Shown: positions 1-64,000 of the stretch, piece by piece
Layout: the number at the start of each line of letters is the position of its first letter
Position numbering within the stretch: the stretch's first letter is position 1
Assembly (NCBI RefSeq): GCF_000723405.1
Contig: NZ_CCAE010000005.1
Span: forward strand, 1 to 64,000
DNA from: Hydrogenophaga intermedia
GTDB taxonomy: Bacteria; Pseudomonadota; Gammaproteobacteria; Burkholderiales; Burkholderiaceae_C
Direction: 5' to 3'
Length of the DNA: 64,000 nucleotides
Notes under the pieces: generated by a model
Database searches by the model: none
Told to the model about the DNA's origin: nothing
The model's input: the letters and a program-made list of their open reading frames with translations, nothing else
Position numbers and translations under genes: made by a program

Positions 1-1
1 C

Positions 2-592
2 GTGCTCGATCGCCGGGCCCGCCTGGTGGTGAACGGCGAGGCCGGCGTGCTCATCGCCCAGGCCGGGCAGGACATGACACTGCAGGCGGCCGAGATCAGG
101 AACGAAGGCAGCGGCCCCACCGTCCTCCTTGCCCAGCGCGACCTGCTGCTGCCCACGGTGAGCACCGGGGGCACGGACGACATCCACTGGAGCGCCGACC
201 ACCGCCAGAGGACCGAGCGGCGCGAGGACATCGGCACCGACATCGAAGCCAATGGCGACGTGACGATGCTGGCCGAACGCGACCTGCTCGGTCGCGCCGT
301 GAACATCCAGGCCCAGGGCGACATCGACGCCCGCGCCGCCGGTGCCCTGCTGCTGCAGGCCGGCGAGCGCAGCCTGAGCGTGGACGAGCACCACCGCGTG
401 CGCCACGGCGACAGCTTCAGCCGCAAGACCGTCACCGAAGACTTCACGCTGCGCGAGAGCAACGCGATCCCCAGCGAACTGAGCGGGCGCAAGAACAAGT
501 GGATTGGAACCAGTGACAGTGGTATTCAGATTGAAGGATACCGGCAGCCGAGAACTACCGCATATCCCCTGAGAGAAGAGAGGAAGCCATGA
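2..592 (+). CDS. Haemagglutinin-repeat adhesin / CdiA-like protein, C-terminal end (partial)
   Basis: This is the 3' end of a much larger gene that enters from the left edge. Residues 1-150 read as filamentous-haemagglutinin beta-helix repeats, with recurring units such as IEANGDVTMLAERDLL and IQAQGDIDARAAGALLLQAG, the surface-exposed stalk of two-partner-secreted adhesins and contact-dependent inhibition (CDI) exoproteins. After about residue 157 the composition changes and only some 39 residues remain (including KWIGTSDSGIQIEGY and TTAYPL). These look like the final strands of an EndoU/BECR-type nuclease tip, a tentative resemblance. A full CDI toxin domain is normally over 100 residues, so the tip seems internally deleted. 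The stop overlaps the next start (ATGA), as in toxin-immunity pairs. Confidence 0.7.
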   Translation: MLDRRARLVVNGEAGVLIAQAGQDMTLQAAEIRNEGSGPTVLLAQRDLLLPTVSTGGTDDIHWSADHRQRTERREDIGTDIEANGDVTMLAERDLLGRAVNIQAQGDIDARAAGALLLQAGERSLSVDEHHRVRHGDSFSRKTVTEDFTLRESNAIPSELSGRKNKWIGTSDSGIQIEGYRQPRTTAYPLREERKP

Positions 593-1035
593 AAGCGCGC
601 TACTACGTTCACTGCTTCGAGGGATTTGATCCGCTCGATGAATATCGGCTCTTGCGTGTCGGAGGCCTCATCAACAGCGCCGAATCTCTGCGAAGTGTTT
701 TCAATAGCTACCTTTTCAGTTCCATAACATCGGATTTCTACGAGAACCGTTACGGCGATGTGGACGAAACGCTGGTCGCGATCGAACAGATTGAACACGG
801 CAAGCTCGACGCATACGACACGGGTGGGAATGGCTTCTCTCACCACATCACCCGCGAGCGCGTGCGCTTCGAACACAGCGTCTTCGGCGAATGCCCCGAA
901 TGGCCTATCTGGTGCTGCACGCTGGCCCAATACAAGGCCGCACTGCAAGGCTACCGACGCTTCCTGGACATGCCCAAGTCCATCGACAGCGAACTGATCA
1001 TCGACCTACCGGACGGCGAAGCGCGTTGCGATTGA
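589..1035 (+). CDS. Candidate CDI/polymorphic-toxin immunity protein
   Basis: A 148-residue soluble protein with no signal peptide or membrane segment, starting at an ATG that overlaps the adhesin stop by four bases, so translation is probably coupled. Its position directly after a haemagglutinin-type tip, its small size and a base composition visibly less GC-rich than the flanking chromosome are typical of immunity genes, which bind and neutralise the cognate toxin in the cytoplasm. The sequence is acidic and aromatic-rich (for example ECPEWPIWCCTLAQYKAAL). I do not recognise a specific immunity family. The role comes from context only. Confidence 0.55.
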   Translation: MKARYYVHCFEGFDPLDEYRLLRVGGLINSAESLRSVFNSYLFSSITSDFYENRYGDVDETLVAIEQIEHGKLDAYDTGGNGFSHHITRERVRFEHSVFGECPEWPIWCCTLAQYKAALQGYRRFLDMPKSIDSELIIDLPDGEARCD

Positions 1036-1038
1036 ACA

Positions 1039-1066
1039 GCGTTGAATGCGTAAACGCACCCAACGC
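1039..1066 (+). terminator. Hairpin after the immunity gene
   Basis: Four bases after the immunity stop codon, GCGTTG-aa-TGCG pairs with CGCA-cc-CAACGC around a TAAA loop, giving a stem broken by a 2x2 internal loop. No T-run follows, so intrinsic termination is uncertain. The position between two convergent genes favours a terminator or mRNA-stabilising role. Confidence 0.35.
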
Positions 1067-1101
1067 CGGCCACCGCAGCGCACCGCCTCAATAGCAAACC
1101 A

Positions 1102-2196
1102 TCAACGCTCCCAGTCCCTCTCCGGCTTGGCCCCGCGCGCCTTCATCGCCGCCATGTACTGCGTCAGCAGCGGCTTGGCCTGCACGCCGCGGGCTTCGTT
1201 GTTCTTCACCCATTCCTGCGCCAGGTTGGGCAGGCCGTCGATCCACTTGCGGCGCTCGGCGTCGGGCAGCGGCGTCACCGTCACCGGCGGGTTCTGGCCC
1301 TTGCCCAGCTCCACCATGCGGTTCATGGCCATCTGGTGGCGCTGCACCAGGTCTTCACCGTGGCGGCGCGTGTACTCGGCACCGGCCTCGCGCATGGCCT
1401 GCTGTACCTCGGGCGGCAGCTTGGCCCAGCTGTCCTTGTTGATGGCCACGCCACCCGAGAACACCACGCCCATGTTCACCTTGGTCACATAGGGCGCCAC
1501 CTCATAGACCTTGGCCGGCAGGATGCCCGTGGCCAGCGAGACCACGCCCTCGCTCACACCCGTCTGGATGTCGGTGTAGTAGGTGGTGAGCGCGCCGTCC
1601 ACCGGCGTGGCCCCCACGCCGCGCAGCCACAGGCCCAGGATGCCCGGCGCCGAGAGCTTGCGGCCCTTGAGGTCGTCCACCGACTTCACCGGAAACTTCG
1701 TCCAGATGTCGTAGGTGTCGGAGCCCGTGGCGCCCAGGAAGACGATGTTGTACTTGTCCCATTCGGCCTTGAAGGCCGGGTTCTTCTCGATCATCTCCGT
1801 CATCGCGCCCAGCACGATGCGCGGGTCGCTGGTGGTGAAGGGCGTGTGCGCCGCCAACTGCGACAGCGGCATCTTCGCGGGCTCCAGGTAGCTGAACACC
1901 CAGCCGATGTCGGTGATGCCCTGCTCCACGCTGGTGAGCGTGGCGTTGGCCTTGTAGAGCTGACCGCCGAAGGCCTCTTTCCACTCGATCTTGTACTTGC
2001 CCCCGGCGGCGAGGCGCTTGTCCACCTCGGGCATGAACACCTGCTGGATGAAGCCCACCCAGGGAATGGTGGTGGGGTGGCTGGAGGCCACCGTGAGCTT
2101 GATGGTCTGCTGGGCCGAGGCGGCCAGCGGCAAGGCCATGGCCGCCGAGGCGGCCATGGCGATGGCCGTGAGGCGGACGAAGGTCGAACGTTTCAT
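1102..2196 (-). CDS. TRAP transporter substrate-binding protein, DctP family
   Basis: A 364-residue periplasmic binding protein. Residues 1-28 are a clear Sec signal peptide (basic MKRSTFVR, hydrophobic core, ASAQQ cleavage region). The mature part shows DctP-family features: KLTVASSHP at the start, then segments around VDDLKGRKLSAPG and TYYTDIQTGVSEGVV that line the carboxylate pocket in this family. The ATG at 2196 is preceded by AGGAG at good spacing, and longer upstream reading has no support. It is the last gene of the dioxygenase operon. No DctQ or DctM membrane gene lies nearby, so it must use a permease encoded elsewhere. The ligand is probably an organic or aromatic acid. Confidence 0.9.
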   Translation of the reverse strand: MKRSTFVRLTAIAMAASAAMALPLAASAQQTIKLTVASSHPTTIPWVGFIQQVFMPEVDKRLAAGGKYKIEWKEAFGGQLYKANATLTSVEQGITDIGWVFSYLEPAKMPLSQLAAHTPFTTSDPRIVLGAMTEMIEKNPAFKAEWDKYNIVFLGATGSDTYDIWTKFPVKSVDDLKGRKLSAPGILGLWLRGVGATPVDGALTTYYTDIQTGVSEGVVSLATGILPAKVYEVAPYVTKVNMGVVFSGGVAINKDSWAKLPPEVQQAMREAGAEYTRRHGEDLVQRHQMAMNRMVELGKGQNPPVTVTPLPDAERRKWIDGLPNLAQEWVKNNEARGVQAKPLLTQYMAAMKARGAKPERDWER

Positions 2197-2257
2197 GCTT
2201 GTCTCCTGTTGTGAATGTCTGAACGCGAACACGAAAACGAAAACGGCGAGGGAAATC

Positions 2258-3241
2258 TCAATCAACCTGCGCGCCCGACTGGCGCACCAGCGCGGCCCAC
2301 TTGGCCACCTCGCTGCGCGCGAAGGCGTCCATGGCGTCAGGGCCCAGGGGGCGCTGCTCCACGCCTTGCGCGGCCAGCTTGCCGGCCGTCTCGGCCTTGG
2401 CCAGCGTGGCGGCCGTGGCCTGGCGCAGGCGTGCGAGCACCGGGGCCGGCGTGGCGGCCGGCGCGTACAACATGAACCAGGCCACGAGGTCGAAGTCGCT
2501 GCCGGTCTGCTCGGCGATGGTGGGCAGGTCGCGCGCGGCGGCACTGCGTTGCGCGCTGGACGCGCCCAGCGCGCGCAGCTTGCCACCCTGCATGTGCGGC
2601 AGCACGGCGGCCGGGTGGTAGAACATGAAATCGGCGCGGCCGGTCATCACGTCGTTCATGGCCATGCCACCTTCCTTGTAGGGCACGTGCAGCATCTGGC
2701 CGCCCAGGCGGGCCTTGAGCAGTTCACCCGCCAGGTGGCCCGAGGTGCCGTTGCCCGCCGAGGCGAAGGTGGCGCCCTGCCCCTGCGCGGCCTTGGCCTT
2801 GAGGTCGGCCAGGGTCTTCAGCGGCCCATCGGCCGCCACCACCAGGAAGGTCGGCGTGTAGCCCACCAGGGCGATCGGCGCGAAGTCCTTGAGCGGGTCG
2901 TAGCTCAGGTTGCGGAACAGCGTGGCGTTGATGGCGTGCGTGCCCACCGTGCCCATCACGAGTTGGTAGCCATCGGCGGCGCCCTTGGCCACCTGGTTGG
3001 AGCCCACGGTGCCGCCCGCGCCGGCGCGGTTGTCCACCACGATGGACTGGCCCAGCTCGCGGCCCAGGCCCTCGCCCACCACGCGCGAAATGATGTCGGT
3101 GGTGGTGCCGGCACCAAAGGGCACGACGAGGCGGATCGGGCGGTCCGGGTAGGTCTGCGCGGCGGCGGGCAGCGCGATGGCGCCGGCCGCGGCGCCCAAG
3201 GTCAGCAGGGCGTCGCGGCGGGTCAGGGAATGGCGGCTCAT
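2258..3241 (-). CDS. Bug-family (TctC-like) tripartite tricarboxylate receptor
   Basis: A 327-residue periplasmic receptor of the Bug family expanded in Burkholderiales. The N-terminus MSRHSLTRRDALLTLGAAAG has a twin-arginine-like RR motif before the hydrophobic core and an AAAQ-type cleavage site. The mature start YPDRPIRLVVPFGAG and the VDNRAGAGGTVG loop are family hallmarks for carboxylate binding. The ATG overlaps the CoA-transferase stop by four bases (ATGA), so it is translationally coupled to the catabolic genes. No TctA/TctB membrane subunits are adjacent. It probably captures the substrate of the operon. Confidence 0.92.
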   Translation of the reverse strand: MSRHSLTRRDALLTLGAAAGAIALPAAAQTYPDRPIRLVVPFGAGTTTDIISRVVGEGLGRELGQSIVVDNRAGAGGTVGSNQVAKGAADGYQLVMGTVGTHAINATLFRNLSYDPLKDFAPIALVGYTPTFLVVAADGPLKTLADLKAKAAQGQGATFASAGNGTSGHLAGELLKARLGGQMLHVPYKEGGMAMNDVMTGRADFMFYHPAAVLPHMQGGKLRALGASSAQRSAAARDLPTIAEQTGSDFDLVAWFMLYAPAATPAPVLARLRQATAATLAKAETAGKLAAQGVEQRPLGPDAMDAFARSEVAKWAALVRQSGAQVD

Positions 3242-4401
3242 GTGTTGGTCTCCTTCTTGGTGTGTGTCGCGCCGGGCCAGCCCTGGGCGTACAGCGCGTT
3301 GTGCTCGCCCAGTGTGGGCGGCGGGGTCACGTGCAGGCAACGCTGCCCGTCGAAACTGATGGGCGAGCGCACCGTGCGCGAGGGGCCCATCGTCGGGTGG
3401 TTCGTGTCCACGAAGAGCTGCAGGTGCTTCGCCTGCGCGTCCTCGGGCACCTCGTCGGTGCGGTACATGGGCGCGTGCGGCACGTCCTGCGCGAGCAGGC
3501 GGTCGCACCACTCCTGGCGCGTGCGGCGCTGGAAGATGTCGCGCAGGATCACGATGAGCGCGTCCTGGTTCTCGATGCGCGCGAAGCGGTCGCGAAAGCG
3601 CTCGTCCTCGAAGATGTCGGGCTTCTCCATCGCCTGCGCCAGGCCTTGCCAGAACTTCTCGGGCGAGGACATATGCAGCGCGATCCAGCCGCCGCAGGCG
3701 CATTCCAGCACGTAGCTCTGCGACACGCTGGGCCGGCTGTAGGGGCCCATCACCTCGCCCTCGGAGAAGAGGTGGGTGAAGGCGTCCAGGTTGAAGTGGG
3801 CCATGGCCTCGAACATGGACACGTCCACGCGCCGGCCGGCGCCCGTGGCGTGGCGCTCGTGCAGCGCCCCCAGGATGCCGAAGGCCGCGTAGTAGCCGGT
3901 CATGGCGTCGGCGATGGCCGGGCCCACCACCCGCGGGTTGGCCGGGTTCACCAGCAGGCGCAGGTAGCCGCTGGCGGCCTGGGCCACGGTGTCGTAGCTC
4001 GGGCGCGCGGCGGCGGGGCCGTCCTGCCCGAAGCCGCTGATGGCGCAGTAGATGAGGCGCGGGTTGAGTTCGCGCAGGCGCGCCTCGCCGGCCTGGATCT
4101 GCTCGGCAAAGCCCGGGCGGAAGTTCTGGATGTACACATCCGCGCCTTCGATCAGGCGGTCGAAGCTGGCGCGGTCCGCGTCCTTGCGCGTGTCCAGCGC
4201 CACGCTGTGCTTGTTGCGGTTGTAGGTCTGGTAGTGCGGGCTGTACAGGCCGCCCTTGAAGGCGCGGAAGGGGTCGCCCGTGCCGGGCAATTCCACCTTC
4301 ACCACCTCGGCGCCCAGGTCGGCCAGCACCATGGCGGCGGCCGGGCCGGTGATGAAGGTGCCGTGTTCGACCACGCGCAGGCCCTTGAGCACTTGGGTCA
4401 T
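3238..4401 (-). CDS. CaiB/BaiF (class III) CoA-transferase
   Basis: A 387-residue cytoplasmic enzyme of the family III CoA-transferases, which move CoA between carboxylic acids through an aspartyl-CoA anhydride. The N-terminus LKGLRVVEHGTFITGP, the ADLGAEVVKVE motif and the NPRLIYCAISGFGQDGP block are diagnostic. The expected catalytic aspartate is Asp165, in PAIADAMTGYY. Length matches the family. It lies 12 bases after the citrate-synthase-like gene and overlaps the Bug receptor gene, so in this operon it most likely activates the ring-cleavage product or a derivative to its CoA thioester. The donor and substrate cannot be read from sequence. Confidence 0.93.
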   Translation of the reverse strand: MTQVLKGLRVVEHGTFITGPAAAMVLADLGAEVVKVELPGTGDPFRAFKGGLYSPHYQTYNRNKHSVALDTRKDADRASFDRLIEGADVYIQNFRPGFAEQIQAGEARLRELNPRLIYCAISGFGQDGPAAARPSYDTVAQAASGYLRLLVNPANPRVVGPAIADAMTGYYAAFGILGALHERHATGAGRRVDVSMFEAMAHFNLDAFTHLFSEGEVMGPYSRPSVSQSYVLECACGGWIALHMSSPEKFWQGLAQAMEKPDIFEDERFRDRFARIENQDALIVILRDIFQRRTRQEWCDRLLAQDVPHAPMYRTDEVPEDAQAKHLQLFVDTNHPTMGPSRTVRSPISFDGQRCLHVTPPPTLGEHNALYAQGWPGATHTKKETNT

Positions 4402-4413
4402 CGTGCGCCCTCC

Positions 4414-5232
4414 TCAGTCGATCTTCTGCACCGGCACGAAGCCGGCGGGCACGTGGCCGGTGTAGCGCTGCTCCAGCGTGGCCTGGTAGGACAGCGCAAA
4501 GCCGATGGGCTGTTCCAGCTCCTCGCTCATGTGCGCGATGAGCCCGGCGCAGCGCGCCAGCATGGGCACCCCCTTGAGCGCGTTGAGCGGGAAGCCCACG
4601 CCCAGCAGCACGGCGGGAATCGCCGCCGACACATTCAGGCGCAGGTCCTTGCCGATCACCTCGGGCAGCACCTGCTCCACCGCTTCGGCGATCTCCACGT
4701 AGCGCTGGCCGCCACCGGCCTGCTTCGACACGCGAAACAGCGCCGACACGCGCGGGTCGCGCGCCTTGTGCACGGGGTGGCCGTAGCCGGGCACGGCCTG
4801 GCCGCGCGCGCGCCATTCGCCCACCACGGTGCGCGCGGCGGCCTTCAGGTCGCCGCCATGCTGCTCGCTGGCGCGGTGGATTTCATCGAACAGGCGCCCC
4901 GCGGTTTCCGAGGCCCCCAGGATCACCGATCCACAGCCCAGGATGCCCGCCGCCACGGCGCCCTGCAGCGCGTCGGGCGCGGCGGCCAGGGTCATGCGCG
5001 CGGCCTGCACGCTGGGCACCAGGCCATGTTCGGCAATGGCCACCAGGGTGGCGTTGAGCACGGCGCTGGCGGGCGCGTCGGGGCGCTTGCCGGTGAGCAA
5101 CAGGTAGAAGTAGTCGCCGAAGCCGAGCTGGCCGATGAGGTCCTGGCACAGGTCCTCGCCGCGCACGACGATGGTGTCGGGGTTGTGCGCGCAGATGGCC
5201 GACTGCGGCACGGTGGCCTTGCCGATTTTCAA
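4414..5232 (-). CDS. Citrate-synthase-fold enzyme, citryl-CoA lyase-like
   Basis: A 272-residue protein, much shorter than citrate synthase (about 430) and comparable to proteins annotated as citryl-CoA lyase. The two histidine motifs are present: AEHGLVPSVQAARM (His69, matching the DHG motif) and GYGHPVHKARDPR (His152). The third catalytic position, normally Asp in an NVD motif, reads NVSAAIPAVLL, so Ser202 replaces Asp. The loss is confirmed in the codons GTG TCG on the minus strand near 4630. In context it would form or cleave the C-C bond of a CoA thioester downstream of the CoA-transferase. The actual substrate is unknown and may not be citryl-CoA. Confidence 0.8.
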   Translation of the reverse strand: MKIGKATVPQSAICAHNPDTIVVRGEDLCQDLIGQLGFGDYFYLLLTGKRPDAPASAVLNATLVAIAEHGLVPSVQAARMTLAAAPDALQGAVAAGILGCGSVILGASETAGRLFDEIHRASEQHGGDLKAAARTVVGEWRARGQAVPGYGHPVHKARDPRVSALFRVSKQAGGGQRYVEIAEAVEQVLPEVIGKDLRLNVSAAIPAVLLGVGFPLNALKGVPMLARCAGLIAHMSEELEQPIGFALSYQATLEQRYTGHVPAGFVPVQKID

Positions 5233-5257
5233 AAGTCTCTCCGGTGAAAAGGAAGGG

Positions 5258-6154
5258 TCAGCGCGCCGGCACGAGGCGGAAGTCGTACGTGGCGCTGTGG
5301 TACGGCGTGTCCATGCGGCGGCCGTCGGGTGCGGTGCCGGCGGGGTGCTGCTGGAAGGGCACGATGAGGCTGTTGCGCACGCCGAAGACGGCGTCCGAAT
5401 CGAGGTAGGGGCTGTCGGCCACGAAGAGGTGCGTGGTCACCGTCTGGTGGCCGGGTGCGTACACCTTCATGTGGATGTGGCCGGGCCGGTTGGGGTGGCG
5501 GCCCATGCGGCGCAGCATGCGGCCCACGGGGCCGTCGTCGGGCACGGGGTAGAAGCTGGGCTTGATGGACCAGAAGCGGTAGTTCCCCTGCGCGTCGGTG
5601 CGAAACCGCGCGCGCAGGCGCATGCCGGCGTCCTCGCCCATCTGCATGTCGTAGATGCCCTCGCCGTCGCCGGACCACACGTCGAGGCAGCAGTTGGCGA
5701 TGGGCTGGCCCTCGGTGTCGGTGACCTGACCGTGGTAGTACGCGGGCTCGCCGGGCATGTTCTCGCCGATGTCGGCGCCCAGCGCCATCTCGGGCGAGCC
5801 TTCCCAGTAGAACGGACCTTGCACCGTGGCCTCGGTGGGCGTCTGGGCGCCACCGCCGCTTTGCTGGAAGGCACGCGCGGCCTTGATCTGGTTCAACGCC
5901 ACCACCAGCATGGAAATGCCCAGCGTGTCCGACAGCAGGATGAACTCCTGGCGCTTGTCGTCGCACATCTTGCCGGTCTCGGTGAGGAAGAAGATGGTGT
6001 TGATCCATTCCTCCTCGCTCAACTCCACCTCTCGGATGAAGGCGTGGGCGTGTTTCACCAGGGCGCTCATCACCTGCTTGAAGCGCGGGTCCTGGCAGTC
6101 GGCCATGCGGTCGAGCACGGCCTGGGTGATGTCGTTGGCGTCCAGTTGGGCCAT
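5258..6154 (-). CDS. Intradiol ring-cleavage dioxygenase, hydroxyquinol 1,2-dioxygenase-like
   Basis: A 298-residue non-haem Fe(III) dioxygenase with the N-terminal helical dimerisation domain (about residues 1-105) and the beta-sandwich catalytic domain. The four iron ligands are visible: Tyr168 (GEGIYDMQM), Tyr202 (PSFYPVPDDGP), and His226 and His228 (RPGHIHMKVYAPGH). The GIYDMQ motif resembles hydroxyquinol rather than catechol enzymes. It cleaves a catecholic or hydroxyquinol ring between the hydroxyls to a muconate or maleylacetate-type diacid. It is the first gene of a five-gene operon divergent from a LysR gene. No maleylacetate reductase or cycloisomerase gene is adjacent, which is unusual. 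Confidence 0.9.
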   Translation of the reverse strand: MAQLDANDITQAVLDRMADCQDPRFKQVMSALVKHAHAFIREVELSEEEWINTIFFLTETGKMCDDKRQEFILLSDTLGISMLVVALNQIKAARAFQQSGGGAQTPTEATVQGPFYWEGSPEMALGADIGENMPGEPAYYHGQVTDTEGQPIANCCLDVWSGDGEGIYDMQMGEDAGMRLRARFRTDAQGNYRFWSIKPSFYPVPDDGPVGRMLRRMGRHPNRPGHIHMKVYAPGHQTVTTHLFVADSPYLDSDAVFGVRNSLIVPFQQHPAGTAPDGRRMDTPYHSATYDFRLVPAR

Positions 6155-6202
6155 GGGGCTTGTCTCCTGTGGGCGGGTGCCTGTTGTTTTGATTCGCAGC
6201 GC

Positions 6203-6208
6203 AGTCTA
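6203..6208 (-). promoter_or_regulatory. Predicted -10 element of the dioxygenase operon
   Basis: The minus strand reads GCC-TAGACT here, about 49 bases before the dioxygenase ATG. No good -35 hexamer is visible at 16-18 bases, consistent with an activator-dependent promoter. The inferred transcription start is near 6196. Confidence 0.4.
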
Positions 6209-6250
6209 GGCACCCGATGACTGCGACGGAAGTGATGAATTTCGACCGCT

Positions 6251-6271
6251 ATGATCGATCGCATCGATCAT
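6251..6271. promoter_or_regulatory. Perfect inverted repeat, probable LysR operator
   Basis: A 9-bp perfect inverted repeat, ATGATCGAT / ATCGATCAT, separated by CGC, lies in the divergent intergenic region. Its centre (6261) is about 65 bases upstream of the inferred start of the dioxygenase operon, the canonical recognition-site position for LysR-type activators. It is also just before the LysR gene, so it could serve autoregulation too. Confidence 0.6.
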
Positions 6272-6289
6272 CCAAGGAAGGACCAAGCG

Positions 6290-7177
6290 ATGGAACTGCG
6301 TCACCTGCGCTACTTCGACACCTTGGCCGAGACGCTGAACTTCACGCGCGCGGCCGAGCGGCTGCACGTCACCCAGTCCACGCTGTCGCACCAGATCCGC
6401 CAACTGGAGAACGAACTGGGCCTGGTGCTGTTCGACCGGTCGCACAAGAAGGTGGCCTTGACCGAGGCCGGCGAGTTGCTGCGAAGCCACCTGGTGCCCG
6501 CCCTGCAGCAGATCGACCGCGGCCTCCAGGCCCTGAGCCACCCGGGCGAGGCGCTGTCGGGCGAGCTGCGCATCGCGGCCACGCACAGCTTCAACACGCG
6601 CCTCATCCCGCTGTGTGTGTCGGCCTTCCTGGGCCAGCACCCGAACGTGAAGGTGGGCGTGGAGGAGCTGTCGGCGGAGCACATCGCCAAGCGCCTGTCC
6701 AGCGGGCACCTGGACCTGGGCGTGTCCTACCGGCCGGCCGATCGGCCCGAGCTGTGGTTCGAGCCGCTCTACAACGAGGAGCTGCGCCTGTGCGTGGCGG
6801 CGACGCATCCGCTGGCCAAGCGCCGTCGCGTGCGCCTGGTGGAACTGCACCAGCGTCGCCTGGTGTTGCTGCCCAAGCAATTCAGCACGCGCGGCCTGCT
6901 CGACGAATGCTTCGAAGCGGCGGGCGCGCAGCCACTGGTGGTGGCCGAGCTCAATTCCATCGCCCCCATGATCGAGCTCATCCGCCAGACCGACCTCGCG
7001 GGCATCATCGCCGAGACCGCCTTCACGCCCTCGCCCGAGCTGCGGCTGATTCCGCTGGAAGACCCCTCGCCGATCCGCACGCCGGGGCTGCTGTGGAAGA
7101 AGGGCGTGAACCGCTCCCCCACGGTGAAGCACATGGCTTCGGTGATCCGCCGCGCGGCGAGCGGGCACGCGGGCTGA
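6290..7177 (+). CDS. LysR-family transcriptional regulator of the ring-cleavage operon
   Basis: A 295-residue regulator. Residues 1-60 form the winged helix-turn-helix (MELRHLRYFDTLAETLNFTR, then LHVTQSTLSHQIRQLE), followed by the two-lobed effector-binding domain. The ATG at 6290 is chosen because MELRHLRYF is the conserved LysR start and AAGGAAGG precedes it. The earlier ATG at 6251 lies inside the operator palindrome. It is transcribed divergently from the dioxygenase operon, so it very likely controls that operon in response to an aromatic inducer. Confidence 0.92.
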   Translation: MELRHLRYFDTLAETLNFTRAAERLHVTQSTLSHQIRQLENELGLVLFDRSHKKVALTEAGELLRSHLVPALQQIDRGLQALSHPGEALSGELRIAATHSFNTRLIPLCVSAFLGQHPNVKVGVEELSAEHIAKRLSSGHLDLGVSYRPADRPELWFEPLYNEELRLCVAATHPLAKRRRVRLVELHQRRLVLLPKQFSTRGLLDECFEAAGAQPLVVAELNSIAPMIELIRQTDLAGIIAETAFTPSPELRLIPLEDPSPIRTPGLLWKKGVNRSPTVKHMASVIRRAASGHAG

Positions 7178-7252
7178 GCGGGCCGTGCTGTAAGACGGGC
7201 CGGCGTGCCGCGACTACCGCCCAATCGTGTGCCACTTCCACCGGATCGCGCC

Positions 7253-7804
7253 ATGTCGTCTCGCTTCTTCACGTTTTCCGCCGTGCCCCGCGGGCCCTGG
7301 CGGGTGCTGGACCAGATCACCGTGTCCGGACCGTCGCTGCCCAGCGCCAGCCACATCCGGGTTCAGGCCGGCCCCGAGGCCCCGGCGCCGAGCGACTGGT
7401 CCCTGCGTGGCATCACCAGCCACGAGCGCTACGTGGAACGGGCCGAGCGCGAGGCGCTGGCCGCCCGGCAGGTGGGCCTGGGCCAGCCCGGTCACACCTG
7501 CGCCGCGCTGATTCCGATCCGCAAGAACGCCGCCTGGTGGGGCCTCACCCAGGACGAGCGCCGCCGGGTGCTGGAGGAACAATCCCGACACATCCGCCTG
7601 GGCATGAACTACCTGCCCCAGATCACGCGTCGCCTGCACCACTGCCGCGACCTGTCGGACAGCGAGCCCTTCGACTTCATCACCTGGTTCGAGTACGCGC
7701 CACAGGATGCCGGCCGGTTCGACGAACTGGTGCGGGAACTGCGGCAGACCCCGGAGTGGCAGTACGTGGAACGCGAAATCGACATCCGCCTGCAGGCCGC
7801 GTGA
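7253..7804 (+). CDS. cld: Chlorite dismutase, dimeric (clade 2) type
   Basis: A 183-residue haem enzyme expected to convert chlorite to chloride and O2. The length and the motifs SHERYVERAERE, AALIPIRKNAAWW, RRLHHCRDL, FDFITWFEYAP and YVEREIDIRL closely match the short dimeric enzyme of Nitrobacter winogradskyi, as I remember that sequence. The proximal haem ligand His113 (SRHIRLG) and the catalytic distal arginine Arg126, thirteen residues later, are both present. This separates it from HemQ-type relatives that lack this arginine. The ATG at 7253 gives the family-like N-terminus; a GTG at 7205 is possible but unneeded. No chlorate or perchlorate reductase is in the window. Confidence 0.85.
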   Translation: MSSRFFTFSAVPRGPWRVLDQITVSGPSLPSASHIRVQAGPEAPAPSDWSLRGITSHERYVERAEREALAARQVGLGQPGHTCAALIPIRKNAAWWGLTQDERRRVLEEQSRHIRLGMNYLPQITRRLHHCRDLSDSEPFDFITWFEYAPQDAGRFDELVRELRQTPEWQYVEREIDIRLQAA

Positions 7805-7810
7805 GGACTG

Positions 7811-8560
7811 CTACGGGGAGCCCAACACGGCCTTTGCGAGCCCCACCAGCCCCATCAGCACCGGCTGGTGCAACAGGTAGTAGCTCAGGCTCCAGCGTCC
7901 CCACAGGGCCATGAAGCGGCCGACCGCGCCGCCCTGCCCCGAGCCGCCCAGCCAGCCGGGCCGGTGGGCGCACACCCAGCGCCCGGTGGCCAGGCCCCAC
8001 CACACCACGCCCATCCACGGCAGCAGCGGCACGTAATCTTCGGCGAAGGGTTTGCGGCTGATGAAACCCAGCACATTGAGACCGGGCTGGTTCAACGCTT
8101 CCAGCGCGGGCCAGGCGGCCATGGCGGCCGGTGCCAGCCAGGGCAGCACGATGGCCAGTGCGCCCAGCGGCCACAGCCAGCGCCCCCAGCCCCCCGTGAG
8201 CCGCGCGATCACCAGCATGACGGCGATGCCGTGCAGCACGCCGAAGTAGATGAAGCTCTTGGGGAACATGAACCACGAGCCCACGGTGACCAGCAGCGCC
8301 GCACCCGCCACCTGCGCCCAGCGGCGCCAGAAGCGCGGCCAGCCCTGGCCCTGGTGCAGGGCCACCGCCTGCGACAAGCCGGCCGTGAACAGGAAGAGGC
8401 TGACGATGGCGGTGCGCTGCGTGGTCCAGAACGGGTCGCTGAGGAAGGCCTGGTGAGTGAAGCCGAAGTGGTCGAGGTCGAAACAGAAGTGGTAGGCCGT
8501 CATCCACAGCAGCGCCACGGCGCGCAGCTGGTCGATGCGGTCGTACCGGGTGGTGCTCAT
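7811..8560 (-). CDS. DUF1624 / heparan-alpha-glucosaminide N-acetyltransferase-like membrane protein
   Basis: A 249-residue inner-membrane protein with about seven hydrophobic segments. The N-terminal RYDRIDQLRAVALLWMTAYH and the later SLFLFTAGLS and FGVLHGIAVMLV motifs are typical of DUF1624 acyltransferase-like proteins. The conserved histidine in FGVLHG is a candidate functional residue. Its start overlaps the stop of the upstream alpha/beta hydrolase gene (ATGA). The substrate is unknown. Confidence 0.8.
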   Translation of the reverse strand: MSTTRYDRIDQLRAVALLWMTAYHFCFDLDHFGFTHQAFLSDPFWTTQRTAIVSLFLFTAGLSQAVALHQGQGWPRFWRRWAQVAGAALLVTVGSWFMFPKSFIYFGVLHGIAVMLVIARLTGGWGRWLWPLGALAIVLPWLAPAAMAAWPALEALNQPGLNVLGFISRKPFAEDYVPLLPWMGVVWWGLATGRWVCAHRPGWLGGSGQGGAVGRFMALWGRWSLSYYLLHQPVLMGLVGLAKAVLGSP

Positions 8561-9303
8561 TGGCTGGCTTGCGCGTGGTTCCAGATGCCCAGGAGGTGCT
8601 CCGCCAAGGCCTTCGGCTCGCTCACCATGGGGCAATGGCCCGTGGCCATCTCGATGAGGTTCCAGCCCGGCTCGCGCCGCACGCGCTCGCGCGAGGCCTT
8701 GATGGTGCCCAGCGCGGGCGCGGTGCAGTCGATGAAGGTGCGCGGCGCGCGCGCCACGGCGTCGCCGTCGAAGTCCAGGGGCTGATCGTAGAGCCGGTAG
8801 GGCTGCGGGGTCTGGCGGCGGTTGAGCCAGTCGCGGTCGGCCCCCTGCAGGCCGAAGACCTCGGCGTCCGGCGGCGCGAAGTGCAGGCCCCCGCTGGCCT
8901 TGGCCGCCTCGAAGCGCTTGGCCTTGGTGGCCTCGTCGTGCGGCGTGCTCCAGGCCTCGCCGGGGTACGGCAGCACCGCGTCCAGGTAGACGAGATGCGC
9001 CAGCGCGCCGGGCGCGGCGGCCTGCAGGCGGTCGGCCACGCCGGTGACCACCATGCCCGCGTAGCTGTGGCCCACCAGCACCACGCGCTTGAGTTCCTCG
9101 GCCTCGATCAGGCCGAGGACGTCCTGCACGTGGGTCTGCAGGTCGATGGACTCGCTCATCAGGTGGGCCCGCTCGCCCACGCCGGTGAGGGTGACGGCGT
9201 GCGATTCGGCACCGGCCGCGCGCAGCAGCGGCAGCACGCGGCGCCAGACCCAGGCCCCCAGCCAGGCGCCGTGGACCAGGACGATGGACGTGGTGTTGCT
9301 CAT
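8557..9303 (-). CDS. Alpha/beta hydrolase, EstC / plant methylesterase-like
   Basis: A 248-residue serine hydrolase. It has the oxyanion-hole motif LVHGAWLGAWVW near the N-terminus, the nucleophile elbow GHSYAG (about residue 99), an acidic residue region around FIDCTAP, and the terminal histidine in ATGHCPMVSEP. This pattern is typical of bacterial EstC-like and plant salicylate methylesterase-like enzymes that act on small esters. The ATG at 9303 follows a GGAGA-type ribosome site. It is translationally coupled to the DUF1624 gene downstream. Confidence 0.88.
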   Translation of the reverse strand: MSNTTSIVLVHGAWLGAWVWRRVLPLLRAAGAESHAVTLTGVGERAHLMSESIDLQTHVQDVLGLIEAEELKRVVLVGHSYAGMVVTGVADRLQAAAPGALAHLVYLDAVLPYPGEAWSTPHDEATKAKRFEAAKASGGLHFAPPDAEVFGLQGADRDWLNRRQTPQPYRLYDQPLDFDGDAVARAPRTFIDCTAPALGTIKASRERVRREPGWNLIEMATGHCPMVSEPKALAEHLLGIWNHAQASQ

Positions 9304-9351
9304 GCGGGTTCTCCTGGAAAATACCGGACCCACGCATTCTGCCCGCGCCCC

Positions 9352-11325
9352 ATGCTGCCCCACCAGATCGAGCTGCTATCCCCCGCCCGCACGGCCGACA
9401 TCGGCATCGAGGCCGTCAACCACGGCGCCGACGCCGTCTACATCGGCGGCCCATCGTTCGGCGCGCGCACTTCGGCCGACAACAGCGTGCAGGACATCGC
9501 CCGCCTGGCCAGGCACGCCCACCGCTTCGGCAGCCGCATCTACGTCACGGTCAACACCATCCTGCGCGACGACGAGCTGGAGCCGGCCAGCAGGCTCATC
9601 CGCCAGCTCTACGACGCGGGCGCCGACGCCCTGATCATTCAGGACATGGGCCTGCTGGAGCTGGACCTGCCGCCCATTCAGTTGCACGCCAGCACGCAGA
9701 CCGACATCCGCACGGTGGAGAAAGCCGTGTTCCTGCAGAACGCCGGCCTGTCCAAGCTGGTGCTGGCGCGCGAACTCACGCTGCCGCAGATCCGTGCGAT
9801 CTACGACGCGCTGGACGACCAACGCTGCATCGTCGAGTTCTTCATCCACGGCGCGCTGTGCGTGGCCTACAGCGGCCAGTGCTACGTGAGCCACGCCCAC
9901 ACCGGCCGCAGCGCCAACCGGGGCGACTGCTCCCAGGCCTGCCGCCTGCCCTACGAGGTGAAGGACAGCCAGGGCCGCATCGTGGCGCACGACAAGCACG
10001 TGCTGTCGATGAAGGACAACAACCAGAGCGACAACCTGCGCGCCCTCATCGACGCCGGCGCGCGCAGCTTCAAGATCGAGGGCCGCTACAAGGACCTGGG
10101 CTACGTCAAGAACATCACGGCGCACTACCGGCGCCTGTTCGATCAGATCCTGGACGAGCGCCCCGAGCTGGGCCGCGCCTCCAGCGGGCGCGCCACCTTC
10201 AGCTTCACGCCCGACCCCGACCAGAACTTCAACCGCGAGTTCACCGACTACTTCGTCAACGGCCGCCAGGACGACATCGGCGCCTTCGACACGCCCAAAA
10301 ACCCGGGCCGTGCCATCGGCTTCGTCACGCAGGTGGGCCCCAACTGGGTGGAGTTGCAGTGCGACGACGAGGCCACGGTGATCCACAACGGCGACGGCCT
10401 GTGCTACCTCGACCTGCACCGCGAACTCGTGGGCCTGCAGATCAACCGCGCCGAACCGGCGGGCGCGCCCGGGCGCTTCCGCATCTTCCCCAAGGACGCC
10501 ATCGAGGGCCTGCGCCACTTGAAGCGCGGCACGGTGGTGAACCGCAACCGAGACATGGACTGGGTGCGCGCGTTGGAGAAGAAGTCGGCTGAGCGGCGCA
10601 TCGGCGTGTGGATGAAGCTCTCGCGCACGGCCGATGGCCTTCGCCTGGACCTCACCGACGAGGACGGCCATGCCGCCCACGCCGAACTGGCCTGCTCGCT
10701 GGAGCTGGCTCGTGATGCCTCACAGGCGCACGACAAGCTGCGCGAGGCCTTGGGCCGCCTCGGCGAAACGCTCTTCACGCCCATCGACATCGCCCTCGCC
10801 TTCAGCGAGCCCTGGTTCGTGCCGGCCTCGCTGCTCAACCCGCTGCGCCGCGAGGCCGTGGCCGCGCTGGAGGCCGCGCGCGCCAGGGCATTCAAACGCC
10901 TGCCGCGCGGCGTGGCGGTGGAGCCGCCCGCGCCCTACCCCGAGGACACGCTCACCTACCTGGCCAATGTGTTCAACCACAAGGCCCGCGCCTTCTACGA
11001 GAAGCACGGCGTGAAGGTGATCGCCAGCGCCTACGAGTCGCACGAGGAGACCGGCGAGGTCAGCCTCATGATCACCAAGCACTGCGTGCGCTTCTCGCTG
11101 AGCCTGTGCCCCAAGCAGGCCAAGGGCGTCACCGGCGTGCAAGGCACGGTGCGCGCCGAGCCGCTCACCATCACCCACAACGACGAGAAGCTCACCCTGC
11201 GCTTCGATTGCAAGCCCTGCGAGATGCACGTGGTGGGCCGCATCAAGCCTTCGGTCATGAAAGCGGCGGCGCACAGCCCCATCACCTTCCACCGCACACG
11301 GCCCACGGCGCGCGGGCCGCACTGA
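9352..11325 (+). CDS. rlhA: Peptidase U32 family protein, RlhA-like (23S rRNA C5-hydroxylation)
   Basis: A 657-residue U32 protein. The family signature is at about residues 164-182 (EFFIHGALCVAYSGQCYVS), and further cysteines (GDCSQACRLP) fit an iron-sulfur site. The N-terminus IELLSPARTADIGIEAVNHG is standard. The length matches the long RlhA/YdcP type (about 650) rather than the shorter TrhP/YegQ. E. coli RlhA hydroxylates cytidine 2501 of 23S rRNA using a prephenate-derived oxygen source. The C-terminal domain (CVRFSLSLCPKQAKG and RFDCKPCEMHV) carries further conserved cysteines. It is a single gene divergent from the hydrolase gene. Confidence 0.8.
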   Translation: MLPHQIELLSPARTADIGIEAVNHGADAVYIGGPSFGARTSADNSVQDIARLARHAHRFGSRIYVTVNTILRDDELEPASRLIRQLYDAGADALIIQDMGLLELDLPPIQLHASTQTDIRTVEKAVFLQNAGLSKLVLARELTLPQIRAIYDALDDQRCIVEFFIHGALCVAYSGQCYVSHAHTGRSANRGDCSQACRLPYEVKDSQGRIVAHDKHVLSMKDNNQSDNLRALIDAGARSFKIEGRYKDLGYVKNITAHYRRLFDQILDERPELGRASSGRATFSFTPDPDQNFNREFTDYFVNGRQDDIGAFDTPKNPGRAIGFVTQVGPNWVELQCDDEATVIHNGDGLCYLDLHRELVGLQINRAEPAGAPGRFRIFPKDAIEGLRHLKRGTVVNRNRDMDWVRALEKKSAERRIGVWMKLSRTADGLRLDLTDEDGHAAHAELACSLELARDASQAHDKLREALGRLGETLFTPIDIALAFSEPWFVPASLLNPLRREAVAALEAARARAFKRLPRGVAVEPPAPYPEDTLTYLANVFNHKARAFYEKHGVKVIASAYESHEETGEVSLMITKHCVRFSLSLCPKQAKGVTGVQGTVRAEPLTITHNDEKLTLRFDCKPCEMHVVGRIKPSVMKAAAHSPITFHRTRPTARGPH

Positions 11326-11326
11326 C

Positions 11327-11830
11327 TCAGCCGTCTTCGGGCTCGGCGCCTGAGTCCTCCGGCACCTGGAGCACGGCCAGCAGGCGGTCGAGCATGGCGT
11401 AGACCTCCGCCACGAATTCAGGGCCCAGGTCGGCCTCAAGCTGGCGGTAGACGTCTTCGAGGTCGCCGCTGACGTCCTTGAACATGCGCATCGCCCGCGG
11501 CGTCAGCGAGACGTGCTGGCGGCGCTGATCGCCTTTCATGCGTTCGCGGCTCACCAGGTCCAGCGCCTCCATGCGGGCCAGCACACCCGCCAGGCTGGGG
11601 CTGGAAATGTGGCAGATGGTGCAGATCTGGCGCGGCTCCAGCGTGCCGTAGACGTCGAGCGCGCGCAGGATGCGGAACTGCTGCTCCGTCAGCCCCGTTT
11701 TCTTGAGCACCGGCCGAAAGCGCGCGATGAGCCCGCCGCGCACCTGCAGCAGCAACAGGGGCAGGTTGCGGCGCGCGCGCGGAGCGGCTGGGGGAACGGG
11801 GGTGGCTGGGGGTGTGCGGGATCGCGGCAA
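11327..11830 (-). CDS. MarR-family regulator, HpaR-like
   Basis: A 167-residue winged-helix repressor. The N-terminal region RNLPLLLLQVRGGLIARFRP followed by GLTEQQFRILRAL closely resembles HpaR, which represses homoprotocatechuate catabolism. The recognition region is ISSPSLAGVLARMEALDLV, with the wing at KGDQRRQHVSLTPRAM. The C-terminus is acidic. As last gene of the Bug-ThDP-aldehyde dehydrogenase operon, four bases after the dehydrogenase stop, it probably autoregulates the operon from the 32-bp palindrome at 15963-15994 and releases on binding an aromatic acid. Confidence 0.87.
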   Translation of the reverse strand: MPRSRTPPATPVPPAAPRARRNLPLLLLQVRGGLIARFRPVLKKTGLTEQQFRILRALDVYGTLEPRQICTICHISSPSLAGVLARMEALDLVSRERMKGDQRRQHVSLTPRAMRMFKDVSGDLEDVYRQLEADLGPEFVAEVYAMLDRLLAVLQVPEDSGAEPEDG

Positions 11831-11834
11831 GGTG

Positions 11835-13181
11835 TCAGAAGGGGTAGGCCTGGGGTTCGGTCTGGATCGTAATCGAGCGCAGATCGGTGAACTCCGCGAT
11901 GGCCGCCTTGCCGCCGAAACGGCCGTACCCGCTGTCCTTGACGCCGCCGAAAGGCAACTGCGGTTCGCTGCGCACCGTGGGCGCGTTGATGTGGCACACG
12001 CCGCAGGCCAGGCGCTGCGCCACCTGCAGGGTGCGGGAGATGTCGCGTCCGAACACGGCGCCGGCCAGGCCGTACTCGGTGTCGTTGGCCACGCGCACGG
12101 CCTCCTCCAGGTCGTTCACCCGCACGATGGCCGCGATGGGGCCGAAGGACTCGTCACCATAGACCTTCATGCCCGGCTTCACGTGGTCCAGCACCAGCGG
12201 CGCGATGCGCGCGCCGTGGCGCCGCAGCGGCACCCGGAGCTTGGCGCCGAGGGCCACCGCGTCGTCCACCATGGCGGCCACCTGCTCGGCGGCGCGTTCG
12301 CTGATGAGCGCGCCCGCCAGCGCGGGCACCTCGCGGGTGGCGAGCCGCTCGGCCTTGTCCGCCAGGGCCTGCGCGAAGCGGTCGGCGATGGACGCTTCCA
12401 CCACGATGCGTTCCGTGGACATGCAGATCTGGCCCTGGTTCATGAAGGCCCCGAAGGCGGCGGCGTTCACGGCGGCATCCACGTCGGCGTCGGCCAGCAC
12501 CACCAGCGGCGACTTGCCGCCCAGCTCCAGCAGGGCCGGCTTGAGGTATTGGCCCGCCAGCGCACCGACGATGCGCCCGGTGCGCGTGGAGCCGGTGAAG
12601 TTGACCCGGCGCACCGCCGGGTGGGCGATCAGCGCTTCCACCACCTGCGGCGCGATGGCCGGGTCGTGCGCAATGACGTTGACCACGCCAGGGGGGAAGC
12701 CCGCGTCATTGAGCAACTCGCCGATGAGGCGGTGGCTGTCGGGGCAGACCTCCGAGGCCTTCATCACCACCACATTGCCACAGGCCAGCGGCATGGCCAG
12801 CGCGCGCAATCCCAGCAGCAGCGGCGCGTTCCACGGCGCGATGCCGAGCACCACGCCCACCGGCACGCGCAGCGTCATGGCCACGCAGCCAGGCTGGTCG
12901 GACGGAATCGTCTCGCCCCCCACCTGCGTGGTGAGCGCGGCCGCCTCGCGCAGCGCGGCAATGCCGCCCTTCACGTTGAACTGCGCCCAGCCCACGGACG
13001 TGGCGGTCTCGGCCACCATGCGCTCGACGAACACGTCGGCACGCGCCTGCAGCAGATCCGCGGCCTTGCCGAGCAGCTCTCGCCGCAAACCCGGGCCGGT
13101 GCGCGACCAGGAGACAAAGGCCTGGGCGGCCGAGTCGACGACGGCGCGCGCGCCCTCCACCGTGTGCCAGTTGTGTGTCAT
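11835..13181 (-). CDS. NAD(P)-dependent aldehyde dehydrogenase
   Basis: A 448-residue enzyme, slightly shorter than the usual 480-500 at its N-terminus. Family motifs are clear: GIAPWNAPLLLGLRALAMPL, NFTGSTRTGRIVG for cofactor binding, LELGGKSPLVVL with the general base Glu, and the nucleophile Cys in NQGQICMSTERI. The IAPWNAP and GQICMST patterns resemble vanillin/benzaldehyde-type dehydrogenases. It sits 13 bases after the ThDP-enzyme gene, so it probably oxidises the aldehyde that the decarboxylase releases to a carboxylate. Confidence 0.9.
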   Translation of the reverse strand: MTHNWHTVEGARAVVDSAAQAFVSWSRTGPGLRRELLGKAADLLQARADVFVERMVAETATSVGWAQFNVKGGIAALREAAALTTQVGGETIPSDQPGCVAMTLRVPVGVVLGIAPWNAPLLLGLRALAMPLACGNVVVMKASEVCPDSHRLIGELLNDAGFPPGVVNVIAHDPAIAPQVVEALIAHPAVRRVNFTGSTRTGRIVGALAGQYLKPALLELGGKSPLVVLADADVDAAVNAAAFGAFMNQGQICMSTERIVVEASIADRFAQALADKAERLATREVPALAGALISERAAEQVAAMVDDAVALGAKLRVPLRRHGARIAPLVLDHVKPGMKVYGDESFGPIAAIVRVNDLEEAVRVANDTEYGLAGAVFGRDISRTLQVAQRLACGVCHINAPTVRSEPQLPFGGVKDSGYGRFGGKAAIAEFTDLRSITIQTEPQAYPF

Positions 13182-13194
13182 GTCGGTAGCTCCT

Positions 13195-14934
13195 TCAAAG
13201 CGGGGCGATGCGCGCGTGCAGCACCGCGCTGCGGCCTTCGTCGAGCGCGCGGATGCAGCGCGCGACGGCGTCGTCGATGTCCTTCGGGTCGCTCACGCGC
13301 TCGCCATGCGCGCCGGCGGCTTCGCCCACGGCGGCGAAGTCCATGTCGCGAGGCAACAGCGAGGCGTATTCGCCGCTGTGAAAGGCGTGGCCCCCGGGGT
13401 ACATGCGCAGGGTCGACTCCTTCACCGCGGCCCAGCCGCTGTTGTCCAGCACCACCGTGAAGATGGGCACGCCATATTCGCGTGCCACCGCGTAGGTGGA
13501 CGTGGGGTTGCTGAAGTAGAAGGTGCCGTCGCCGACGAAGTGCACCACGCGCCGCTGGGGGTGGGCCAGCTTCATGCCCAGCGCCGTGCCGGCCGAAAAG
13601 CCCAGCCCGCCCCCCGGAAGGCCCATCAGCGTGCCCGGCTGTTGGCGCGGCACCTGCTCGAACACGGTCAGCGTGTGGCGGATGCCTTCGTTGAGCACGA
13701 TGTCGTCTTCACCGAGGGCGCGGTGGATGGCAGCGCACAAGTGCGCGGCGTTGATGGCGCCCGGCTCGCCCGGCGCGCGCGCGGCGTCGGCCACGCGCTG
13801 GCCACGCTCGGCGTGCTCGGCGCCCAGCCGCACCAGACGCGCGGCCGCGCGCGCTTCAAAGGCCGGTGTGGCCAGGGCCTTCACCGCTTCGATCAGATCG
13901 GTCAGCAGCAGCTCGCTGTCGCCTTGCAGGCGCAGGTCGGTGGCGAAGCCCCACATCGGCATGTCGCGCTTGAGCGCATCCACGTCGATCTGCGCCCACC
14001 AGGCCTTGGGGTTGACGTTCGTGGTCTTGGGCACCCAGGGCACGTCCACGTCCAGCATCAGGCCAACATCGGCGCGTTCGGCGAACGGGCCGGGCAGGTA
14101 GCCGCCGAAGCAGGGGCTGTCTCGGCGGATGTTCAGGTGCACGCTGTTGAATTCGCACACGCGCATGCCGATCAGCGTGGACAGCGCCTCCACCAGCGCC
14201 GGCACGCGGGGGTTGCGGCCGGCGTAGGCGGTGACCAGCAAGGGGTCTTCTGCCGCCACCAGGCGCTCGGCGATTCGTTGGATGTCGTCGGGCCGGGCGC
14301 CACCCGCTCGCACGGGCTGGTGATGCGCGGCCGTGAACGGGTGCAGCTCGTCCGGCGGGCACGGCGCGGCCAGCACCTCGCGCGGCAGCATCAGGTACAC
14401 GGGGCCGGGTGGGTCGCTCTGCATCACGGCGTGCGCGCGCGCGATCACCTCCTCGGCCATCGACGGCCAGGGCAGCGTGTATTCCCACTTCACGTACGGG
14501 CGCACCACGCTGCCCTGGTCGAAGGGTTCCTGCACGAAATGCACGTAGGTGTCGCGGCCGCCCTCCACGCCGTTGAAGGTGGTGGCCGGCGCGCGGCCCG
14601 CCATCAGCAGGATGGGCACGCGCGCGCGGAACAGGTTGTGCAGCCCCATGGCGGCATTGGCCGTGCCCGCGTCCACGTGCACCAGCACGGCCTGGCCACG
14701 GCCGGTGGCCACCGCGTAGCCGCCGGCCATGTGGATCGCCGTGTTCTCGTGCGGGCACAGCACCAACTCTGGCAAGCGCCGGCCCGCTTCGCGCCAGCGC
14801 GCCATCTCCTCGATGAGGGGCGCGTGGTCGGTGCCGAGGTTGCAGAACAGGTAGTCGATGCCACGGTCCAGCAGGGCCTGGAGCAGGTGGTGCGAGGCGC
14901 TGCGCGCCGTCTCGTGGGGGCTGTCGGGGAGCAT
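13195..14934 (-). CDS. Thiamine diphosphate-dependent enzyme (2-oxoacid decarboxylase / acetolactate synthase-like)
   Basis: A 579-residue ThDP enzyme with the three usual domains. The cofactor-activating glutamate is in CPHENTAIHMAGGYA (Glu about residue 56), and the ThDP/Mg motif runs from VGDGTFYFSNPTS to LDNSGWAAV near residue 480. The N-terminal motif LGTDHAPLIEEM differs from classic acetolactate synthase or benzoylformate decarboxylase. With an aldehyde dehydrogenase and HpaR-like regulator in the same operon, decarboxylation of an (aryl) 2-oxoacid to an aldehyde is the best guess. Carboligation or C-C lyase chemistry cannot be excluded. Confidence 0.85.
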   Translation of the reverse strand: MLPDSPHETARSASHHLLQALLDRGIDYLFCNLGTDHAPLIEEMARWREAGRRLPELVLCPHENTAIHMAGGYAVATGRGQAVLVHVDAGTANAAMGLHNLFRARVPILLMAGRAPATTFNGVEGGRDTYVHFVQEPFDQGSVVRPYVKWEYTLPWPSMAEEVIARAHAVMQSDPPGPVYLMLPREVLAAPCPPDELHPFTAAHHQPVRAGGARPDDIQRIAERLVAAEDPLLVTAYAGRNPRVPALVEALSTLIGMRVCEFNSVHLNIRRDSPCFGGYLPGPFAERADVGLMLDVDVPWVPKTTNVNPKAWWAQIDVDALKRDMPMWGFATDLRLQGDSELLLTDLIEAVKALATPAFEARAAARLVRLGAEHAERGQRVADAARAPGEPGAINAAHLCAAIHRALGEDDIVLNEGIRHTLTVFEQVPRQQPGTLMGLPGGGLGFSAGTALGMKLAHPQRRVVHFVGDGTFYFSNPTSTYAVAREYGVPIFTVVLDNSGWAAVKESTLRMYPGGHAFHSGEYASLLPRDMDFAAVGEAAGAHGERVSDPKDIDDAVARCIRALDEGRSAVLHARIAPL

Positions 14935-14944
14935 GGGTTCCTGG

Positions 14945-15919
14945 TCAGTTGGTCGTGGCGGCCAGGCCGGCGGCGCGCACGGCGGGCGCGAAGGCCTTCT
15001 GCTCGGCCTGAATGCGCTGGCGAATCGCCTCGGGGCCTGCGAAGTCGCTTTCGTGGCCGAGCTTGGCGAAGGCTTCTCGCATGGCCGGCGTGGCCAAGGC
15101 CTTTTCCAGCTCGCCCGACAGGCGCTTGAGCACGCCCGGGGGCGTGCCGGCCGGGGCGTACAACGCCAGCCAGACCTCGTACTCCGTGCCGGGGAAGCCC
15201 GCCTCGGCCAGGGTCGGCACGTCGGGGAGGAAGGGCGAACGCTTCTGCGAGGCAACGGCCAAGGGACGCAGGCCGCCGGACTTGATCTGCCCACTGAGCG
15301 GCGCCAGATCGGCCATCACCATGACCGCACGGCCCGTGACCAGGTCCGAGATCGCTGGCGTGAAGCCGTTGTAGGGCACGTGGATCATCCTGGCGCCGGC
15401 ACTTTGCACCAGCATCTCGGTGCCCACGTGGGCCATGGAGCCCACGCCATTGCTGGCGTAGGCCAGCGAGCCGTCCTTGGTCTTCGGATCGGCGAACAGC
15501 TCCTTCACCGTCTTGTAGGGCTGCGTGCTGGACACGGTGAGGAAGAACGGCAGGCGCGACACCATGCCGACCGGCGCGAAGTCCTTGAGCGGGTCGAACG
15601 CCAGCTTGGCCTGCGTGAGCGGCAGCAGCGTCATGGTGGAGCCACCGGTCAACAGAAGCGTGTAGCCATCGGGCGTGGCGCGCGCCACCGTGGAGGCGCC
15701 GATCACCGTGTTGCCTCCGGGCTTGGCCTCCACGATCACGCTCTGCCCCATCGAATCGCCCAGCGCCTGCGCCACCAGGCGTGCGGCGGCGTCGACACCG
15801 CCCCCGGCCGCATAAGGAATGACGATGCGAATGGTCTTGTTGGGAAAGCTGTCCTGCGCGTGGCCCGCCAGCGTCGCAGCGCACAGCAGCGCGGCGACGG
15901 CCCATCGAACGAGTTTCAT
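14945..15919 (-). CDS. Bug-family (TctC-like) tripartite tricarboxylate receptor
   Basis: A 324-residue periplasmic receptor with a Sec signal peptide (MKLVRWAVAALLCAATLAG, then HAQDS). The mature part begins SFPNKTIRIVIPYAAGGG and has the VEAKPGGNTVIG loop, both family markers. It is the first gene of the ThDP/aldehyde dehydrogenase operon, ten bases before the next gene, and the only transport component in it. It probably captures the 2-oxoacid or aromatic acid that the operon degrades. The ATG at 15919 is used because the signal peptide starts there. Confidence 0.92.
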   Translation of the reverse strand: MKLVRWAVAALLCAATLAGHAQDSFPNKTIRIVIPYAAGGGVDAAARLVAQALGDSMGQSVIVEAKPGGNTVIGASTVARATPDGYTLLLTGGSTMTLLPLTQAKLAFDPLKDFAPVGMVSRLPFFLTVSSTQPYKTVKELFADPKTKDGSLAYASNGVGSMAHVGTEMLVQSAGARMIHVPYNGFTPAISDLVTGRAVMVMADLAPLSGQIKSGGLRPLAVASQKRSPFLPDVPTLAEAGFPGTEYEVWLALYAPAGTPPGVLKRLSGELEKALATPAMREAFAKLGHESDFAGPEAIRQRIQAEQKAFAPAVRAAGLAATTN

Positions 15920-15962
15920 GCCTTGTCTCCTGGATGTTTTTTCCAGCGGACAACGGTGTCCG

Positions 15963-15994
15963 CCGCAAATCACTCACATGTGAGTGATTTGCGG
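15963..15994. promoter_or_regulatory. 32-bp perfect palindrome, probable MarR/HpaR-like operator
   Basis: The half-site CCGCAAATCACTCACA is followed at once by its exact reverse complement, with no mismatch over 32 bp. It lies 44-75 bases before the Bug receptor ATG and directly abuts a minus-strand -10-like TATGCT (15995-16000), so a bound repressor would cover the transcription start. MarR-family proteins bind such palindromes, and the operon ends with an HpaR-like gene. Confidence 0.75.
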
Positions 15995-16054
15995 AGCATA
16001 GGCCTCCGGCGCAGGTGCGGCTCTAGGCAATAACCCGAAGTTGTGCCGGCCTGC

Positions 16055-16594
16055 TCAGATGTACGGCACCGGCTGCGGCGCGTGCCGCAGGTGCAAGGAC
16101 AGGCCCAAGGCCGCCATGTGGTTGCCGTTGCGCCCCAGGATGGTCTCGGCCAAGGGCAGGAACTCCGACTCCTCCAGCCGCGCGTGGGCCGAGTAGTCCG
16201 CCACCAGGCGGTGCACGTCACCCACGTCCAGCTCGCTGTCCTGCCCACGCGCCACGCGCTTGAGCTCGCGTTCCAGCGAACGCCACAGCGTTTCAAGCTG
16301 ACGGTGCTGCGTGGTGAGGTGCTCCACCAGCCGCTGCGCTCGTTCGCGTTCCGGCCCGGGTTCGGCGCTGGCCAGCACGGCGGGGAACAGCTCGCGCTCC
16401 TCGTCCAGGTGGTGCTCGAAGATTGCCTCGCGGAAGAAGCCCAGCGCATCCTCGGCGATGCGCCGCGCGCGGGCGGCCGGCTCCAGCAGCGCGGGCAGTT
16501 CGTCCAGCGCATGCAAGTGGCGCACGATGCCCGCGTGGCACTGGGTGAAGTTGGTCAGAGGTGCTTCGCCGCGTGACGTGATCGTGTCGTTCAT
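16055..16594 (-). CDS. Hemerythrin-domain protein
   Basis: A 179-residue cytoplasmic four-helix bundle with diiron ligand motifs: QCHAGIVRHLHAL, EHHLDEERELFP, LTTQHRQLETLW and HARLEESEFLPL. Bacterial hemerythrin-like proteins bind O2 or NO, or help repair iron centres under nitrosative stress. The ATG at 16594 has GGAGA before it; an in-frame ATG at 16606 is also possible. The gene has its own predicted promoter with an FNR-type box, so expression is probably controlled by oxygen or NO. It is transcribed alone. Confidence 0.88.
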   Translation of the reverse strand: MNDTITSRGEAPLTNFTQCHAGIVRHLHALDELPALLEPAARARRIAEDALGFFREAIFEHHLDEERELFPAVLASAEPGPERERAQRLVEHLTTQHRQLETLWRSLERELKRVARGQDSELDVGDVHRLVADYSAHARLEESEFLPLAETILGRNGNHMAALGLSLHLRHAPQPVPYI

Positions 16595-16628
16595 GGTGGT
16601 CTCCATCGGCTTGGGCCGGATGCGACCC

Positions 16629-16669
16629 AGTCTAGGCAGCGCGCCGCCGGACGCCTTGACCCAGGTCAA
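16629..16669 (-). promoter_or_regulatory. FNR/Anr/Dnr-type promoter of the hemerythrin gene
   Basis: TTGAC-N4-GTCAA at 16656-16669 is a perfect 5-bp inverted repeat matching the CRP/FNR box form (consensus TTGAT-N4-ATCAA with one change per arm). The minus-strand -10 TAGACT is at 16629-16634. The centre-to-centre distance is 31 bases, placing the box at about -41.5, the class II activator position. Confidence 0.6.
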
Positions 16670-16680
16670 GCCCACCTTCT

Positions 16681-17922
16681 CTAGGGCAACACCACACCGG
16701 CGGGAACGAACACGCCCGGCGTCGTCGCCGACTGCGGATACACCACAGGGCCGTCCACCACGAGATCAACCCGGCCATCGCCGGTCAGCTCGCCAGCGGC
16801 GATGAAGCTGGCCGAATACGGGCCTTCCCACACCTGGGACACGGCGTAACTGCCGGGGCTGGCGGGCGTCTGCAGGAGCACCGTGATGCGGGTGCTGTTG
16901 GCTTGCGTCTGGTAGACCGTGGAGATCACCGCCAGATCGGGCCGCCCGTCCGCATCGAGGTCACGCACCAGCACGCGTCGCGCGCCATCGGCCACGCCTT
17001 GCGCCTGTGCGCTGAAGACGCCCGGCGCGGTCTGGCGCCACCAGCGCACCGCGGCACCACCCGACCCGCCCGACGGCGCATTGCCGGCGTCCGCCGCCAC
17101 GGCGTCAAGGCGACCATCGCCGTCCAGATCGGCCAGCACCAGGCCCACCAGGGCCACGCCCGTGCCCAACACGGCGGGCGGCGCGATACCGCCACCCGCC
17201 TGCGCCCGGCACCACCAGAGGCGATCACCGCCCACGCCCACCAGATCGGCCAGGCCATCGCCGTCCAGATCGCCCACGGCCAGGGCGCTCCAGCCCCGTC
17301 CTGCGCCGGCACACACGGGCACTGGCGGCGCGAAGGCACCGGCCGGCAACTGCGTCAACCACAGCGCCCGGCTGTTCACGATGACCCCGTCGGCCACCAG
17401 CAGGTCGGTGCGGCCGTCGCCCTGCACGTCGCTCAGCGACACATCGTTCGCCACGCCGCCGGTGGTCAGCACCTGGGCCGCGCCGAACTGTCCGGAGTTC
17501 ACGGCCGACTGCCGCAGCAGCGCGACCGCGCCGCTGTCGGCCGGCGCGTTGACCGGGGCCGGCTGCGTCATGGGCGAGGCACTCACCAGGTCGGGCCGCC
17601 CGTCGCCATCCACGTCGCCCGCGACCAATACCCAGGGGTCGGCCGCAACCGCGTGGCGCTGCAGCGGTGCGAACGCTCCGCTCGTGGTCTGCCGGCGCAC
17701 GTCGACGTAGCCCGGGTGCGGAGGCGGTCCGTCGACATGGCGGATGGCCATGGCCACGTCGTCCCGGCCGTCGCCATCCAGGTCGCTGACCACCACGCCA
17801 CCGCTCACCCAGTACGGCGCGATCACGGCTGTGCCGCCATCCCCGCCACAAGCCACCAGCGCGTTGGCCGCAGCGCCCAGCAGCAGGCAGCGCCACGAAT
17901 GCATGCCGACCGAAGGGAACAT
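16681..17922 (-). CDS. FG-GAP/VCBS-repeat lipoprotein
   Basis: A 413-residue predicted lipoprotein. An AGGAG lies seven bases before the ATG at 17922. The signal sequence ends in the lipobox ALVAC followed by GGDGG. The rest is a series of FG-GAP/VCBS repeats marked by calcium-binding DxDGDGxxD loops, such as VSDLDGDGRDDVA, AGDVDGDGRPDLV, VGDLDGDGLADLV and VLADLDGDGRLDAV, likely forming a seven-bladed beta-propeller at the cell surface or in the periplasm. The role is unknown. The promoter carries an FNR-type box like that of the adjacent hemerythrin gene, suggesting shared control. Confidence 0.82.
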   Translation of the reverse strand: MFPSVGMHSWRCLLLGAAANALVACGGDGGTAVIAPYWVSGGVVVSDLDGDGRDDVAMAIRHVDGPPPHPGYVDVRRQTTSGAFAPLQRHAVAADPWVLVAGDVDGDGRPDLVSASPMTQPAPVNAPADSGAVALLRQSAVNSGQFGAAQVLTTGGVANDVSLSDVQGDGRTDLLVADGVIVNSRALWLTQLPAGAFAPPVPVCAGAGRGWSALAVGDLDGDGLADLVGVGGDRLWWCRAQAGGGIAPPAVLGTGVALVGLVLADLDGDGRLDAVAADAGNAPSGGSGGAAVRWWRQTAPGVFSAQAQGVADGARRVLVRDLDADGRPDLAVISTVYQTQANSTRITVLLQTPASPGSYAVSQVWEGPYSASFIAAGELTGDGRVDLVVDGPVVYPQSATTPGVFVPAGVVLP

Positions 17923-17983
17923 GGGGGGGCTCCTGCGCCGCGCGCCCCGTGGGCACCGCGCCCGCGTCACCGCAGCCCGCACC

Positions 17984-18024
17984 AATCTAGGCCCGTGGCC
18001 CGGGCGCGCATTGACGCGCGTCAA
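17984..18024 (-). promoter_or_regulatory. FNR/Anr/Dnr-type promoter of the FG-GAP lipoprotein gene
   Basis: TTGAC-GCGC-GTCAA at 18011-18024 is a perfect inverted repeat, and a minus-strand -10 TAGATT lies at 17984-17989. The distance from box centre to -10 centre is again exactly 31 bases, as at the hemerythrin gene, placing the box near -41.5. Confidence 0.6.
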
Positions 18025-18032
18025 TGGCCGCG

Positions 18033-19538
18033 TCAGCCCCCCTGGCGCGACACCAGCTCGAACACGTCGCGCTCGATCTCCTGCCCGGCCGCGCTCATCA
18101 CTCGGCGCTGCAGGCGCACGTAGCGCCTGACCTCCGGCGCGTACCAGACGAGGTAGTGGATGCGCACCGGTTCCAGCTGGGCCGAGGCCTGCCCGCCCGT
18201 GGCCATGCGGTTGCTCCAGACCTCGACCTTCACCGCCTCGAAGCGCCCGGCGGGCACCATGACGGATTCACGGCCCAGGGCCTCGCCGCTGGAGTGCCAT
18301 TGCGTCCACTGGCCGTCCACGTCGGGCGTGGGGAAACCACGCCCGCGCCAGGACCCGATTTCGCCCGCCACGAGGTAGGGGCTGAACTCCGCGCCGATGC
18401 CCGGCCACGACACGAAGCCGCCCTGTCCGGCGCGCGAGCGGCGCTGCACAGGGTCTGCCATGGCGGGGTCTTGCAGGCTATCGACCACCATGTCGCCGTT
18501 CACCTGGTTCACGCGGATGACCACGGTGCGGTTCGGGCTGGTGGGCCATTTGCCCCGCACCTGGTACGTCCAGCTCTGGCCCACAGCGGGCAGGCGGCTG
18601 TCGGGCGAGCGGACGACGGGCGGGGCGGGCGCAGGTGCGGCGGCAGGTGCAGGTGCGGCGGCAGGTGAAGGTGCGGCGGCAGGTGCGGGCGTGGGTGCGG
18701 ATGCAGGCACGGTTGGCGGCGCCGCGCGCGTCACGGGTGGCACGGATGCCGGCAGTGGTGGGCGTGACGGTCCACTGGAGGCCGCATGCGGCGCGGGCAC
18801 GGGCGCCGCTGCCACCACCGTTTCGGGCGGCCGGGGTGCGCCTGGGGCCGATGCCGACCCCGAAGACGCGCGGCGCCCGCCACCGGTGCCGTCCATGACC
18901 GGGGCTGGCGCCGACGCCGCCGGGGAAGCCGCGGCCAGCAGGCCCACCTCCTCTTCCTCGATCGGCGGCTGCGGCACGTTCCTCCAGGTCCACCAGGCAC
19001 CCGCCCCCACCGCCAGCAGGCCGATCCCGGCGGCCACGCTCCAGCGGACCGCGCCCGCTCCGCCTTCGCCCGCCTTCTCGCCCAGCAACTTCTGCAGTGC
19101 CTGGATCAGGGTGGCCGTGGAGGCATCCCACTGCTGGTGCTGTATGGCAATGGCCTGGCGCCGCGCCAGCGGCTTGAGTTCATCCGGCAGATCGTCCGCG
19201 CCGGGCATGGTGGCTCGGTCCAGCACCACCGGCACCACGCGGATGTCGCGCTTGAGCGCGGCGGCAATCTCCAGGCGGATGAAGTCGTGCGGGTCGTCGA
19301 GCCGGCGACGGCCCTGCGCGTCGCGGATGTTGAGCCACTCGTCGCCGATCAGCACGATGAGCACGCGGCAGGAACCCACGGCCTGCTCGATCGCGACGAC
19401 GAAGTCCGTGCCGGGCTCGATGCCCTCCACATCCATGAACACACGATCGGCGCCAAATTGCGCCTTGAGGCGATCGGACAGTCGCCCGGCGTAGCCGGCC
19501 GCGTCGTCGCGACGGTAGCTGATGAAGATCCCGTCCAT
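18033..19538 (-). CDS. TIR-domain protein with transmembrane segment and periplasmic C-terminal domain
   Basis: A 501-residue three-part protein. Residues 1-150 are a TIR domain (IFISYRRDDAAGYAGRL, FMDVEGIEPGTDF, VLIVLIGDEWL). The likely NAD-hydrolysing glutamate is Glu90 in DFIRLEIAAALKR. A single membrane segment spans about residues 162-186. Then comes a Pro/Ala/Ser-rich linker (about 190-325) and a folded domain of some 170 residues starting near GQSWTYQVRGKW, with aromatic beta-rich sequence and no family I recognise. The topology would put TIR in the cytoplasm and the C-terminal domain in the periplasm. It is monocistronic, with no obvious defence partner. Confidence 0.85.
   Translation of the reverse strand: MDGIFISYRRDDAAGYAGRLSDRLKAQFGADRVFMDVEGIEPGTDFVVAIEQAVGSCRVLIVLIGDEWLNIRDAQGRRRLDDPHDFIRLEIAAALKRDIRVVPVVLDRATMPGADDLPDELKPLARRQAIAIQHQQWDASTATLIQALQKLLGEKAGEGGAGAVRWSVAAGIGLLAVGAGAWWTWRNVPQPPIEEEEVGLLAAASPAASAPAPVMDGTGGGRRASSGSASAPGAPRPPETVVAAAPVPAPHAASSGPSRPPLPASVPPVTRAAPPTVPASAPTPAPAAAPSPAAAPAPAAAPAPAPPVVRSPDSRLPAVGQSWTYQVRGKWPTSPNRTVVIRVNQVNGDMVVDSLQDPAMADPVQRRSRAGQGGFVSWPGIGAEFSPYLVAGEIGSWRGRGFPTPDVDGQWTQWHSSGEALGRESVMVPAGRFEAVKVEVWSNRMATGGQASAQLEPVRIHYLVWYAPEVRRYVRLQRRVMSAAGQEIERDVFELVSRQGG
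18620..18715. repeat. Low-complexity tandem repeat in the TIR protein linker
   Basis: Imperfect repeats of GGTGCGGCGGCAGGTGC-like units encode the alternating Ala-Pro stretch of the linker. The reading frame is kept. Such tracts can expand or contract by slippage, which would change linker length. Confidence 0.7.
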
Positions 19539-19577
19539 GCCAGCCCCCGCGCCGCCCTGACGGTGAGCGGCCGAACC

Positions 19578-19583
19578 ATTCTA
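19578..19583 (-). promoter_or_regulatory. Predicted -10 element of the TIR gene
   Basis: The minus strand reads GCC-TAGAAT, forty bases before the TIR ATG. It is the same extended -10 form (GCCTAGAxT) as at the dioxygenase, hemerythrin and FG-GAP genes, but without an FNR-type box. Confidence 0.35.
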
Positions 19584-19634
19584 GGCAGGCACCGGCGCGC
19601 GCGATACCCCAGGCGTGGGACGCGTCGAAGCGGC

Positions 19635-20552
19635 TCAGGCCGCCTTGGGCGTTCCGCGCAAGCGCTTGATCAGTTCAACGACGCCGACCACCACCGCGCC
19701 CGCCGCAATGCCCACGAGTGCACCGGCCAGACTGGGCACGAAGGCGCCGAACCAGCCCAGGCTCTCCGACCAGGTCTCCACCCCATGCGCCAGCAGCGGC
19801 AGGCCGTGCAGCAGGATGCCGCCGCCCACCAGGAACATCGCGGCCGTGCCCAGCACCGACAGCGACTTCATCAACCAGGGCGCGAAGGCCAGGATGCCGC
19901 GCCCGATGGCCTGCTTCCAGGCCCGCGCCTGGCGGGTCAGGTGCAGGCCCAGGTCGTCGAGCTTCACGATGCCCGCCACCAGGCCATACACGCCCACCGT
20001 CATCAACAGCGAGATGCCCACCAGCACGCCGATGCGCTGGCCCATGCTGGCGCTGGCCACGGTGCCCAGGCTGATGACGATGATCTCGGCGGAGAGGATG
20101 AAGTCGGTGCGGATGGCGCCCTTGATCTTGTCCTTCTCGTAGGCCACGAGATCGACCTTGTCGTCGGCCACGGCCTTCACCAGCTCATCGTGGTGCTTCG
20201 TATCGTCGACCTTGTGCGCGCCCAGCGCATGCACGAGCTTCTCCACGCCCTCGAAGCACAGGAACAGGCCGCCCAGCATGAGCAACGGCGTGATGAGCGC
20301 GGGCACGAAGGCGCTGATGAGCAGCGCCGCCGGCACCAGGATGGCCTTGTTGACGAAAGAGCCTTTGGCCACCGCCCACACCACGGGCAGTTCGCGGTCG
20401 GCCTTCACGCCGGTGACCTGTTGCGCGTTGAGCGCGAGGTCGTCGCCCAGCACGCCGGCCGTCTTCTTCGCCGCGACCTTGGTCATGACCGAGACGTCGT
20501 CGAGCAGCGTGGCGATGTCGTCGATGAGGGCGAGAAGGCTGGTACCGGCCAT
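19635..20552 (-). CDS. DUF808 (YedI-like) inner-membrane protein
   Basis: A 305-residue membrane protein beginning MAGTSLLALIDDIATLLDDV with the conserved VMTKVAAKKTAGVLGDDLAL block, both characteristic of DUF808. Several long hydrophobic segments follow (ILVPAALLISAFVPALITP, VLVGISLLMTVGVYGLVAG and a C-terminal pair). The biochemical function of the family is not established to my knowledge. It lies 19 bases downstream of the PhyH-family gene on the same strand and may be cotranscribed with it. Confidence 0.88.
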   Translation of the reverse strand: MAGTSLLALIDDIATLLDDVSVMTKVAAKKTAGVLGDDLALNAQQVTGVKADRELPVVWAVAKGSFVNKAILVPAALLISAFVPALITPLLMLGGLFLCFEGVEKLVHALGAHKVDDTKHHDELVKAVADDKVDLVAYEKDKIKGAIRTDFILSAEIIVISLGTVASASMGQRIGVLVGISLLMTVGVYGLVAGIVKLDDLGLHLTRQARAWKQAIGRGILAFAPWLMKSLSVLGTAAMFLVGGGILLHGLPLLAHGVETWSESLGWFGAFVPSLAGALVGIAAGAVVVGVVELIKRLRGTPKAA

Positions 20553-20571
20553 GGAAGGCTCCGTTGGGGGT

Positions 20572-21396
20572 TCAGGTCGGCGCGGGCGGCCAGACCACGG
20601 GAAACAGGGGATCGTCCATCGCCGTGCCCGCCGGCAACCGCGCCTCCAGCCCCGGGAACGGGGGCGAGGTGCGCCAGCGGCGCGGCGCGTGCACGCTGTC
20701 GTCGCCCAGGTAGCGGGCCGAGAACACGCGGCGGCGCGCGCCCGGGCCGGTGCCGCTGGAGGCGTGCAGCGCCAGCATGTGGAAGGCCACGCAGTCGCCC
20801 GGCTCCAAGGCCCAGGCCAGTTGCGGGTAGCGCTGCGGTTCCTGCTCCACCGGGGGCAGTTCGGCCAGCGTGCCTTCGGGGAACCAACGGGCCTGCTGGT
20901 CGCGGAAGGTGCGTGGCATGTACCAGGTGCCGTGGTGCGAGCCGGCCACGAAGCGCAGCGTGCTCTCCAGTGGCACCGGGTCCACGGGAATCCAGAAACT
21001 CACGTTCTGCGCGCCGTCGACGTTGTAGTACGGCTGGTCCTGGTGCCAGGGCGTGGGCTGGCGCGTGCCGGGTTCTTTCACCAGCAGGTGGTCGTGGTAC
21101 AGCCGCACCGAGCGGCTGCTCATGAGCTGGGCCGACAGGTGCGGCAGCGCGGAGTGGCGCAGCACGTCGTCGTAGGCCGGGTTGTCCGCCCATGTGCAGA
21201 AATCCTCGACGAAGCGGCCCGGGTCGTCGGGCTCGCTGGCCACCAGGGCCAGCGGGCTCAGGTGCGCGAGGTTGTGCTCGATGCCCTCTTCCAGTCGTTT
21301 GAGTTCTGCCGGCGTGAGCACGCCGCGCAGCACCACGGCGCCGTCGCGCGCATAGGCCTGCACGGTGGCGCTGTCGAGGGCGTGTTCGCGCGCCAT
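20572..21396 (-). CDS. Phytanoyl-CoA dioxygenase (PhyH) family Fe(II)/2-oxoglutarate oxygenase
   Basis: A 274-residue oxygenase with the 2-His-1-carboxylate iron triad: the HxD pair in PTPWHQDQPYYNVDG and the distal histidine in HMLALHASSGTG, followed by the Arg-containing segment ARRRVFSARYLGDD that binds 2-oxoglutarate. Length is typical of PhyH proteins. The substrate is unknown; bacterial members hydroxylate diverse small molecules. It lies four bases after the purL stop, on the same strand, so it may be read from the purL transcript. Confidence 0.85.
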   Translation of the reverse strand: MAREHALDSATVQAYARDGAVVLRGVLTPAELKRLEEGIEHNLAHLSPLALVASEPDDPGRFVEDFCTWADNPAYDDVLRHSALPHLSAQLMSSRSVRLYHDHLLVKEPGTRQPTPWHQDQPYYNVDGAQNVSFWIPVDPVPLESTLRFVAGSHHGTWYMPRTFRDQQARWFPEGTLAELPPVEQEPQRYPQLAWALEPGDCVAFHMLALHASSGTGPGARRRVFSARYLGDDSVHAPRRWRTSPPFPGLEARLPAGTAMDDPLFPVVWPPAPT

Positions 21397-21400
21397 GCGT

Positions 21401-24400
21401 TCAGCCTACCCAATGGCGGGCGTTGCGCCACATCCGCGTCCAGCCACTGGGAGCGTTGATGTCCTGGTCGGTCCAGCTCATCAGCACGTTGCGGAACACG
21501 CGCTCGGGGTGCGGCATCAGCGCGGTAAAGCGGCCGTCGGCGGTGGTGACGGCGGTGAGGCCGGCCGGGCTGCCGTTGGGGTTGTGGGGGTAGCGTTCGG
21601 TGGCCTGGCCCCGGCTGTCGACGAAGCGCATGGCGGCGATGGCCTGGGCCGGGTCGCCGCGGTGACGGAAGTTGGCGTAGCCCTCGCCGTGCGCCACAGC
21701 GATGGGCAAGCGCGTGCCGGCCATGCCCTGGAAGAACAGGCTGGGCGAATCGAGCACCTCCACCTGCGACAGGCGCGCCTCGAAGCGCTCGCTCTGGTTG
21801 GTGGTGAAGCGCGGCCAGGCCCCGGCGCCGGGGATGATGTCGGCGAGTTCCGCGAACATCTGGCAGCCGTTGCACACGCCCAGGCCGAAGGTGTCGGTGC
21901 GCGCGAAGAAGGCCTGGAACTGCTCGGCCAGGCGCGGATTGAAGGTGATGGAGCGCGCCCAGCCGATGCCGGCACCCAGGGTGTCGCCGTAGCTGAAGCC
22001 GCCACAGGCGACCACACCGCGCACGTCCTTCAGGTCGGCGCGGCCGGTCTGCAGGTCGGTCATGTGCACGTCGATCGCCTCGAAACCGGCCTGGGTGAAG
22101 CACCAGGCCATTTCCACGTGCGAGTTGACGCCCTGCTCACGCAGGATGGCGACCTTGGGGCGCGAGAGGTTCAGGAAGGGCGCGGCCACGTCCTCGGTCG
22201 GGTCGAAGGTGAGGTGCGTGTGCAGGCCACCGTCGGCCGGGTCGCCGGCCGCGGCGTGTTCGGCGTCGGCGCAGGCGGGGTTGTCGCGGCGCTGGTTGAT
22301 CTTCCAGCTCACGCTGTCCCAGACCTGCTGCAGGTCGACCAGCTTCGCGCTGAAGACGGCCTTGGTGTCGCGCCAGACCTGCAGTTCGCCTTTGCCAGCG
22401 TCCATCGACGACGACACAGGACGCGTCTTGCCGATGAAGTGGCTGTGCTTCGACAGGCCATGCTCGCGCAGCAACTGCATCACCTCGTTGCGCTCATCCG
22501 TGCGCACCTGCAGCACGACGCCCAGTTCCTCGTTGAACAGGGCCTTGAGCGTGAGCTCCTCGCGGCGCGCGCTGACCTGCTGCGCCCAGTTCTTGGCGTC
22601 GCCCGTCTCGGCGCGGCTGTCGCTGATGCCATCGCCCTCGGTGACGAGTTGGTCGATGTTGAGCGCCACGCCCACCTGGCCGGCGAAGGCCATCTCGGCC
22701 ACGGTGGCGAACAGGCCCCCGTCGCTGCGGTCGTGGTAGGCCAGCACGCGGCCCTGCGCGCGCAGGGCGTTGATGGCGTTCACCAGGTTCTTCAGGTCCT
22801 GCGGGTCGTCCAGGTCGGGCACCTCGCCGCCGGGGTGGCCCAGGGTCTGCGCGAGCACGCTGCCGCCCAGGCGGTGGCGCCCCTTGCCGAGGTCGATCAG
22901 CACCAGCGTGGTGTCCTCGATCTCGCGGTTCAACTGCGGCGTGAAGGTGCCGCGCACGTCGGCCAGCGAGGCGAAGGCGCTCACGATCAGGCTCACCGGC
23001 GCGGTGACCTTCTTCGTCTGGCCGTCGGCCTGCCACTGGGTGCGCATGGACAGGCTGTCCTTGCCCACGGGGATGGAGACGTCCAGCGCCGGGCACAACT
23101 CCATGCCCACGGCCTTCACGGTCTCATACAGCGCGGCGTCCTCGCCGGGTTCGCCGCAGGCGGCCATCCAGTTGGCGCTGAGCTTCACGCGCGGCAGCTC
23201 GATGGGCGCGGCCAGCAGGTTGGTGATGGCCTCGGCCACGGCCATGCGGCCCGAGGCGGCGGCGTGCGTGGCGGCCAGCGGCGTGCGCTCGCCCATGCTC
23301 ATGGCCTCGCCCGCGAAGCCGGCGTGGTCGGCCAGGGTGACGGCACAGTCGGCCACGGGCACCTGCCAGGGGCCGACCATCTGGTCGCGGTGGCTCAAGG
23401 CCCCCACCGTGCGGTCACCGATGGTGATGAGGAAGCGCTTGGACGCCACCGTGGGGTGGCTCAGCACGTCGATCACGCTCTTCTGCAGATCGACGCCGGT
23501 GAGATCCATGGGCGGCGATGTGCGCGCCACGGTCTTCACGTCGCGGTGCATCTTGGGCGGCTTGCCCAGCAGAACATCCATCGGCATGTCGACCGGGCTG
23601 TCCTGGCCTCCGTCGACCAGCTTCAGTTGCCGTTCTTCCGTCGCCACGCCCACCACCGCGAACGGGCAGCGCTCACGCTCGCAGAAGGCGGTGAACTGCG
23701 GCAGCGATTCCGGCGCGATCGCCAGCACATAGCGCTCCTGGCTCTCGTTGCTCCAGATCTCCTTGGGCGCCAGGCCGCTTTCTTCCAGCGGCACGGCGCG
23801 CAGGTCGAAGCGCGCGCCGCGGCCGGCGTCGTTGGTGATCTCGGGAAAGGCGTTGGAGAGGCCGCCCGCGCCCACGTCGTGGATGGCGAGGATGGGGTTC
23901 TTCTCGCCCTGGGCCCAGCAGTGGTTGATGACCTCCTGCGCGCGGCGCTCGATCTCGGGGTTGCCGCGCTGCACGGAGTCGAAGTCGAGCGAGGCGGCAT
24001 TGGTGCCGGTGGCCATGGAGCTGGCCGCGCCGCCGCCCATGCCGATCTTCATGCCCGGGCCGCCCAACTGGATGAGCAGCGTGCCGGCCGGGAAGAGCAC
24101 CTTCTTCGTGAGCTTCGCATCGATGGTGCCCACGCCGCCCGCAATCATGATGGGCTTGTGGTAGCCGCGCTGCACGCCGTCCACCACCTGCTCGTATTCG
24201 CGGAAGTAGCCCAGCAGGTTGGGCCGGCCGAATTCGTTGTTGAAGGCCGCGCCGCCCAGGGGGCCCTCGGTCATGATCTGCAGGGGGCTGGCGATGTGCT
24301 CGGGCTTGCCGCCCGGCTGATCGGACAGGCCGCCCCAGAGCTTGCCCACCGTGAAGCCGGTGAGGCCGGCCTTGGGCTTGGAGCCGCGCCCGGTGGCACC

Positions 24401-25420
24401 CTCGTCGCGGATCTCGCCGCCCGCGCCGGTGGAGGCGCCCGGGAACGGCGAAATGGCCGTGGGGTGGTTGTGGGTTTCCACCTTCATCAGCACGTGCTGG
24501 GTGGCGGGCTCGGCGCGGTAGGCGGGCGCCTGGCCATCGGGGCCGCCGTCGTAGCGCGCCACGAAGCGCTGCACGTCATGGCCTTCCATCACGGACGCGT
24601 TGTCGGCGTAGGCGATGACCGTGTGCTGCGGGCTGTGCTGGTGCGTGTGGCGGATCATGCCGAACAGGCTCTTGTCCTGCGCCACGCCGTCGATGGTGAA
24701 CTGCGCGTTGAAGATCTTGTGGCGGCAGTGCTCGCTGTTCGCCTGCGCGAACATCATCAGCTCCACGTCGGTGGGGTTGCGGCCCAGGCCGTTGAAGGCG
24801 GTGATGAGGTAGTCGATCTCGTCCTCGGCCAGGGCCAGGCCCCAGTCGGCGTTGGCGCGCTCCAGGGCCGCGCGACCACCACCGAGCACGTCCACGCGCT
24901 CCATGGGCGCGGCCTGCAGTTCGGTGAACAGGGCGTGGGCCTCGTCGCGCGTGGCCACCACGGCCTCGGTCATGCGGTCGTGCAGCAGGCTGGCCACGGC
25001 CCAGCGCTGCTCGGGCGTGAGCGCGGGCTTGCCGCCCAGCAAACCGGGCTTGAGGGCGATGCGGTACTCCACCAGGCGCTCCACCCGGTGCACCACCAGG
25101 CCGCAGTTGCGCGCGATGTCGGTGGCCTTGGAGGCCCAGGGCGAGACAGTGCCCAGGCGCGGCATGACCAGCAGCGCAGGGGCGCCGTCGGCTTCGAGCT
25201 TGAGGTGTTCGGCTTGCGCGGGCTCGCCGTAGGTGAGCAGCTCGCCCAGGCGCCGCTCGGTGGCGCTGTCAGGGGCGGCGTCGAAGGCCACCAGGTGCAC
25301 GAAGCGCGCGCTCAGGCCGACGATGCGGTCGTGGATGGAGGTGAGGCGGGGAAGAAGCTGCTGGACTCGGAAGTCGCTGATGGCGTGACCGCCATCAAAA
25401 GTGCGCAGGTGCAGGGACAC
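21401..25420 (-). CDS. purL: Phosphoribosylformylglycinamidine synthase, single-chain
   Basis: A 1339-residue large-type PurL that converts FGAR to FGAM with glutamine and ATP in purine synthesis. It has an N-terminal domain, a central AIR synthetase-like catalytic pair (for example [16 protein letters not shown] and [15 protein letters not shown]) and a C-terminal class I glutamine amidotransferase with nucleophile Cys in GVCNGCQMF and the His-Pro-Glu of [13 protein letters not shown] at 25420 ([11 protein letters not shown]) is chosen because conserved sequence begins there. The upstream in-frame ATG would add a proline-rich, non-conserved stretch. Confidence 0.95.
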
Positions 25421-25475
25421 GGTGGGGCCTGAGGTGCGTTGAACCACCCGCGGGCGGGGTGGTGGAAAGCCCGCG

Positions 25476-25481
25476 ATTTTA
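25476..25481 (-). promoter_or_regulatory. Predicted -10 element of purL
   Basis: The minus strand reads TAAAAT followed by CGCGGGCT, 56 bases before the GTG start. The same 15 bases, GTAAAATCGCGGGCT, recur upstream of yebC near 62943-62957. Confidence 0.45.
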
Positions 25482-25536
25482 CCTGCCACCCCCATGGTGA
25501 TCGGCCCGCCAGGGCTGCCCGGACGGGGTCCGGTGG

Positions 25537-25542
25537 GATAAT
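25537..25542 (+). promoter_or_regulatory. Predicted extended -10 of map, nearly leaderless
   Basis: TGG-GATAAT ends exactly eight bases before the map ATG, so transcription would start at or one base before the start codon. No ribosome-binding site is visible. The dapC gene has the same arrangement. Confidence 0.45.
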
Positions 25543-25550
25543 CGCGCCCC

Positions 25551-26384
25551 ATGAGCATCACCTACAAGGACGCCGCCGGCATCGAGGGCATGCGCACCGC
25601 CTGCCGCCTCGCCTCCGAAGTGCTGGACTACCTCACGCCGCTGATCCAGCCCGGCATGACGACGCTCGAGATCGACCGCCTCTCGGCCGAGTACATGAAG
25701 CAGCAGGGCACGCGCTCGGCCACCATCGGCTACCAGCCCAGCGGCTACCCGCCCTACCCCGGCCACCTGTGCACCTCCGTCAACCACGTGGTGTGCCACG
25801 GCATCCCGAACGACAAGCCGCTCAAGAAGGGCGACATCCTCAATGTGGACGTCACCGTCATCACGCCCGAGGGCTGGTACGGCGACAACAGCCGCATGTT
25901 CCTCATCGGCGGTGAGGCCGCCTGTTCCATTCAGGCCCGCCGCCTGAGCCAGGTGACCTTCGAGGCCATGTGGAAAGGCATCGTGCTGGTGCGCCCCGGC
26001 GCGCGCCTGGGCGACATCGGCCACGCCATCCAGACCTACGCCGAGGGCAACGGCTTCAGCGTGGTGCGCGAGTTCTGCGGCCACGGCATCGGCCAGCGCT
26101 TCCACGAAGAACCCCAGGTGCTGCACTACGGCCGCCCGGGCACGCTGGAAGAACTCAAGCCCGGCATGACCTTCACCATCGAGCCCATGATCAACGCCGG
26201 TCGGCGCGAGATCAAGGAACTGGGCGATGGCTGGACCATCGTCACGCGCGACCGCTCGCTCTCGGCCCAGTGGGAGCACACCGTTCTGGTCACCGAGACC
26301 GGCTACGAGGTGCTCACCTGGTCGGCCGGCAACATCGCACCGCCGGCCTTCGTGACCCCCGCCCCGGCCAGCGTCGCGGCCTGA
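25551..26384 (+). CDS. map: Methionine aminopeptidase type I
   Basis: A 277-residue cytoplasmic metalloprotease that removes N-terminal methionine from nascent proteins. The pita-bread fold residues are present: [15 protein letters not shown] (substrate His), [16 protein letters not shown] (two metal-binding Asp), [13 protein letters not shown] (His), TIEPMIN (Glu) and [10 protein letters not shown] (Glu). Length is close to the E. coli enzyme (264). It is divergent from purL and followed 13 bases later by glnD, a common betaproteobacterial pair. The start has no Shine-Dalgarno sequence and a -10 element directly upstream. Confidence 0.96.
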
Positions 26385-26397
26385 GGGCACCCCGCGC

Positions 26398-29046
26398 GTG
26401 GCCACGCCCCACAACGGCATGGACGAGCTCGCCGCGCTGCGGCAGCAGTACCGCGACGACAAGCAGGCGGTGTTCGCCACCCTGCTGCAGACCGGCGCCT
26501 CCACCCGGGGCGTGCGCCAGGCGCTGCACCAGCTCGCCCGCCTCACCGACCAGACCTTGCGCACGCTCTGGCAGCGCGCCGGCTTCGGCCCGCGCTTCGC
26601 CCTGGTGGCCGTGGGCGGCTATGGCCGAGGCGAGCTGTTCCCGCATTCCGACGTCGACGTGCTCGTGCTGCTGCCCCAGGGCTGCGAGCCCGACGCCGAC
26701 GACACGCTCAAGGCCCGCATCGAGGGCTTCATCGGCGCCTGCTGGGACCTGGGGCTGGAGATCGGCTCCAGCGTGCGCACCATCGACGAGTGCGTGGCCG
26801 AGGCCGAGAAGGACGTGACCGTCCAGACCTCGCTGCTCGAATGCCGGCTCGTCGCGGGCCACCAGGAAGGCTTCAGGCAACTGGTCACCCGCCTGGGCGA
26901 GGCCATGGACCCCAAGGCCTTCTTCGTCGCCAAGTCACTGGAGATGCGCCAGCGCCACCACAAGTACGAGAACACCCCCTACGCGCTGGAGCCCAACTGC
27001 AAGGAATCGCCGGGTGGCCTGCGCGACCTGCAGATCATCCTGTGGGTGGCCAAGGCCGCCGGCCTGGGCCGCAGTTGGGACGAGCTCGCCCGCACCGGTC
27101 TGGCCACGCCGCTGGAGGCGCGCCAGATCAAGGCCAACGAGGCCCTGCTGAGCCTCATCCGGGCGCGGCTGCACCTCATCGCGCACCGGCGCGAGGACCG
27201 ACTGGTGTTCGACCTGCAGACCGCCGTGGCCGAGTCCTTCGGCTTCAAGGCGCAGTTGCCCGCGCCCGGCGAAACCAACCCGCGCGGCACGCGCCGCGCG
27301 AGCGAGGCGCTGATGAAGCGCTACTACTGGGCGGCCAAGGCGGTCACGCAGCTCAACCAGATCCTGCTGCTCAACATCGAGGAACGCCTGGGCGACACCG
27401 AACCCGGCGTGCAGCGCCTGCGCCCCATCAACGAGCGTTTCTTCGACAAGGGCGGCATGCTCGAGGTGGCCAGCGACAACCTCTACATCCAGCAGCCGCA
27501 CGCCATCCTGGAGACCTTCCACATCTACCAGACCACCGTCGGCATCAAGGGCCTGTCGGCGCGCACGCTGCGCGCGCTGTACAACGCGCGCGCCGTGATG
27601 AACGCGAAGTTCCGCGCCGACCCGGTCAACCGCGCCATGTTCCGCCGCATCCTCATGGAGCCGCAGGGCATCACGCACGCCATGCGGCTGATGAACCAGA
27701 CCTCGGTGCTGGGGCGCTACCTCTGGGTGTTCCGCCACATCGTGGGGCAGATGCAGCACGACCTGTTCCACGTCTACACGGTGGACCAGCACATCCTGAT
27801 GGTGCTGCGCAACATGCGCCGCTTCTTCATCCCCGAGCACTCGCACGAGTACCCGTTCTGCTCGCAGCTCGCGGCGGGCTGGGACAAGCCCTGGATCCTC
27901 TACATCGCCGCCCTCTTCCACGACATCGCCAAGGGCCGTGGCGGCGACCACTCCGAACTCGGCGCCAGGGACGTGCGCAGCTTCTGTCGCCAGCACGGCA
28001 TCGAGCGCGAGGACACGAAGCTGATCGAATTCCTGGTGTCCGAGCACCTCACCATGAGCCGGCTGGCGCAGAAGGCCGACCTGTCCGACCCGGACGTCAT
28101 CGCCGACTTCGCGAAGCGCGTGGGCAACGAGCGCTACCTGACGGCGCTGTACCTGCTCACCGTGGCCGACATCCGCGGCACCAGCCCCAAGGTGTGGAAC
28201 GCCTGGAAAGGCAAGCTGCTCGAGGACCTGTACCGCTACACCCTGCGCGTGCTGGGCGGGCGCGCGCCCGACCCGGGCGCCGAGATCGAGGGCCGCAAGC
28301 GCGAGGCCCTGCAGTTGCTGGCGCTGCACACCCTGCCCCACAACGCGCACAAGGCGTTGTGGGACACCCTGGACGTGAGCTACTTCATGCGCCACCAGGC
28401 CGACGAGATCGCCTGGCACACGCGCGTGCTCACGCGCGAGCTGGCCAAGCCGGGGCGCGACGCGGACCGCGCCATCGTGCGTGCGCGCCTCTCACCGGCG
28501 GGCGAGGGCCTGCAGGTGCTGGTGTACGCGGCCGACCAGGCCGACCTGTTCGCGCGCATCTGCGGCTATTTCGACATGTCGCAGTTCAGCATCCTGGATG
28601 CGCGCGTGCACACCACGATGACCGGTCACGCGCTGGACACCTTCCAGGTGATCGTGCCCGAGATGGCCGAGCACTACCGCGAACTCGTGGCCATGGTCGA
28701 GGCCCGGCTGCCCCAGGTCATCGACCAGCGCGGCCCGTTGCCGCCGCCCACCAAAGGCCGGCTGTCGCGGCGCGTGAAGAGCTTCCCGATCACGCCGCGC
28801 GTGGACCTGCGACCGGACGAGAAGGCGCAGCGCTGGCTGCTGTCGGTGTCGGCCAGTGATCGAGCGGGCCTGCTCTACGGCATCTCGCGCGTGCTGGCGC
28901 GGCACGAGATCAGCGTGCAGCTCGCCAAGATCACCACCCTGGGCGAGCGGGTGGAGGACACCTTCCTCATCAGCGGGCCTGAGCTGCAGGTGAACAAGCG
29001 GCAGATCCAGATCGAAACGGAGCTGCTGGAGACGCTGCAGGGTTGA
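26398..29046 (+). CDS. glnD: [Protein-PII] uridylyltransferase / uridylyl-removing enzyme
   Basis: An 882-residue bifunctional nitrogen sensor that uridylylates PII when glutamine is low and removes UMP when it is high. It has the nucleotidyltransferase motif [16 protein letters not shown] at residues 73-88, the HD hydrolase motif ([16 protein letters not shown]) near residue 505, and two C-terminal ACT domains (starting [16 protein letters not shown] and [16 protein letters not shown]) that bind glutamine. A GTG at 26398 is chosen because GAGGG lies about ten bases before it; an ATG at 26419 has no such site. Confidence 0.96.
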
Positions 29047-29049
29047 GGC

Positions 29050-32404
<3,355 letters not shown>

Positions 32405-32446
32405 GCACTGCCCTCCTCGAACACGACGCGACGTGCGCCGAGGTCG

Positions 32447-32527
32447 AACCCAGAGGCACCGCGGAACCGGCTTTGCCGGGCCGCAGGTGCCGCCCCCTGA
32501 AGGGGGGCACGCGAAGCGTGGCGGGGG
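32447..32527. repeat. Dispersed intergenic repeat, copy B, between smc and zipA
   Basis: It starts AACCCAGAG and contains CCGGCTTTGCCGG, CCCCCTGAAGGGGGG and GCGAAGCGTGGCGGGGG in order. Copy C (55821-55901) has the same order of blocks. With copy A it brackets zipA. Confidence 0.7.
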
Positions 32528-32537
32528 AATTCCATGG

Positions 32538-35500
32538 TCACGTGGCTTCGAGCATGCCGGCCGCCGACTCCATATCGACGGCCACGATGCGCGAGACGCC
32601 CTGCTCCTGCATGGTCACGCCGATGAGCTGCTGCGCCATCTCCATCGCGATCTTGTTGTGGCTGATGAAGAGGAACTGCGTTTCCTTGGCCATGGCGCTC
32701 ACCAGTCGGGCGTAGCGCTCGGTGTTGGCGTCGTCCAGTGGTGCGTCCACCTCGTCGAGCAGGCAGAACGGCGCGGGGTTGAGCTGGAAGATGGCGAACA
32801 CCAGGGCGATGGCGGTGAGCGCCTTCTCGCCGCCCGAGAGCAGGTGGATGGTCTGGTTCTTCTTGCCGGGCGGCTGGGCCATCACCTGCACGCCGGCGTC
32901 CAGGATCTCCTCTCCCGTCATCACCAGCCTGGCGTTGCCGCCGCCGAACAGCTCGGGGAACATGCGGCCGAAGTGTTCGTTGACGGTCTGGAAAGTGGCG
33001 CCCAGCAGCTCACGGGTCTCGTTGTCGATCTTCTTGATCGCGTCTTCGAGCGTGGTGATGGCCTCGTTCAGGTCGGCCGACTGCGCGTCGAGGAAGGTCT
33101 TGCGCTCGCGCGAGGCCGTCAGTTCGTCCAGCGCCGCCAGGTTGACTGCGCCCAGGCCCTGGATGTCGCGGTGCAGGCGGTCGATCTCACCCTGCAGGCC
33201 GGCCAGGCGCACGTTGCCTTCGGTGATGCTCTGCGCGATGGCGGCGCGGTCGGCTTCGGCCTCGTCGAGCATCTGGCTGTACTGCTCCACGCCCAGGCGC
33301 GCGGCCTGTTCCTTGAGCTGGAAGTCGGTGATGCGGCTGCGCAGCGGCTCCAGCTCACGTTCCAGTTGCAGGCGGCGCTCGTCGCTGGCGCGCAGCTTGG
33401 TCGTCAGGTCGTCGTACTGGCTGCGCAGCGCCGACAAGGCCTGCTCGCGCTCGGTCTTGGCGGCCAGGGCGGCCTGCAGGCCGGCCTGGGCGGCGGCATC
33501 GGTCAAGCGGGTCAGCTCGTCCTGTGCGCGCTGCTGCTCGTCGGCCAGCGATTGTTCCTGCTGGCCCGCGGTGTCGATGGCGCGCTGTAACTCGGCCTGG
33601 CGCGCCTGCAGGCTGCGCAGCGAGAAGGTGGCCTCTTGCGCCTGGCGCTCCAGTGAACGCTGCTGCTCGCGCGCGTGGTTGAGTTTTCGCTCGGCCTCGA
33701 TCACGGCGTCGTCGAGCTGGGCGTGGCGCTCTTGGCTGTCGGCCAGTTGCATGTCCAGTTCCTCGAAGCGCGCCTCGGCGATCACACGGCGTTCTTGCAG
33801 CGATTCGAGCTGCGCGTCCACCTCGGCCAGGTCGGCGTTGATCTGCTCGCTGCGCGCGCGCGTCTGCTCGGCCTGCTGCGTCAGGCGCAGGGCCTCCACC
33901 TGCAACTCGTGCGATCGGCTCTGCGCCTCGGCGGCCTCGCGGCGCGCCACCACCAGGCGCTGGGAGGCGTCGGTGAAGGCGGCGTCGGCGCGCACCAGGG
34001 CCGAGCGCGCCTGCTCGGCGATGAGCGCCTGTGCCTTGAGCTGCTTGTCGAGGTTCTCGATTTCCTGCGCGCGCGCCAGCAGGCCGGCCTGCTCGTTGTC
34101 GGGCGCGTAGAAGCTCACGCTGTGCGCGCTGACGGCGTGGCCGCTGGCGACGTAGATGGCCTCGCCGGCCTGCAACTGGCCGCGCTGGGCCAGGGCTTCG
34201 TCCAGCGTGGCGGCGCTGTAGCAGCCGCGCAGCCAGTCGCCCAGCAAGGCCTGCTGGGCCGCGTCGTTCAGGCGCAGCCAGCTGGCCAGGGGCTTGAGCG
34301 CGCCGTTGCCCGCGCCAGCGGTAGCGCCCGGCGGCGGCTGATAGAAGGCCAGGCGCGTGGGTGGCGCGTCGGTGGCGAAGGCGCGCACCATCTCCAGGCG
34401 CGACACCTCCAGCGCGCCCAGACGCTCGCGCAGCGCGGCCTCCAGGGCGTTCTCCCAGCCGGTCTCCACGTGGATGCGGCTCCACAGGCCCTGCAGGCTG
34501 TCCAGCCCGTGCTTGGCCAGCCAGGGCTTGAGCTTGCCGTCGGTGCGCACCTTTTCCTGCAGGGCCTTCAGGGCCTCCAGGCGCGCGCTCAGGTCGGCCT
34601 GCTTCGCGGATTCGGCGTTCACCGCGGCCTGGGCCTGGCGGCGCGCCTCGTCGAGCTGCGGCACGCTGTCCTGCAGTTCGTGCAGGCGGGCGTCGGTTTC
34701 TTCGGCCAGGGCCTGGGCCGTGGCCATGGCCTGCTGGGCCGCGGTGACGCGGGCCTCATCGGGCGCGGCCAGGGCGTTGCGGTCGGCCATCAGGCGCTCG
34801 CGGCGCTGGCCCAGGCCGCGCGACTGCTCCTCGACGTTGCGCTGCTCGGCCGCCAGCACCTGGATCTGCTGCTGCACCTGCGCGACGGCGCTGCGCTGCT
34901 CGGTGGAGCGGGCCTGTGCGGCGCGCAGGGCGTCTTCCAACGCGGGCAGCGCACCCACTTGCTCCTCGCCCTGGGCCGCCAGCACCACGGATTGCTCCTC
35001 GGCGCCCACAATCTTCTCGGCCAGTTCCTCGATCTCCACGGCCGCGTCCTGGCTGCGGGTGGACCAGGAAGCGATTTGCTCCTTCAATTGCGCCAGGCGC
35101 TGCTCCACGCGCTGGCGGCCCTCCACCACGAAGCGGATCTCGGCCTCCAGCTTGCCCACCTCGGCGCTGGCCTCATACAACTTGCCCTGCGCCTGATTCA
35201 CCTGGTCACCGGCCGCGTAGTGGGCCTGGCGGATGGTCTCCAGCTCGCTCTCGATGCGGCGCAGGTCGGCCGTGCGCGATTCGAGGTCGGTGGCGGCCTG
35301 GGCGGCGTCCTTCTGCACGCGGGCCTGCTCGGCCTCGGCGTCGGCGCGTTTCAGGAACCACAACTGGTGCTGCTTGAGCGTGGCGCTGGCGTTGAGCGCG
35401 TGGTACTGCGCGGCCACCTCGGCCTGTTTCTCCAGCTTGTCGAGGTTGGCGTTGAGCTCGCGCAGGATGTCGTCCACCCGGGTGAGGTTCTCGCGCGTGT

Positions 35501-36056
35501 CGGCCAGGCGGTGCGCGGTCTCGCGGCGGCGCTCCTTGTATTTGGAAACACCTGCAGCTTCCTCCAGGAACAGGCGCAGTTCCTCGGGCTTGCTCTCGAT
35601 GATGCGGCTGATGGTGCCCTGGCCAATGATGGCGTAGGCGCGCGGGCCCAGTCCGGTGCCCAGGAACACGTCCTGCACGTCGCGGCGGCGCACGGGCTGG
35701 TTGTTGATGTAGTAGCTGCTGGTGCCGTCGCGCGTGAGCACGCGCTTGACCGCGATCTCGGTGAACTGGCCCCACTGGCCGCCGGCGCGGTGGTCGCTGT
35801 TGTCGAACACCAGTTCCACGCTGGCGCGGCTGGCCTGCTTGCGGCTGGTGGTGCCGTTGAAGATGACGTCCTGCATGGACTCGCCGCGCAGCTCGGAGGC
35901 CTTGGACTCCCCGAGCACCCAGCGCACCGCGTCCATGATGTTGGACTTGCCGCAGCCGTTGGGGCCCACCACGCCCACCAGTTGGCCGGGCAGCATGAAG
36001 TTGGTGGGTTCGGCGAAGGACTTGAAGCCGGAAAGCTTGATGGAGTTGAGGCGCAC
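32538..36056 (-). CDS. smc: Chromosome segregation ATPase SMC
   Basis: A 1172-residue SMC protein, of standard length. The N-terminal Walker A is GPNGCGKSNIMDAV and the Q-loop region follows. Long coiled coils run from about residue 165 to 500 and 660 to 1010 around a hinge (about 510-640, containing ETGWENALEAALRERL). The C-terminal head has the signature LSGGEKALTAIAL and Walker B FCLLDEVDAPLDD. It forms the condensin ring that organises and segregates the chromosome. It is the first gene of the smc-zipA-ligA series. Confidence 0.96.
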   Translation of the reverse strand: MRLNSIKLSGFKSFAEPTNFMLPGQLVGVVGPNGCGKSNIMDAVRWVLGESKASELRGESMQDVIFNGTTSRKQASRASVELVFDNSDHRAGGQWGQFTEIAVKRVLTRDGTSSYYINNQPVRRRDVQDVFLGTGLGPRAYAIIGQGTISRIIESKPEELRLFLEEAAGVSKYKERRRETAHRLADTRENLTRVDDILRELNANLDKLEKQAEVAAQYHALNASATLKQHQLWFLKRADAEAEQARVQKDAAQAATDLESRTADLRRIESELETIRQAHYAAGDQVNQAQGKLYEASAEVGKLEAEIRFVVEGRQRVEQRLAQLKEQIASWSTRSQDAAVEIEELAEKIVGAEEQSVVLAAQGEEQVGALPALEDALRAAQARSTEQRSAVAQVQQQIQVLAAEQRNVEEQSRGLGQRRERLMADRNALAAPDEARVTAAQQAMATAQALAEETDARLHELQDSVPQLDEARRQAQAAVNAESAKQADLSARLEALKALQEKVRTDGKLKPWLAKHGLDSLQGLWSRIHVETGWENALEAALRERLGALEVSRLEMVRAFATDAPPTRLAFYQPPPGATAGAGNGALKPLASWLRLNDAAQQALLGDWLRGCYSAATLDEALAQRGQLQAGEAIYVASGHAVSAHSVSFYAPDNEQAGLLARAQEIENLDKQLKAQALIAEQARSALVRADAAFTDASQRLVVARREAAEAQSRSHELQVEALRLTQQAEQTRARSEQINADLAEVDAQLESLQERRVIAEARFEELDMQLADSQERHAQLDDAVIEAERKLNHAREQQRSLERQAQEATFSLRSLQARQAELQRAIDTAGQQEQSLADEQQRAQDELTRLTDAAAQAGLQAALAAKTEREQALSALRSQYDDLTTKLRASDERRLQLERELEPLRSRITDFQLKEQAARLGVEQYSQMLDEAEADRAAIAQSITEGNVRLAGLQGEIDRLHRDIQGLGAVNLAALDELTASRERKTFLDAQSADLNEAITTLEDAIKKIDNETRELLGATFQTVNEHFGRMFPELFGGGNARLVMTGEEILDAGVQVMAQPPGKKNQTIHLLSGGEKALTAIALVFAIFQLNPAPFCLLDEVDAPLDDANTERYARLVSAMAKETQFLFISHNKIAMEMAQQLIGVTMQEQGVSRIVAVDMESAAGMLEAT

Positions 36057-36166
36057 GGCGGTCCGGGTGAAGCGGCGTTGGCGGGAGACGGAGGGTCCGC
36101 GGACGGACCATCGCGGGATGATACCTGCGGCCCTGTGGCGCCCCTGAACGGTCGGGGTGGTGCGGT

Positions 36167-36188
36167 TTTTAACGGGACGTTTTAACGG
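36167..36188. promoter_or_regulatory. Direct repeat upstream of the MHYT gene
   Basis: Two copies of TTTTAACGG (36167-36175 and 36180-36188), thirteen bases apart, lie in the smc/MHYT divergent region about 100 bases before the MHYT ATG. The spacing is a little over one helical turn, as for tandem regulator binding. No specific regulator can be named. Confidence 0.3.
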
Positions 36189-36287
36189 CGTCGGCCTTTT
36201 GGCCTAGGTAACAGCTTGTTTCATCAGAAGCATGCCAACAGAATCGTCCCCGTTCTGCAAACCAAGTCATCACACCGCGCCCTCCCC

Positions 36288-37049
36288 ATGAACACCATCG
36301 TCAACACCAACTGGGATCCTGGCCTCATCGCCCTGTCCTTCGCCTTCGCCGTCATCGGCTCCTTCGTGGCCCTCAGCGCCGCCACCCGCATCCGCAACCG
36401 CCGTGGCGCGCTGGACTGGAACAGCGTGTTCACCGTGGGCATCGCCCTGGGCGGCGTCGGGGTCTGGTCCATGCACTTCATCGGCATGCTGGCCCTGCAG
36501 ATGGACGTGGGCAGCAGCTATTCCATGCTGGAGACGCTCGTCTCCCTGGTGGCCGCCATCCTGGCCACGGCCGGTTCGGTGGCTTTCGCCGCGCAACGTC
36601 CCGAAAGCTTCACCCGCCTGCTGAGCGCGGGCGTGCTGCTGGGCATGAGCGTGGTCGTCATGCACTACCTGGGCATGTTCGGCCTGAAGATCTACGGCTT
36701 CATCACCTGGGACATGGCCCTGGTGGGCGCGTCCATGGTGATCGCCGTGGTGGCCGCCACCGCCGCGCTGTGGCTCGCCTTCAACAGCAAGACGCTGAGT
36801 CGCCGCGTGGCCGCCTCGGTGGTGATGGGCATCGCCGTCTGCGCCATGCACTACACCGGCATGGCCGCGGCCGAATTCGTCTGCACGACCACCGAGCGCG
36901 CCGCCATTCCGCAGGGCACGGGCTTCATCTCGGCCTTCCGCCTGCCGCTGCTGGTCATCGCCACCACGGTGATGCTGACGGTGCTGCTGTCGCTGGACCA
37001 GCTGTACCAGCACCTGCGTGGGCGGGCGCTGCGGGCCGCGCGGGCCTGA
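36288..37049 (+). CDS. Stand-alone MHYT-domain membrane sensor
   Basis: A 253-residue inner-membrane protein of about seven helices containing three MHYT-type motifs: MHFIGML, MHYLGMF and MHYTGMA, each followed by an amphipathic turn. The Met and His residues are proposed to bind a metal (copper) near the outer face and sense O2, CO or NO. MHYT domains are usually fused to GGDEF, EAL or kinase domains. Here the protein ends soon after the last helix (LDQLYQHLRGRALRAARA), so any output must come from a partner. The ATG at 36288 is used as the membrane region starts right after. Confidence 0.9.
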   Translation: MNTIVNTNWDPGLIALSFAFAVIGSFVALSAATRIRNRRGALDWNSVFTVGIALGGVGVWSMHFIGMLALQMDVGSSYSMLETLVSLVAAILATAGSVAFAAQRPESFTRLLSAGVLLGMSVVVMHYLGMFGLKIYGFITWDMALVGASMVIAVVAATAALWLAFNSKTLSRRVAASVVMGIAVCAMHYTGMAAAEFVCTTTERAAIPQGTGFISAFRLPLLVIATTVMLTVLLSLDQLYQHLRGRALRAARA

Positions 37050-37050
37050 G

Positions 37051-37500
37051 TCAGTTGAGGAACACCGTGTCATCTGGGTCGAAGTAGCCCATGCGCGAGG
37101 GCAGCGGCTCCGTCGAGGTCGACGGCGCGGTCTTCTTCCGCGATGGCGGATCAATGAACACCGTCGCATCGTGGTCGAAGTAGCCCATACGCGAGGGCAG
37201 CGGCTCCGTCGAGGTCGGCGGAGAAATCTTTTTCCCCGATGGACTTGCTGCCTCGAACTTGCTCCCTGGATTCCTCTCTTTGAGTCGAGCTGGAGCCCGC
37301 GGTGCATAAACCGGCCCCTTGACGGCATGTGGCTCACTGGCGCTCGACGTTGAAGAGTCCGAAGCGCGCCTCAGGATGGACTGATTGCTCTTTTCATCCG
37401 ATGCCTTGGTGCGCTTTTCGCCCGTACCTCTGGCATCCTTCTTGTTGGCGTGGGACGAACCCGTGTCCTTCCTGGAAAAAAACTTCGAGAGGGAACGCAT
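37051..37500 (-). CDS. Small Ser/Lys-rich protein with a C-terminal 32-residue tandem repeat; candidate secreted effector
   Basis: A 149-residue protein of no recognised family. AAGGAG precedes the ATG at good spacing, supporting translation. The N-terminal 80 residues are Ser/Lys-rich, without hydrophobic segments or a Sec signal (MRSLSKFFSRKDTGSSHANK), the composition seen in type III secretion signals. The C-terminus has two copies of a 32-residue unit sharing TEPLPSRMGYFD and TVF. The protein ends exactly with the second unit. It lies 67 bases downstream of a gene resembling a type III secretion chaperone, which suggests a chaperone-effector pair. No secretion apparatus is in the window. 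Confidence 0.5.
   Translation of the reverse strand: MRSLSKFFSRKDTGSSHANKKDARGTGEKRTKASDEKSNQSILRRASDSSTSSASEPHAVKGPVYAPRAPARLKERNPGSKFEAASPSGKKISPPTSTEPLPSRMGYFDHDATVFIDPPSRKKTAPSTSTEPLPSRMGYFDPDDTVFLN
37060..37251. repeat. Two tandem 96-bp coding repeats
   Basis: GAACACCGT starts one unit at 37060 and the next at 37156, 96 bases (32 codons) apart. The middle of each unit, including GAGGGCAGCGGCTCCGTCGA, is nearly identical at DNA level, indicating a recent or selected duplication. The spacer ends are more diverged. Confidence 0.85.
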
Positions 37501-37567
37501 GACAACTCCTTGGTCAATGAAGAAACTGAACTGAAACAAACCGGGAAACGTGAAAAGTGACGGCGTG

Positions 37568-38071
37568 TCAGGGCCGGTCAAGAAGCCGCATACATCCAGC
37601 AGGATCGGGGCTGCCTCCAGCCGACGGAGTGACTTCCAGCGCGCGCCCCGCCCGGGTATCAATGTCCTCGCCTCTGCACATCGAATCGAGTTGGCGACAG
37701 AACACATCCAACATGTGCGAGAAATCTTCCACCGCCCATACAGCCACTGGCGCGCGCAGAGCCAGCGTGGTTCGGCCGGTGATCAGGTCTTCATGCAACC
37801 ACCATTGGCCCAGGCGGTCGCGGCCCAGGTCGTGCACCGCCTCATGTTCCTCATCGCCAGCGCCATGGCGCGTATCGCGCGGCTCGCGCCCCTCGAACGG
37901 GTGCGCGCAAATCAACGCGGTGTCATCGACCGGGCACCAGTCGACGGCCACGCAATGACCATCAATGGGTGAGAGCACGGTGAAGGCGTCGTCCGAAGAG
38001 CGGCCTCCCGGCTGGGCGCCGGGCAACTGCAAATAGGCCCGAACGAGGCTGGCGAGGTGTTGGCGGGACAT
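37568..38071 (-). CDS. Type III secretion chaperone-like (CesT-type) protein
   Basis: A 167-residue protein without signal peptide or membrane segments. The layout fits small acidic alpha/beta secretion chaperones: an N-terminal helix (SRQHLASLVRAYLQLPG), strands around DDAFTVLSPIDGHCVAVDWCP, then LGQWWLHEDLITGRTTLALR and a final helix VEDFSHMLDVFCRQLDSM, close to the CesT pattern of LL..N......TLAL followed by a helix. The fit is by pattern only. YbjN or Imm-like folds are alternatives. It is followed by the small repeat protein on the same strand, as a chaperone gene often precedes its effector. Confidence 0.45.
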   Translation of the reverse strand: MSRQHLASLVRAYLQLPGAQPGGRSSDDAFTVLSPIDGHCVAVDWCPVDDTALICAHPFEGREPRDTRHGAGDEEHEAVHDLGRDRLGQWWLHEDLITGRTTLALRAPVAVWAVEDFSHMLDVFCRQLDSMCRGEDIDTRAGRALEVTPSAGGSPDPAGCMRLLDRP

Positions 38072-38237
38072 GGGTTGGTCGGCACCCGGGCGGGCGTTGT
38101 GAAGGGTGGCGCTTCGTGGCGACGCGCGGGCCGAACGTTCCACGCATCGGTCATCCGGACCTTCGGCGTCGCAGTCATCGATTCGCTGCTCGCGCTCAGA
38201 GCCGCTACCCACTCCCGGCGCATACCCCCACACCCCC

Positions 38238-38243
38238 GATAAT
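38238..38243 (+). promoter_or_regulatory. Predicted -10 of dapC, nearly leaderless
   Basis: GATAAT ends exactly eight bases before the dapC ATG with no Shine-Dalgarno sequence between, as at map. Confidence 0.45.
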
Positions 38244-38251
38244 CCCGGCCC

Positions 38252-39475
38252 ATGAACCCCCTGCTCCAGCGGCTGCAGCCCTACCCCTTCGAGCGGCTGC
38301 GCCAGCTCTTCGCGGGCGTCACGCCCTCGCCCGCCCACCGCCCCATCAGCCTGGGCATCGGCGAACCCAAACACGCCGCCCCCGATTTCCTCAAGCGCGC
38401 CCTGGCCAGCGCTTTGGACGACGGCCTGTCGAACTACCCCGCCACCGCCGGCACGTCCGCACTGCGCGAGGCCTGCGCCGGCTGGGTGCAGCGCCGCTAT
38501 GGGGTGGCGCTCGACCCGGCCACGCAGGTGCTGCCCATCAACGGCTCGCGCGAGGCGCTGTTCGCCTTTGCCCAGGTGGTGGTCGACCCCACCCTGCCCG
38601 GCGCCACGGTGCTCTGCCCCAACCCCTTCTATCAAATCTACGAAGGCGCGGCCCTGCTGGCGGGCGCCCAGCCGCACTATGTGCCCAGCGTGGCCGAGCG
38701 CAACTTCGCCGTGAACTGGGACGGCGTGCCCGAGGACGTGTGGGCCCGCACGCAGTTGATCTACGTGTGCTCGCCCGGCAACCCGGCCGGCGCGGTGATG
38801 CCGCTGGACGAGTGGCGCCGCCTGTTCGAGCTGAGTGACCGGCACGGCTTCGTCATCGCCTCGGACGAGTGCTACAGCGAAATCTATTTCCGCGACGAGG
38901 CGCCCCTGGGCGGCCTGCAGGCGGCGCAGCAATTGGGCCGCACGGATTTCCGCCGCCTCATCGCTTTCACCAGCCTGTCCAAGCGCAGCAACGTGCCCGG
39001 CCTGCGCAGCGGCTTCGTGGCGGGCGACGCCGCGCTCATCAAGCCCTTCCTGCTCTACCGCACCTACCACGGCGGCGCCATGAGCCCGGTGGTGCAGGCC
39101 GCCAGCGTGGCCGCCTGGAACGACGAGGACCACGTGGTGGAGAACCGCCGCCTGTACCGCGAGAAGTTCGCCCAGGTCACGCCGCTGCTGGCCGAGGTAC
39201 TGGACGTGGCCCTGCCCGACGCCTCCTTCTACCTGTGGGCCGGGGTGCCGGGGCGCTTCGCCTCGCACACCCCCGGGCTCAGCGCCGACGAGGCCTTCGC
39301 CCGCGAATTGCTCGCTCAATACAATGTGACGGTTCTGCCCGGCAGCTACCTCGCACGCACGGCGCAGGGCGCCAACCCCGGCGCCGGCCGGGTGCGCCTG
39401 GCCCTGGTGGCCGGCGTCGACGAATGCCTCGAAGCCGCGCAGCGCATCGCCGCCTTCTGCCGCGCCGGCGCCTGA
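38252..39475 (+). CDS. dapC: Succinyldiaminopimelate transaminase
   Basis: A 407-residue class I/II PLP aminotransferase. It has the substrate-contact start ([15 protein letters not shown]), the [14 protein letters not shown] motif, the Asp/Tyr pair in [11 protein letters not shown], and the PLP-binding lysine in [16 protein letters not shown]. It converts N-succinyl-2-amino-6-ketopimelate to N-succinyl-LL-diaminopimelate in the lysine and peptidoglycan pathway. It is the first gene of a dapC-dapD-dapE cluster, which makes the specific assignment secure. Confidence 0.94.
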
Positions 39476-39510
39476 CCACCGTTTCCCCTGAACCTCAACG
39501 TTTCATTCCA

Positions 39511-40344
39511 ATGAGCCAACAACTGCAAGCCATCATCGACACCGCCTGGGACAACCGCGCCACGCTCTCGCCGTCGGCCGCGCCGAAAGAGGTGAGCGAT
39601 GCGGTCGAGCACGTGATCGCCGAACTCAACAAGGGCCGCCTGCGCGTGGCCACGCGCGAAGGCGTGGGCCAGTGGACGGTGAACCAGTGGATCAAGAAGG
39701 CCGTGCTGCTGTCCTTCCGCCTGAAAGACAACGAGATCATGCGCGCCGGCGACCTGGGCTTCTTCGACAAGGTGCAGACCAAGTTCGCCCACCTGAGCGA
39801 AGACGAGATGAAGGCCACCGGCGTGCGCGTGGTGCCACCGGCCGTGGCCCGCCGCGGCAGTTTCATCGCCAAGGGCGCGATCCTGATGCCCAGCTACGTG
39901 AACATCGGCGCCTATGTGGACGAAGGCACCATGGTCGACACCTGGGCCACCGTGGGCAGTTGCGCCCAGGTGGGCAAGAACGTGCACCTCTCCGGCGGCG
40001 TGGGCCTGGGCGGTGTGCTCGAGCCCCTGCAGGCCAACCCCACCATCATCGAGGACAACTGCTTCATCGGCGCGCGCTCCGAGGTCGTCGAGGGCGTCAT
40101 CGTCGAGGAGAACTCGGTGCTGGGCATGGGCGTGTACATCGGCCAGAGCACCCCGATCTTCAAGCGCGACACGGGCGAGATCCTCTACGGCCGCGTGCCC
40201 GCGGGCAGCGTGGTCATCAGCGGCGGCCTGCCCAAGCAGACGGCCGACGGCAAGGCCTACACCACCTACGCGGCAGTCATCGTCAAGACGGTGGACGCGC
40301 AGACGCGCGCCAAGACCAGCCTGAACGACCTCTTGCGCGATTGA
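39511..40344 (+). CDS. dapD: Tetrahydrodipicolinate N-succinyltransferase
   Basis: A 277-residue acyltransferase using succinyl-CoA. It has an N-terminal helical domain ([18 protein letters not shown]) and a left-handed beta-helix of hexapeptide repeats from about residue 105 ([19 protein letters not shown], then [20 protein letters not shown]). Length equals the E. coli enzyme (274) closely. It lies 35 bases after dapC and precedes dapE, separated from it by a PilT/U-family gene. Confidence 0.96.
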
Positions 40345-40378
40345 GTTCAACCCACCCCACCTGAGCGAGGGAGACGGC

Positions 40379-42711
<2,333 letters not shown>

Positions 42712-42715
42712 CACC

Positions 42716-43587
42716 GTGACACTGCAAGAACTGCTGGCCCAGGCCGAAGCCCGCCTGGCCGCCGCGAACCTGGCCTATGGCCACGGCACCACCAACGCCC
42801 ACGACGAAGCCGCCTGGCTGGTGCTGTGGCGCCTGGGGCTGCCACTCGACACCGACCTCGACGCGCACGCCGCCGATGCCGTCGGCGCGGACGCGGCCAC
42901 CGCCGCCCTGGCCCTGATCGACCAGCGCATCACCACGCGCGAACCCGCCGCCTACCTCACGCAAGAGGCCTGGCTGCAGGGCGTGCCCTTCCACGTGGAC
43001 CGCCGCGCCATCGTGCCGCGCAGCTTCATCGCCGAGCTCATCGCCGACGGCGGCATCGACCCCTGGTTGAGCGACACCACCGTGCGCGTGCTGGACCTGT
43101 GCACCGGCAACGGCAGCCTGGCCGTGCTGGCCGCCATGGCCTGGCCCGAGGTGCGCGTCACCGGCGCCGACCTCTCGCGCGAGGCGCTGGAGGTCGCACG
43201 CATCAACGTCGACAAACACGGGCTGGCCGATCGCATCGCGCTCATTGAGAGCAACGGCCTCGCCGCCTGCCCCGGCCCCTGGGACCTCATCCTCTGCAAC
43301 CCGCCTTACGTGAACACGAACAGCATGGCCAAGCTGCCACCCGAGTTCCGCGCCGAGCCCGAACTCGCGCTGGCGGGTGGTGAGGACGGCATGGACTTCA
43401 TCCGCGCCCTGCTGCGCGACGCCCCCTCGCGCCTGAGCCCGCAGGGCGTGCTGGTGCTCGAGATCGGCCACGAGCGCGCGCACTTCGACGCCGCATTCCC
43501 ACGCCTGAGCCCGGTGTGGCTGAGCACCACCGCCGGCGACGACCAGGTGTTGCTGCTCACACGCGACGATCTGAAGGAGGCCTCGGC

Positions 43588-43591
<4 letters not shown>
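42716..43591 (+). CDS. prmB: Ribosomal protein uL3 N5-glutamine methyltransferase
   Basis: A 291-residue SAM-dependent enzyme. The N-terminal helical domain is followed by a Rossmann methyltransferase with the SAM motif LDLCTGNGSLAVLAA and the catalytic NPPY motif in LILCNPPYVNTNSM, which positions the glutamine side chain. PrmB methylates ribosomal protein L3, whereas PrmC acts on release factors. The PrmB call rests on the EPAAYLTQEAWLQG and VPRSFIAELI variants. A GTG start at 42716 follows dapE by four bases. Its stop overlaps the ABC-F start (ATGA). Confidence 0.9.
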
Positions 43592-45549
<1,958 letters not shown>

Positions 45550-45583
45550 GCCACGCGCGGCCGAAGCGCGCTACAGTGGGCCC

Positions 45584-45603
45584 GGGCCGTCCAGCGACGG
45601 CCC
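45584..45603 (+). other. Perfect hairpin between the ABC-F and GlsB-type genes
   Basis: GGGCCGTC pairs fully with GACGGCCC around a CAGC loop. It is 38 bases after the ABC-F stop and 27 bases before the next ATG. There is no T-run. It may be a weak terminator or a stabilising 5' leader structure for the small membrane-protein gene. Confidence 0.35.
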
Positions 45604-45630
45604 GTCCAACCCCAACAGGAGGCTCACACC

Positions 45631-45876
45631 ATGATGTCCATTCTCGGCACCATCCTCATCGGTCTCATCGCCGGCTTCGTGGCGCGCATGCTCAAGCCCG
45701 GAAACGACAGCATGGGCTGGATCATGACGGCCGTGCTCGGCATCGCCGGCGCCTTCGTCGCCAGCTACCTTGGTGCGGCGCTGGGCTTCTATGCACCGGG
45801 CCAGGCGGCCGGGTTCATCGCCTCGGTCATCGGCGCGATCGTGATCCTGGTGATCTGGGGGATGTTCAAGAAGTAA
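45631..45876 (+). CDS. GlsB/YeaQ/YmgE family small membrane protein
   Basis: An 81-residue protein of three hydrophobic segments. The sequence MMSILGTILIGLIAGFVARM followed by LKPGNDSMGWIMTAVLGIAG and ASYLGAALGF is the signature of the GlsB/YeaQ (transglycosylase-associated) family, stress-linked inner-membrane proteins of unclear function. CAGGAGG lies at ideal distance before the ATG; a second ATG follows directly. The next gene starts three bases after its stop, so both are probably one operon. Confidence 0.9.
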   Translation: MMSILGTILIGLIAGFVARMLKPGNDSMGWIMTAVLGIAGAFVASYLGAALGFYAPGQAAGFIASVIGAIVILVIWGMFKK

Positions 45877-45879
45877 GGG

Positions 45880-48297
45880 GTGGCCGTGGGACTGCCCCGG
45901 GCGACACCTGAGGAGATCGGCCCCGGGCGCGTGGGCGTGGTGGGCGCGGCCGCGGGCGCGCTGCTCGTGGCCCTCGTCCTCGCGGGCCTCTACCTGGGCC
46001 GCGACATCCTTGTCCCGCTCGCGCTGGCGGTGCTGCTGGGTTTCGTTCTCAGCCCGCTGGCCACGCGATTGCGGCGCTGGGGCTTGCCACACGTGCTGGC
46101 CGTCATCGCCGTGGTCGCGTTTGCGTTGGCCATGATCGGTGGCTCCATCGCCTTCATGGCCAGCGAGGTGCGAGAACTCAGCGCCGAGTTGCCCACCTAC
46201 CAACAGACCATCAAGCGCAAGCTGGCCAGCCTGCGCGAGGCGATCCGCGCGCCCGGCATGTTCGATGGACTCACGCGCACCGTCACCCTGGTGCAGCGCG
46301 AGGCCAGCGACATCGCGGCGGCGGCCACGGCCACGCCGAGCCCCTCGCGCGTGCAGAAAGTGGAGATCCAGGGCGAAAGCCGCTCGCCACTTCAGAACGC
46401 CATGGACGGGCTCGAGCGCGTGGCCAGCCCCCTGCTCACCGCTGGCATCGTGCTGGTCTTCACCTTCCTGATCCTGCTCGACCGCCTGGATCTGCGTGAC
46501 CGCCTGATACGGCTGATGGGTGGCAATCTGCACCGCGCCACGGATGCCATGGATGAAGCGGGCGAGCGCATCTCCAGCTACCTGATCGTTCAGCTGTGGG
46601 TCAATCTGAGCTACGGCATTCCCATGGCGCTCGGGCTCTGGCTCATTGGCGTTCCAGGCGCCTTCCTGTGGGGCGCGGTGGCGGCCTTGATGCGCTATGT
46701 CCCCTACCTCGGTCCCATGATCTCGGCGGTGTTCCCGCTCACGCTGGCCTTTGCCGTCGATCCCGGCTGGTCCATGGTGCTGTCGACGTTGGCACTCATC
46801 GTCGTGCTGGAGCTCATCAGCAACAACGTCGTGGAGCCCTGGCTCTACGGGTCGAGCACCGGCCTGTCGGCGATCTCGCTCATCGTGGCCGCCACGTTCT
46901 GGACGGCGCTCTGGGGGCCGGTGGGGTTGATCATGTCGACACCGCTGACGGTCTGCCTGCTGGTCATCGGGCGCCACTTGCCCGGGCTGCAATTCTTCGA
47001 CGTATTGCTCGGAAGCGCCCCGGCCCTCGACGCGCCCACCCGGTTGTACCAGCGCCTGCTGAGCGGTGACATCGATGAAGCGGTGGAGCTGGGCCGGGAG
47101 CTGGCGCAAGAGGCCGGCTCCATGCCCGCCTTCTACCAGGACAGCGCCCTGCCCGTGCTGCGCCGCGCCGTCACCGACTACCAGACCGTGTCGACATCGG
47201 AACACCGGCTGCGCCTCATCACGGGCATGGAAGCCCTGCTTGAGGAGCTGCAGGAACTCGCGCCAGCGTCAGCCGGTGCCACGCCGACGGTACTGTGCCT
47301 TGGTGCCAAATGGGAGGTCGACACCTTGGCCGCGCGCATGCTCGCACATGCGCTGACGCTGGAGGGCGCGCCCGCCCATGCCGACCCCGCCTTGGCCAAC
47401 AGCGCGGAATCACTGGCCGGCGTGGCCATGCAGGCACCGCGCGCGGTCTGCCTTTCGGTGTTCGCCCCCGAGCCCTGGCGCACGGCGCGACGGGCGTGCC
47501 GTCGCATCCAGCGGCGCTGGCCCGGCGCCCGCATCGTGGTCTGCTCCTGGAACATCGGCGATCAGGCACAGGTCGATCCGGCACTGGCCGAATCGCTGGG
47601 CGCCCACGCCATCGCCGGCTCATTGGTCGAAGCCGTTTTGCGCGCCCGGGAAAGCCTGGGAGCAGACACCGCTGAATGGGAGCGGGCATCGGTGCCACGC
47701 GATGACGCGCAACGCCTGCGCCTGCTGCGCTCCCTGGGCGCGCTCGACGAGCCCGCCATGAACGAGCTGTGCGATCACGCCGCCAAGCGTGCGGCGGCCA
47801 TCTTCGATGTCCCGGCCGCCATGGTGACCGTCGTTGCCGACAACGAAGTCCGGGTGCTGGGTTTTCACGGCTCGCTTCGCACCACCGTGGACGGACAGGA
47901 CTCGGTGATCAACAGCGGACAAGCTTTTCAAGTCGCGCGCGAGCACGCCCTGTGTGGTCATGTGATCGCGCAGAACGAAGCGCTGCTGGTTCCCGACATC
48001 GCCCAAGACCCGCGCTTCGCGGCCAACCCGCATCTGCGGGGTCTGGGTCTGCGCTTTTACGCGGGAGCCCCCATGCGCATGAAGCGTGGCGGCGCGATAG
48101 GTTCGCTCTGTCTGCTGGACACCGCACCGGGCCATTTGACGGAGCGCGACCTCAAGCTCCTGCAGGCCATGGCACAAGACCTGATGGACGCCATCGCGCA
48201 GCGCAGGCCTCAGGCGGACGTGGAAGCGGCCGATGCCGACGCGCCCAACGAGCAAGAGCCATCGGCCACTGTGGGCCAGGTCGTTCCCGACCCCTGA
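45880..48297 (+). CDS. AI-2E family transporter fused to B12-binding-like and GAF domains
   Basis: An 805-residue fusion. Residues about 15-360 form an AI-2E exporter-type membrane domain (PF01594; for example LLGFVLSPLATRLRRWGLPH and LWGAVAALMRYVPYLGPMIS). Residues about 468-590 look like a cobalamin-binding or Rossmann-like domain (TVLCLGAKWEVDTLAARML ... ARIVVCSWNIG) without the DxHxxG motif, so cobalamin binding is doubtful. Residues about 627-775 are a GAF sensor domain (FDVPAAMVTVVADNEVRVLG ... GAPMRMKRGGAIGSLCLLD). It starts at a GTG three bases after the GlsB-type gene. The ligands and transported substrate are unknown. Confidence 0.8.
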   Translation: MAVGLPRATPEEIGPGRVGVVGAAAGALLVALVLAGLYLGRDILVPLALAVLLGFVLSPLATRLRRWGLPHVLAVIAVVAFALAMIGGSIAFMASEVRELSAELPTYQQTIKRKLASLREAIRAPGMFDGLTRTVTLVQREASDIAAAATATPSPSRVQKVEIQGESRSPLQNAMDGLERVASPLLTAGIVLVFTFLILLDRLDLRDRLIRLMGGNLHRATDAMDEAGERISSYLIVQLWVNLSYGIPMALGLWLIGVPGAFLWGAVAALMRYVPYLGPMISAVFPLTLAFAVDPGWSMVLSTLALIVVLELISNNVVEPWLYGSSTGLSAISLIVAATFWTALWGPVGLIMSTPLTVCLLVIGRHLPGLQFFDVLLGSAPALDAPTRLYQRLLSGDIDEAVELGRELAQEAGSMPAFYQDSALPVLRRAVTDYQTVSTSEHRLRLITGMEALLEELQELAPASAGATPTVLCLGAKWEVDTLAARMLAHALTLEGAPAHADPALANSAESLAGVAMQAPRAVCLSVFAPEPWRTARRACRRIQRRWPGARIVVCSWNIGDQAQVDPALAESLGAHAIAGSLVEAVLRARESLGADTAEWERASVPRDDAQRLRLLRSLGALDEPAMNELCDHAAKRAAAIFDVPAAMVTVVADNEVRVLGFHGSLRTTVDGQDSVINSGQAFQVAREHALCGHVIAQNEALLVPDIAQDPRFAANPHLRGLGLRFYAGAPMRMKRGGAIGSLCLLDTAPGHLTERDLKLLQAMAQDLMDAIAQRRPQADVEAADADAPNEQEPSATVGQVVPDP

Positions 48298-48342
48298 CCA
48301 CGACAAAGACAGGCGTCGCCAGCCAAAGGAAGGCAAAAGAAA

Positions 48343-48370
48343 AAGGCCCTGGTCTTGCGACCAGGGCCTT
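48343..48370. terminator. Bidirectional intrinsic terminator
   Basis: AAGGCCCTGGTC pairs perfectly with GACCAGGGCCTT around TTGC. On the minus strand the stem is followed by TTTTTCTTTT, ending the tRNA-Lys transcript. On the plus strand it is followed by a CTTGTT tract and can end the AI-2E gene transcript. Confidence 0.88.
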
Positions 48371-48378
48371 CTTGTTGG

Positions 48379-48454
48379 TGGTAGGACGTGGCAGGCTCGA
48401 ACTGCCGACCAACGGATTAAAAGTCCGCTGCTCTACCAACTGAGCTAACGTCCC
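48379..48454 (-). tRNA. tRNA-Lys (anticodon UUU)
   Basis: A 76-base tRNA including encoded CCA. The acceptor arm GGGACGT pairs with ACGTCCT, the D arm contains AGCTCAGTTGGTAGAGC, the anticodon loop is CTTTTAA within CGGAC/TCCG-type pairing, and the T arm has GTTCGAGCC. The loop reads UUU, decoding AAA and AAG. A consensus -10 lies upstream and a strong terminator follows. Confidence 0.97.
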
Positions 48455-48503
48455 ACACTTTTCTAACCGTCTCCGCAGCTTGCTTGTCGCTTGCTGCGAA
48501 GCC

Positions 48504-49331
48504 TCAGATTATAGCGTGGCTTTGATGGCTTTCTGAAGACCGATCGCTTTTTTCTTGCGGTGCATTCGCCAGCGTGTCGAGCAGCCAGCCTGCGGCGCAC
48601 AGGCCAAAGGTGGCAGTGACGGTGACGACCGATCCGAAGCCATGACAGTTGAGCGATCCATCGCCACCATCGAGTCCGCACGACGGGTCCGGCGGCGCCA
48701 CGGCTTCACGACTGAACACACACGCGGTCCCCATGCGGCCTTGCCGCGCGCCGGCATGGTGCTTGCGCAGACGGTAGCGCAGTTGCGCGAGCAAGGGATC
48801 GTGCGTCACCTCGGCGAGGTCGGCCACCTGCACGGCCTCCGCGCGGCGCTTGCCACCGGCCGCGCCCACGCTCACGAAGGGCACGCGCTCGGTCCGGGCC
48901 CAGGCCGCCATGGCGGTCTTCGCGCGCACCTGGTCGCAGGCGTCGATGAGGCCGTCCACCCGCTGACCGCGCAACAAGGCGGGCCAGTTCTCCGGCGTCA
49001 CGAAGTCGTCCACCAGATCGAGTTCCATGCCGGGATGAAAGCCCAGGATGCGGTCACGCATGGCCTCGGCCTTGGCCTGACCCAGCGTCGAGTCCTGCGC
49101 GTGCACCTGGCGATTGATGTTGGATTCGGCGACGTGGTCGAGGTCGATCAGCGTGAGGCGGCGCACGCCGCTGCGGGCCAGCGCCTCGGCGGCCCAGGAG
49201 CCCACGCCGCCCAGGCCCGCCACCACCAGGTGCGCGCCGAAGATGCGTTGCGCGCCTTGCACGCCGTAGAGCCGCCGCAAGCCACCGAAGCGGCGCTCGA
49301 AGCGCTCGGCGTCGAGCGGCGTTGCGTTCAC
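48504..49331 (-). CDS. tcdA: tRNA threonylcarbamoyladenosine dehydratase
   Basis: A 275-residue E1-like ATPase that cyclises t6A37 of tRNAs to ct6A. It shows the nucleotide-binding motif VAGLGGVGSWAAEALARSG, the LIDLDHVAESNINRQ block, DACDQVRAKTAM, and conserved FVSVGAAGGK. The length matches E. coli TcdA (268). A GTG at 49331 is chosen because it overlaps the upstream transporter stop (GTGA) and homology begins there. It shares an operon with the YeeE-type transporter, plausibly linked through sulfur delivery to the CsdA-CsdE partners of TcdA, which is an inference. Confidence 0.9.
   Translation of the reverse strand: MNATPLDAERFERRFGGLRRLYGVQGAQRIFGAHLVVAGLGGVGSWAAEALARSGVRRLTLIDLDHVAESNINRQVHAQDSTLGQAKAEAMRDRILGFHPGMELDLVDDFVTPENWPALLRGQRVDGLIDACDQVRAKTAMAAWARTERVPFVSVGAAGGKRRAEAVQVADLAEVTHDPLLAQLRYRLRKHHAGARQGRMGTACVFSREAVAPPDPSCGLDGGDGSLNCHGFGSVVTVTATFGLCAAGWLLDTLANAPQEKSDRSSESHQSHAII
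48508..48513 (-). promoter_or_regulatory. -10 element of tRNA-Lys
   Basis: The minus strand reads a perfect TATAAT about 54 bases before the tRNA 5' end. A weak -35 candidate (TTCAGA) lies 18 bases further upstream. It is just inside the 3' end of tcdA. Confidence 0.6.
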
Positions 49332-50446
49332 CCCGCGCGCTCCAGCAGCCACATCTGGAACTTGAAGCCCAGCACCGCGCCGCCGACGATGCCCGTAACG
49401 GCGATCGCGCTCAACAGGCTCAGCGTGGACAGACCCGAGAGCCCCTGCCCCACGGTGCAGCCCAGCGCCGTGACGCCCCCCACGCCCATGAGAGCGCCAC
49501 CCACCAGATGCAGCGCGGTGTCGCGCGTGTCGCGAAAACCTTCCCAGCGGAAGCTGCGTTCGATGAGCGCACAGACGAAGGAGCCCGCCACCACGCCGAA
49601 GACCGTGACCACGCCGAAGGTGAGCACCTTGGTGGTGTCGCTGAAGTAGATGAGCCAGTCGAGCACGAAGGCCATGGGCGCGGTGAAGGTCAGGGCCTCC
49701 ATGCGCCCGCTGTTGCTGCCGACGTAGACAGGCTCCAGCGTTTCTGGGTGCTCGGGCACGAAGCCCAGGTGCCCGCTGACCCACCACATGCCGACGATGG
49801 TGAGGCCGATGCCGATGCCCGCGAGCAGGTTGTTGCCGGTGCGAAAGTCGGCGCTGCTGAGGCACCAGGCGATGAGCGCGACGCCGATGACCAGGGCGCT
49901 GAGCAGGCCCGCGAGGCCCGGCTCCATACCGAGCGCGTTGGCCACCCAGGTGGGCAATGCCGAACCCGAGGGCAGCTCGGCGCTGACGCGGTCCACGGTG
50001 TTCACGCGCACCACGCCGAAAATGCCGCGCAGCGTCATGAACGCGGCCAGGCCCATGACGAAGAACACCACCAGGGATTTGAGGCTGCCCGCGCCGATGC
50101 GCACCAACGTCTTGCTGCCGCAACCCGACGCCAGCACCATTCCGAAGCCGAACAAGGCACCTCCGACCAGCGCCGAGAGCCAGATGAAGCGGCTGCCGGT
50201 GTAGAGCGACTGGCTGGTGTCGATCCAGCCCAGCCACCCCATGCCGTAGAAGCCGATGGCCGCCACGCCCACGGCCATGACCCACATGCGCATGCGGGTC
50301 CAGTCACCCATGTTGACGATGTCGCTGATCGCCCCCATGGTGCAGAAGTGGGTGCGCTGGGCGATGAAACCAAAGACCGCGGCCACCGCGAAGGCGGCCC
50401 ACAGCACGGTCTGGTTCAGGGATTGAAGGGCGGCGAGATCATCCAT
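49328..50446 (-). CDS. YeeE/YedE family sulfur-compound transporter (TsuA-like)
   Basis: A 372-residue inner-membrane protein with about nine hydrophobic segments. The conserved cysteines that relay thiosulfate in TsuA/YeeE are present in characteristic motifs: RTHFCTMGAISD near the N-terminus, LASGCGSKTLVRIG, and TALGCTVGQGLSG near the C-terminus. Thiosulfate or a related sulfur species is the likely substrate. It is cotranscribed with tcdA by a four-base overlap, and lies about 35 bases after cpoB. Confidence 0.9.
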   Translation of the reverse strand: MDDLAALQSLNQTVLWAAFAVAAVFGFIAQRTHFCTMGAISDIVNMGDWTRMRMWVMAVGVAAIGFYGMGWLGWIDTSQSLYTGSRFIWLSALVGGALFGFGMVLASGCGSKTLVRIGAGSLKSLVVFFVMGLAAFMTLRGIFGVVRVNTVDRVSAELPSGSALPTWVANALGMEPGLAGLLSALVIGVALIAWCLSSADFRTGNNLLAGIGIGLTIVGMWWVSGHLGFVPEHPETLEPVYVGSNSGRMEALTFTAPMAFVLDWLIYFSDTTKVLTFGVVTVFGVVAGSFVCALIERSFRWEGFRDTRDTALHLVGGALMGVGGVTALGCTVGQGLSGLSTLSLLSAIAVTGIVGGAVLGFKFQMWLLERAG

Positions 50447-50480
50447 AGGGCCGCGATTGTAGGTGCGGCCCCATGTCCCT

Positions 50481-51257
50481 TCACTTCAAGCGTGCGATGC
50501 GCTCCTTGGCGGCGCCGGCGGCTTCGCTCTGTGGGTGCTGCTTCACCAGGTCCTCGAGCGTTTTGCGGGCGCCCTTGGTGTCCTTGAGTTCGACCTGGCT
50601 GTTGGCCAGGGCCAGCATGGCCTCGGGGGTGCGCGGGTGGTCGGGGAACTCGCGCACCAGGCGCTGGTGCGAGTCCACCGCGTCCTTGTAGGCGCGCGCG
50701 GCGTACTGCGCGTTGCCCAGCCAGTACAGCGCCACGGGGGTATAGCCGCTGGTGGGGTAGCGCCGCAAGAAGCCGGTGTAGGCGGCGGTGGCGCCCACGA
50801 AGTCGGACTTGCGCAGCGTGGCCATGGCGGCGTCGAACTCGGCCTTCTCGGCCGGCTGCGCGGTGAAGCTGCGGCCGTCGAGCTCGACCTTCACCGGCTC
50901 GACCTGGCGCAGGCGCTCGTCGATGCCGGCCTGCACGTCCTTCTGGGCGCGCTGCAGGTCGGCCACCTCGCGCGCGAGCTGCTCGTTCTGGCCGCGCAGG
51001 CGGGCGATCTCTCCACGCAGTTGCTCGATCTGGTTGGCCAGTTCGAGCATGCTGCGCTTGATCGAGGCGTCGCTTTCGCGCTGCTGCGCGGCCGCGGCCT
51101 CGGACGCCTGGCGGCCCGCCTCGACCTGCTGGCGCAGGTCGACAATGGCCTTGCGTGCCTCGTCGTCGCCGAACAGTGCGTGGGCGGAGGGCGCCCACAG
51201 GCCGCCCAGCGCCAGGACGCTGGCGGCAAGCGTGGTGTTCCAGCGCGCAATGCTCAT
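50481..51257 (-). CDS. cpoB: Cell division coordinator CpoB / YbgF
   Basis: A 258-residue periplasmic protein. It has a signal peptide (MSIARWNTTLAASVLALGG to SAHA), an N-terminal coiled coil (about residues 30-115, EARKAIVDLRQQVEAGRQA onward), and C-terminal TPR repeats (SGYTPVALYWLGNAQYAARA, HPRTPEAMLALANSQVELK). CpoB links Tol-Pal with peptidoglycan synthesis during constriction. The ATG at 51257 is preferred; a TTG four codons earlier overlaps the pal stop. It follows pal directly, as in other proteobacteria. Confidence 0.92.
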   Translation of the reverse strand: MSIARWNTTLAASVLALGGLWAPSAHALFGDDEARKAIVDLRQQVEAGRQASEAAAAQQRESDASIKRSMLELANQIEQLRGEIARLRGQNEQLAREVADLQRAQKDVQAGIDERLRQVEPVKVELDGRSFTAQPAEKAEFDAAMATLRKSDFVGATAAYTGFLRRYPTSGYTPVALYWLGNAQYAARAYKDAVDSHQRLVREFPDHPRTPEAMLALANSQVELKDTKGARKTLEDLVKQHPQSEAAGAAKERIARLK

Positions 51258-51265
51258 GCCGCGGC

Positions 51266-51823
51266 TCAACGGTAGGTCAGTTCGACGCGGCGGTTCTTGG
51301 CCCAGGCGGACTCGTCGGCGCCGGTCTGCGCGGGCTTCTCTTCGCCGAAGCTCACGGCTTCCATCTGGCTGTCGGGCACGCCCAGCAGCGACATGGCGCG
51401 GCGCACGGCCTCGGCGCGCTTCTGGCCCAGCGCCAGGTTGTATTCGCGGCCACCGCGCTCGTCGGTGTGGCCTTCCAGGGCCACGCGCACGTTGCGGTTG
51501 GCGTTGAGGTAACGGGCGTTGGCCTCAAGCAGTTGGGTGGCGTCGGGCTTGACCTCGAAGCTGTCGTAGTCGAAGTACACGATGCGCTGCATCTGCGTCG
51601 GCTGGGTGCTGCCGGCGCCCGGCACCTGCACGCCGGCCACGCCGCGCTGGTCCACGCCACTGCCCTGTCCGCCCGCGCCGCCAGCACCCGCGGCGGTGCC
51701 GGTGCGGTCTTCGACCGGGGGCTCATCGAGGCGAACGTTGGAGCCGCAGGCCGCCAGCACGGCGGCAGCGATCAGGGCGGCAAGCAGGGTGCTGGTGCGT
51801 CGGAGAGCGGAGGTAGGGATCAT
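51266..51823 (-). CDS. pal: Peptidoglycan-associated lipoprotein Pal
   Basis: A 185-residue outer-membrane lipoprotein. The signal sequence ends in the lipobox AAVLAACGSN (lipidated Cys about residue 25), followed by a Gly-rich linker (about 45-70) and an OmpA-like peptidoglycan-binding domain with VYFDYDSFEVKPDA, LEGHTDERGGREYNLALGQ and AKNRRVELTYR. Pal binds diaminopimelate of the peptidoglycan and TolB. AGGAA precedes the ATG. It lies between tolB and cpoB in the standard order. Confidence 0.96.
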   Translation of the reverse strand: MIPTSALRRTSTLLAALIAAAVLAACGSNVRLDEPPVEDRTGTAAGAGGAGGQGSGVDQRGVAGVQVPGAGSTQPTQMQRIVYFDYDSFEVKPDATQLLEANARYLNANRNVRVALEGHTDERGGREYNLALGQKRAEAVRRAMSLLGVPDSQMEAVSFGEEKPAQTGADESAWAKNRRVELTYR

Positions 51824-51898
51824 GTTGATTCCTGAGAGGTGTTGTTGAAGGAGAAACGGAAACGAAAAGGGAAACACGTCTGGCAAAAGCCCTGCCGG

Positions 51899-53215
51899 TC
51901 AGCGCAGGAAGGGGCCCCACTCGGGCTCGCGGATGTCGCCCTGCGCGCCCGCCAGGCGGGTCTTGATGCGCCCATCCACCGTGGTGGTCATGAGTGCGTC
52001 GCCGCCCTTGTCGCGGGTGGCGTAGATGATCATGCGGCTGTTGGGTGCGAAGCTGGGGCTCTCGTCGCCGCTGGTTTCGGTGAGCGCGGTGACGGTGCCG
52101 GTGGACAGCTCCATCACGTGCAGGCGGAAGGCACCGTTGACACGCGAGATGAAGGCGAGCCAGCGGCCGTCGGGGCTGACCGAGGGCGAAATGTTGTAGT
52201 TGCCGGTGAAGGTGACCCGCTGCGCATTGCCGCCCTGGGGGGCCATGCGGTAGATCTGCGGCGAGCCGCCGCGGTCGCTCACGAAGTAGATCTGCTTGCC
52301 ATCGGCACTGAAGACCGGCTCGGTGTCGATGCTGGCGCTTTGCGTCAGGCGGCGCGGCTCGCCGCCGTTGGCGTCCATGGTGTAGAGCTGGGCGTTGCCC
52401 GACAGGGACAGCGTGGCCACGACCGAGCGGCCATCCGGCGACCAGGCCGGCGCACTGTTGGAGCCGCGGAAGTTGGCCAGCAGGCGGCGCTTGCCGGAAG
52501 CCACTTCGTGCGCGTAGATGACGGGCTTGCGCGACTCGAAGGACACGTAGGCCAGTTGCCCTCCACCGGGCGCCCAGCTCGGCGAGATGATGGGCTCGGG
52601 GCTGGTGAGCGCGGCGCGCGCGTTCTCGCCGTCGGCGTCGGCCACCCACAGGCTGTGGCGCGTGCCGGCCTTGGTGACGTAGGCGATGCGGGTGGAGAAC
52701 ACGCCTTTTTCGCCGGTGAGCTTTTCGTAGATGTAGTCGGCGATCTTGTGGGCCGCCAGGCGCAGGTCGGTGGCGCCCACGGGGTAGCTCAGGCCGCCCA
52801 GGTCTTGCGCACGCACCACGTCCCACAGGCGGAAGCGCACGTCGAAGCGGCCGTCGGCCAGGCGGGTGACGCTACCGGTGAGCAGGGAGTCGGCGCCGCG
52901 CTCGCGCCAGGGGGCGAGGTCGGGCCGCGAGGTTTCGTCGAGCGCGCCGCTCAGGGGCGGCACGGCCACGAACTGGCCCGAGCGTTCGAGGTCGGCGCGC
53001 ACGATGGCGGCGATGTTCTCGCTCGCGGCCTCATTGCCGCGGAAGCTGACGGCGGAGAAGGGAAAACGCGTGAGGCCCACGCCCGTGACCTCGACCCGGA
53101 ACTGCGCCAGGGCGTTGGAAGCGGGCCAGCCCAGCAGGGTGGAGGCGGAGAGGAGACCCAGGGCATGCCGGCGCGGCATCCCGGTCGAGGGATGGAGTCG
53201 GGGCGGTTGGTGCAT
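51899..53215 (-). CDS. tolB: Tol-Pal system beta-propeller protein TolB
   Basis: A 438-residue periplasmic protein with an N-terminal alpha/beta domain (FRVEVTGVGLTRFPFSAVSF) and a six-bladed WD40-like propeller (repeats such as PIISPSWAPGGGQLAYVSFE, APAWSPDGRSVVATLS and NISPSVSPDGRWLAFIS). It couples inner-membrane Tol proteins with Pal during cell constriction. The signal peptide PRRHALGLLSASTLLG has a twin-arginine-like pair. The start may be the ATG at 53215 or the one at 53179; neither has a clear ribosome site. It is the first gene of this cluster; tolQ, tolR and tolA are absent here. Confidence 0.93.
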   Translation of the reverse strand: MHQPPRLHPSTGMPRRHALGLLSASTLLGWPASNALAQFRVEVTGVGLTRFPFSAVSFRGNEAASENIAAIVRADLERSGQFVAVPPLSGALDETSRPDLAPWRERGADSLLTGSVTRLADGRFDVRFRLWDVVRAQDLGGLSYPVGATDLRLAAHKIADYIYEKLTGEKGVFSTRIAYVTKAGTRHSLWVADADGENARAALTSPEPIISPSWAPGGGQLAYVSFESRKPVIYAHEVASGKRRLLANFRGSNSAPAWSPDGRSVVATLSLSGNAQLYTMDANGGEPRRLTQSASIDTEPVFSADGKQIYFVSDRGGSPQIYRMAPQGGNAQRVTFTGNYNISPSVSPDGRWLAFISRVNGAFRLHVMELSTGTVTALTETSGDESPSFAPNSRMIIYATRDKGGDALMTTTVDGRIKTRLAGAQGDIREPEWGPFLR

Positions 53216-53396
53216 GGTGTTGGGGTGGCGGGCAGCGCGGGGCGCGTGGCCCGGTGCCCTTGGAAGTAGCGGCCGATAATAACGGACGTCCGCAGGCAAG
53301 CCGTGACAAGATGTGTGCCCTCGCGGCTGCTGGACCGCGCCCGCGTCCATTTGGTTCCCCAAGCGCTTCCTCCGGCGCCCGATCCGAACACCCGAT

Positions 53397-55235
53397 TTGA
53401 ACCCGACCGACCCGTCTACCGCCCTCCCCTCCGGTCCGCTGCGCCAACGGCTGCTGCGCGTCTGGCCTTATTTCCGCGACGCCAAGACCGGCATCATCTT
53501 CGCCGCCTTGGCCACGGTGATCGGCGCGCTGACCGAGCCGCTCATTCCCGCCCTGCTCAAGACCCTGCTGGACGAGGGCTTCAACGACGGGCGCATCCCG
53601 CTGTGGATGGTGCCCGTGGCCTTCATGGGCCTGTTCGGGGTGCGTGGCATGGCCTCCTTCGTGGCGCAGTACGCGCTCTCGTACACGGCCAACACGGGCA
53701 TGCTCAACCTGCGCCGCGCCATGTTCGCCAAGCTCAACGCGGCGCAGCTCTCCCTGTTCTCGCGCCAGAGCGCGAGCAAGCTGTCCAACACACTGGTGTA
53801 CGAGGTGCAGACCGGCTCGCAGATGCTGGTCTCGTCCTTTCTCACGCTGGCGCGCGACTCGCTCACGCTGCTGGCGCTCATGGGCTATCTGCTCTACCTG
53901 AACTGGAAGCTCACGCTGATCGTGATCGCGGTGTTCCCCGGCCTGGCCTGGATCATGCGCGTGCTCTCCAAGCGCCTGTACCGGCTCACGCGCGCCAGCC
54001 AGCAGGCCACCGACGAACTGGCCTATGTGGTGGAGGAAAACGCCCTGGCCCACCGCGTGGTGCGCCTGCACGGCGCGCAGCGGCGCCAGGCCGAGCGCTT
54101 CGACCACCTCAGCGTGGCGCTGCGCCGCCTCGCCCTCAAAAGCACCATCGCCATGGCGGCCATGACGCCCTTCACCCAGTTGCTGGCCTCGGCCGCGCTG
54201 TCGGCCGTCATCGCCGTGGCGCTGTGGCAGAGCAGCACCACGGGCGTCACCGTGGGCAATTTCGTGGCCTTCGTCACCGCCATGCTGATGCTCATCGCGC
54301 CGATCCGGCACCTGGCCGAGATCGCCTCGCCCATCACGCGCGGCCTGGCGGCGCTGGAGCGCGGCATCGAGCTCATCGAGCAGACGCCCGAGCAGACCGG
54401 CGGCACGCACGTGGCCGAGCGCGTGCAAGGCGCCATCCACCTGCAGGACGTGTGGGTGCGCTACCCCCCCAAGGCGGAGCCGGCGAACGGCGGCGAGGAC
54501 GCCGGCCTGGCCCTGCGCGGCATCGACCTGGACATCCGCCCCGGCGAGGTCGTGGCCTTCGTCGGCCCCTCGGGCTCGGGCAAGACCACGCTGATCAACC
54601 TGCTGCCGCGCTTCGTCGAGGTCGATCGCGGCGCGGTGTCGCTCGACGGTGTGCCCTTGCCCGCGTGGGACCTGGCCAGCCTGCGCCGCCAGTTCGCCCT
54701 GGTGAGCCAGGACGTGGTGATGCTCAACGACAGCCTCGCCGCCAACGTGGCCCTGGGCGCGGCCGACAAGGACATCGACGACGAGCGTGTGCGCGCCGCC
54801 CTGCTGTCGGCCAACCTGGGCGACCTGTTGGAGCGCCTGCCCCAGGGCATGCACACCAACGTGGGCCACAACGCCACCGAACTCTCGGGCGGACAGCGCC
54901 AGCGCCTGGCCATCGCGCGCGCCATCTACAAGGACGCGCCCATCCTCATCCTCGACGAGGCCACCTCGGCGCTGGACAACGAGTCCGAGCGGCTGGTGCA
55001 GGACGCGCTGGCGCGGCTCATGCGCGGGCGCACCACCCTGGTCATCGCGCACCGGCTGTCCACCATCGAACACGCCGACCGCGTGATCGTGCTGGCCGAG
55101 GGACGCATCGTGGAACAGGGATCGCACGCTCAGTTGCTGGCGGCCGATGGGGTCTACGCCCGGCTGCACGCGCAGGGGCTGGGCTCGGCGGGATCGGACG
55201 CCGAGGCGACAGCGCCCCAGGTCGCACCGGATTGA
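53397..55235 (+). CDS. msbA: Lipid A export ABC transporter, MsbA-type
   Basis: A 612-residue half-transporter with six membrane helices (about residues 25-300) and a C-terminal ATPase: Walker A VGPSGSGKTTLINLLPRF, Q-loop LVSQDVVMLNDS, signature LSGGQRQRLAIARA, Walker B ILILDEATSALD and H-loop VIAHRLST. It flips lipid A-core across the inner membrane. The start is uncertain: a TTG at 53397 (LNPTDPS) gives a family-like N-terminus, while a GTG at 53313 would add an Arg/Trp-rich stretch that looks non-coding. It is divergent from tolB. Confidence 0.88.
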   Translation: MNPTDPSTALPSGPLRQRLLRVWPYFRDAKTGIIFAALATVIGALTEPLIPALLKTLLDEGFNDGRIPLWMVPVAFMGLFGVRGMASFVAQYALSYTANTGMLNLRRAMFAKLNAAQLSLFSRQSASKLSNTLVYEVQTGSQMLVSSFLTLARDSLTLLALMGYLLYLNWKLTLIVIAVFPGLAWIMRVLSKRLYRLTRASQQATDELAYVVEENALAHRVVRLHGAQRRQAERFDHLSVALRRLALKSTIAMAAMTPFTQLLASAALSAVIAVALWQSSTTGVTVGNFVAFVTAMLMLIAPIRHLAEIASPITRGLAALERGIELIEQTPEQTGGTHVAERVQGAIHLQDVWVRYPPKAEPANGGEDAGLALRGIDLDIRPGEVVAFVGPSGSGKTTLINLLPRFVEVDRGAVSLDGVPLPAWDLASLRRQFALVSQDVVMLNDSLAANVALGAADKDIDDERVRAALLSANLGDLLERLPQGMHTNVGHNATELSGGQRQRLAIARAIYKDAPILILDEATSALDNESERLVQDALARLMRGRTTLVIAHRLSTIEHADRVIVLAEGRIVEQGSHAQLLAADGVYARLHAQGLGSAGSDAEATAPQVAPD

Positions 55236-55292
55236 GCGCGGCGGCGCGCGGGTGTACAACCGCGGGACAACAGCCCGCAGCGGAGACACGCC

Positions 55293-55820
55293 ATGCGCAA
55301 CCTGACCGAGCAGCTCACGCAGTACGCGGCCTACCACCGCGACCGCCGCAACATCCTCACCCACTTCGTCGGCATCCCCATGATCGTGCTGGCCGTGGCC
55401 GTGCTGCTGGCGCGGCCGGTGTTCGCACAGTGGGGCGCGGTGGCGCTGTCACCGGCCACCGTGGTCACGCTGCTCACGGTGCTGTACTACCTCAAGCTGG
55501 ACCTGCGCCTGGGCGTGGTCATGGCGGCGCTGATGGCGCTGTCGCTGTGGTTCGCGCAGTCGGTGGCGGCGCAGTCCACCGCCGTGTGGCTTACGGTGGG
55601 TATCGGCCTGTTCGTGGTGGGCTGGGTGATCCAGTTCGTCGGCCACTACTACGAGGGCCGCAAGCCCGCCTTCGTGGACGACCTGGTGGGCCTGATCATC
55701 GGCCCGCTGTTCGTGGTGGCTGAGTTGGGCTTCCTGATGGGCCTGCGGCCCGAGTTGCAGCACGCGATCGAGGAACGCGTGGGCCCGGTGCGCGAAGGGC
55801 CGCCGGCGCGCGCCGCCTGA
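55293..55820 (+). CDS. Mpo1-like (DUF962) membrane protein
   Basis: A 175-residue membrane protein with about four helices. The conserved histidine motifs of the Mpo1/YGL010w family are present: YAAYHRDRRNILTHFVGIP at the N-terminus and QFVGHYYEGRKPAFVDDLVG in the middle. Yeast Mpo1 is an Fe(II)-dependent dioxygenase in alpha-oxidation of 2-hydroxy fatty acids. A similar role in a bacterium is plausible but unproven. GGAGA lies before the ATG. It is 57 bases downstream of msbA and may be cotranscribed. Confidence 0.88.
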   Translation: MRNLTEQLTQYAAYHRDRRNILTHFVGIPMIVLAVAVLLARPVFAQWGAVALSPATVVTLLTVLYYLKLDLRLGVVMAALMALSLWFAQSVAAQSTAVWLTVGIGLFVVGWVIQFVGHYYEGRKPAFVDDLVGLIIGPLFVVAELGFLMGLRPELQHAIEERVGPVREGPPARAA

Positions 55821-55901
55821 ACCCAGAGATGCCACGGATCCGGCTCCGCCGGCCCGTCGGCATCGCCCCCTTGGGGGGGGTCGCGCGCAGCGCGGCGGGG
55901 G
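55821..55901. repeat. Dispersed intergenic repeat, copy C, between the Mpo1-like gene and rng
   Basis: The block order AACCCAGAG, CCGGCTCCGCCGG, CCCCCTTGGGGGGG, then GCGCAGCGCGGCGGGGG matches copy B at 32447-32527. It fills the gap between two convergent genes. The GC-rich palindromes could also act as a rho-independent-like barrier, but there is no T-run. Confidence 0.7.
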
Positions 55902-55904
55902 TGC

Positions 55905-57506
55905 TCACATGAGCACGATGTCGTACTGTTCCTGCGTCATCGAGTTCTCGCTCTGCAGCGAGATCGGCTTGCCGATGAACTCCGACAGCCCCGCCAGGTG
56001 CGCGCGCTCCTCGTCGAGGAACAGCTCCACCACCTTGGGTGAGGCCACCACACGGAACTCGCGCGGGTTGAAGGCGCGCGCTTCCCGCAGGATCTCCCGC
56101 AGGATGTCATAACAGACGCTGCGCGCGGTCTTCACGTGGCCCTTGCCCCCGCAGGCCTCGCAGGCCTCGCTCAGCATGTGGGCCAGTGACTCGCGCGTGC
56201 GCTTGCGCGTCATCTCCACCAGGCCGAGTTGCGAGAAGCCGCCGATCATGGTCTTGACGCGGTCGCGCGCGAGTTGCTTGCGGAACTCGCCCAGCACCGA
56301 TTCGCGGTGGTCCTCGCGCGTCATGTCGATGAAGTCGACGATGATGATGCCGCCCAGGTTGCGCAGGCGCAGTTGCCGGGCAATGGCCTGCGCCGCCTCG
56401 AGGTTGGTGCGGAACACCGTGTCGTCGAAGTTGCGCGCGCCCACGAAGCCGCCGGTGTTCACGTCCACCGTGGTCAGGGCCTCGGTCTGGTCGATGACGA
56501 GGTAGCCTCCCGACTTGAGCTCCACCCGCCGGCCCAGCGCGCGCACGATCTCCTCGTCCACGTTGAACAGGTCGAAGATGGGCCGCTCGCCGCTGTAGGG
56601 CTGCAGCTTGGCCACGGTGTCGGGCATGAACTCGTCGGCAAAGACCTTGAGCAGGCCGAATTGCTCACGCGAGTCGATGCGGATCGACTGCGTGCCCGCG
56701 CCCGAGAGGTCACGCAGAACGCGCTGCATGAGGTTGAGGTCTTCGTGCAGCAGCGAGGCCGGCGGCTGGCGCAGCGCGGCCTCCTTGATGCGAAGCCAGG
56801 TCTTGCGCAGGTAGGCCACGTCGTCGGCCAGCTCCTCGTCGTCGGCGTCCTCGGCGTTGGTCCGCAGAATGAAGCCACCCGAGGGGCTTCCGTCACTGGT
56901 GGCGGTGAGGGCCAGCAGGCGTTGGCGCAGGGCCTCGCGCTGCGCGGGCGGGATCTTCTGCGACACGCCGATGTGGTTGTCCTGCGGCAGGAACACCAGC
57001 AGCCGGCCCGCGATGCTGATCTGCGCCGTGAGCCGCGCGCCCTTGGTGCCGATCGGGTCCTTGAGCACCTGCACCATGAGCGCCTGGCCCTCGAAGATCT
57101 GCTTCTCGATGGGCAGCACCGGGTTGGGCGCGAGCACCTTGGGCGCCGTGACGGGCGCGGCGGCGGGTGCGGTTCCCGGCGGAAGGCCGTTCGGGGAGGC
57201 CACCGGGTCGGCGTCGGCAGGCGTAGGCGCGGGCACCACGGGCGCGCTCGCGCGCGGCGCCGCGTGCTTGGCCTGGATGTTGGGCATGAGATCGGCCACG
57301 TGCAGGAAGGCCGCGCGGTCCAGGCCGATGTCGAGAAAGGCCGACTGCATGCCCGGCAGCACGCGCGAGACCTTGCCCAGGTAGATGTTGCCCACCAGGC
57401 CACGCTCCAGCGTGCGCTCGATGTGGACCTCCTGCACGGCGCCCTGCTCCACCACGGCCACGCGCGTCTCCTGCGGAGACCAGTTGATCAGGATGTCCTG
57501 GTTCAT
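55905..57506 (-). CDS. rng: Ribonuclease G
   Basis: A 533-residue RNase E/G-family endoribonuclease that matures the 16S rRNA 5' end. It has an N-terminal S1 domain, the 5' sensor, and the DNase I-like catalytic core with Mg ligands in TVDVNTGGFVG and IIIVDFIDM, and the zinc-link cysteines in CEACGGKGHVKT. At 533 residues it is longer than E. coli RNase G (489); the excess is a Pro/Ala-rich insertion at about residues 79-132 inside the S1 domain. It lies 13 bases after maf at the end of the hemF-nadD-rsfS-rlmH-maf-rng series. Confidence 0.94.
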   Translation of the reverse strand: MNQDILINWSPQETRVAVVEQGAVQEVHIERTLERGLVGNIYLGKVSRVLPGMQSAFLDIGLDRAAFLHVADLMPNIQAKHAAPRASAPVVPAPTPADADPVASPNGLPPGTAPAAAPVTAPKVLAPNPVLPIEKQIFEGQALMVQVLKDPIGTKGARLTAQISIAGRLLVFLPQDNHIGVSQKIPPAQREALRQRLLALTATSDGSPSGGFILRTNAEDADDEELADDVAYLRKTWLRIKEAALRQPPASLLHEDLNLMQRVLRDLSGAGTQSIRIDSREQFGLLKVFADEFMPDTVAKLQPYSGERPIFDLFNVDEEIVRALGRRVELKSGGYLVIDQTEALTTVDVNTGGFVGARNFDDTVFRTNLEAAQAIARQLRLRNLGGIIIVDFIDMTREDHRESVLGEFRKQLARDRVKTMIGGFSQLGLVEMTRKRTRESLAHMLSEACEACGGKGHVKTARSVCYDILREILREARAFNPREFRVVASPKVVELFLDEERAHLAGLSEFIGKPISLQSENSMTQEQYDIVLM

Positions 57507-57519
57507 GGGGTGGTGCTCG

Positions 57520-58134
57520 TCAAAGGATGGAAAGGCCGGCCGCGCGCAGGAGCTGGGCGGTCTCGAAGGCGGGCAGGCCCACGATGCCGGTGTGGCTGCC
57601 GGCGATGCGGCGGATCCACAGGCCCGCGTGGCCCTGGATGGCGTAGGCGCCGGCCTTGCCCATGGGCTCGCCGCCGTCGACGTAGCGACGGATCTGCGTG
57701 GGCGTGAGCGCGTCGAACACCACGCTGGAGGCCGACAAGGCCTGCCAGCGGCGCGCGCCCTTGCCCACCGCCACGGCCGTGAGCACCCGGTGCGCACGCC
57801 CCGACAGGTCGGCCAACATCCGCCGCGCATCGGCCGCGTCGGCTGGCTTGCCCAGGATGCGGCGGCCCAGCGCGACGGTGGTGTCGGCGCACAGCACGGG
57901 CGCGGCCGGCAGACCACGTCGCTTCAGGCGCGCCATGGCGGCCTCGAGCTTGAGCGCGGTGACGCGCTGCACGTAGCGCGCGGGCGCCTCGTTCAGGTGG
58001 GCGGCCTCCAGCGACTCGGCGTCTTCGTCGGCGTCCGGCAGCAGCAACTCGAGGCGCACGCCCCACTGGGTGAGCAGTTCGCGGCGGCGCGGGCTTTGCG
58101 ACGCGAGATAGACGAAGGGGCCCTGATGCTTCAT
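57520..58134 (-). CDS. maf: Maf-family nucleoside triphosphate pyrophosphatase
   Basis: A 204-residue enzyme hydrolysing non-canonical or surplus dTTP/UTP-type nucleotides. The Maf motifs are [17 protein letters not shown] at the N-terminus, [20 protein letters not shown] in the middle (catalytic Asp in CADT), and [15 protein letters not shown]. The Gly-Lys-Ala-Gly-Ala-Tyr pattern fits the YhdE (dTTP/UTP) subgroup. The start overlaps the rlmH stop by four bases (ATGA). Confidence 0.93.
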
Positions 58135-58598
58135 TCGCGGTGATAGGGGTGATTCGCGTTGATGGACCACGCGCGATAGAGCTGCTCGATCAGCAGCACG
58201 CGCACCATGGCGTGCGGCAGCGTCAGGTCGGACAGGCGGATGCGCTGATGCGCACCCTCGCGAAAGGCCGGGTCCAGGCCGTCCGGTCCGCCGATGACCA
58301 GGGCCACATCGTCACCGCCGAGTTGCCATTGCCGAAGCTGCTGCGCGAGCGCCTGCGTCGTCAGCGTGGTGCCGCGCTCGTCCAGCGCCACCACACGCGC
58401 GCCGCGCGGAATGGCCGCCTCGATGCGCTGGCGCTCCGCGGCCCAGAGGGTTTCGGTGGTCTTGGAACCGCGCGGCTCGGTCTTGACGGCCTTGAGCTCG
58501 ACGCGCAGTTCCGGGGGAAAGCGTTTGGCGTAATCGTCGTAGGCGGTCTGGGCCCAGTCGGGCACCTTCTGCCCGACCGCGACGATCACGAGCTTCAT
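58131..58598 (-). CDS. rlmH: 23S rRNA pseudouridine-1915 N3-methyltransferase
   Basis: A 155-residue SPOUT methyltransferase, the same size as the E. coli enzyme. Conserved features are the start [20 protein letters not shown], the SAM-binding knot residues in [10 protein letters not shown], and the C-terminal [20 protein letters not shown] and HPYHRE. It methylates the pseudouridine at 1915 in helix 69 of 70S ribosomes. It overlaps both rsfS upstream and maf downstream by ATGA junctions. Confidence 0.96.
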
Positions 58599-59296
58599 GC
58601 CTTCTTCTTGGTGGCGGGCCTGGCCGGCTTGCGGGTGGCGGCGGGTGCGGCCTTGGGAGAGGCCTTCTTCTTCGCGCTGGCCTGCCCGACCACCACCTTG
58701 GCCATGCCGGCGCGGGGTTTGGCGGGTGCCGCCTTCTTGGTGGCCGGTTTGCCGCCGGGCGCGGCCTTCTTGGCGGGGGCGCCCTTCTTCGCGGGCGCGG
58801 GCGCTTTGGCGGCTTTCGCGGCGGCCTTGCGCACCACCGCCTTGGCCGACACCGGCTTGGCCTCGGCCACCTTGTCGGCAGCGGACTTGGCCTTCTCCTT
58901 CTTCTTCGCGGCCTCGGCCTTCTTGGCCGTGGCCGTGGTCAGGCGCACGGGCTTGGCGCCCCAGATTTCCTCGAGGCGGTAGTACTGGCGGATGGCGGGC
59001 TGCATCACGTGTGCCACGGCCGGGCCGCAGTCCACGATGATCCACTCGCCGTTCTCCTCGCCTTCGATGCGCGGCTTGTCGAAGCCGGCCTCGCGCACCG
59101 CGTCGCGCACGCTGGCCGCCAGCGCCTTCGTCTGGCGGTTGGAGGTGCCGCTGGCGACGATCACGCGCTCGAACAGCGGTGACAGCTCCTCGGTGTTGAA
59201 GACCACGATGTCCTGGCCCTTGACGTCCTCCAGGCCATCGACGATGGCCCGTTGCAGTTTCTGGATGTCTTTTTTCGCGGCGGATTCGCTGGTCAT
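58595..59296 (-). CDS. rsfS: Ribosomal silencing factor RsfS with a Lys/Ala/Pro-rich C-terminal tail
   Basis: A 233-residue protein, double the usual length (about 105-130). Residues 1-120 are a normal RsfS domain ([51 protein letters not shown]), which binds L14 and blocks subunit joining in starvation. Residues 121-233 are a histone H1-like tail built from Lys, Ala and Pro (for example [18 protein letters not shown] and [18 protein letters not shown]). The tail frame overlaps the rlmH start, so it is translated in coupling with it. It overlaps nadD upstream. Confidence 0.93.
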
Positions 59297-59940
59297 GTAG
59301 GGGTCTGGTAGAGGTGGTTCTGTGAAATATAGCTTGCGACCGCATCCGGGACCAGCAGGTCCAGTGACGGGTCGTCGGCCGGCTCGGTGGCCAGTTTGGC
59401 GCGCAGGGCGGTTGCGCTGATGTGTTGCAAGGGCATGCACAGCGGTACGAAGGGCAGGTCCACACCGCTGAGATCGGTGAGCGGCGCGTCCCCGCGCAGG
59501 GCCTGCGCGCCGATGTTGGTGGGCCGGTTGGCCACCGCCAGTGTGGCCAGCGAGAGCACCTCTTCCCAGCGCACCCAGGACTTGAACGCGAGCAACTGGT
59601 CCGCGCCCAGCACCAGGTACAAAGTGGCCTGCGGGTACTCGGCGCGCAGTTCGGCCAGGGTGTCGGCGGTGTAGCTGGGTCCGTGGCGCCCGGTTTCGCG
59701 GCGGTCGATGCGCACGCGCGGCAGGTCACCGAAGGCAGCCTCGCACATGGCGATGCGGTGGCGCGCGGCCGAGAGCGTGCGCGCCTTGTGCCAGGCCTGC
59801 CCGGTGGGCATCACGTGCAGCACGTCCAGCCCGAGCTGCTCCAGCGCCGCCTGCGCGAGCGCGCGGTGCGCGGTGTGCGGCGGATCGAACGCGCCGCCGA
59901 ACATGCCGACGCGCTGGATGGGCCGGGTGGCGCTGGCCAT
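59293..59940 (-). CDS. nadD: Nicotinate-nucleotide adenylyltransferase
   Basis: A 215-residue nucleotidyltransferase making deamido-NAD from nicotinate mononucleotide and ATP. It has the phosphate-binding HxGH-type loop [19 protein letters not shown] and the C-terminal [10 protein letters not shown] motif (ISxTxxR). The length matches E. coli NadD (213). Its ATG overlaps the hemF stop by one base (TGATG) and its stop overlaps rsfS by four, part of a tightly coupled series. Confidence 0.94.
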
Positions 59941-60860
59941 CAGACCCAGTCCCGGCGCACCAGGAAGTTGCGGTAGAGCTGGTCCTCGGGCGTGCCTTTT
60001 TTCGTCTGGCGGTTGTAGGCCCAGCTCACGAGCGGCGGCATGGACAGCAGGATGGATTCGCTGCGCCCACCCGACTGCAGGCCGAAGTGCGTCCCCCGGT
60101 CCCACACGAGGTTGAACTCGACGTAGCGGCCGCGGCGGTAGAGCTGGAAGCTGCGCTCGCGCTCGCCGTAGGCGGTGTTCTTGCGGCGGTCGACGATGGG
60201 CAGGTAGGCGTCCAGGAAGGCGTCGCCCACGGAGCTCATCATGGCGAAACTGCCGTTGAAACCCAGCTCGGAGAAGTCATCGAAGAACACGCCACCCACG
60301 CCGCGCTGCTCGTCGCGGTGCTTGAGGTAGAAGTACTCGTCGCACCACCGCTTGAAGCGGGGGTACTTGTCGACGCCGAAGGGGTCGAGTGCGGCCTTGC
60401 AGGCGCGATGAAAGTGCTTCGCGTCGTCCTCGAAGCCGTAGTACGGCGTGAGGTCCATGCCGCCGCCGAACCAGCACACCGGCGCCTTGCCCTTGGGCGT
60501 GGCGGCGATCATGCGCACGTTCATGTGCACCGTGGGCACGTACGGGTTGCGCGGGTGGAACACCAGCGACACGCCCATGGCCTCGAACGGGGCGCCGGCC
60601 AGTTCGGGCCGGTGCTGCGTGGCCGAGGGCGGCAATTGCGGTCCGCGCACGTGAGAGAAGCCGCAGCCCGCGCGCTCGAACACGGGGCCGTCTTCCAGGA
60701 TCTGCGTGATGCCGCTGCCCTGCAGCTTCTCGCCGGGGCGCTTCTTCCAGCGGTCGACCACGAACTGGCCGCCGTCGACCATCGCCACGGTGGACGTGAT
60801 CCGCTCCTGCAGATCGACCAGGTACTCGCGGACGTTCGCGATCGGGTTGTCAAGGGCCAT
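59940..60860 (-). CDS. hemF: Oxygen-dependent coproporphyrinogen III oxidase
   Basis: A 306-residue haem biosynthesis enzyme converting coproporphyrinogen III to protoporphyrinogen IX with O2. Conserved blocks include [46 protein letters not shown] and [19 protein letters not shown]. The length equals the E. coli protein (299) closely. There is no ribosome site, and a weak -10-like TAGGGT lies six bases before the ATG. It heads the hemF-to-rng series. Confidence 0.96.
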
Positions 60861-60907
60861 GCTCAGACCCTAGCAGGCTTCAGGCCCGCCGGCATCGGGC
60901 GCAACGA

Positions 60908-62182
60908 TCACAGCGCGCGAAAGCCGATGTCGCGGCGGCACTGCATGCCATCGAAAGCGATGCCGTCGACCACCTCGTAGGCGCGGCGCTGCGCCTGCGC
61001 CACCGAGTCGGCCAGCGCGGTCACACACAGCACGCGCCCGCCCGAGACGCGCACGGCCTCGCCGTCCGCCGCCGTACCCGCGTGGAACACCATGCGATCG
61101 GCCTCGTCGGCGGGCAGGCCGGTGATGGTGTCGCCCTTGCGCGGATCGAACGGGTAGCCGGCGGCGGCCATCACCACGCCCAGCGCCACGCGCGGGTCCC
61201 AGTCGAGCTGCACGCGGTCGAGCTCGCCGCGCGTGGCGGCCAGCAGCACCTGCGCCAGGTTGCTGCGCAGCCGCATCATGATGGGCTGGGTCTCGGGGTC
61301 GCCCATGCGGCAATTGAACTCGAGCGTCTTGACCGCGCCGTCGGGCGTGATCATGAGGCCCGCGTAGAGGAAGCCGGTGTAGGGAATGCCGTCGGCCTTC
61401 ATGCCGCGCAGCGTGGGCAGGATCACCTCGTCCATGGCGCGCTGGTGCACGGCGGGCGTCACCACCGGCGCGGGCGAGTAGGCGCCCATGCCACCCGTGT
61501 TGGGGCCCTGGTCGGCGTCTTTCAGGCGCTTGTGGTCCTGGCTGGTGGCCAGGGCCAGGGCGTGCTCGCCGTCGCACAGCACGATGAAGCTGGCCTCTTC
61601 GCCCTGCAGGAACTCCTCGATGACGACGCGCGCGCCGCCTTCGTTGTGCGCCACGCCGAGCTTGTTGTCCAGCAGCATGAAGTCGATGGCCTCGTGCGCC
61701 TCGGCCGCCGTCATGGCCACCACCACGCCCTTGCCGGCCGCCAGGCCATCGGCCTTGACGACGATGGGCGCGCCCTTGGCGTCCACGTAGGCGTGGGCTT
61801 GGGCCGGGTCGGTGAAAGCCTGGTACTCAGCCGTGGGAATGCCGTGGCGTTGCATGAAGGCCTTGCTGAAGGCCTTGGAGCTTTCCAGCTGCGCGGCCTT
61901 CTGCGTGGGCCCGAAGATGGCCAGGCCGTGGGCGCGGAACTCGTCCACCACGCCGGCCGCCAGCGGCGCCTCGGGGCCCACCACGGTGAGCGCGACGCCA
62001 TTGGCCTGCACCCATTCGCGCAACGCCAGCTTGTCGGTGATGGGCAGGTTGGTGAGTTGCGGATCGCGCGCCGTGCCGGCGTTGCCCGGGGCCACGAAGA
62101 CCTCGCTCACACCCTCGGATTGTTTCAGGCGCCAGGCCAGCGCGTGTTCGCGGCCACCGCCGCCAATGACGAGAACCTTCAT
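60908..62182 (-). CDS. purD: Phosphoribosylamine-glycine ligase
   Basis: A 424-residue ATP-grasp enzyme making glycinamide ribonucleotide in purine synthesis. The N-terminal [19 protein letters not shown], the [14 protein letters not shown] block, the ATP-grasp lysine region [17 protein letters not shown] and the metal-binding [13 protein letters not shown] are all standard. The length matches E. coli PurD (429). The ATG overlaps the yebC stop by four bases, so it is translated from the yebC transcript. Confidence 0.97.
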
Positions 62183-62904
62183 TCCGAGATTTCAGCGTTG
62201 TGGAAAACGTTCTGCACGTCGTCCAGGTCTTCCAGGATGTCGAGCAGCTTCTGCATGCGGGCGCCGTCTTCGCCGCTCAGGGCGATGGTGTTCTCCGCGC
62301 GCATGGTCACTTCGGCGAACTCGGCCTTCAGGCCCTTGGCCTCCAGCGCGTCCTTCACCGCCTCGAAGTCGGCGGGCGGGGTCAGCACCTCGATGGCGCC
62401 CTCGTCGTCGGTGATCACGTCCTCGGCGCCGGCTTCCAGCGCCGCCTCCATCACCGCGTCTTCCGACGTGCCCGGCGCGAAGATGAGCTGGCCGCAGTGC
62501 TTGAACTGGAAGGCCACCGAGCCTTCGGTGCCCAGGTTGCCACCGTACTTGCTGAAGGCGTGGCGCACCTCGGCCACGGTGCGCACGCGGTTGTCGGTCA
62601 TGGTGTCCAGGATGACCGCCGCCCCGCCGATGCCATAACCCTCGTAGCGGATTTCTTCCAGCGACAGGCCTTCCAGCGTGCCCGAGGCCTTGTCCACGTT
62701 GTACTTGATGCGGTCGGCCGGCATGTTGGCCGCCTTGGCCTTCTCGATCGCCAGGCGAAGGCGCGGGTTCATGGCCGGGTCGCCGCCGCCGCTGCGCGCG
62801 GCCACCGTGATTTCACGGATCACACGGGTCCAGATCTTCCCCCGCTTCTCGTCCTGGCGCCCCTTGCGGTGCTGGATGTTCGCCCACTTGCTGTGTCCGG
62901 CCAT
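62179..62904 (-). CDS. yebC: YebC/PmpR/TACO1-family protein
   Basis: A 241-residue cytoplasmic protein. It has the universal start [20 protein letters not shown] and the [20 protein letters not shown] and [20 protein letters not shown] blocks. The family was named as transcription regulators, and recent work links YebC to relief of ribosome stalling at polyproline. The length is typical. The upstream minus-strand TAAAAT promoter shares 15 bases with that of purL, another purine gene, and purD is directly downstream. Confidence 0.95.
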
Positions 62905-62950
62905 GGGAAGTCCTCGAAATGCCTGCTGGCTTTGATCTAATGAGCCCGCG

Positions 62951-62956
62951 ATTTTA
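62951..62956 (-). promoter_or_regulatory. Predicted -10 element of yebC-purD
   Basis: The minus strand reads TAAAAT followed by CGCGGGCT, 47 bases before the yebC ATG, identical over 15 bases to the region upstream of purL. Confidence 0.45.
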
Positions 62957-63001
62957 CGATCGTGCCCAACCTGCCCCGCCCCCCCCCACCAGGACCCGAC
63001 C

Positions 63002-64000
63002 ATGGCCGAACCCCTGCTGATCGCCAAGAACGCCCAGACCACCTGCCAGGTGCTGCCCGGCCTGGCCAACCGCCACGGCCTCATCACCGGCGCCACCGGC
63101 ACCGGCAAGACCGTGACCCTGCAGGCCATGGCCGAGGGTTTCTCGCGCATCGGTGTGCCGGTGTTCATGGCCGACGTGAAAGGCGATCTTTGCGGCATCA
63201 GCCAGACCGGCAGGATCGGCGAGAAGATGGCCGCAGTGCTGGCCGAGCGCGGCATCGAGTTGCCGCAGCCCACCGAATGCCCCACCACCCTGTGGGACGT
63301 GTTCGGCGAACAGGGCCACCCCGTGCGTGCCACCGTCAGCGACATGGGCCCGCTGCTGCTGGCGCGCATGCTCAACCTGAACGACACGCAGACCGGCGTG
63401 CTCAACCTGATCTTCAAGATCGCGGATGACAACGGCCTGCTGCTGCTCGACATGAAGGACCTGAGGGCCATGCTGCAGCACGTGGGCGACAACGCCAAGC
63501 AGTTCACCACCGAGTACGGCAACATCAGCGCGGCCTCCATCGGCGCCATCCAGCGCGGGCTGATGCAGGTCGAATCGCAGGGCGGCGACAAGTTCTTCGG
63601 CGAACCCATGCTGGACATCGCCGATTTCATGCAGACGGTGGACGGCAAGGGCGTCATCAACATCCTGGCGGCCGACAAGCTGCTCAACGCGCCGCGCCTG
63701 TACGCCACCTTCCTGCTGTGGATGCTGTCGGAGCTGTTCGAGACCCTGCCCGAGATCGGCGACCCCGACAAGCCGAAGCTGGTGTTCTTCTTCGACGAGG
63801 CCCACCTGCTGTTCGACGAGGCGCCCAAGGTGCTGGTCGAGCGCATCGAGCTTGTGGTGCGCCTGGTGCGCTCCAAGGGCGTGGGCGTGTACTTCGTGAC
63901 GCAGAACCCGCTGGACATCCCCGACAGCGTGCTCGGCCAGCTCGGCAACCGCGTGCAGCACGCGCTGCGCGCCTTCACCCCGCGCGACCAGAAGGCGGTG
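63002..64000 (+). CDS. HerA-like/DUF853 ATPase, N-terminal part
   Basis: The first 333 codons of a gene that runs off the right edge. It has Walker [19 protein letters not shown] near residue 30, a Walker B-like [16 protein letters not shown] near residue 263, and the [20 protein letters not shown] motif (sensor region), all typical of the YjgR/DUF853 branch of HerA-FtsK helicase-like ATPases, usually near 500 residues. The cellular role of YjgR-type proteins is not established. It is divergent from yebC. A run of eight C residues lies in its leader. Confidence 0.9.

Follow-up and report, generated by a model that had tools for sequence, protein, structure and literature searches.

Organization of the operon

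Within the window (the whole 64-kb stretch of Hydrogenophaga intermedia DNA analysed here), a row of minus-strand genes runs from an intradiol dioxygenase (HQD1) over a citrate-synthase (CS)-fold protein and a CaiB-type CoA-transferase to the binding proteins TctC and DctP, with a LysR-type regulator gene diverging from it (Table 1). Every gene named in a first-pass annotation of this DNA was confirmed at its coordinates, as were the minus-strand placement and the divergent LysR. The successive intergenic gaps from HQD1 to DctP are 25, 12, –4 and 64 bp, a spacing compatible with a single transcript. While the longest LysR open reading frame starts at 6251, the start kept in relatives (MELRHLRYF) lies at 6290, leaving a divergent region of 135 bp. 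The inverted repeat in this region is a candidate LysR box. The two carboxylate receptors announced by the first-pass annotation are both present, although they belong to mutually unrelated families. The window DctP has no adjoining membrane subunits, and a relative (60%) on contig C11 of the same genome is accompanied by DctQM.

Table 1. Features of the putative operon and its divergent promoter
Feature	Position	Strand	Families or basis
HQD1, hydroxyquinol-1,2-dioxygenase-type intradiol dioxygenase, 298 aa	5258..6154	-	PF04444+PF00775
CS-fold enzyme annotated citryl-CoA lyase, 272 aa, TTG start	4414..5232	-	PF00285; NF004868
CaiB/BaiF class III CoA-transferase, 387 aa	3238..4401	-	PF02515, 342 bits
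TctC (Bug) periplasmic binding protein; 4 bp overlap with CaiB	2258..3241	-	PF03401
DctP TRAP-type binding protein	1102..2193	-	PF03480
LysR-type regulator, divergent	6290..7177	+	PF00126+PF03466; start kept in relatives
Inverted repeat 9+9 bp, ATGATCGAT-CGC-ATCGATCAT, divergent promoter	6251..6271	.	sequence; T-N11-A scan

The best solved relative of HQD1 is hydroxyquinol 1,2-dioxygenase (1tmx, E 1.2e-79), and both family domains, Dioxygenase_N and Dioxygenase_C, are present. Alignment with 1tmx revealed a Tyr, Tyr, His, His set in HQD1, which we take to be the iron ligands. Phe108 of 1tmx (own numbering count) is replaced by Gln in HQD1 at a position that varies among lyase-linked HQDs, and the Val113 position is occupied by Trp in >95% of that clade (alignment without rows L003 and L004). 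In a quick tree, which comprised the best-matching unlinked HQDs (≤30 + ≤30 loci) plus HQD2 copies and left out rows <230 aa, the lyase-linked HQDs grouped as a single clade (SH-aLRT 98). A second HQD (53% identity) is encoded on contig C11 of the same genome.

In CaiB, Asp165, presumably the catalytic Asp of class III CoA-transferases, is kept in >97% of 74 aligned sequences. In one genome, that of Aquabacterium terrae (L076 = L232), a CoA ligase occupies the usual CaiB position, so the acid left by ring opening is probably activated with CoA as the second step.

Conservation of the gene neighborhood

The lyase is present in 27 of the 399 genomes of a draw from the same family, with an HQD (match of ≥45% identity) within about 1.5 kb in 22, a CaiB in 23 and both in 19. 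Among the best 80 of 165 named lyase loci, an HQD was found in 53, in each case ≤0.6 kb 5′ of the lyase, a CaiB in 77 and both in 50 (these 80 share 6 loci with the 27 of the family draw; L232 and L076, like L230 and L069, are the same DNA and were counted once; gene calls in relatives derive from baits and open reading frames). The HQD-lyase-CaiB neighborhood is therefore much commoner than expected from chance placement, and the first-pass annotation, which had let its proposal hang on the trio being kept as neighbors, is borne out on this point. The order CaiB-HQD-lyase occurs in G171, L234, L236, L240 and L241.

The distribution of the module is patchy. Four other genomes of the same genus in the family draw are without it, and in a draw from the order the lyase appeared in 6 of 399 genomes, with an adjoining HQD in two of the six. 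The view of the trio as one lower pathway is supported by this conserved neighborhood but weakened by loci with CaiB and lyase and no HQD directly upstream (27 of the best 80 of 165). CaiB-lyase-TctC-LysR rows without HQD occur in Cupriavidus, Bordetella and Achromobacter. Of the genomes whose lyase operon has no HQD directly upstream, 25 were searched, and 13 of these gave no HQD match at E≤1e-25.

Lyase relatives were found after a set of catechol-type genes that includes a CoA ligase, beside extradiol dioxygenases and among beta-oxidation genes. The BX2 plasmid of Rhodococcus rhodochrous (L224) likewise has ring-cleavage genes ahead of a CoA-activation gene and a lyase of this family (34–37% identity), although the ring-cleavage enzymes are of the catechol type with CatC and PcaD, and an AMP-forming CoA ligase stands in the row while a CaiB relative lies only 7.6 kb away. 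Moreover, a LigB-type extradiol dioxygenase adjoins lyase-CaiB in 6 of 16 plasmid loci (L216 adds a 27% relative). These Rhizobiales operons (L201, L203, L206, L208, L217, L220) share lyase and CaiB with the window, and the aligned ones (L201, L203, L206, L208, L217) show the same lyase residue pattern. However, they carry a class III extradiol dioxygenase in place of the intradiol enzyme and, in L201 and L208, an IclR-type regulator. Some LigB loci also carry an amidohydrolase (NF006056; L206), YciI (L208) or, as a further likeness to the window, TRAP genes (L201, L208, L217), and no aldehyde dehydrogenase appears in the incomplete PLSDB gene tables of the annotated loci L201, L203, L206 and L208. 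LeuC and LeuD adjoin lyase-CaiB in L202, L210, L211, L101 and L124.

Neighboring genes named from sequence include putative lig-like genes in Niveispirillum and a putative VOC protein in L124/L101. As pointers to the natural aromatic substrate, the neighboring NF006056 amidohydrolase, RutE-like nitroreductase, Dabb, YciI, SnoaL-like and FAD hydroxylase genes are suggestive, not decisive. The titles and opening abstracts covered by our literature search, which left most subscription journals outside, mention neither a citryl-CoA lyase or CaiB tied to a ring-cleavage operon nor an assay of any family member.

Active site of the CS-fold protein

The 4414-5232 protein scores 336.2 bits against the curated "citryl-CoA lyase" model NF004868 (cut-off 193), and its predicted fold is that of CS, as in 6hxp, the Hydrogenobacter thermophilus citryl-CoA lyase, and in the C-terminal module of ACLY. 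However, the position of CS Asp375, which we take to be the catalytic Asp, is Ser202 in the window lyase and Ser in 81/81 aligned sequences, with S, T, N or A in more distant relatives. The CS His274 position, which retains His in the aligned 6hxp, corresponds to Ile104 (Ile in 79 and Val in 2 of the 81; Ile, Val, Leu or Phe once distant relatives are included), and GHPxH replaces GHRxY. His152, His155, Arg161 and Arg227 are conserved, with His155 of the GHPxH motif being a new residue throughout the relatives aligned. The gene neighborhoods also set this family apart from 6hxp and ACLY, being aromatic and beta-oxidation-like.

Because the equivalents of both Asp375 and His274 are gone, the name "citryl-CoA lyase" appears doubtful for this protein, and any acetyl-CoA enolate chemistry would need other residues. 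A textbook retro-aldol reaction, in which CS and citryl-CoA lyase use this Asp and His, is thus not to be assumed. Ser202 as a nucleophile was rejected as a general mechanism, since Ala takes its place in paralogues as well as in the BX2 and Sagittula proteins.

Distribution of the classical exit genes

In the textbook account of aromatic ortho-cleavage, PcaIJ and PcaF carry out the final two steps, CoA transfer and thiolysis. Baits for maleylacetate reductase (MAR), FAD-reductase, PcaI, PcaJ and PcaF gave no match in the 64-kb window. The same genome nevertheless encodes two MAR-like genes (C16, 73%, and C97, 54% identity to the L066 gene) and, on contig C8, PcaI and PcaF over cut-off with a PcaJ-like open reading frame in between, so that the reported lack of MAR and thiolase holds for the window but not for the genome (PcaJ, FAD reductase and supercluster gene names come from baits or from reading of the sequences).

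Searched over up to 18.8 kb, the 53 loci with lyase and HQD are all without PcaF, whereas 12 of 14 sister HQD loci carry it; this contrast is not proof because the Fisher test takes related loci as independent. A clean replacement of PcaIJF, which this contrast would suggest, was discarded, since longer stretches and whole genomes put PcaF nearby or elsewhere in most hosts: it lies in 7 of 11 extended regions (picked for a MAR placed there), and scores above cut-off in 37 of 40 genomes of the named set and in 20 of 21 from the family draw (among them G560). MAR occurs in 29 of the 40 named genomes, and superclusters hold a second HQD plus MAR and PcaIJF. A thiolase-family gene lies about 12 kb from the lyase in Paracoccus. 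Since PcaF and MAR genes lie at a greater distance in several clusters, and elsewhere in this genome and in most of those checked, the module would run beside the classical route rather than as the sole exit, and it may act on a substrate other than 3-oxoadipate.

Proposed route and alternative explanations

We consider it slightly better than an even chance that the operon forms a CoA-dependent lower branch after aromatic ring cleavage, with the CS-fold enzyme acting as a thiolase analogue that cleaves a 3-oxoacyl-CoA by a retro-Claisen reaction; the substrates, the CoA step, the bond that is cut, the regulation and the uptake are all parts that we infer. The substrate of HQD1 would be a benzene ring with three hydroxyl groups, either hydroxyquinol or a substituted derivative, which the enzyme opens between two of them. 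This would yield, directly or after reduction by a MAR encoded elsewhere, a 3-oxo-dicarboxylic acid, for example maleylacetate or 3-oxoadipate. CaiB would place CoA on the 3-oxo-acid end, and the CS-fold enzyme would cut the C2-C3 bond to acetyl-CoA and a C4 acid, either succinate or its CoA ester from 3-oxoadipyl-CoA, or maleate or fumarate from maleylacetyl-CoA. LysR may control the operon, and TctC and DctP may serve carboxylate uptake. Compared with the hydroxyquinol pathway, HQD1 has the same family domains (its sister clade standing mostly beside PcaF) and C-C cleavage would likewise come after CoA transfer, but the reductase is lacking from the window operon, and the unrelated class III CaiB and CS-fold protein would do the job of the class I PcaIJ and thiolase PcaF. 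Of the route in the first-pass annotation, the CoA thioester stays likely and the trio is conserved, while the retro-aldol variant of the final cut is weakened by the lost Asp and His; a retro-Claisen cut is favored because both on the BX2 plasmid and within beta-oxidation-like sets lyase relatives occupy the place expected for thiolase.

That same placement on BX2 speaks against a CS-fold protein that cuts no C-C bond and acts as hydratase, isomerase or thioesterase on the CoA thioester, as does the presence of a hydratase and a dehydrogenase in the beta-oxidation-like sets. Loss of both enolisation residues and the new His155 throughout the aligned relatives would suit such a role, which we regard as rather improbable. 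A true aldol-type lyase is improbable as well: here an accessory enzyme would hydrate the opened ring to a 3-hydroxyacyl-CoA resembling citryl- or malyl-CoA, for retro-aldol cleavage to acetyl-CoA and a 2-oxo acid. The curated name and shared fold fit this idea, and the adjoining LeuC/LeuD could set up the hydroxy acid, but the window operon has no hydratase, the Asp375 and His274 equivalents are missing in all 81 sequences, and PDB titles (6znw, 7rig) describe citryl-CoA or substrates bound to ACL mutants in which Asp is changed to Ala. It is more improbable still that CaiB, lyase and TctC form their own carboxylate-uptake and degradation module, with HQD1 sharing only the regulator. The HQD-less rows, and the genomes with no HQD match, agree with such independence; against it stand the close 5′ position of HQD at most loci among those best 80, the at least three changes of HQD label needed on well-supported lyase-tree branches, and the other ring-cleavage dioxygenase classes that adjoin lyase-CaiB elsewhere.

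Another possibility, unlikely in our estimate, is that the HQD1 substrate is a vicinal triol, for instance 6-hydroxyhydroxyquinol (1,2,3,5-tetrahydroxybenzene, derived for example from S-type lignin or phloroglucinol), and is cleaved to 2,4-dioxoadipate. CaiB would convert this acid to a thioester, which the CS-fold enzyme would cut to oxaloacetate and acetyl-CoA, the two compounds bound by citrate synthase. Lacking a C=C bond, 2,4-dioxoadipate would need no reductase, and 2 of 16 HQD-linked named genomes indeed have no MAR match; in G560 and G649, however, MAR shares the operon with HQD-lyase-CaiB. LigB enzymes beside the same lyase-CaiB pair point in this direction, since on chemical grounds intradiol and extradiol cleavage could presumably give one shared product only from vicinal triols, although the extradiol loci may act on another substrate. 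The gene tables without aldehyde dehydrogenase, incomplete as they are, the retained His152, Arg161 and Arg227, and a 6-chlorohydroxyquinol enzyme (8r2x) among the solved HQD family members are also consistent with it, and the second HQD that accompanies MAR and PcaIJF in superclusters might free HQD1 for another triol. Conversely, the triol is a substrate that we infer, and a route to oxaloacetate would leave no need for the LeuCD-type genes that adjoin lyase-CaiB in some Burkholderiales loci.

Beyond this operon, we tentatively propose, at somewhat less than even confidence, that the whole GHPxH...DPR clade without CS Asp375/His274, now named citryl-CoA lyase and spread over proteobacteria, Rhodococcus and a haloarchaeon, consists of enzymes that cleave 3-oxoacyl-CoA and solve the thiolase step a second time, without homology to thiolase, both after intradiol or extradiol ring cleavage and in beta-oxidation. 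If true, a conserved alternative built from two unrelated families would alter how pathways are predicted in many Burkholderiales and some Rhizobiales, a curated enzyme name covering a large family would be corrected, and the citrate synthase fold would gain a new C-C-cleaving active site.

Organisation of the operon

The gene set described in the first-pass annotation was indeed found on the minus strand at 1102–6154, in the opening 7.2 kb of the window: an intradiol dioxygenase, a citrate-synthase-fold (CS-fold) protein annotated as citryl-CoA lyase, a class III CoA-transferase (CaiB) and two periplasmic carboxylate-binding proteins (TctC and DctP), with a divergent LysR gene. From HQD to DctP the intergenic gaps are 25, 12, –4 and 64 bp, and the 135-bp LysR/HQD divergent region contains a 9+9 bp inverted repeat (6251–6271). 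The nearest named relatives of this stretch (contig C5, 1–64000) of the 5.29-Mb genome are from Hydrogenophaga, with a 97% identical lyase at locus L050.

Minus-strand operon genes in the window
Gene	Position	Strand	Order
HQD (hydroxyquinol-1,2-dioxygenase type)	5258-6154	minus	1
CS-fold protein (lyase)	4414-5232	minus	2
CaiB	3238-4401	minus	3
TctC	2258-3241	minus	4
DctP	1102-2193	minus	5

The contig opens with an open-ended hemagglutinin-repeat fragment (2–592; PF13332) and a 148-aa ORF without Pfam match (589–1035), which may be the tail and partner of a contact-dependent-inhibition system. Positions 11327–15916 carry another small set of catabolic genes, made up of a MarR regulator, aldehyde dehydrogenase, thiamine-diphosphate enzyme and TctC.

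Conservation of the HQD-lyase-CaiB trio

Conservation was examined in three samples, of which the family draw and the named loci have 6 loci in common. In the family draw, the lyase (E ≤ 1e-60) was present in 27 of 399 genomes, the window's own included, and flanks of ca. 1.5 kb held HQD in 22 (on the far side of LysR in L238 and L239), CaiB in 23 and both in 19. Among 80 named loci, the best of 165 relatives, HQD preceded the lyase on its own strand at a distance of at most 0.6 kb in 53, CaiB within 4 kb in 77, and both in 50; of the three loci lacking CaiB, the sequence stops near the lyase in L060 and L062, while L076 carries a CoA ligase instead. The trio is thus kept as neighbours in other genomes; the first-pass annotation had named the opposite outcome as one that would refute its idea.

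In the order draw, the lyase occurred in 6 of 399 genomes, adjoined by HQD in two (G000 and G171), and HQD (E ≤ 1e-60) in 54, so that the pair is patchy and HQD mostly stands without lyase. Of 25 genomes in which HQD does not immediately precede the lyase, 13 gave no HQD match (E ≤ 1e-25). The varied gene order (CaiB-HQD-lyase-TctC in G171, locus L172; CaiB-lyase-TctC in Bordetella) points to a functional rather than frozen neighbourhood.

At or close to the position following CaiB (L050–L129), three unrelated, not exclusive uptake systems were seen: TctC (56/80), branched-chain ABC (34/80) and DctP (7/80). The Burkholderiales operon also occurs in a metagenome-assembled genome labelled Akkermansia muciniphila (L064), whose lyase falls within the Burkholderiales tree; this contig is probably a contaminant.

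Contexts of lyase relatives and proposed chemistry

Lyase relatives also adjoin other ring-cleavage genes. On Rhizobiales plasmids (L201, L203, L206, L208, L217, L220) lyase and CaiB accompany a LigB extradiol dioxygenase; Cupriavidus replicons (L204, L211) carry lyase, CoA ligase and another intradiol dioxygenase, followed by a CaiB relative and LeuC; and a B. glumae plasmid (L202) combines intradiol dioxygenase, lyase, FAD hydroxylase, CaiB, LeuC and LeuD. The R. rhodochrous BX2 plasmid carries HpaB-type hydroxylases, CatC and PcaD (both above family cut-offs), relatives of catechol dioxygenase (291 vs 404 bits) and cycloisomerase (201 vs 335 bits) below their cut-offs, CoA ligase and lyase; PcaI/PcaJ (CoA-transferase) and PcaF (thiolase), the classical 3-oxoadipate exit, gave no bait match in 24.7 kb and were absent among genes annotated in 49 kb. 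Dioxygenase baits had no match in 5 of 16 plasmid loci (L205, L207, L210, L218, L219). A further group lies in beta-oxidation-like sets (acyl-CoA dehydrogenase, MaoC or enoyl hydratase, SDR) of Rhodococcus DMU1, Pseudosulfitobacter, Sulfitobacter, Paracoccus, where a thiolase-family gene follows ca. 12 kb downstream of the lyase, and Natrinema, where a plasmid encodes a haloarchaeal protein belonging to the lyase clade (L225, 11983–12750).

In Niveispirillum (L216, 6874–12774), lyase and CaiB adjoin, as read by eye, an apparent protocatechuate 4,5-cleavage (lig) set. A MetE/UroD-type methyltransferase-like gene recurs, at 75% identity, in an extradiol (L201, 6974–7999) and an intradiol cluster (L076, 7025–8050); one idea is that it is a demethylase for methoxylated phenols.

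In most contexts examined, the CS-fold protein adjoins enzymes making or handling CoA thioesters; none was seen beside it in L207 and L219. Two genomes have an operon of maleylacetate reductase (MAR), HQD, lyase and CaiB (L229/L253; L230, the same DNA as L069). There, on the BX2 plasmid and in the beta-oxidation-like sets, the lyase occupies the position at which a 3-oxoacyl-CoA would be cut, and on these grounds we propose it as a retro-Claisen enzyme. It would split 3-oxoadipyl-CoA into acetyl-CoA and succinate or succinyl-CoA or, without the reduction, maleylacetyl-CoA into acetyl-CoA and maleate or fumarate. Because some LeuCD relatives hydrate maleate, LeuC and LeuD on the B. glumae plasmid would fit the latter. 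The LigB variant beside lyase and CaiB suggests instead a vicinal triol as substrate, since such a triol gives one product from both types of cut; 2,4-dioxoadipyl-CoA would then yield oxaloacetate and acetyl-CoA. Sequence gives no choice among these 3-oxoadipate, maleylacetate and 2,4-dioxoadipate routes.

Relation to the classical pathway

A quick maximum-likelihood tree built from 133 proteins has a branch (SH-aLRT 98) that sets all 56 lyase-linked HQDs apart, with 14 HQDs from genomes without linked lyase as sister group. Around these 14 (12–20 kb) we found PcaF 12 times, PcaI 5, MAR 4 and an FAD reductase-like gene 5 times, versus no PcaF, PcaI or FAD reductase, and MAR in 10, in stretches of up to 18.8 kb at the 53 loci with both lyase and HQD. 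While these counts first suggested a simple exchange of PcaIJF for CaiB-lyase, PcaF proved to lie farther off or elsewhere in most hosts checked. It was a few kb farther out in 7 of 11 longer stretches, selected since MAR had been placed there, as in the row PcaI-PcaJ-PcaF-HIBDH (3-hydroxyisobutyrate dehydrogenase)-amidohydrolase-TctC-HIBDH-MAR, followed by a second HQD and HQD1-lyase-CaiB. Genome-wide, PcaF scored above its cut-off in 37 of the 40 named genomes and in 20 of the 21 from the family draw, and MAR-like genes occurred in 29 of the 40; among 16 HQD-linked named genomes, no MAR match was found in two and no PcaF in one, Ramlibacter terrae, whose locus contains several apparently split genes.

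The H. intermedia genome itself has PcaI, a PcaJ-like ORF and PcaF on contig C8, MAR-like genes on C16 and C97, and a second HQD on C11. The latter (L008, 7609–13809) has its own LysR, a complete TRAP DctPQM, whose DctP is ca. 60% identical to that of the window, and YciI-like and RutE-like nitroreductase genes (bait matches). The amidohydrolase-like, HIBDH-like and MAR-like genes on C16 (L170, 11510–14825) are a third scattered piece of what in Polaromonas and Ramlibacter forms one supercluster. Fragments of a second lyase paralogue, each cut off by the end of a contig, lie in L009 (C51) and L010 (C101); they are very similar, not identical.

The operon is thus confirmed as observed, while the first-pass idea of a CoA-thioester, C–C-splitting lower pathway is, at sequence level, partly supported and sharpened: its trio is conserved, but the classical PcaF and MAR genes are only locally absent, and the chemistry is a proposal. 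Since most hosts checked carry the classical genes near the module or elsewhere, HQD-lyase-CaiB is an extra branch, perhaps serving a different ring substrate.

What the first reader, a model, noticed from the sequence alone, without database searches (positions are those of the whole stretch)
1102..6271. Operon pairing ring cleavage with CoA transfer and a citrate-synthase-fold lyase: candidate undescribed aromatic lower pathway
The sequence shows, in one transcription unit, an intradiol dioxygenase, a citrate-synthase-fold lyase, a class III CoA-transferase and two periplasmic carboxylate receptors, with LysR divergent. Known intradiol routes continue by cycloisomerase or maleylacetate reductase and a 3-oxoadipyl-CoA thiolase, none of which is here. 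Inference: the ring-opened acid is made into a CoA thioester and split in a retro-Claisen or retro-aldol step by the citrate-synthase-like enzyme.
Basis: partly seen in the sequence, partly recalled or inferred. Interest (0 to 1): 0.75.

Follow-up and report, generated by a model that had tools for sequence, protein, structure and literature searches.

The report
Unusual bacterial aromatic-breakdown gene cluster
A group of soil and water bacteria carry a conserved gene set that seems to open an aromatic ring, attach coenzyme A to the product and cut it with a modified relative of citrate synthase, a route not found described in the papers searched; which compound it breaks down is still unknown.

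Summary
In 26 loci found by the lyase alone, a CoA-activating enzyme is adjacent in 26 and a ring-cleaving dioxygenase lies within 10 kb in 16. In 21 paralog control loci the numbers are 4 and 0. The ring opener is exchanged between loci (several intradiol lineages or a LigB-type extradiol) and the CoA activator can be an AMP-forming ligase, which points to one CoA-dependent lower pathway.

But four genomes carry dioxygenase, transferase and lyase without it.

Simple citryl-CoA cleavage is not supported: the lyase lacks both acetyl-CoA-activating residues of citrate synthase (His274 and Asp375 equivalents), keeps the oxaloacetate-side ones and has an almost invariant His155 and a Ser or Asn at 202. 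The dioxygenase has Gln where solved hydroxyquinol enzymes have Phe or Leu. Substrate and exact reaction remain unproven.

The parts
5258..6154 (-). Intradiol ring-cleavage dioxygenase (DIOX1), 298 aa; Fe ligands Tyr168, Tyr202, His226, His228; pocket Gln112 where the solved hydroxyquinol enzymes have Phe or Leu
   Evidence: ligand assignment by alignment, roles recalled
4414..5232 (-). Citrate-synthase-fold 'citryl-CoA lyase' (LYASE), 272 aa, TTG start; H69, H152, R161, R227 kept; I104 and S202 in place of catalytic His274 and Asp375; H155 almost invariant
3238..4401 (-). Class III (CaiB/BaiF) CoA-transferase (COAT), 387 aa, Asp165 at the catalytic-Asp position (assignment of the catalytic Asp recalled)
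2258..3241 (-). Periplasmic Bug/TctC-type carboxylate receptor
   Evidence: (PF03401, 200 bits)
1102..2196 (-). TRAP-type DctP solute receptor; no TRAP permease gene was seen next to it, but a DctP-DctQ-DctM set is beside the second dioxygenase DIOX2 at G000:C11
6155..6289 (.). Intergenic control region: ATCGAT-type repeats, GAAAnTnATCACTTCC and CCTAGACT blocks conserved in 13 aligned loci (12 relatives and the window)
6290..7177 (+). Divergent LysR-type regulator (LysR1); orthologs beside the COAT-LYASE pair in other genera

Best explanation
The operon encodes a CoA-dependent lower pathway for an aromatic ring, separate from the classical hydroxyquinol/3-oxoadipate route that the same genome also carries. 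DIOX1 opens a polyhydroxylated ring (shown: family and Fe ligands; inferred: activity; unknown: substrate, probably a hydroxyquinol or pyrogallol-type ring with an extra polar group). COAT turns the resulting oxo-dicarboxylic acid into a CoA thioester (inferred from family and constant adjacency). LYASE, a citrate-synthase-fold enzyme with a remodelled active site, cuts a carbon-carbon bond of that thioester, giving acetyl-CoA and a C4-type acid such as oxaloacetate, maleate or a related oxo acid (inferred). The Bug and DctP receptors feed substrate uptake and LysR1 controls the set (inferred).
For: Neighbourhood count on loci found by LYASE alone: CoA activator adjacent in 26 of 26, ring-cleaving dioxygenase within 10 kb in 16 of 26, against 4 of 21 and 0 of 21 for paralog loci (Fisher p 2e-9 and 4e-6). 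CoA-transferase is replaced by an AMP-forming ligase in L141, Cupriavidus pBB2 and Bosea, so the constant is CoA activation. Ring-cleaving enzymes are swapped: the DIOX1 clade; a distinct intradiol in L144; another in pBB2; a LigB-type class III extradiol in Aminobacter MSH1, Sinorhizobium, Martelella, Neorhizobium and L147, best solved relative gallate dioxygenase. The same partners occur with either type: amidohydrolase 62% identical between L046 and Martelella, UroD/MetE-like protein 77% identical between L072 and Aminobacter. Four genomes (G183, G078, G198, G647) have intradiol+COAT+LYASE and no maleylacetate reductase ortholog. The DIOX1 pocket differs from that of all 15 DIOX2 copies compared. 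Equivalents of His238, His320, Arg329 and Arg401 of pig citrate synthase (roles partly recalled) are kept.
Against: 10 of 26 LYASE loci show no intradiol or LigB gene within 10 kb (5 of these have a small glyoxalase-family/VOC protein of unknown role, 5 have neither), and L140, L142, L143 and L155 have LysR1, COAT and LYASE without any recognised dioxygenase in the fetched stretch. Maleylacetate reductase is adjacent in L061 and L140, and an ortholog is in 22 of 25 distinct trio-type genomes tested, including seven Comamonadaceae with no DIOX2 hit of 57% or more (G130, G118, G199, G101, G192, G071, G090), so the reductase is not tied to DIOX2 alone. LYASE lacks the two residues that activate acetyl-CoA in citrate synthase. 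The Gln pocket change is not universal: of 26 distinct Comamonadaceae DIOX1, 2 have Glu and 1 Leu; linked intradiols elsewhere have Leu or Thr as well as Gln; Glu also occurs in 4 unlinked intradiols. With looser matching, 7 of 21 control loci have some class III CoA-transferase within 5 kb. No biochemical data.
Confidence: 0.6

Rival explanations
1. COAT and LYASE work after maleylacetate reductase in an otherwise ordinary hydroxyquinol pathway: COAT makes 3-oxoadipyl-CoA in place of PcaIJ and LYASE splits it in place of the thiolase; DIOX1 is an isoenzyme of hydroxyquinol 1,2-dioxygenase.
For: Best solved relatives of DIOX1 are hydroxyquinol dioxygenases. Maleylacetate reductase is immediately upstream of DIOX1 in L061 and in the COAT-LYASE operon of L140. 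It is within 16 kb of DIOX1 in 12 of 25 distinct genomes, and occurs in seven trio genomes that show no DIOX2 hit of 57% or more.
Against: G183, G078, G198 and G647 have the set without a maleylacetate reductase ortholog. PcaIJ-like and thiolase genes sit near the reductase in some relatives, e.g. L113 and L116 (thiolase domain of L113 checked), and in the own genome PcaIJ and a thiolase are together, so no gap needs filling there. DIOX2, not DIOX1, has the pocket of solved hydroxyquinol enzymes, and all six genomes with a DIOX2 hit of 57% or more have the reductase.
Confidence: 0.17
2. COAT and LYASE act before ring cleavage or on a separately imported carboxylate (for example shortening a side chain of the aromatic, or using a citrate-like acid delivered by the Bug receptor), and share only regulation with DIOX1.
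For: LysR1, COAT and LYASE occur together without a recognised dioxygenase (L140, L142, L143, L155). Bug/TctC genes are within 5 kb in 14 of 26 loci, and in 14 of 21 controls. Some loci also hold aconitase-family LeuC-like genes (L142, L148, L152, L156).
Against: Several different ring-cleaving enzymes are found beside the pair. Conserved arginines matching the dicarboxylate-binding ones of citrate synthase (role recalled) fit an aliphatic oxo acid better than an aromatic side chain (inference).
Confidence: 0.2
3. LYASE is not a carbon-carbon lyase: with the His274 and Asp375 equivalents gone it could be a hydrolase, hydratase or isomerase on the CoA thioester, with cleavage done elsewhere (for example a BKACE, HMG-CoA-lyase-like or thiolase enzyme).
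For: Neither residue is present in any of the 27 LYASE-clade rows with coverage or the 17 paralog rows, nor in the 22 further loci. pBB2 carries CaiB, HMG-CoA lyase, LeuC and LeuD a few kb from LYASE.
Against: The fold and the oxaloacetate-side residues are kept, and no other lyase gene was noticed in the window operon or in most of the loci read.
Confidence: 0.25

Closest known systems
Hydroxyquinol 1,2-dioxygenase (1tmx, PnpC 3n9t, 6-chlorohydroxyquinol dioxygenase 8r2x)
   Same: Same family and the same Fe ligands; 235-271 bits
   Different: Pocket VQGPF and PGHIH instead of VFGPF and AHLH, SHLH or AHMH; travels with COAT-LYASE
Citryl-CoA lyase (6hxp) and the citryl-CoA lyase module of ATP-citrate lyase
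   Same: Closest solved sequence (109 bits) and top Foldseek hit; keeps the H238, H320, R329 and R401 equivalents
   Different: His274 to Ile/Val and Asp375 to Ser (Asn in five loci); His at 155 (Tyr in L147); genomic link to ring cleavage
3-Oxoadipate pathway from hydroxyquinol (maleylacetate reductase, PcaIJ, PcaF)
   Same: Begins with the same dioxygenase family and is present in the same genome; also uses a CoA-transferase and yields acetyl-CoA (recalled)
   Different: Class III CoA-transferase and CS-fold protein instead of class I transferase and thiolase; the set occurs in genomes without maleylacetate reductase
Gallate/protocatechuate class III extradiol pathways
   Same: A LigB-type gene takes the place of DIOX1 in alphaproteobacterial versions; gallate dioxygenase is its best solved relative
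   Different: No OMA hydratase or CHA aldolase is named among the annotated features of the regions read (L151, L154, L157); CoA activation plus LYASE instead

Membership tests
Hydroxyquinol 1,2-dioxygenase | Dioxygenase_N and Dioxygenase_C domains and Tyr, Tyr, His, His iron ligands | tested here: met
Hydroxyquinol 1,2-dioxygenase | Pocket motif V[FL]GPF as in the five solved relatives | tested here: not met
   VQGPF in the window; 23 Q, 2 E, 1 L among 26 distinct linked DIOX1 of the family; five solved relatives all F or L
Hydroxyquinol 1,2-dioxygenase | Converts hydroxyquinol to maleylacetate | not testable with these tools
   needs enzyme assay
Citryl-CoA lyase / citrate synthase | Citrate-synthase fold | tested here: met
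   PF00285; NF004868 above cut-off; Foldseek top hit 6hxp, TM 0.64 but rmsd 11.8, on a model of mean pLDDT 65.6
Citryl-CoA lyase / citrate synthase | Catalytic His274 and Asp375 equivalents | tested here: not met
   Ile104 and Ser202; absent in all 27 clade rows with coverage (L040 covers only the first position) and in 22 further loci; role of the residues from passages of PMC8455617
Citryl-CoA lyase / citrate synthase | His238, His320, Arg329, Arg401 equivalents | tested here: met
   numbering and the role of the arginines recalled
Class III CoA-transferase | PF02515 family and catalytic Asp | tested here: met
   (Asp165); identity of the catalytic Asp recalled
Class III CoA-transferase | CoA donor and acceptor | not testable with these tools
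   no NCBIfam equivalog reached its cut-off
Classical hydroxyquinol/3-oxoadipate operon | Maleylacetate reductase accompanies the dioxygenase | tested here: not met
   no ortholog in G183, G078, G198 and G647, which carry the set; not in the window's operon but elsewhere in its genome

The most novel reading that the evidence does not exclude
A general CoA-dependent aromatic lower pathway in Pseudomonadota: intradiol or LigB-type extradiol enzymes feed the same ring-fission acid to a CoA-activating enzyme and then to a citrate-synthase-fold enzyme with a new active site (His155 and Ser/Asn202 with His274 and Asp375 gone). Intradiol and this kind of extradiol cleavage give the same acid only for rings with three neighbouring hydroxyls. 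A ring such as 1,2,3,5-tetrahydroxybenzene would give 2,4-dioxoadipate, whose CoA thioester would split into acetyl-CoA and oxaloacetate, the natural ligands of the fold.
Probability: 0.2. Interest if true: 0.8.

Novelty: new variant of a known kind. Interest (0 to 1): 0.58.

Why it matters
If right, it adds a lower pathway for ring-fission products that bypasses maleylacetate reductase and the 3-oxoadipyl-CoA thiolase. It also gives a function to a widespread family annotated 'citryl-CoA lyase' whose catalytic residues do not support that name: 7934 of 8000 scored candidates in a large protein set match it at E <= 0.001, a capped number that includes distant members. The module sits on a plasmid typed conjugative in Aminobacter MSH1 and one typed mobilizable in Burkholderia glumae, so it can move between bacteria. 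The question can be settled with three proteins and a panel of trihydroxy- and tetrahydroxybenzenes.

Tried and rejected
(2) Plain hydroxyquinol identity for DIOX1; doubtful because DIOX2 in the same genome has the canonical pocket and DIOX1 does not. (3) Plain citryl-CoA lyase identity; rejected on residues. (4) An obligatory LeuCD hydratase step: LeuC-like genes are near LYASE in L142, L148, L152 and L156, with LeuD shown in the last three; all 35 genomes searched hold at least one LeuC-like gene, so presence alone says nothing. (5) Literature: ten searches listed no paper that I recognised as describing the trio; only CC0, CC BY and CC BY-SA papers are held, so 'not in print' is limited to those searches. 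Papers seen as passages only: PMC9420511, PMC2864759, PMC8879955, PMC6449761, PMC4524684, PMC8455617; all others as search listings. (6) An AlphaFold model of LYASE has mean pLDDT 65.6; used only for the fold.

Limits of the counts: trio LYASE rows identical in sequence were dropped before alignment; L040 covers only part of LYASE; the 27 clade rows include L018 (G053), which has no dioxygenase nearby; the degenerate intradiol at L046/L063 (no GPF motif) was left out of the DIOX2 tally; G118 and G210 are the same genome (25 distinct genomes). In one search some seed proteins came from the loci being counted or from plasmid loci found later (a second intradiol from L144, a third from pBB2, LigB from Aminobacter, AMP ligase from pBB2); the L144 intradiol was also found with DIOX2. 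The controls are all from family genomes, the cases from family, order and phylum samples; within the family alone it is 14 of 15 against 0 of 21. Gene calls in fetched loci are my own GC3-based ORF calls, which missed genes in low-GC loci (L144, L148) until tblastn was used. The small partner ORF beside LigB has no Pfam match; in Neorhizobium L160 COAT is matched only in two pieces.
Full report
WHAT IS THERE. The window comes from a Hydrogenophaga-like bacterium: the nearest named relatives of the dioxygenase locus are Hydrogenophaga (96% and 92% protein identity). The minus strand carries DIOX1 (5258-6154), LYASE (4414-5232), COAT (3238-4401), a Bug/TctC receptor (2258-3241) and a DctP receptor (1102-2196), with LysR1 divergent. 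Spacing is 25 bp, 12 bp, a 4-bp overlap and 61 bp. Blocks of the control region are conserved in 13 loci.

CONSERVATION. Searching 200 family genomes with LYASE alone gave 15 loci at 61-100% identity, own genome included. Adding 399 order and 398 phylum genomes at E<=1e-70 brought this to 26 loci in 25 genomes. Within 5 kb of LYASE, 25 of 26 have a COAT relative (51-100% identity) and the other has an AMP-forming ligase. Within 10 kb, 15 of 26 have an intradiol dioxygenase and 1 a LigB; of the other ten, five have a small glyoxalase-family (VOC) protein and five have neither. As a control, 21 loci of paralogous LYASEs (33-41%, all from family genomes) gave 0 ring-cleaving dioxygenases and 4 CoA activators at the same thresholds (Fisher p 4e-6 and 2e-9). 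With looser matching, 7 of 21 controls have a class III CoA-transferase, and some further paralogs sit beside ligase-like genes. So CoA activation may be a trait of the wider family, while the link to intradiol or LigB enzymes was seen only in this clade. One control locus (L180) has a maleylacetate reductase and a 319-aa glyoxalase-family protein nearby.

THE RING OPENER IS EXCHANGEABLE. In Aminobacter MSH1 plasmid pUSP2 the order is TRAP genes, CocE hydrolase, UroD/MetE-like, LYASE, COAT, LigB-type extradiol, small ORF without a Pfam match. Sinorhizobium B11, Neorhizobium galegae and Martelella have LYASE, COAT and LigB together, two of them with an annotated amidohydrolase (COAT of Neorhizobium matched in two pieces). 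L147 has LigB, COAT, LYASE and a FAD hydroxylase. The Aminobacter LigB's best solved relative is gallate dioxygenase (78 bits). A Burkholderia glumae plasmid has intradiol, LYASE, FAD hydroxylase, COAT, LeuC, LeuD. Cupriavidus pBB2 has LYASE, AMP ligase and a different intradiol. L144 has LysR1, LYASE, COAT, a third kind of intradiol, TRAP genes and a nitroreductase-like gene. The same auxiliary proteins occur with both kinds of ring opener: the amidohydrolase of L046 (intradiol) is 62% identical to that of Martelella (extradiol), and the UroD/MetE-like protein of L072 (intradiol) is 77% identical to that of Aminobacter. From general chemistry (recalled), an intradiol enzyme and a gallate-dioxygenase-like extradiol enzyme give the same diacid only if the ring has three neighbouring hydroxyls; this is the basis of the novel reading and is not shown.

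RELATION TO THE CLASSICAL ROUTE. In 10 of 14 DIOX1 loci (identity 68% or more) a second intradiol, DIOX2 (45-50% to DIOX1), lies within 10 kb. A wider cluster surrounds it in several relatives, with TRAP, YCII, Dabb, SnoaL, nitroreductase (NCBIfam: malonic semialdehyde reductase), PcaI and PcaJ, thiolase, 3-hydroxyisobutyrate-dehydrogenase-like, amidohydrolase and maleylacetate reductase genes (not every locus has every gene). Maleylacetate reductase orthologs (best solved relatives 3jzd, 507 bits, and maleylacetate reductase 3w5s, 371 bits) are in 22 of 25 distinct trio-type genomes, and within 16 kb of DIOX1 in 12. In the window's genome these parts are dispersed: DIOX2 at C11, reductase at C16 and C97, PcaIJ and a thiolase at C8. 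But G183, G078 and G198 have DIOX1, LYASE and COAT with no reductase ortholog and no second dioxygenase hit at E<=1e-30. G647, a single-contig genome, has intradiol, COAT and LYASE and no reductase hit at E<=1e-60. DIOX2-type hits of 57% or more occur in six of the 20 genomes searched, all of which have the reductase (the 57% hit in G868 was not checked for its pocket). Against a clean split, seven Comamonadaceae genomes have the reductase without such a hit (G130, G118, G199, G101, G192, G071, G090), and so does G527.

ACTIVE SITES. DIOX1 keeps the four iron ligands. At the position of Phe108 of 1tmx it has Gln112. Across 26 distinct linked DIOX1 of the family this is Q in 23, E in 2 and L in 1; all 15 DIOX2-type copies have F; of the more distant, unlinked intradiols in the set some have L and four have E. 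Linked intradiols in the further loci have Q (L159), L (L152, L144) or T (pBB2). LYASE aligns without gaps to citryl-CoA lyase 6hxp around the catalytic positions: His274 is replaced by Ile104 and Asp375 by Ser202. In the 27 clade rows the first is I or V throughout and the second S in all 26 that cover it; none of 17 paralog rows has the His or Asp. In 22 further loci the second is S in 17 and N in 5. PMC8455617 (passages) says acetyl-CoA bonds to His274 and Asp375 in citrate synthase; a solved entry of human ACLY D1026A with substrates also appears among the fold hits. H69, H152, R161 and R227 (equivalents of His238, His320, Arg329, Arg401; roles partly recalled) are invariant in the alignments. 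H155 is too, but is Tyr in L147. COAT keeps an Asp (165) at the position of the family's catalytic Asp (recalled).

MECHANISM. Shown: gene order, conservation, co-location with CoA activation and ring cleavage, residue changes, fold. Inferred: ring opening by DIOX1, thioester by COAT, C-C cleavage by LYASE. Two concrete outcomes are compatible. One is acetyl-CoA plus maleate from a maleylacetyl thioester, which would suit the LeuC/LeuD-like genes seen near four loci (maleate hydratases of this family are recalled, not checked). The other is acetyl-CoA plus oxaloacetate from a dioxoadipyl thioester, which would suit the conserved oxaloacetate-side residues. I cannot choose between them.

VERDICT. 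A real, conserved CoA-dependent lower pathway, not found described in the searches made, is likely (0.6). The simple citryl-CoA-lyase chemistry is not supported. It is a new variant of a known kind: aromatic catabolism by ring cleavage, CoA activation and C-C cleavage, with an unusual last enzyme.

Noticed in passing
11327-15973: A second possible catabolic set: HpaR-type MarR regulator (TIGR02337 just above cut-off), aldehyde dehydrogenase, a ThDP enzyme of the PRK08327 family (frame 13195-15294) and a TctC receptor.
   Followed up: partly
L035-L045, L109-L116: Large hydroxyquinol-type cluster in Hydrogenophaga and Polaromonas with YCII, Dabb, SnoaL, nitroreductase, two 3-hydroxyisobutyrate-dehydrogenase-like proteins and a TRZ/ATZ-type amidohydrolase (NF006056) of unknown role beside maleylacetate reductase.
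   Followed up: partly
L152 (Burkholderia glumae plasmid), L142, L148, L156: Aconitase-family LeuC-like genes (LeuD shown in L148, L152, L156) near COAT and LYASE or, in L156, a few kb away beside CaiB and HMG-CoA lyase; possibly a hydratase of the pathway rather than leucine biosynthesis.
   Followed up: partly
L145, L146, L149, L150: Loci of one family (f85) of the same phylum: COAT-LYASE with a small glyoxalase-family protein and, in some, MetE-like, IclR or WrbA-like proteins but no intradiol or LigB gene; the ring-cleaving enzyme, if any, is unknown.
   Followed up: partly
L046 at 2257 and L063 at 12397: A degenerate intradiol dioxygenase paralog lacking the GPF pocket motif beside the trio (the two loci look like the same contig).
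   Followed up: no
NC_007974.2 858781-859527: C. metallidurans CH34 encodes a 54% LYASE relative although its genome paper says no citryl-CoA lyase is encoded; given the residues, both can be right.
   Followed up: no
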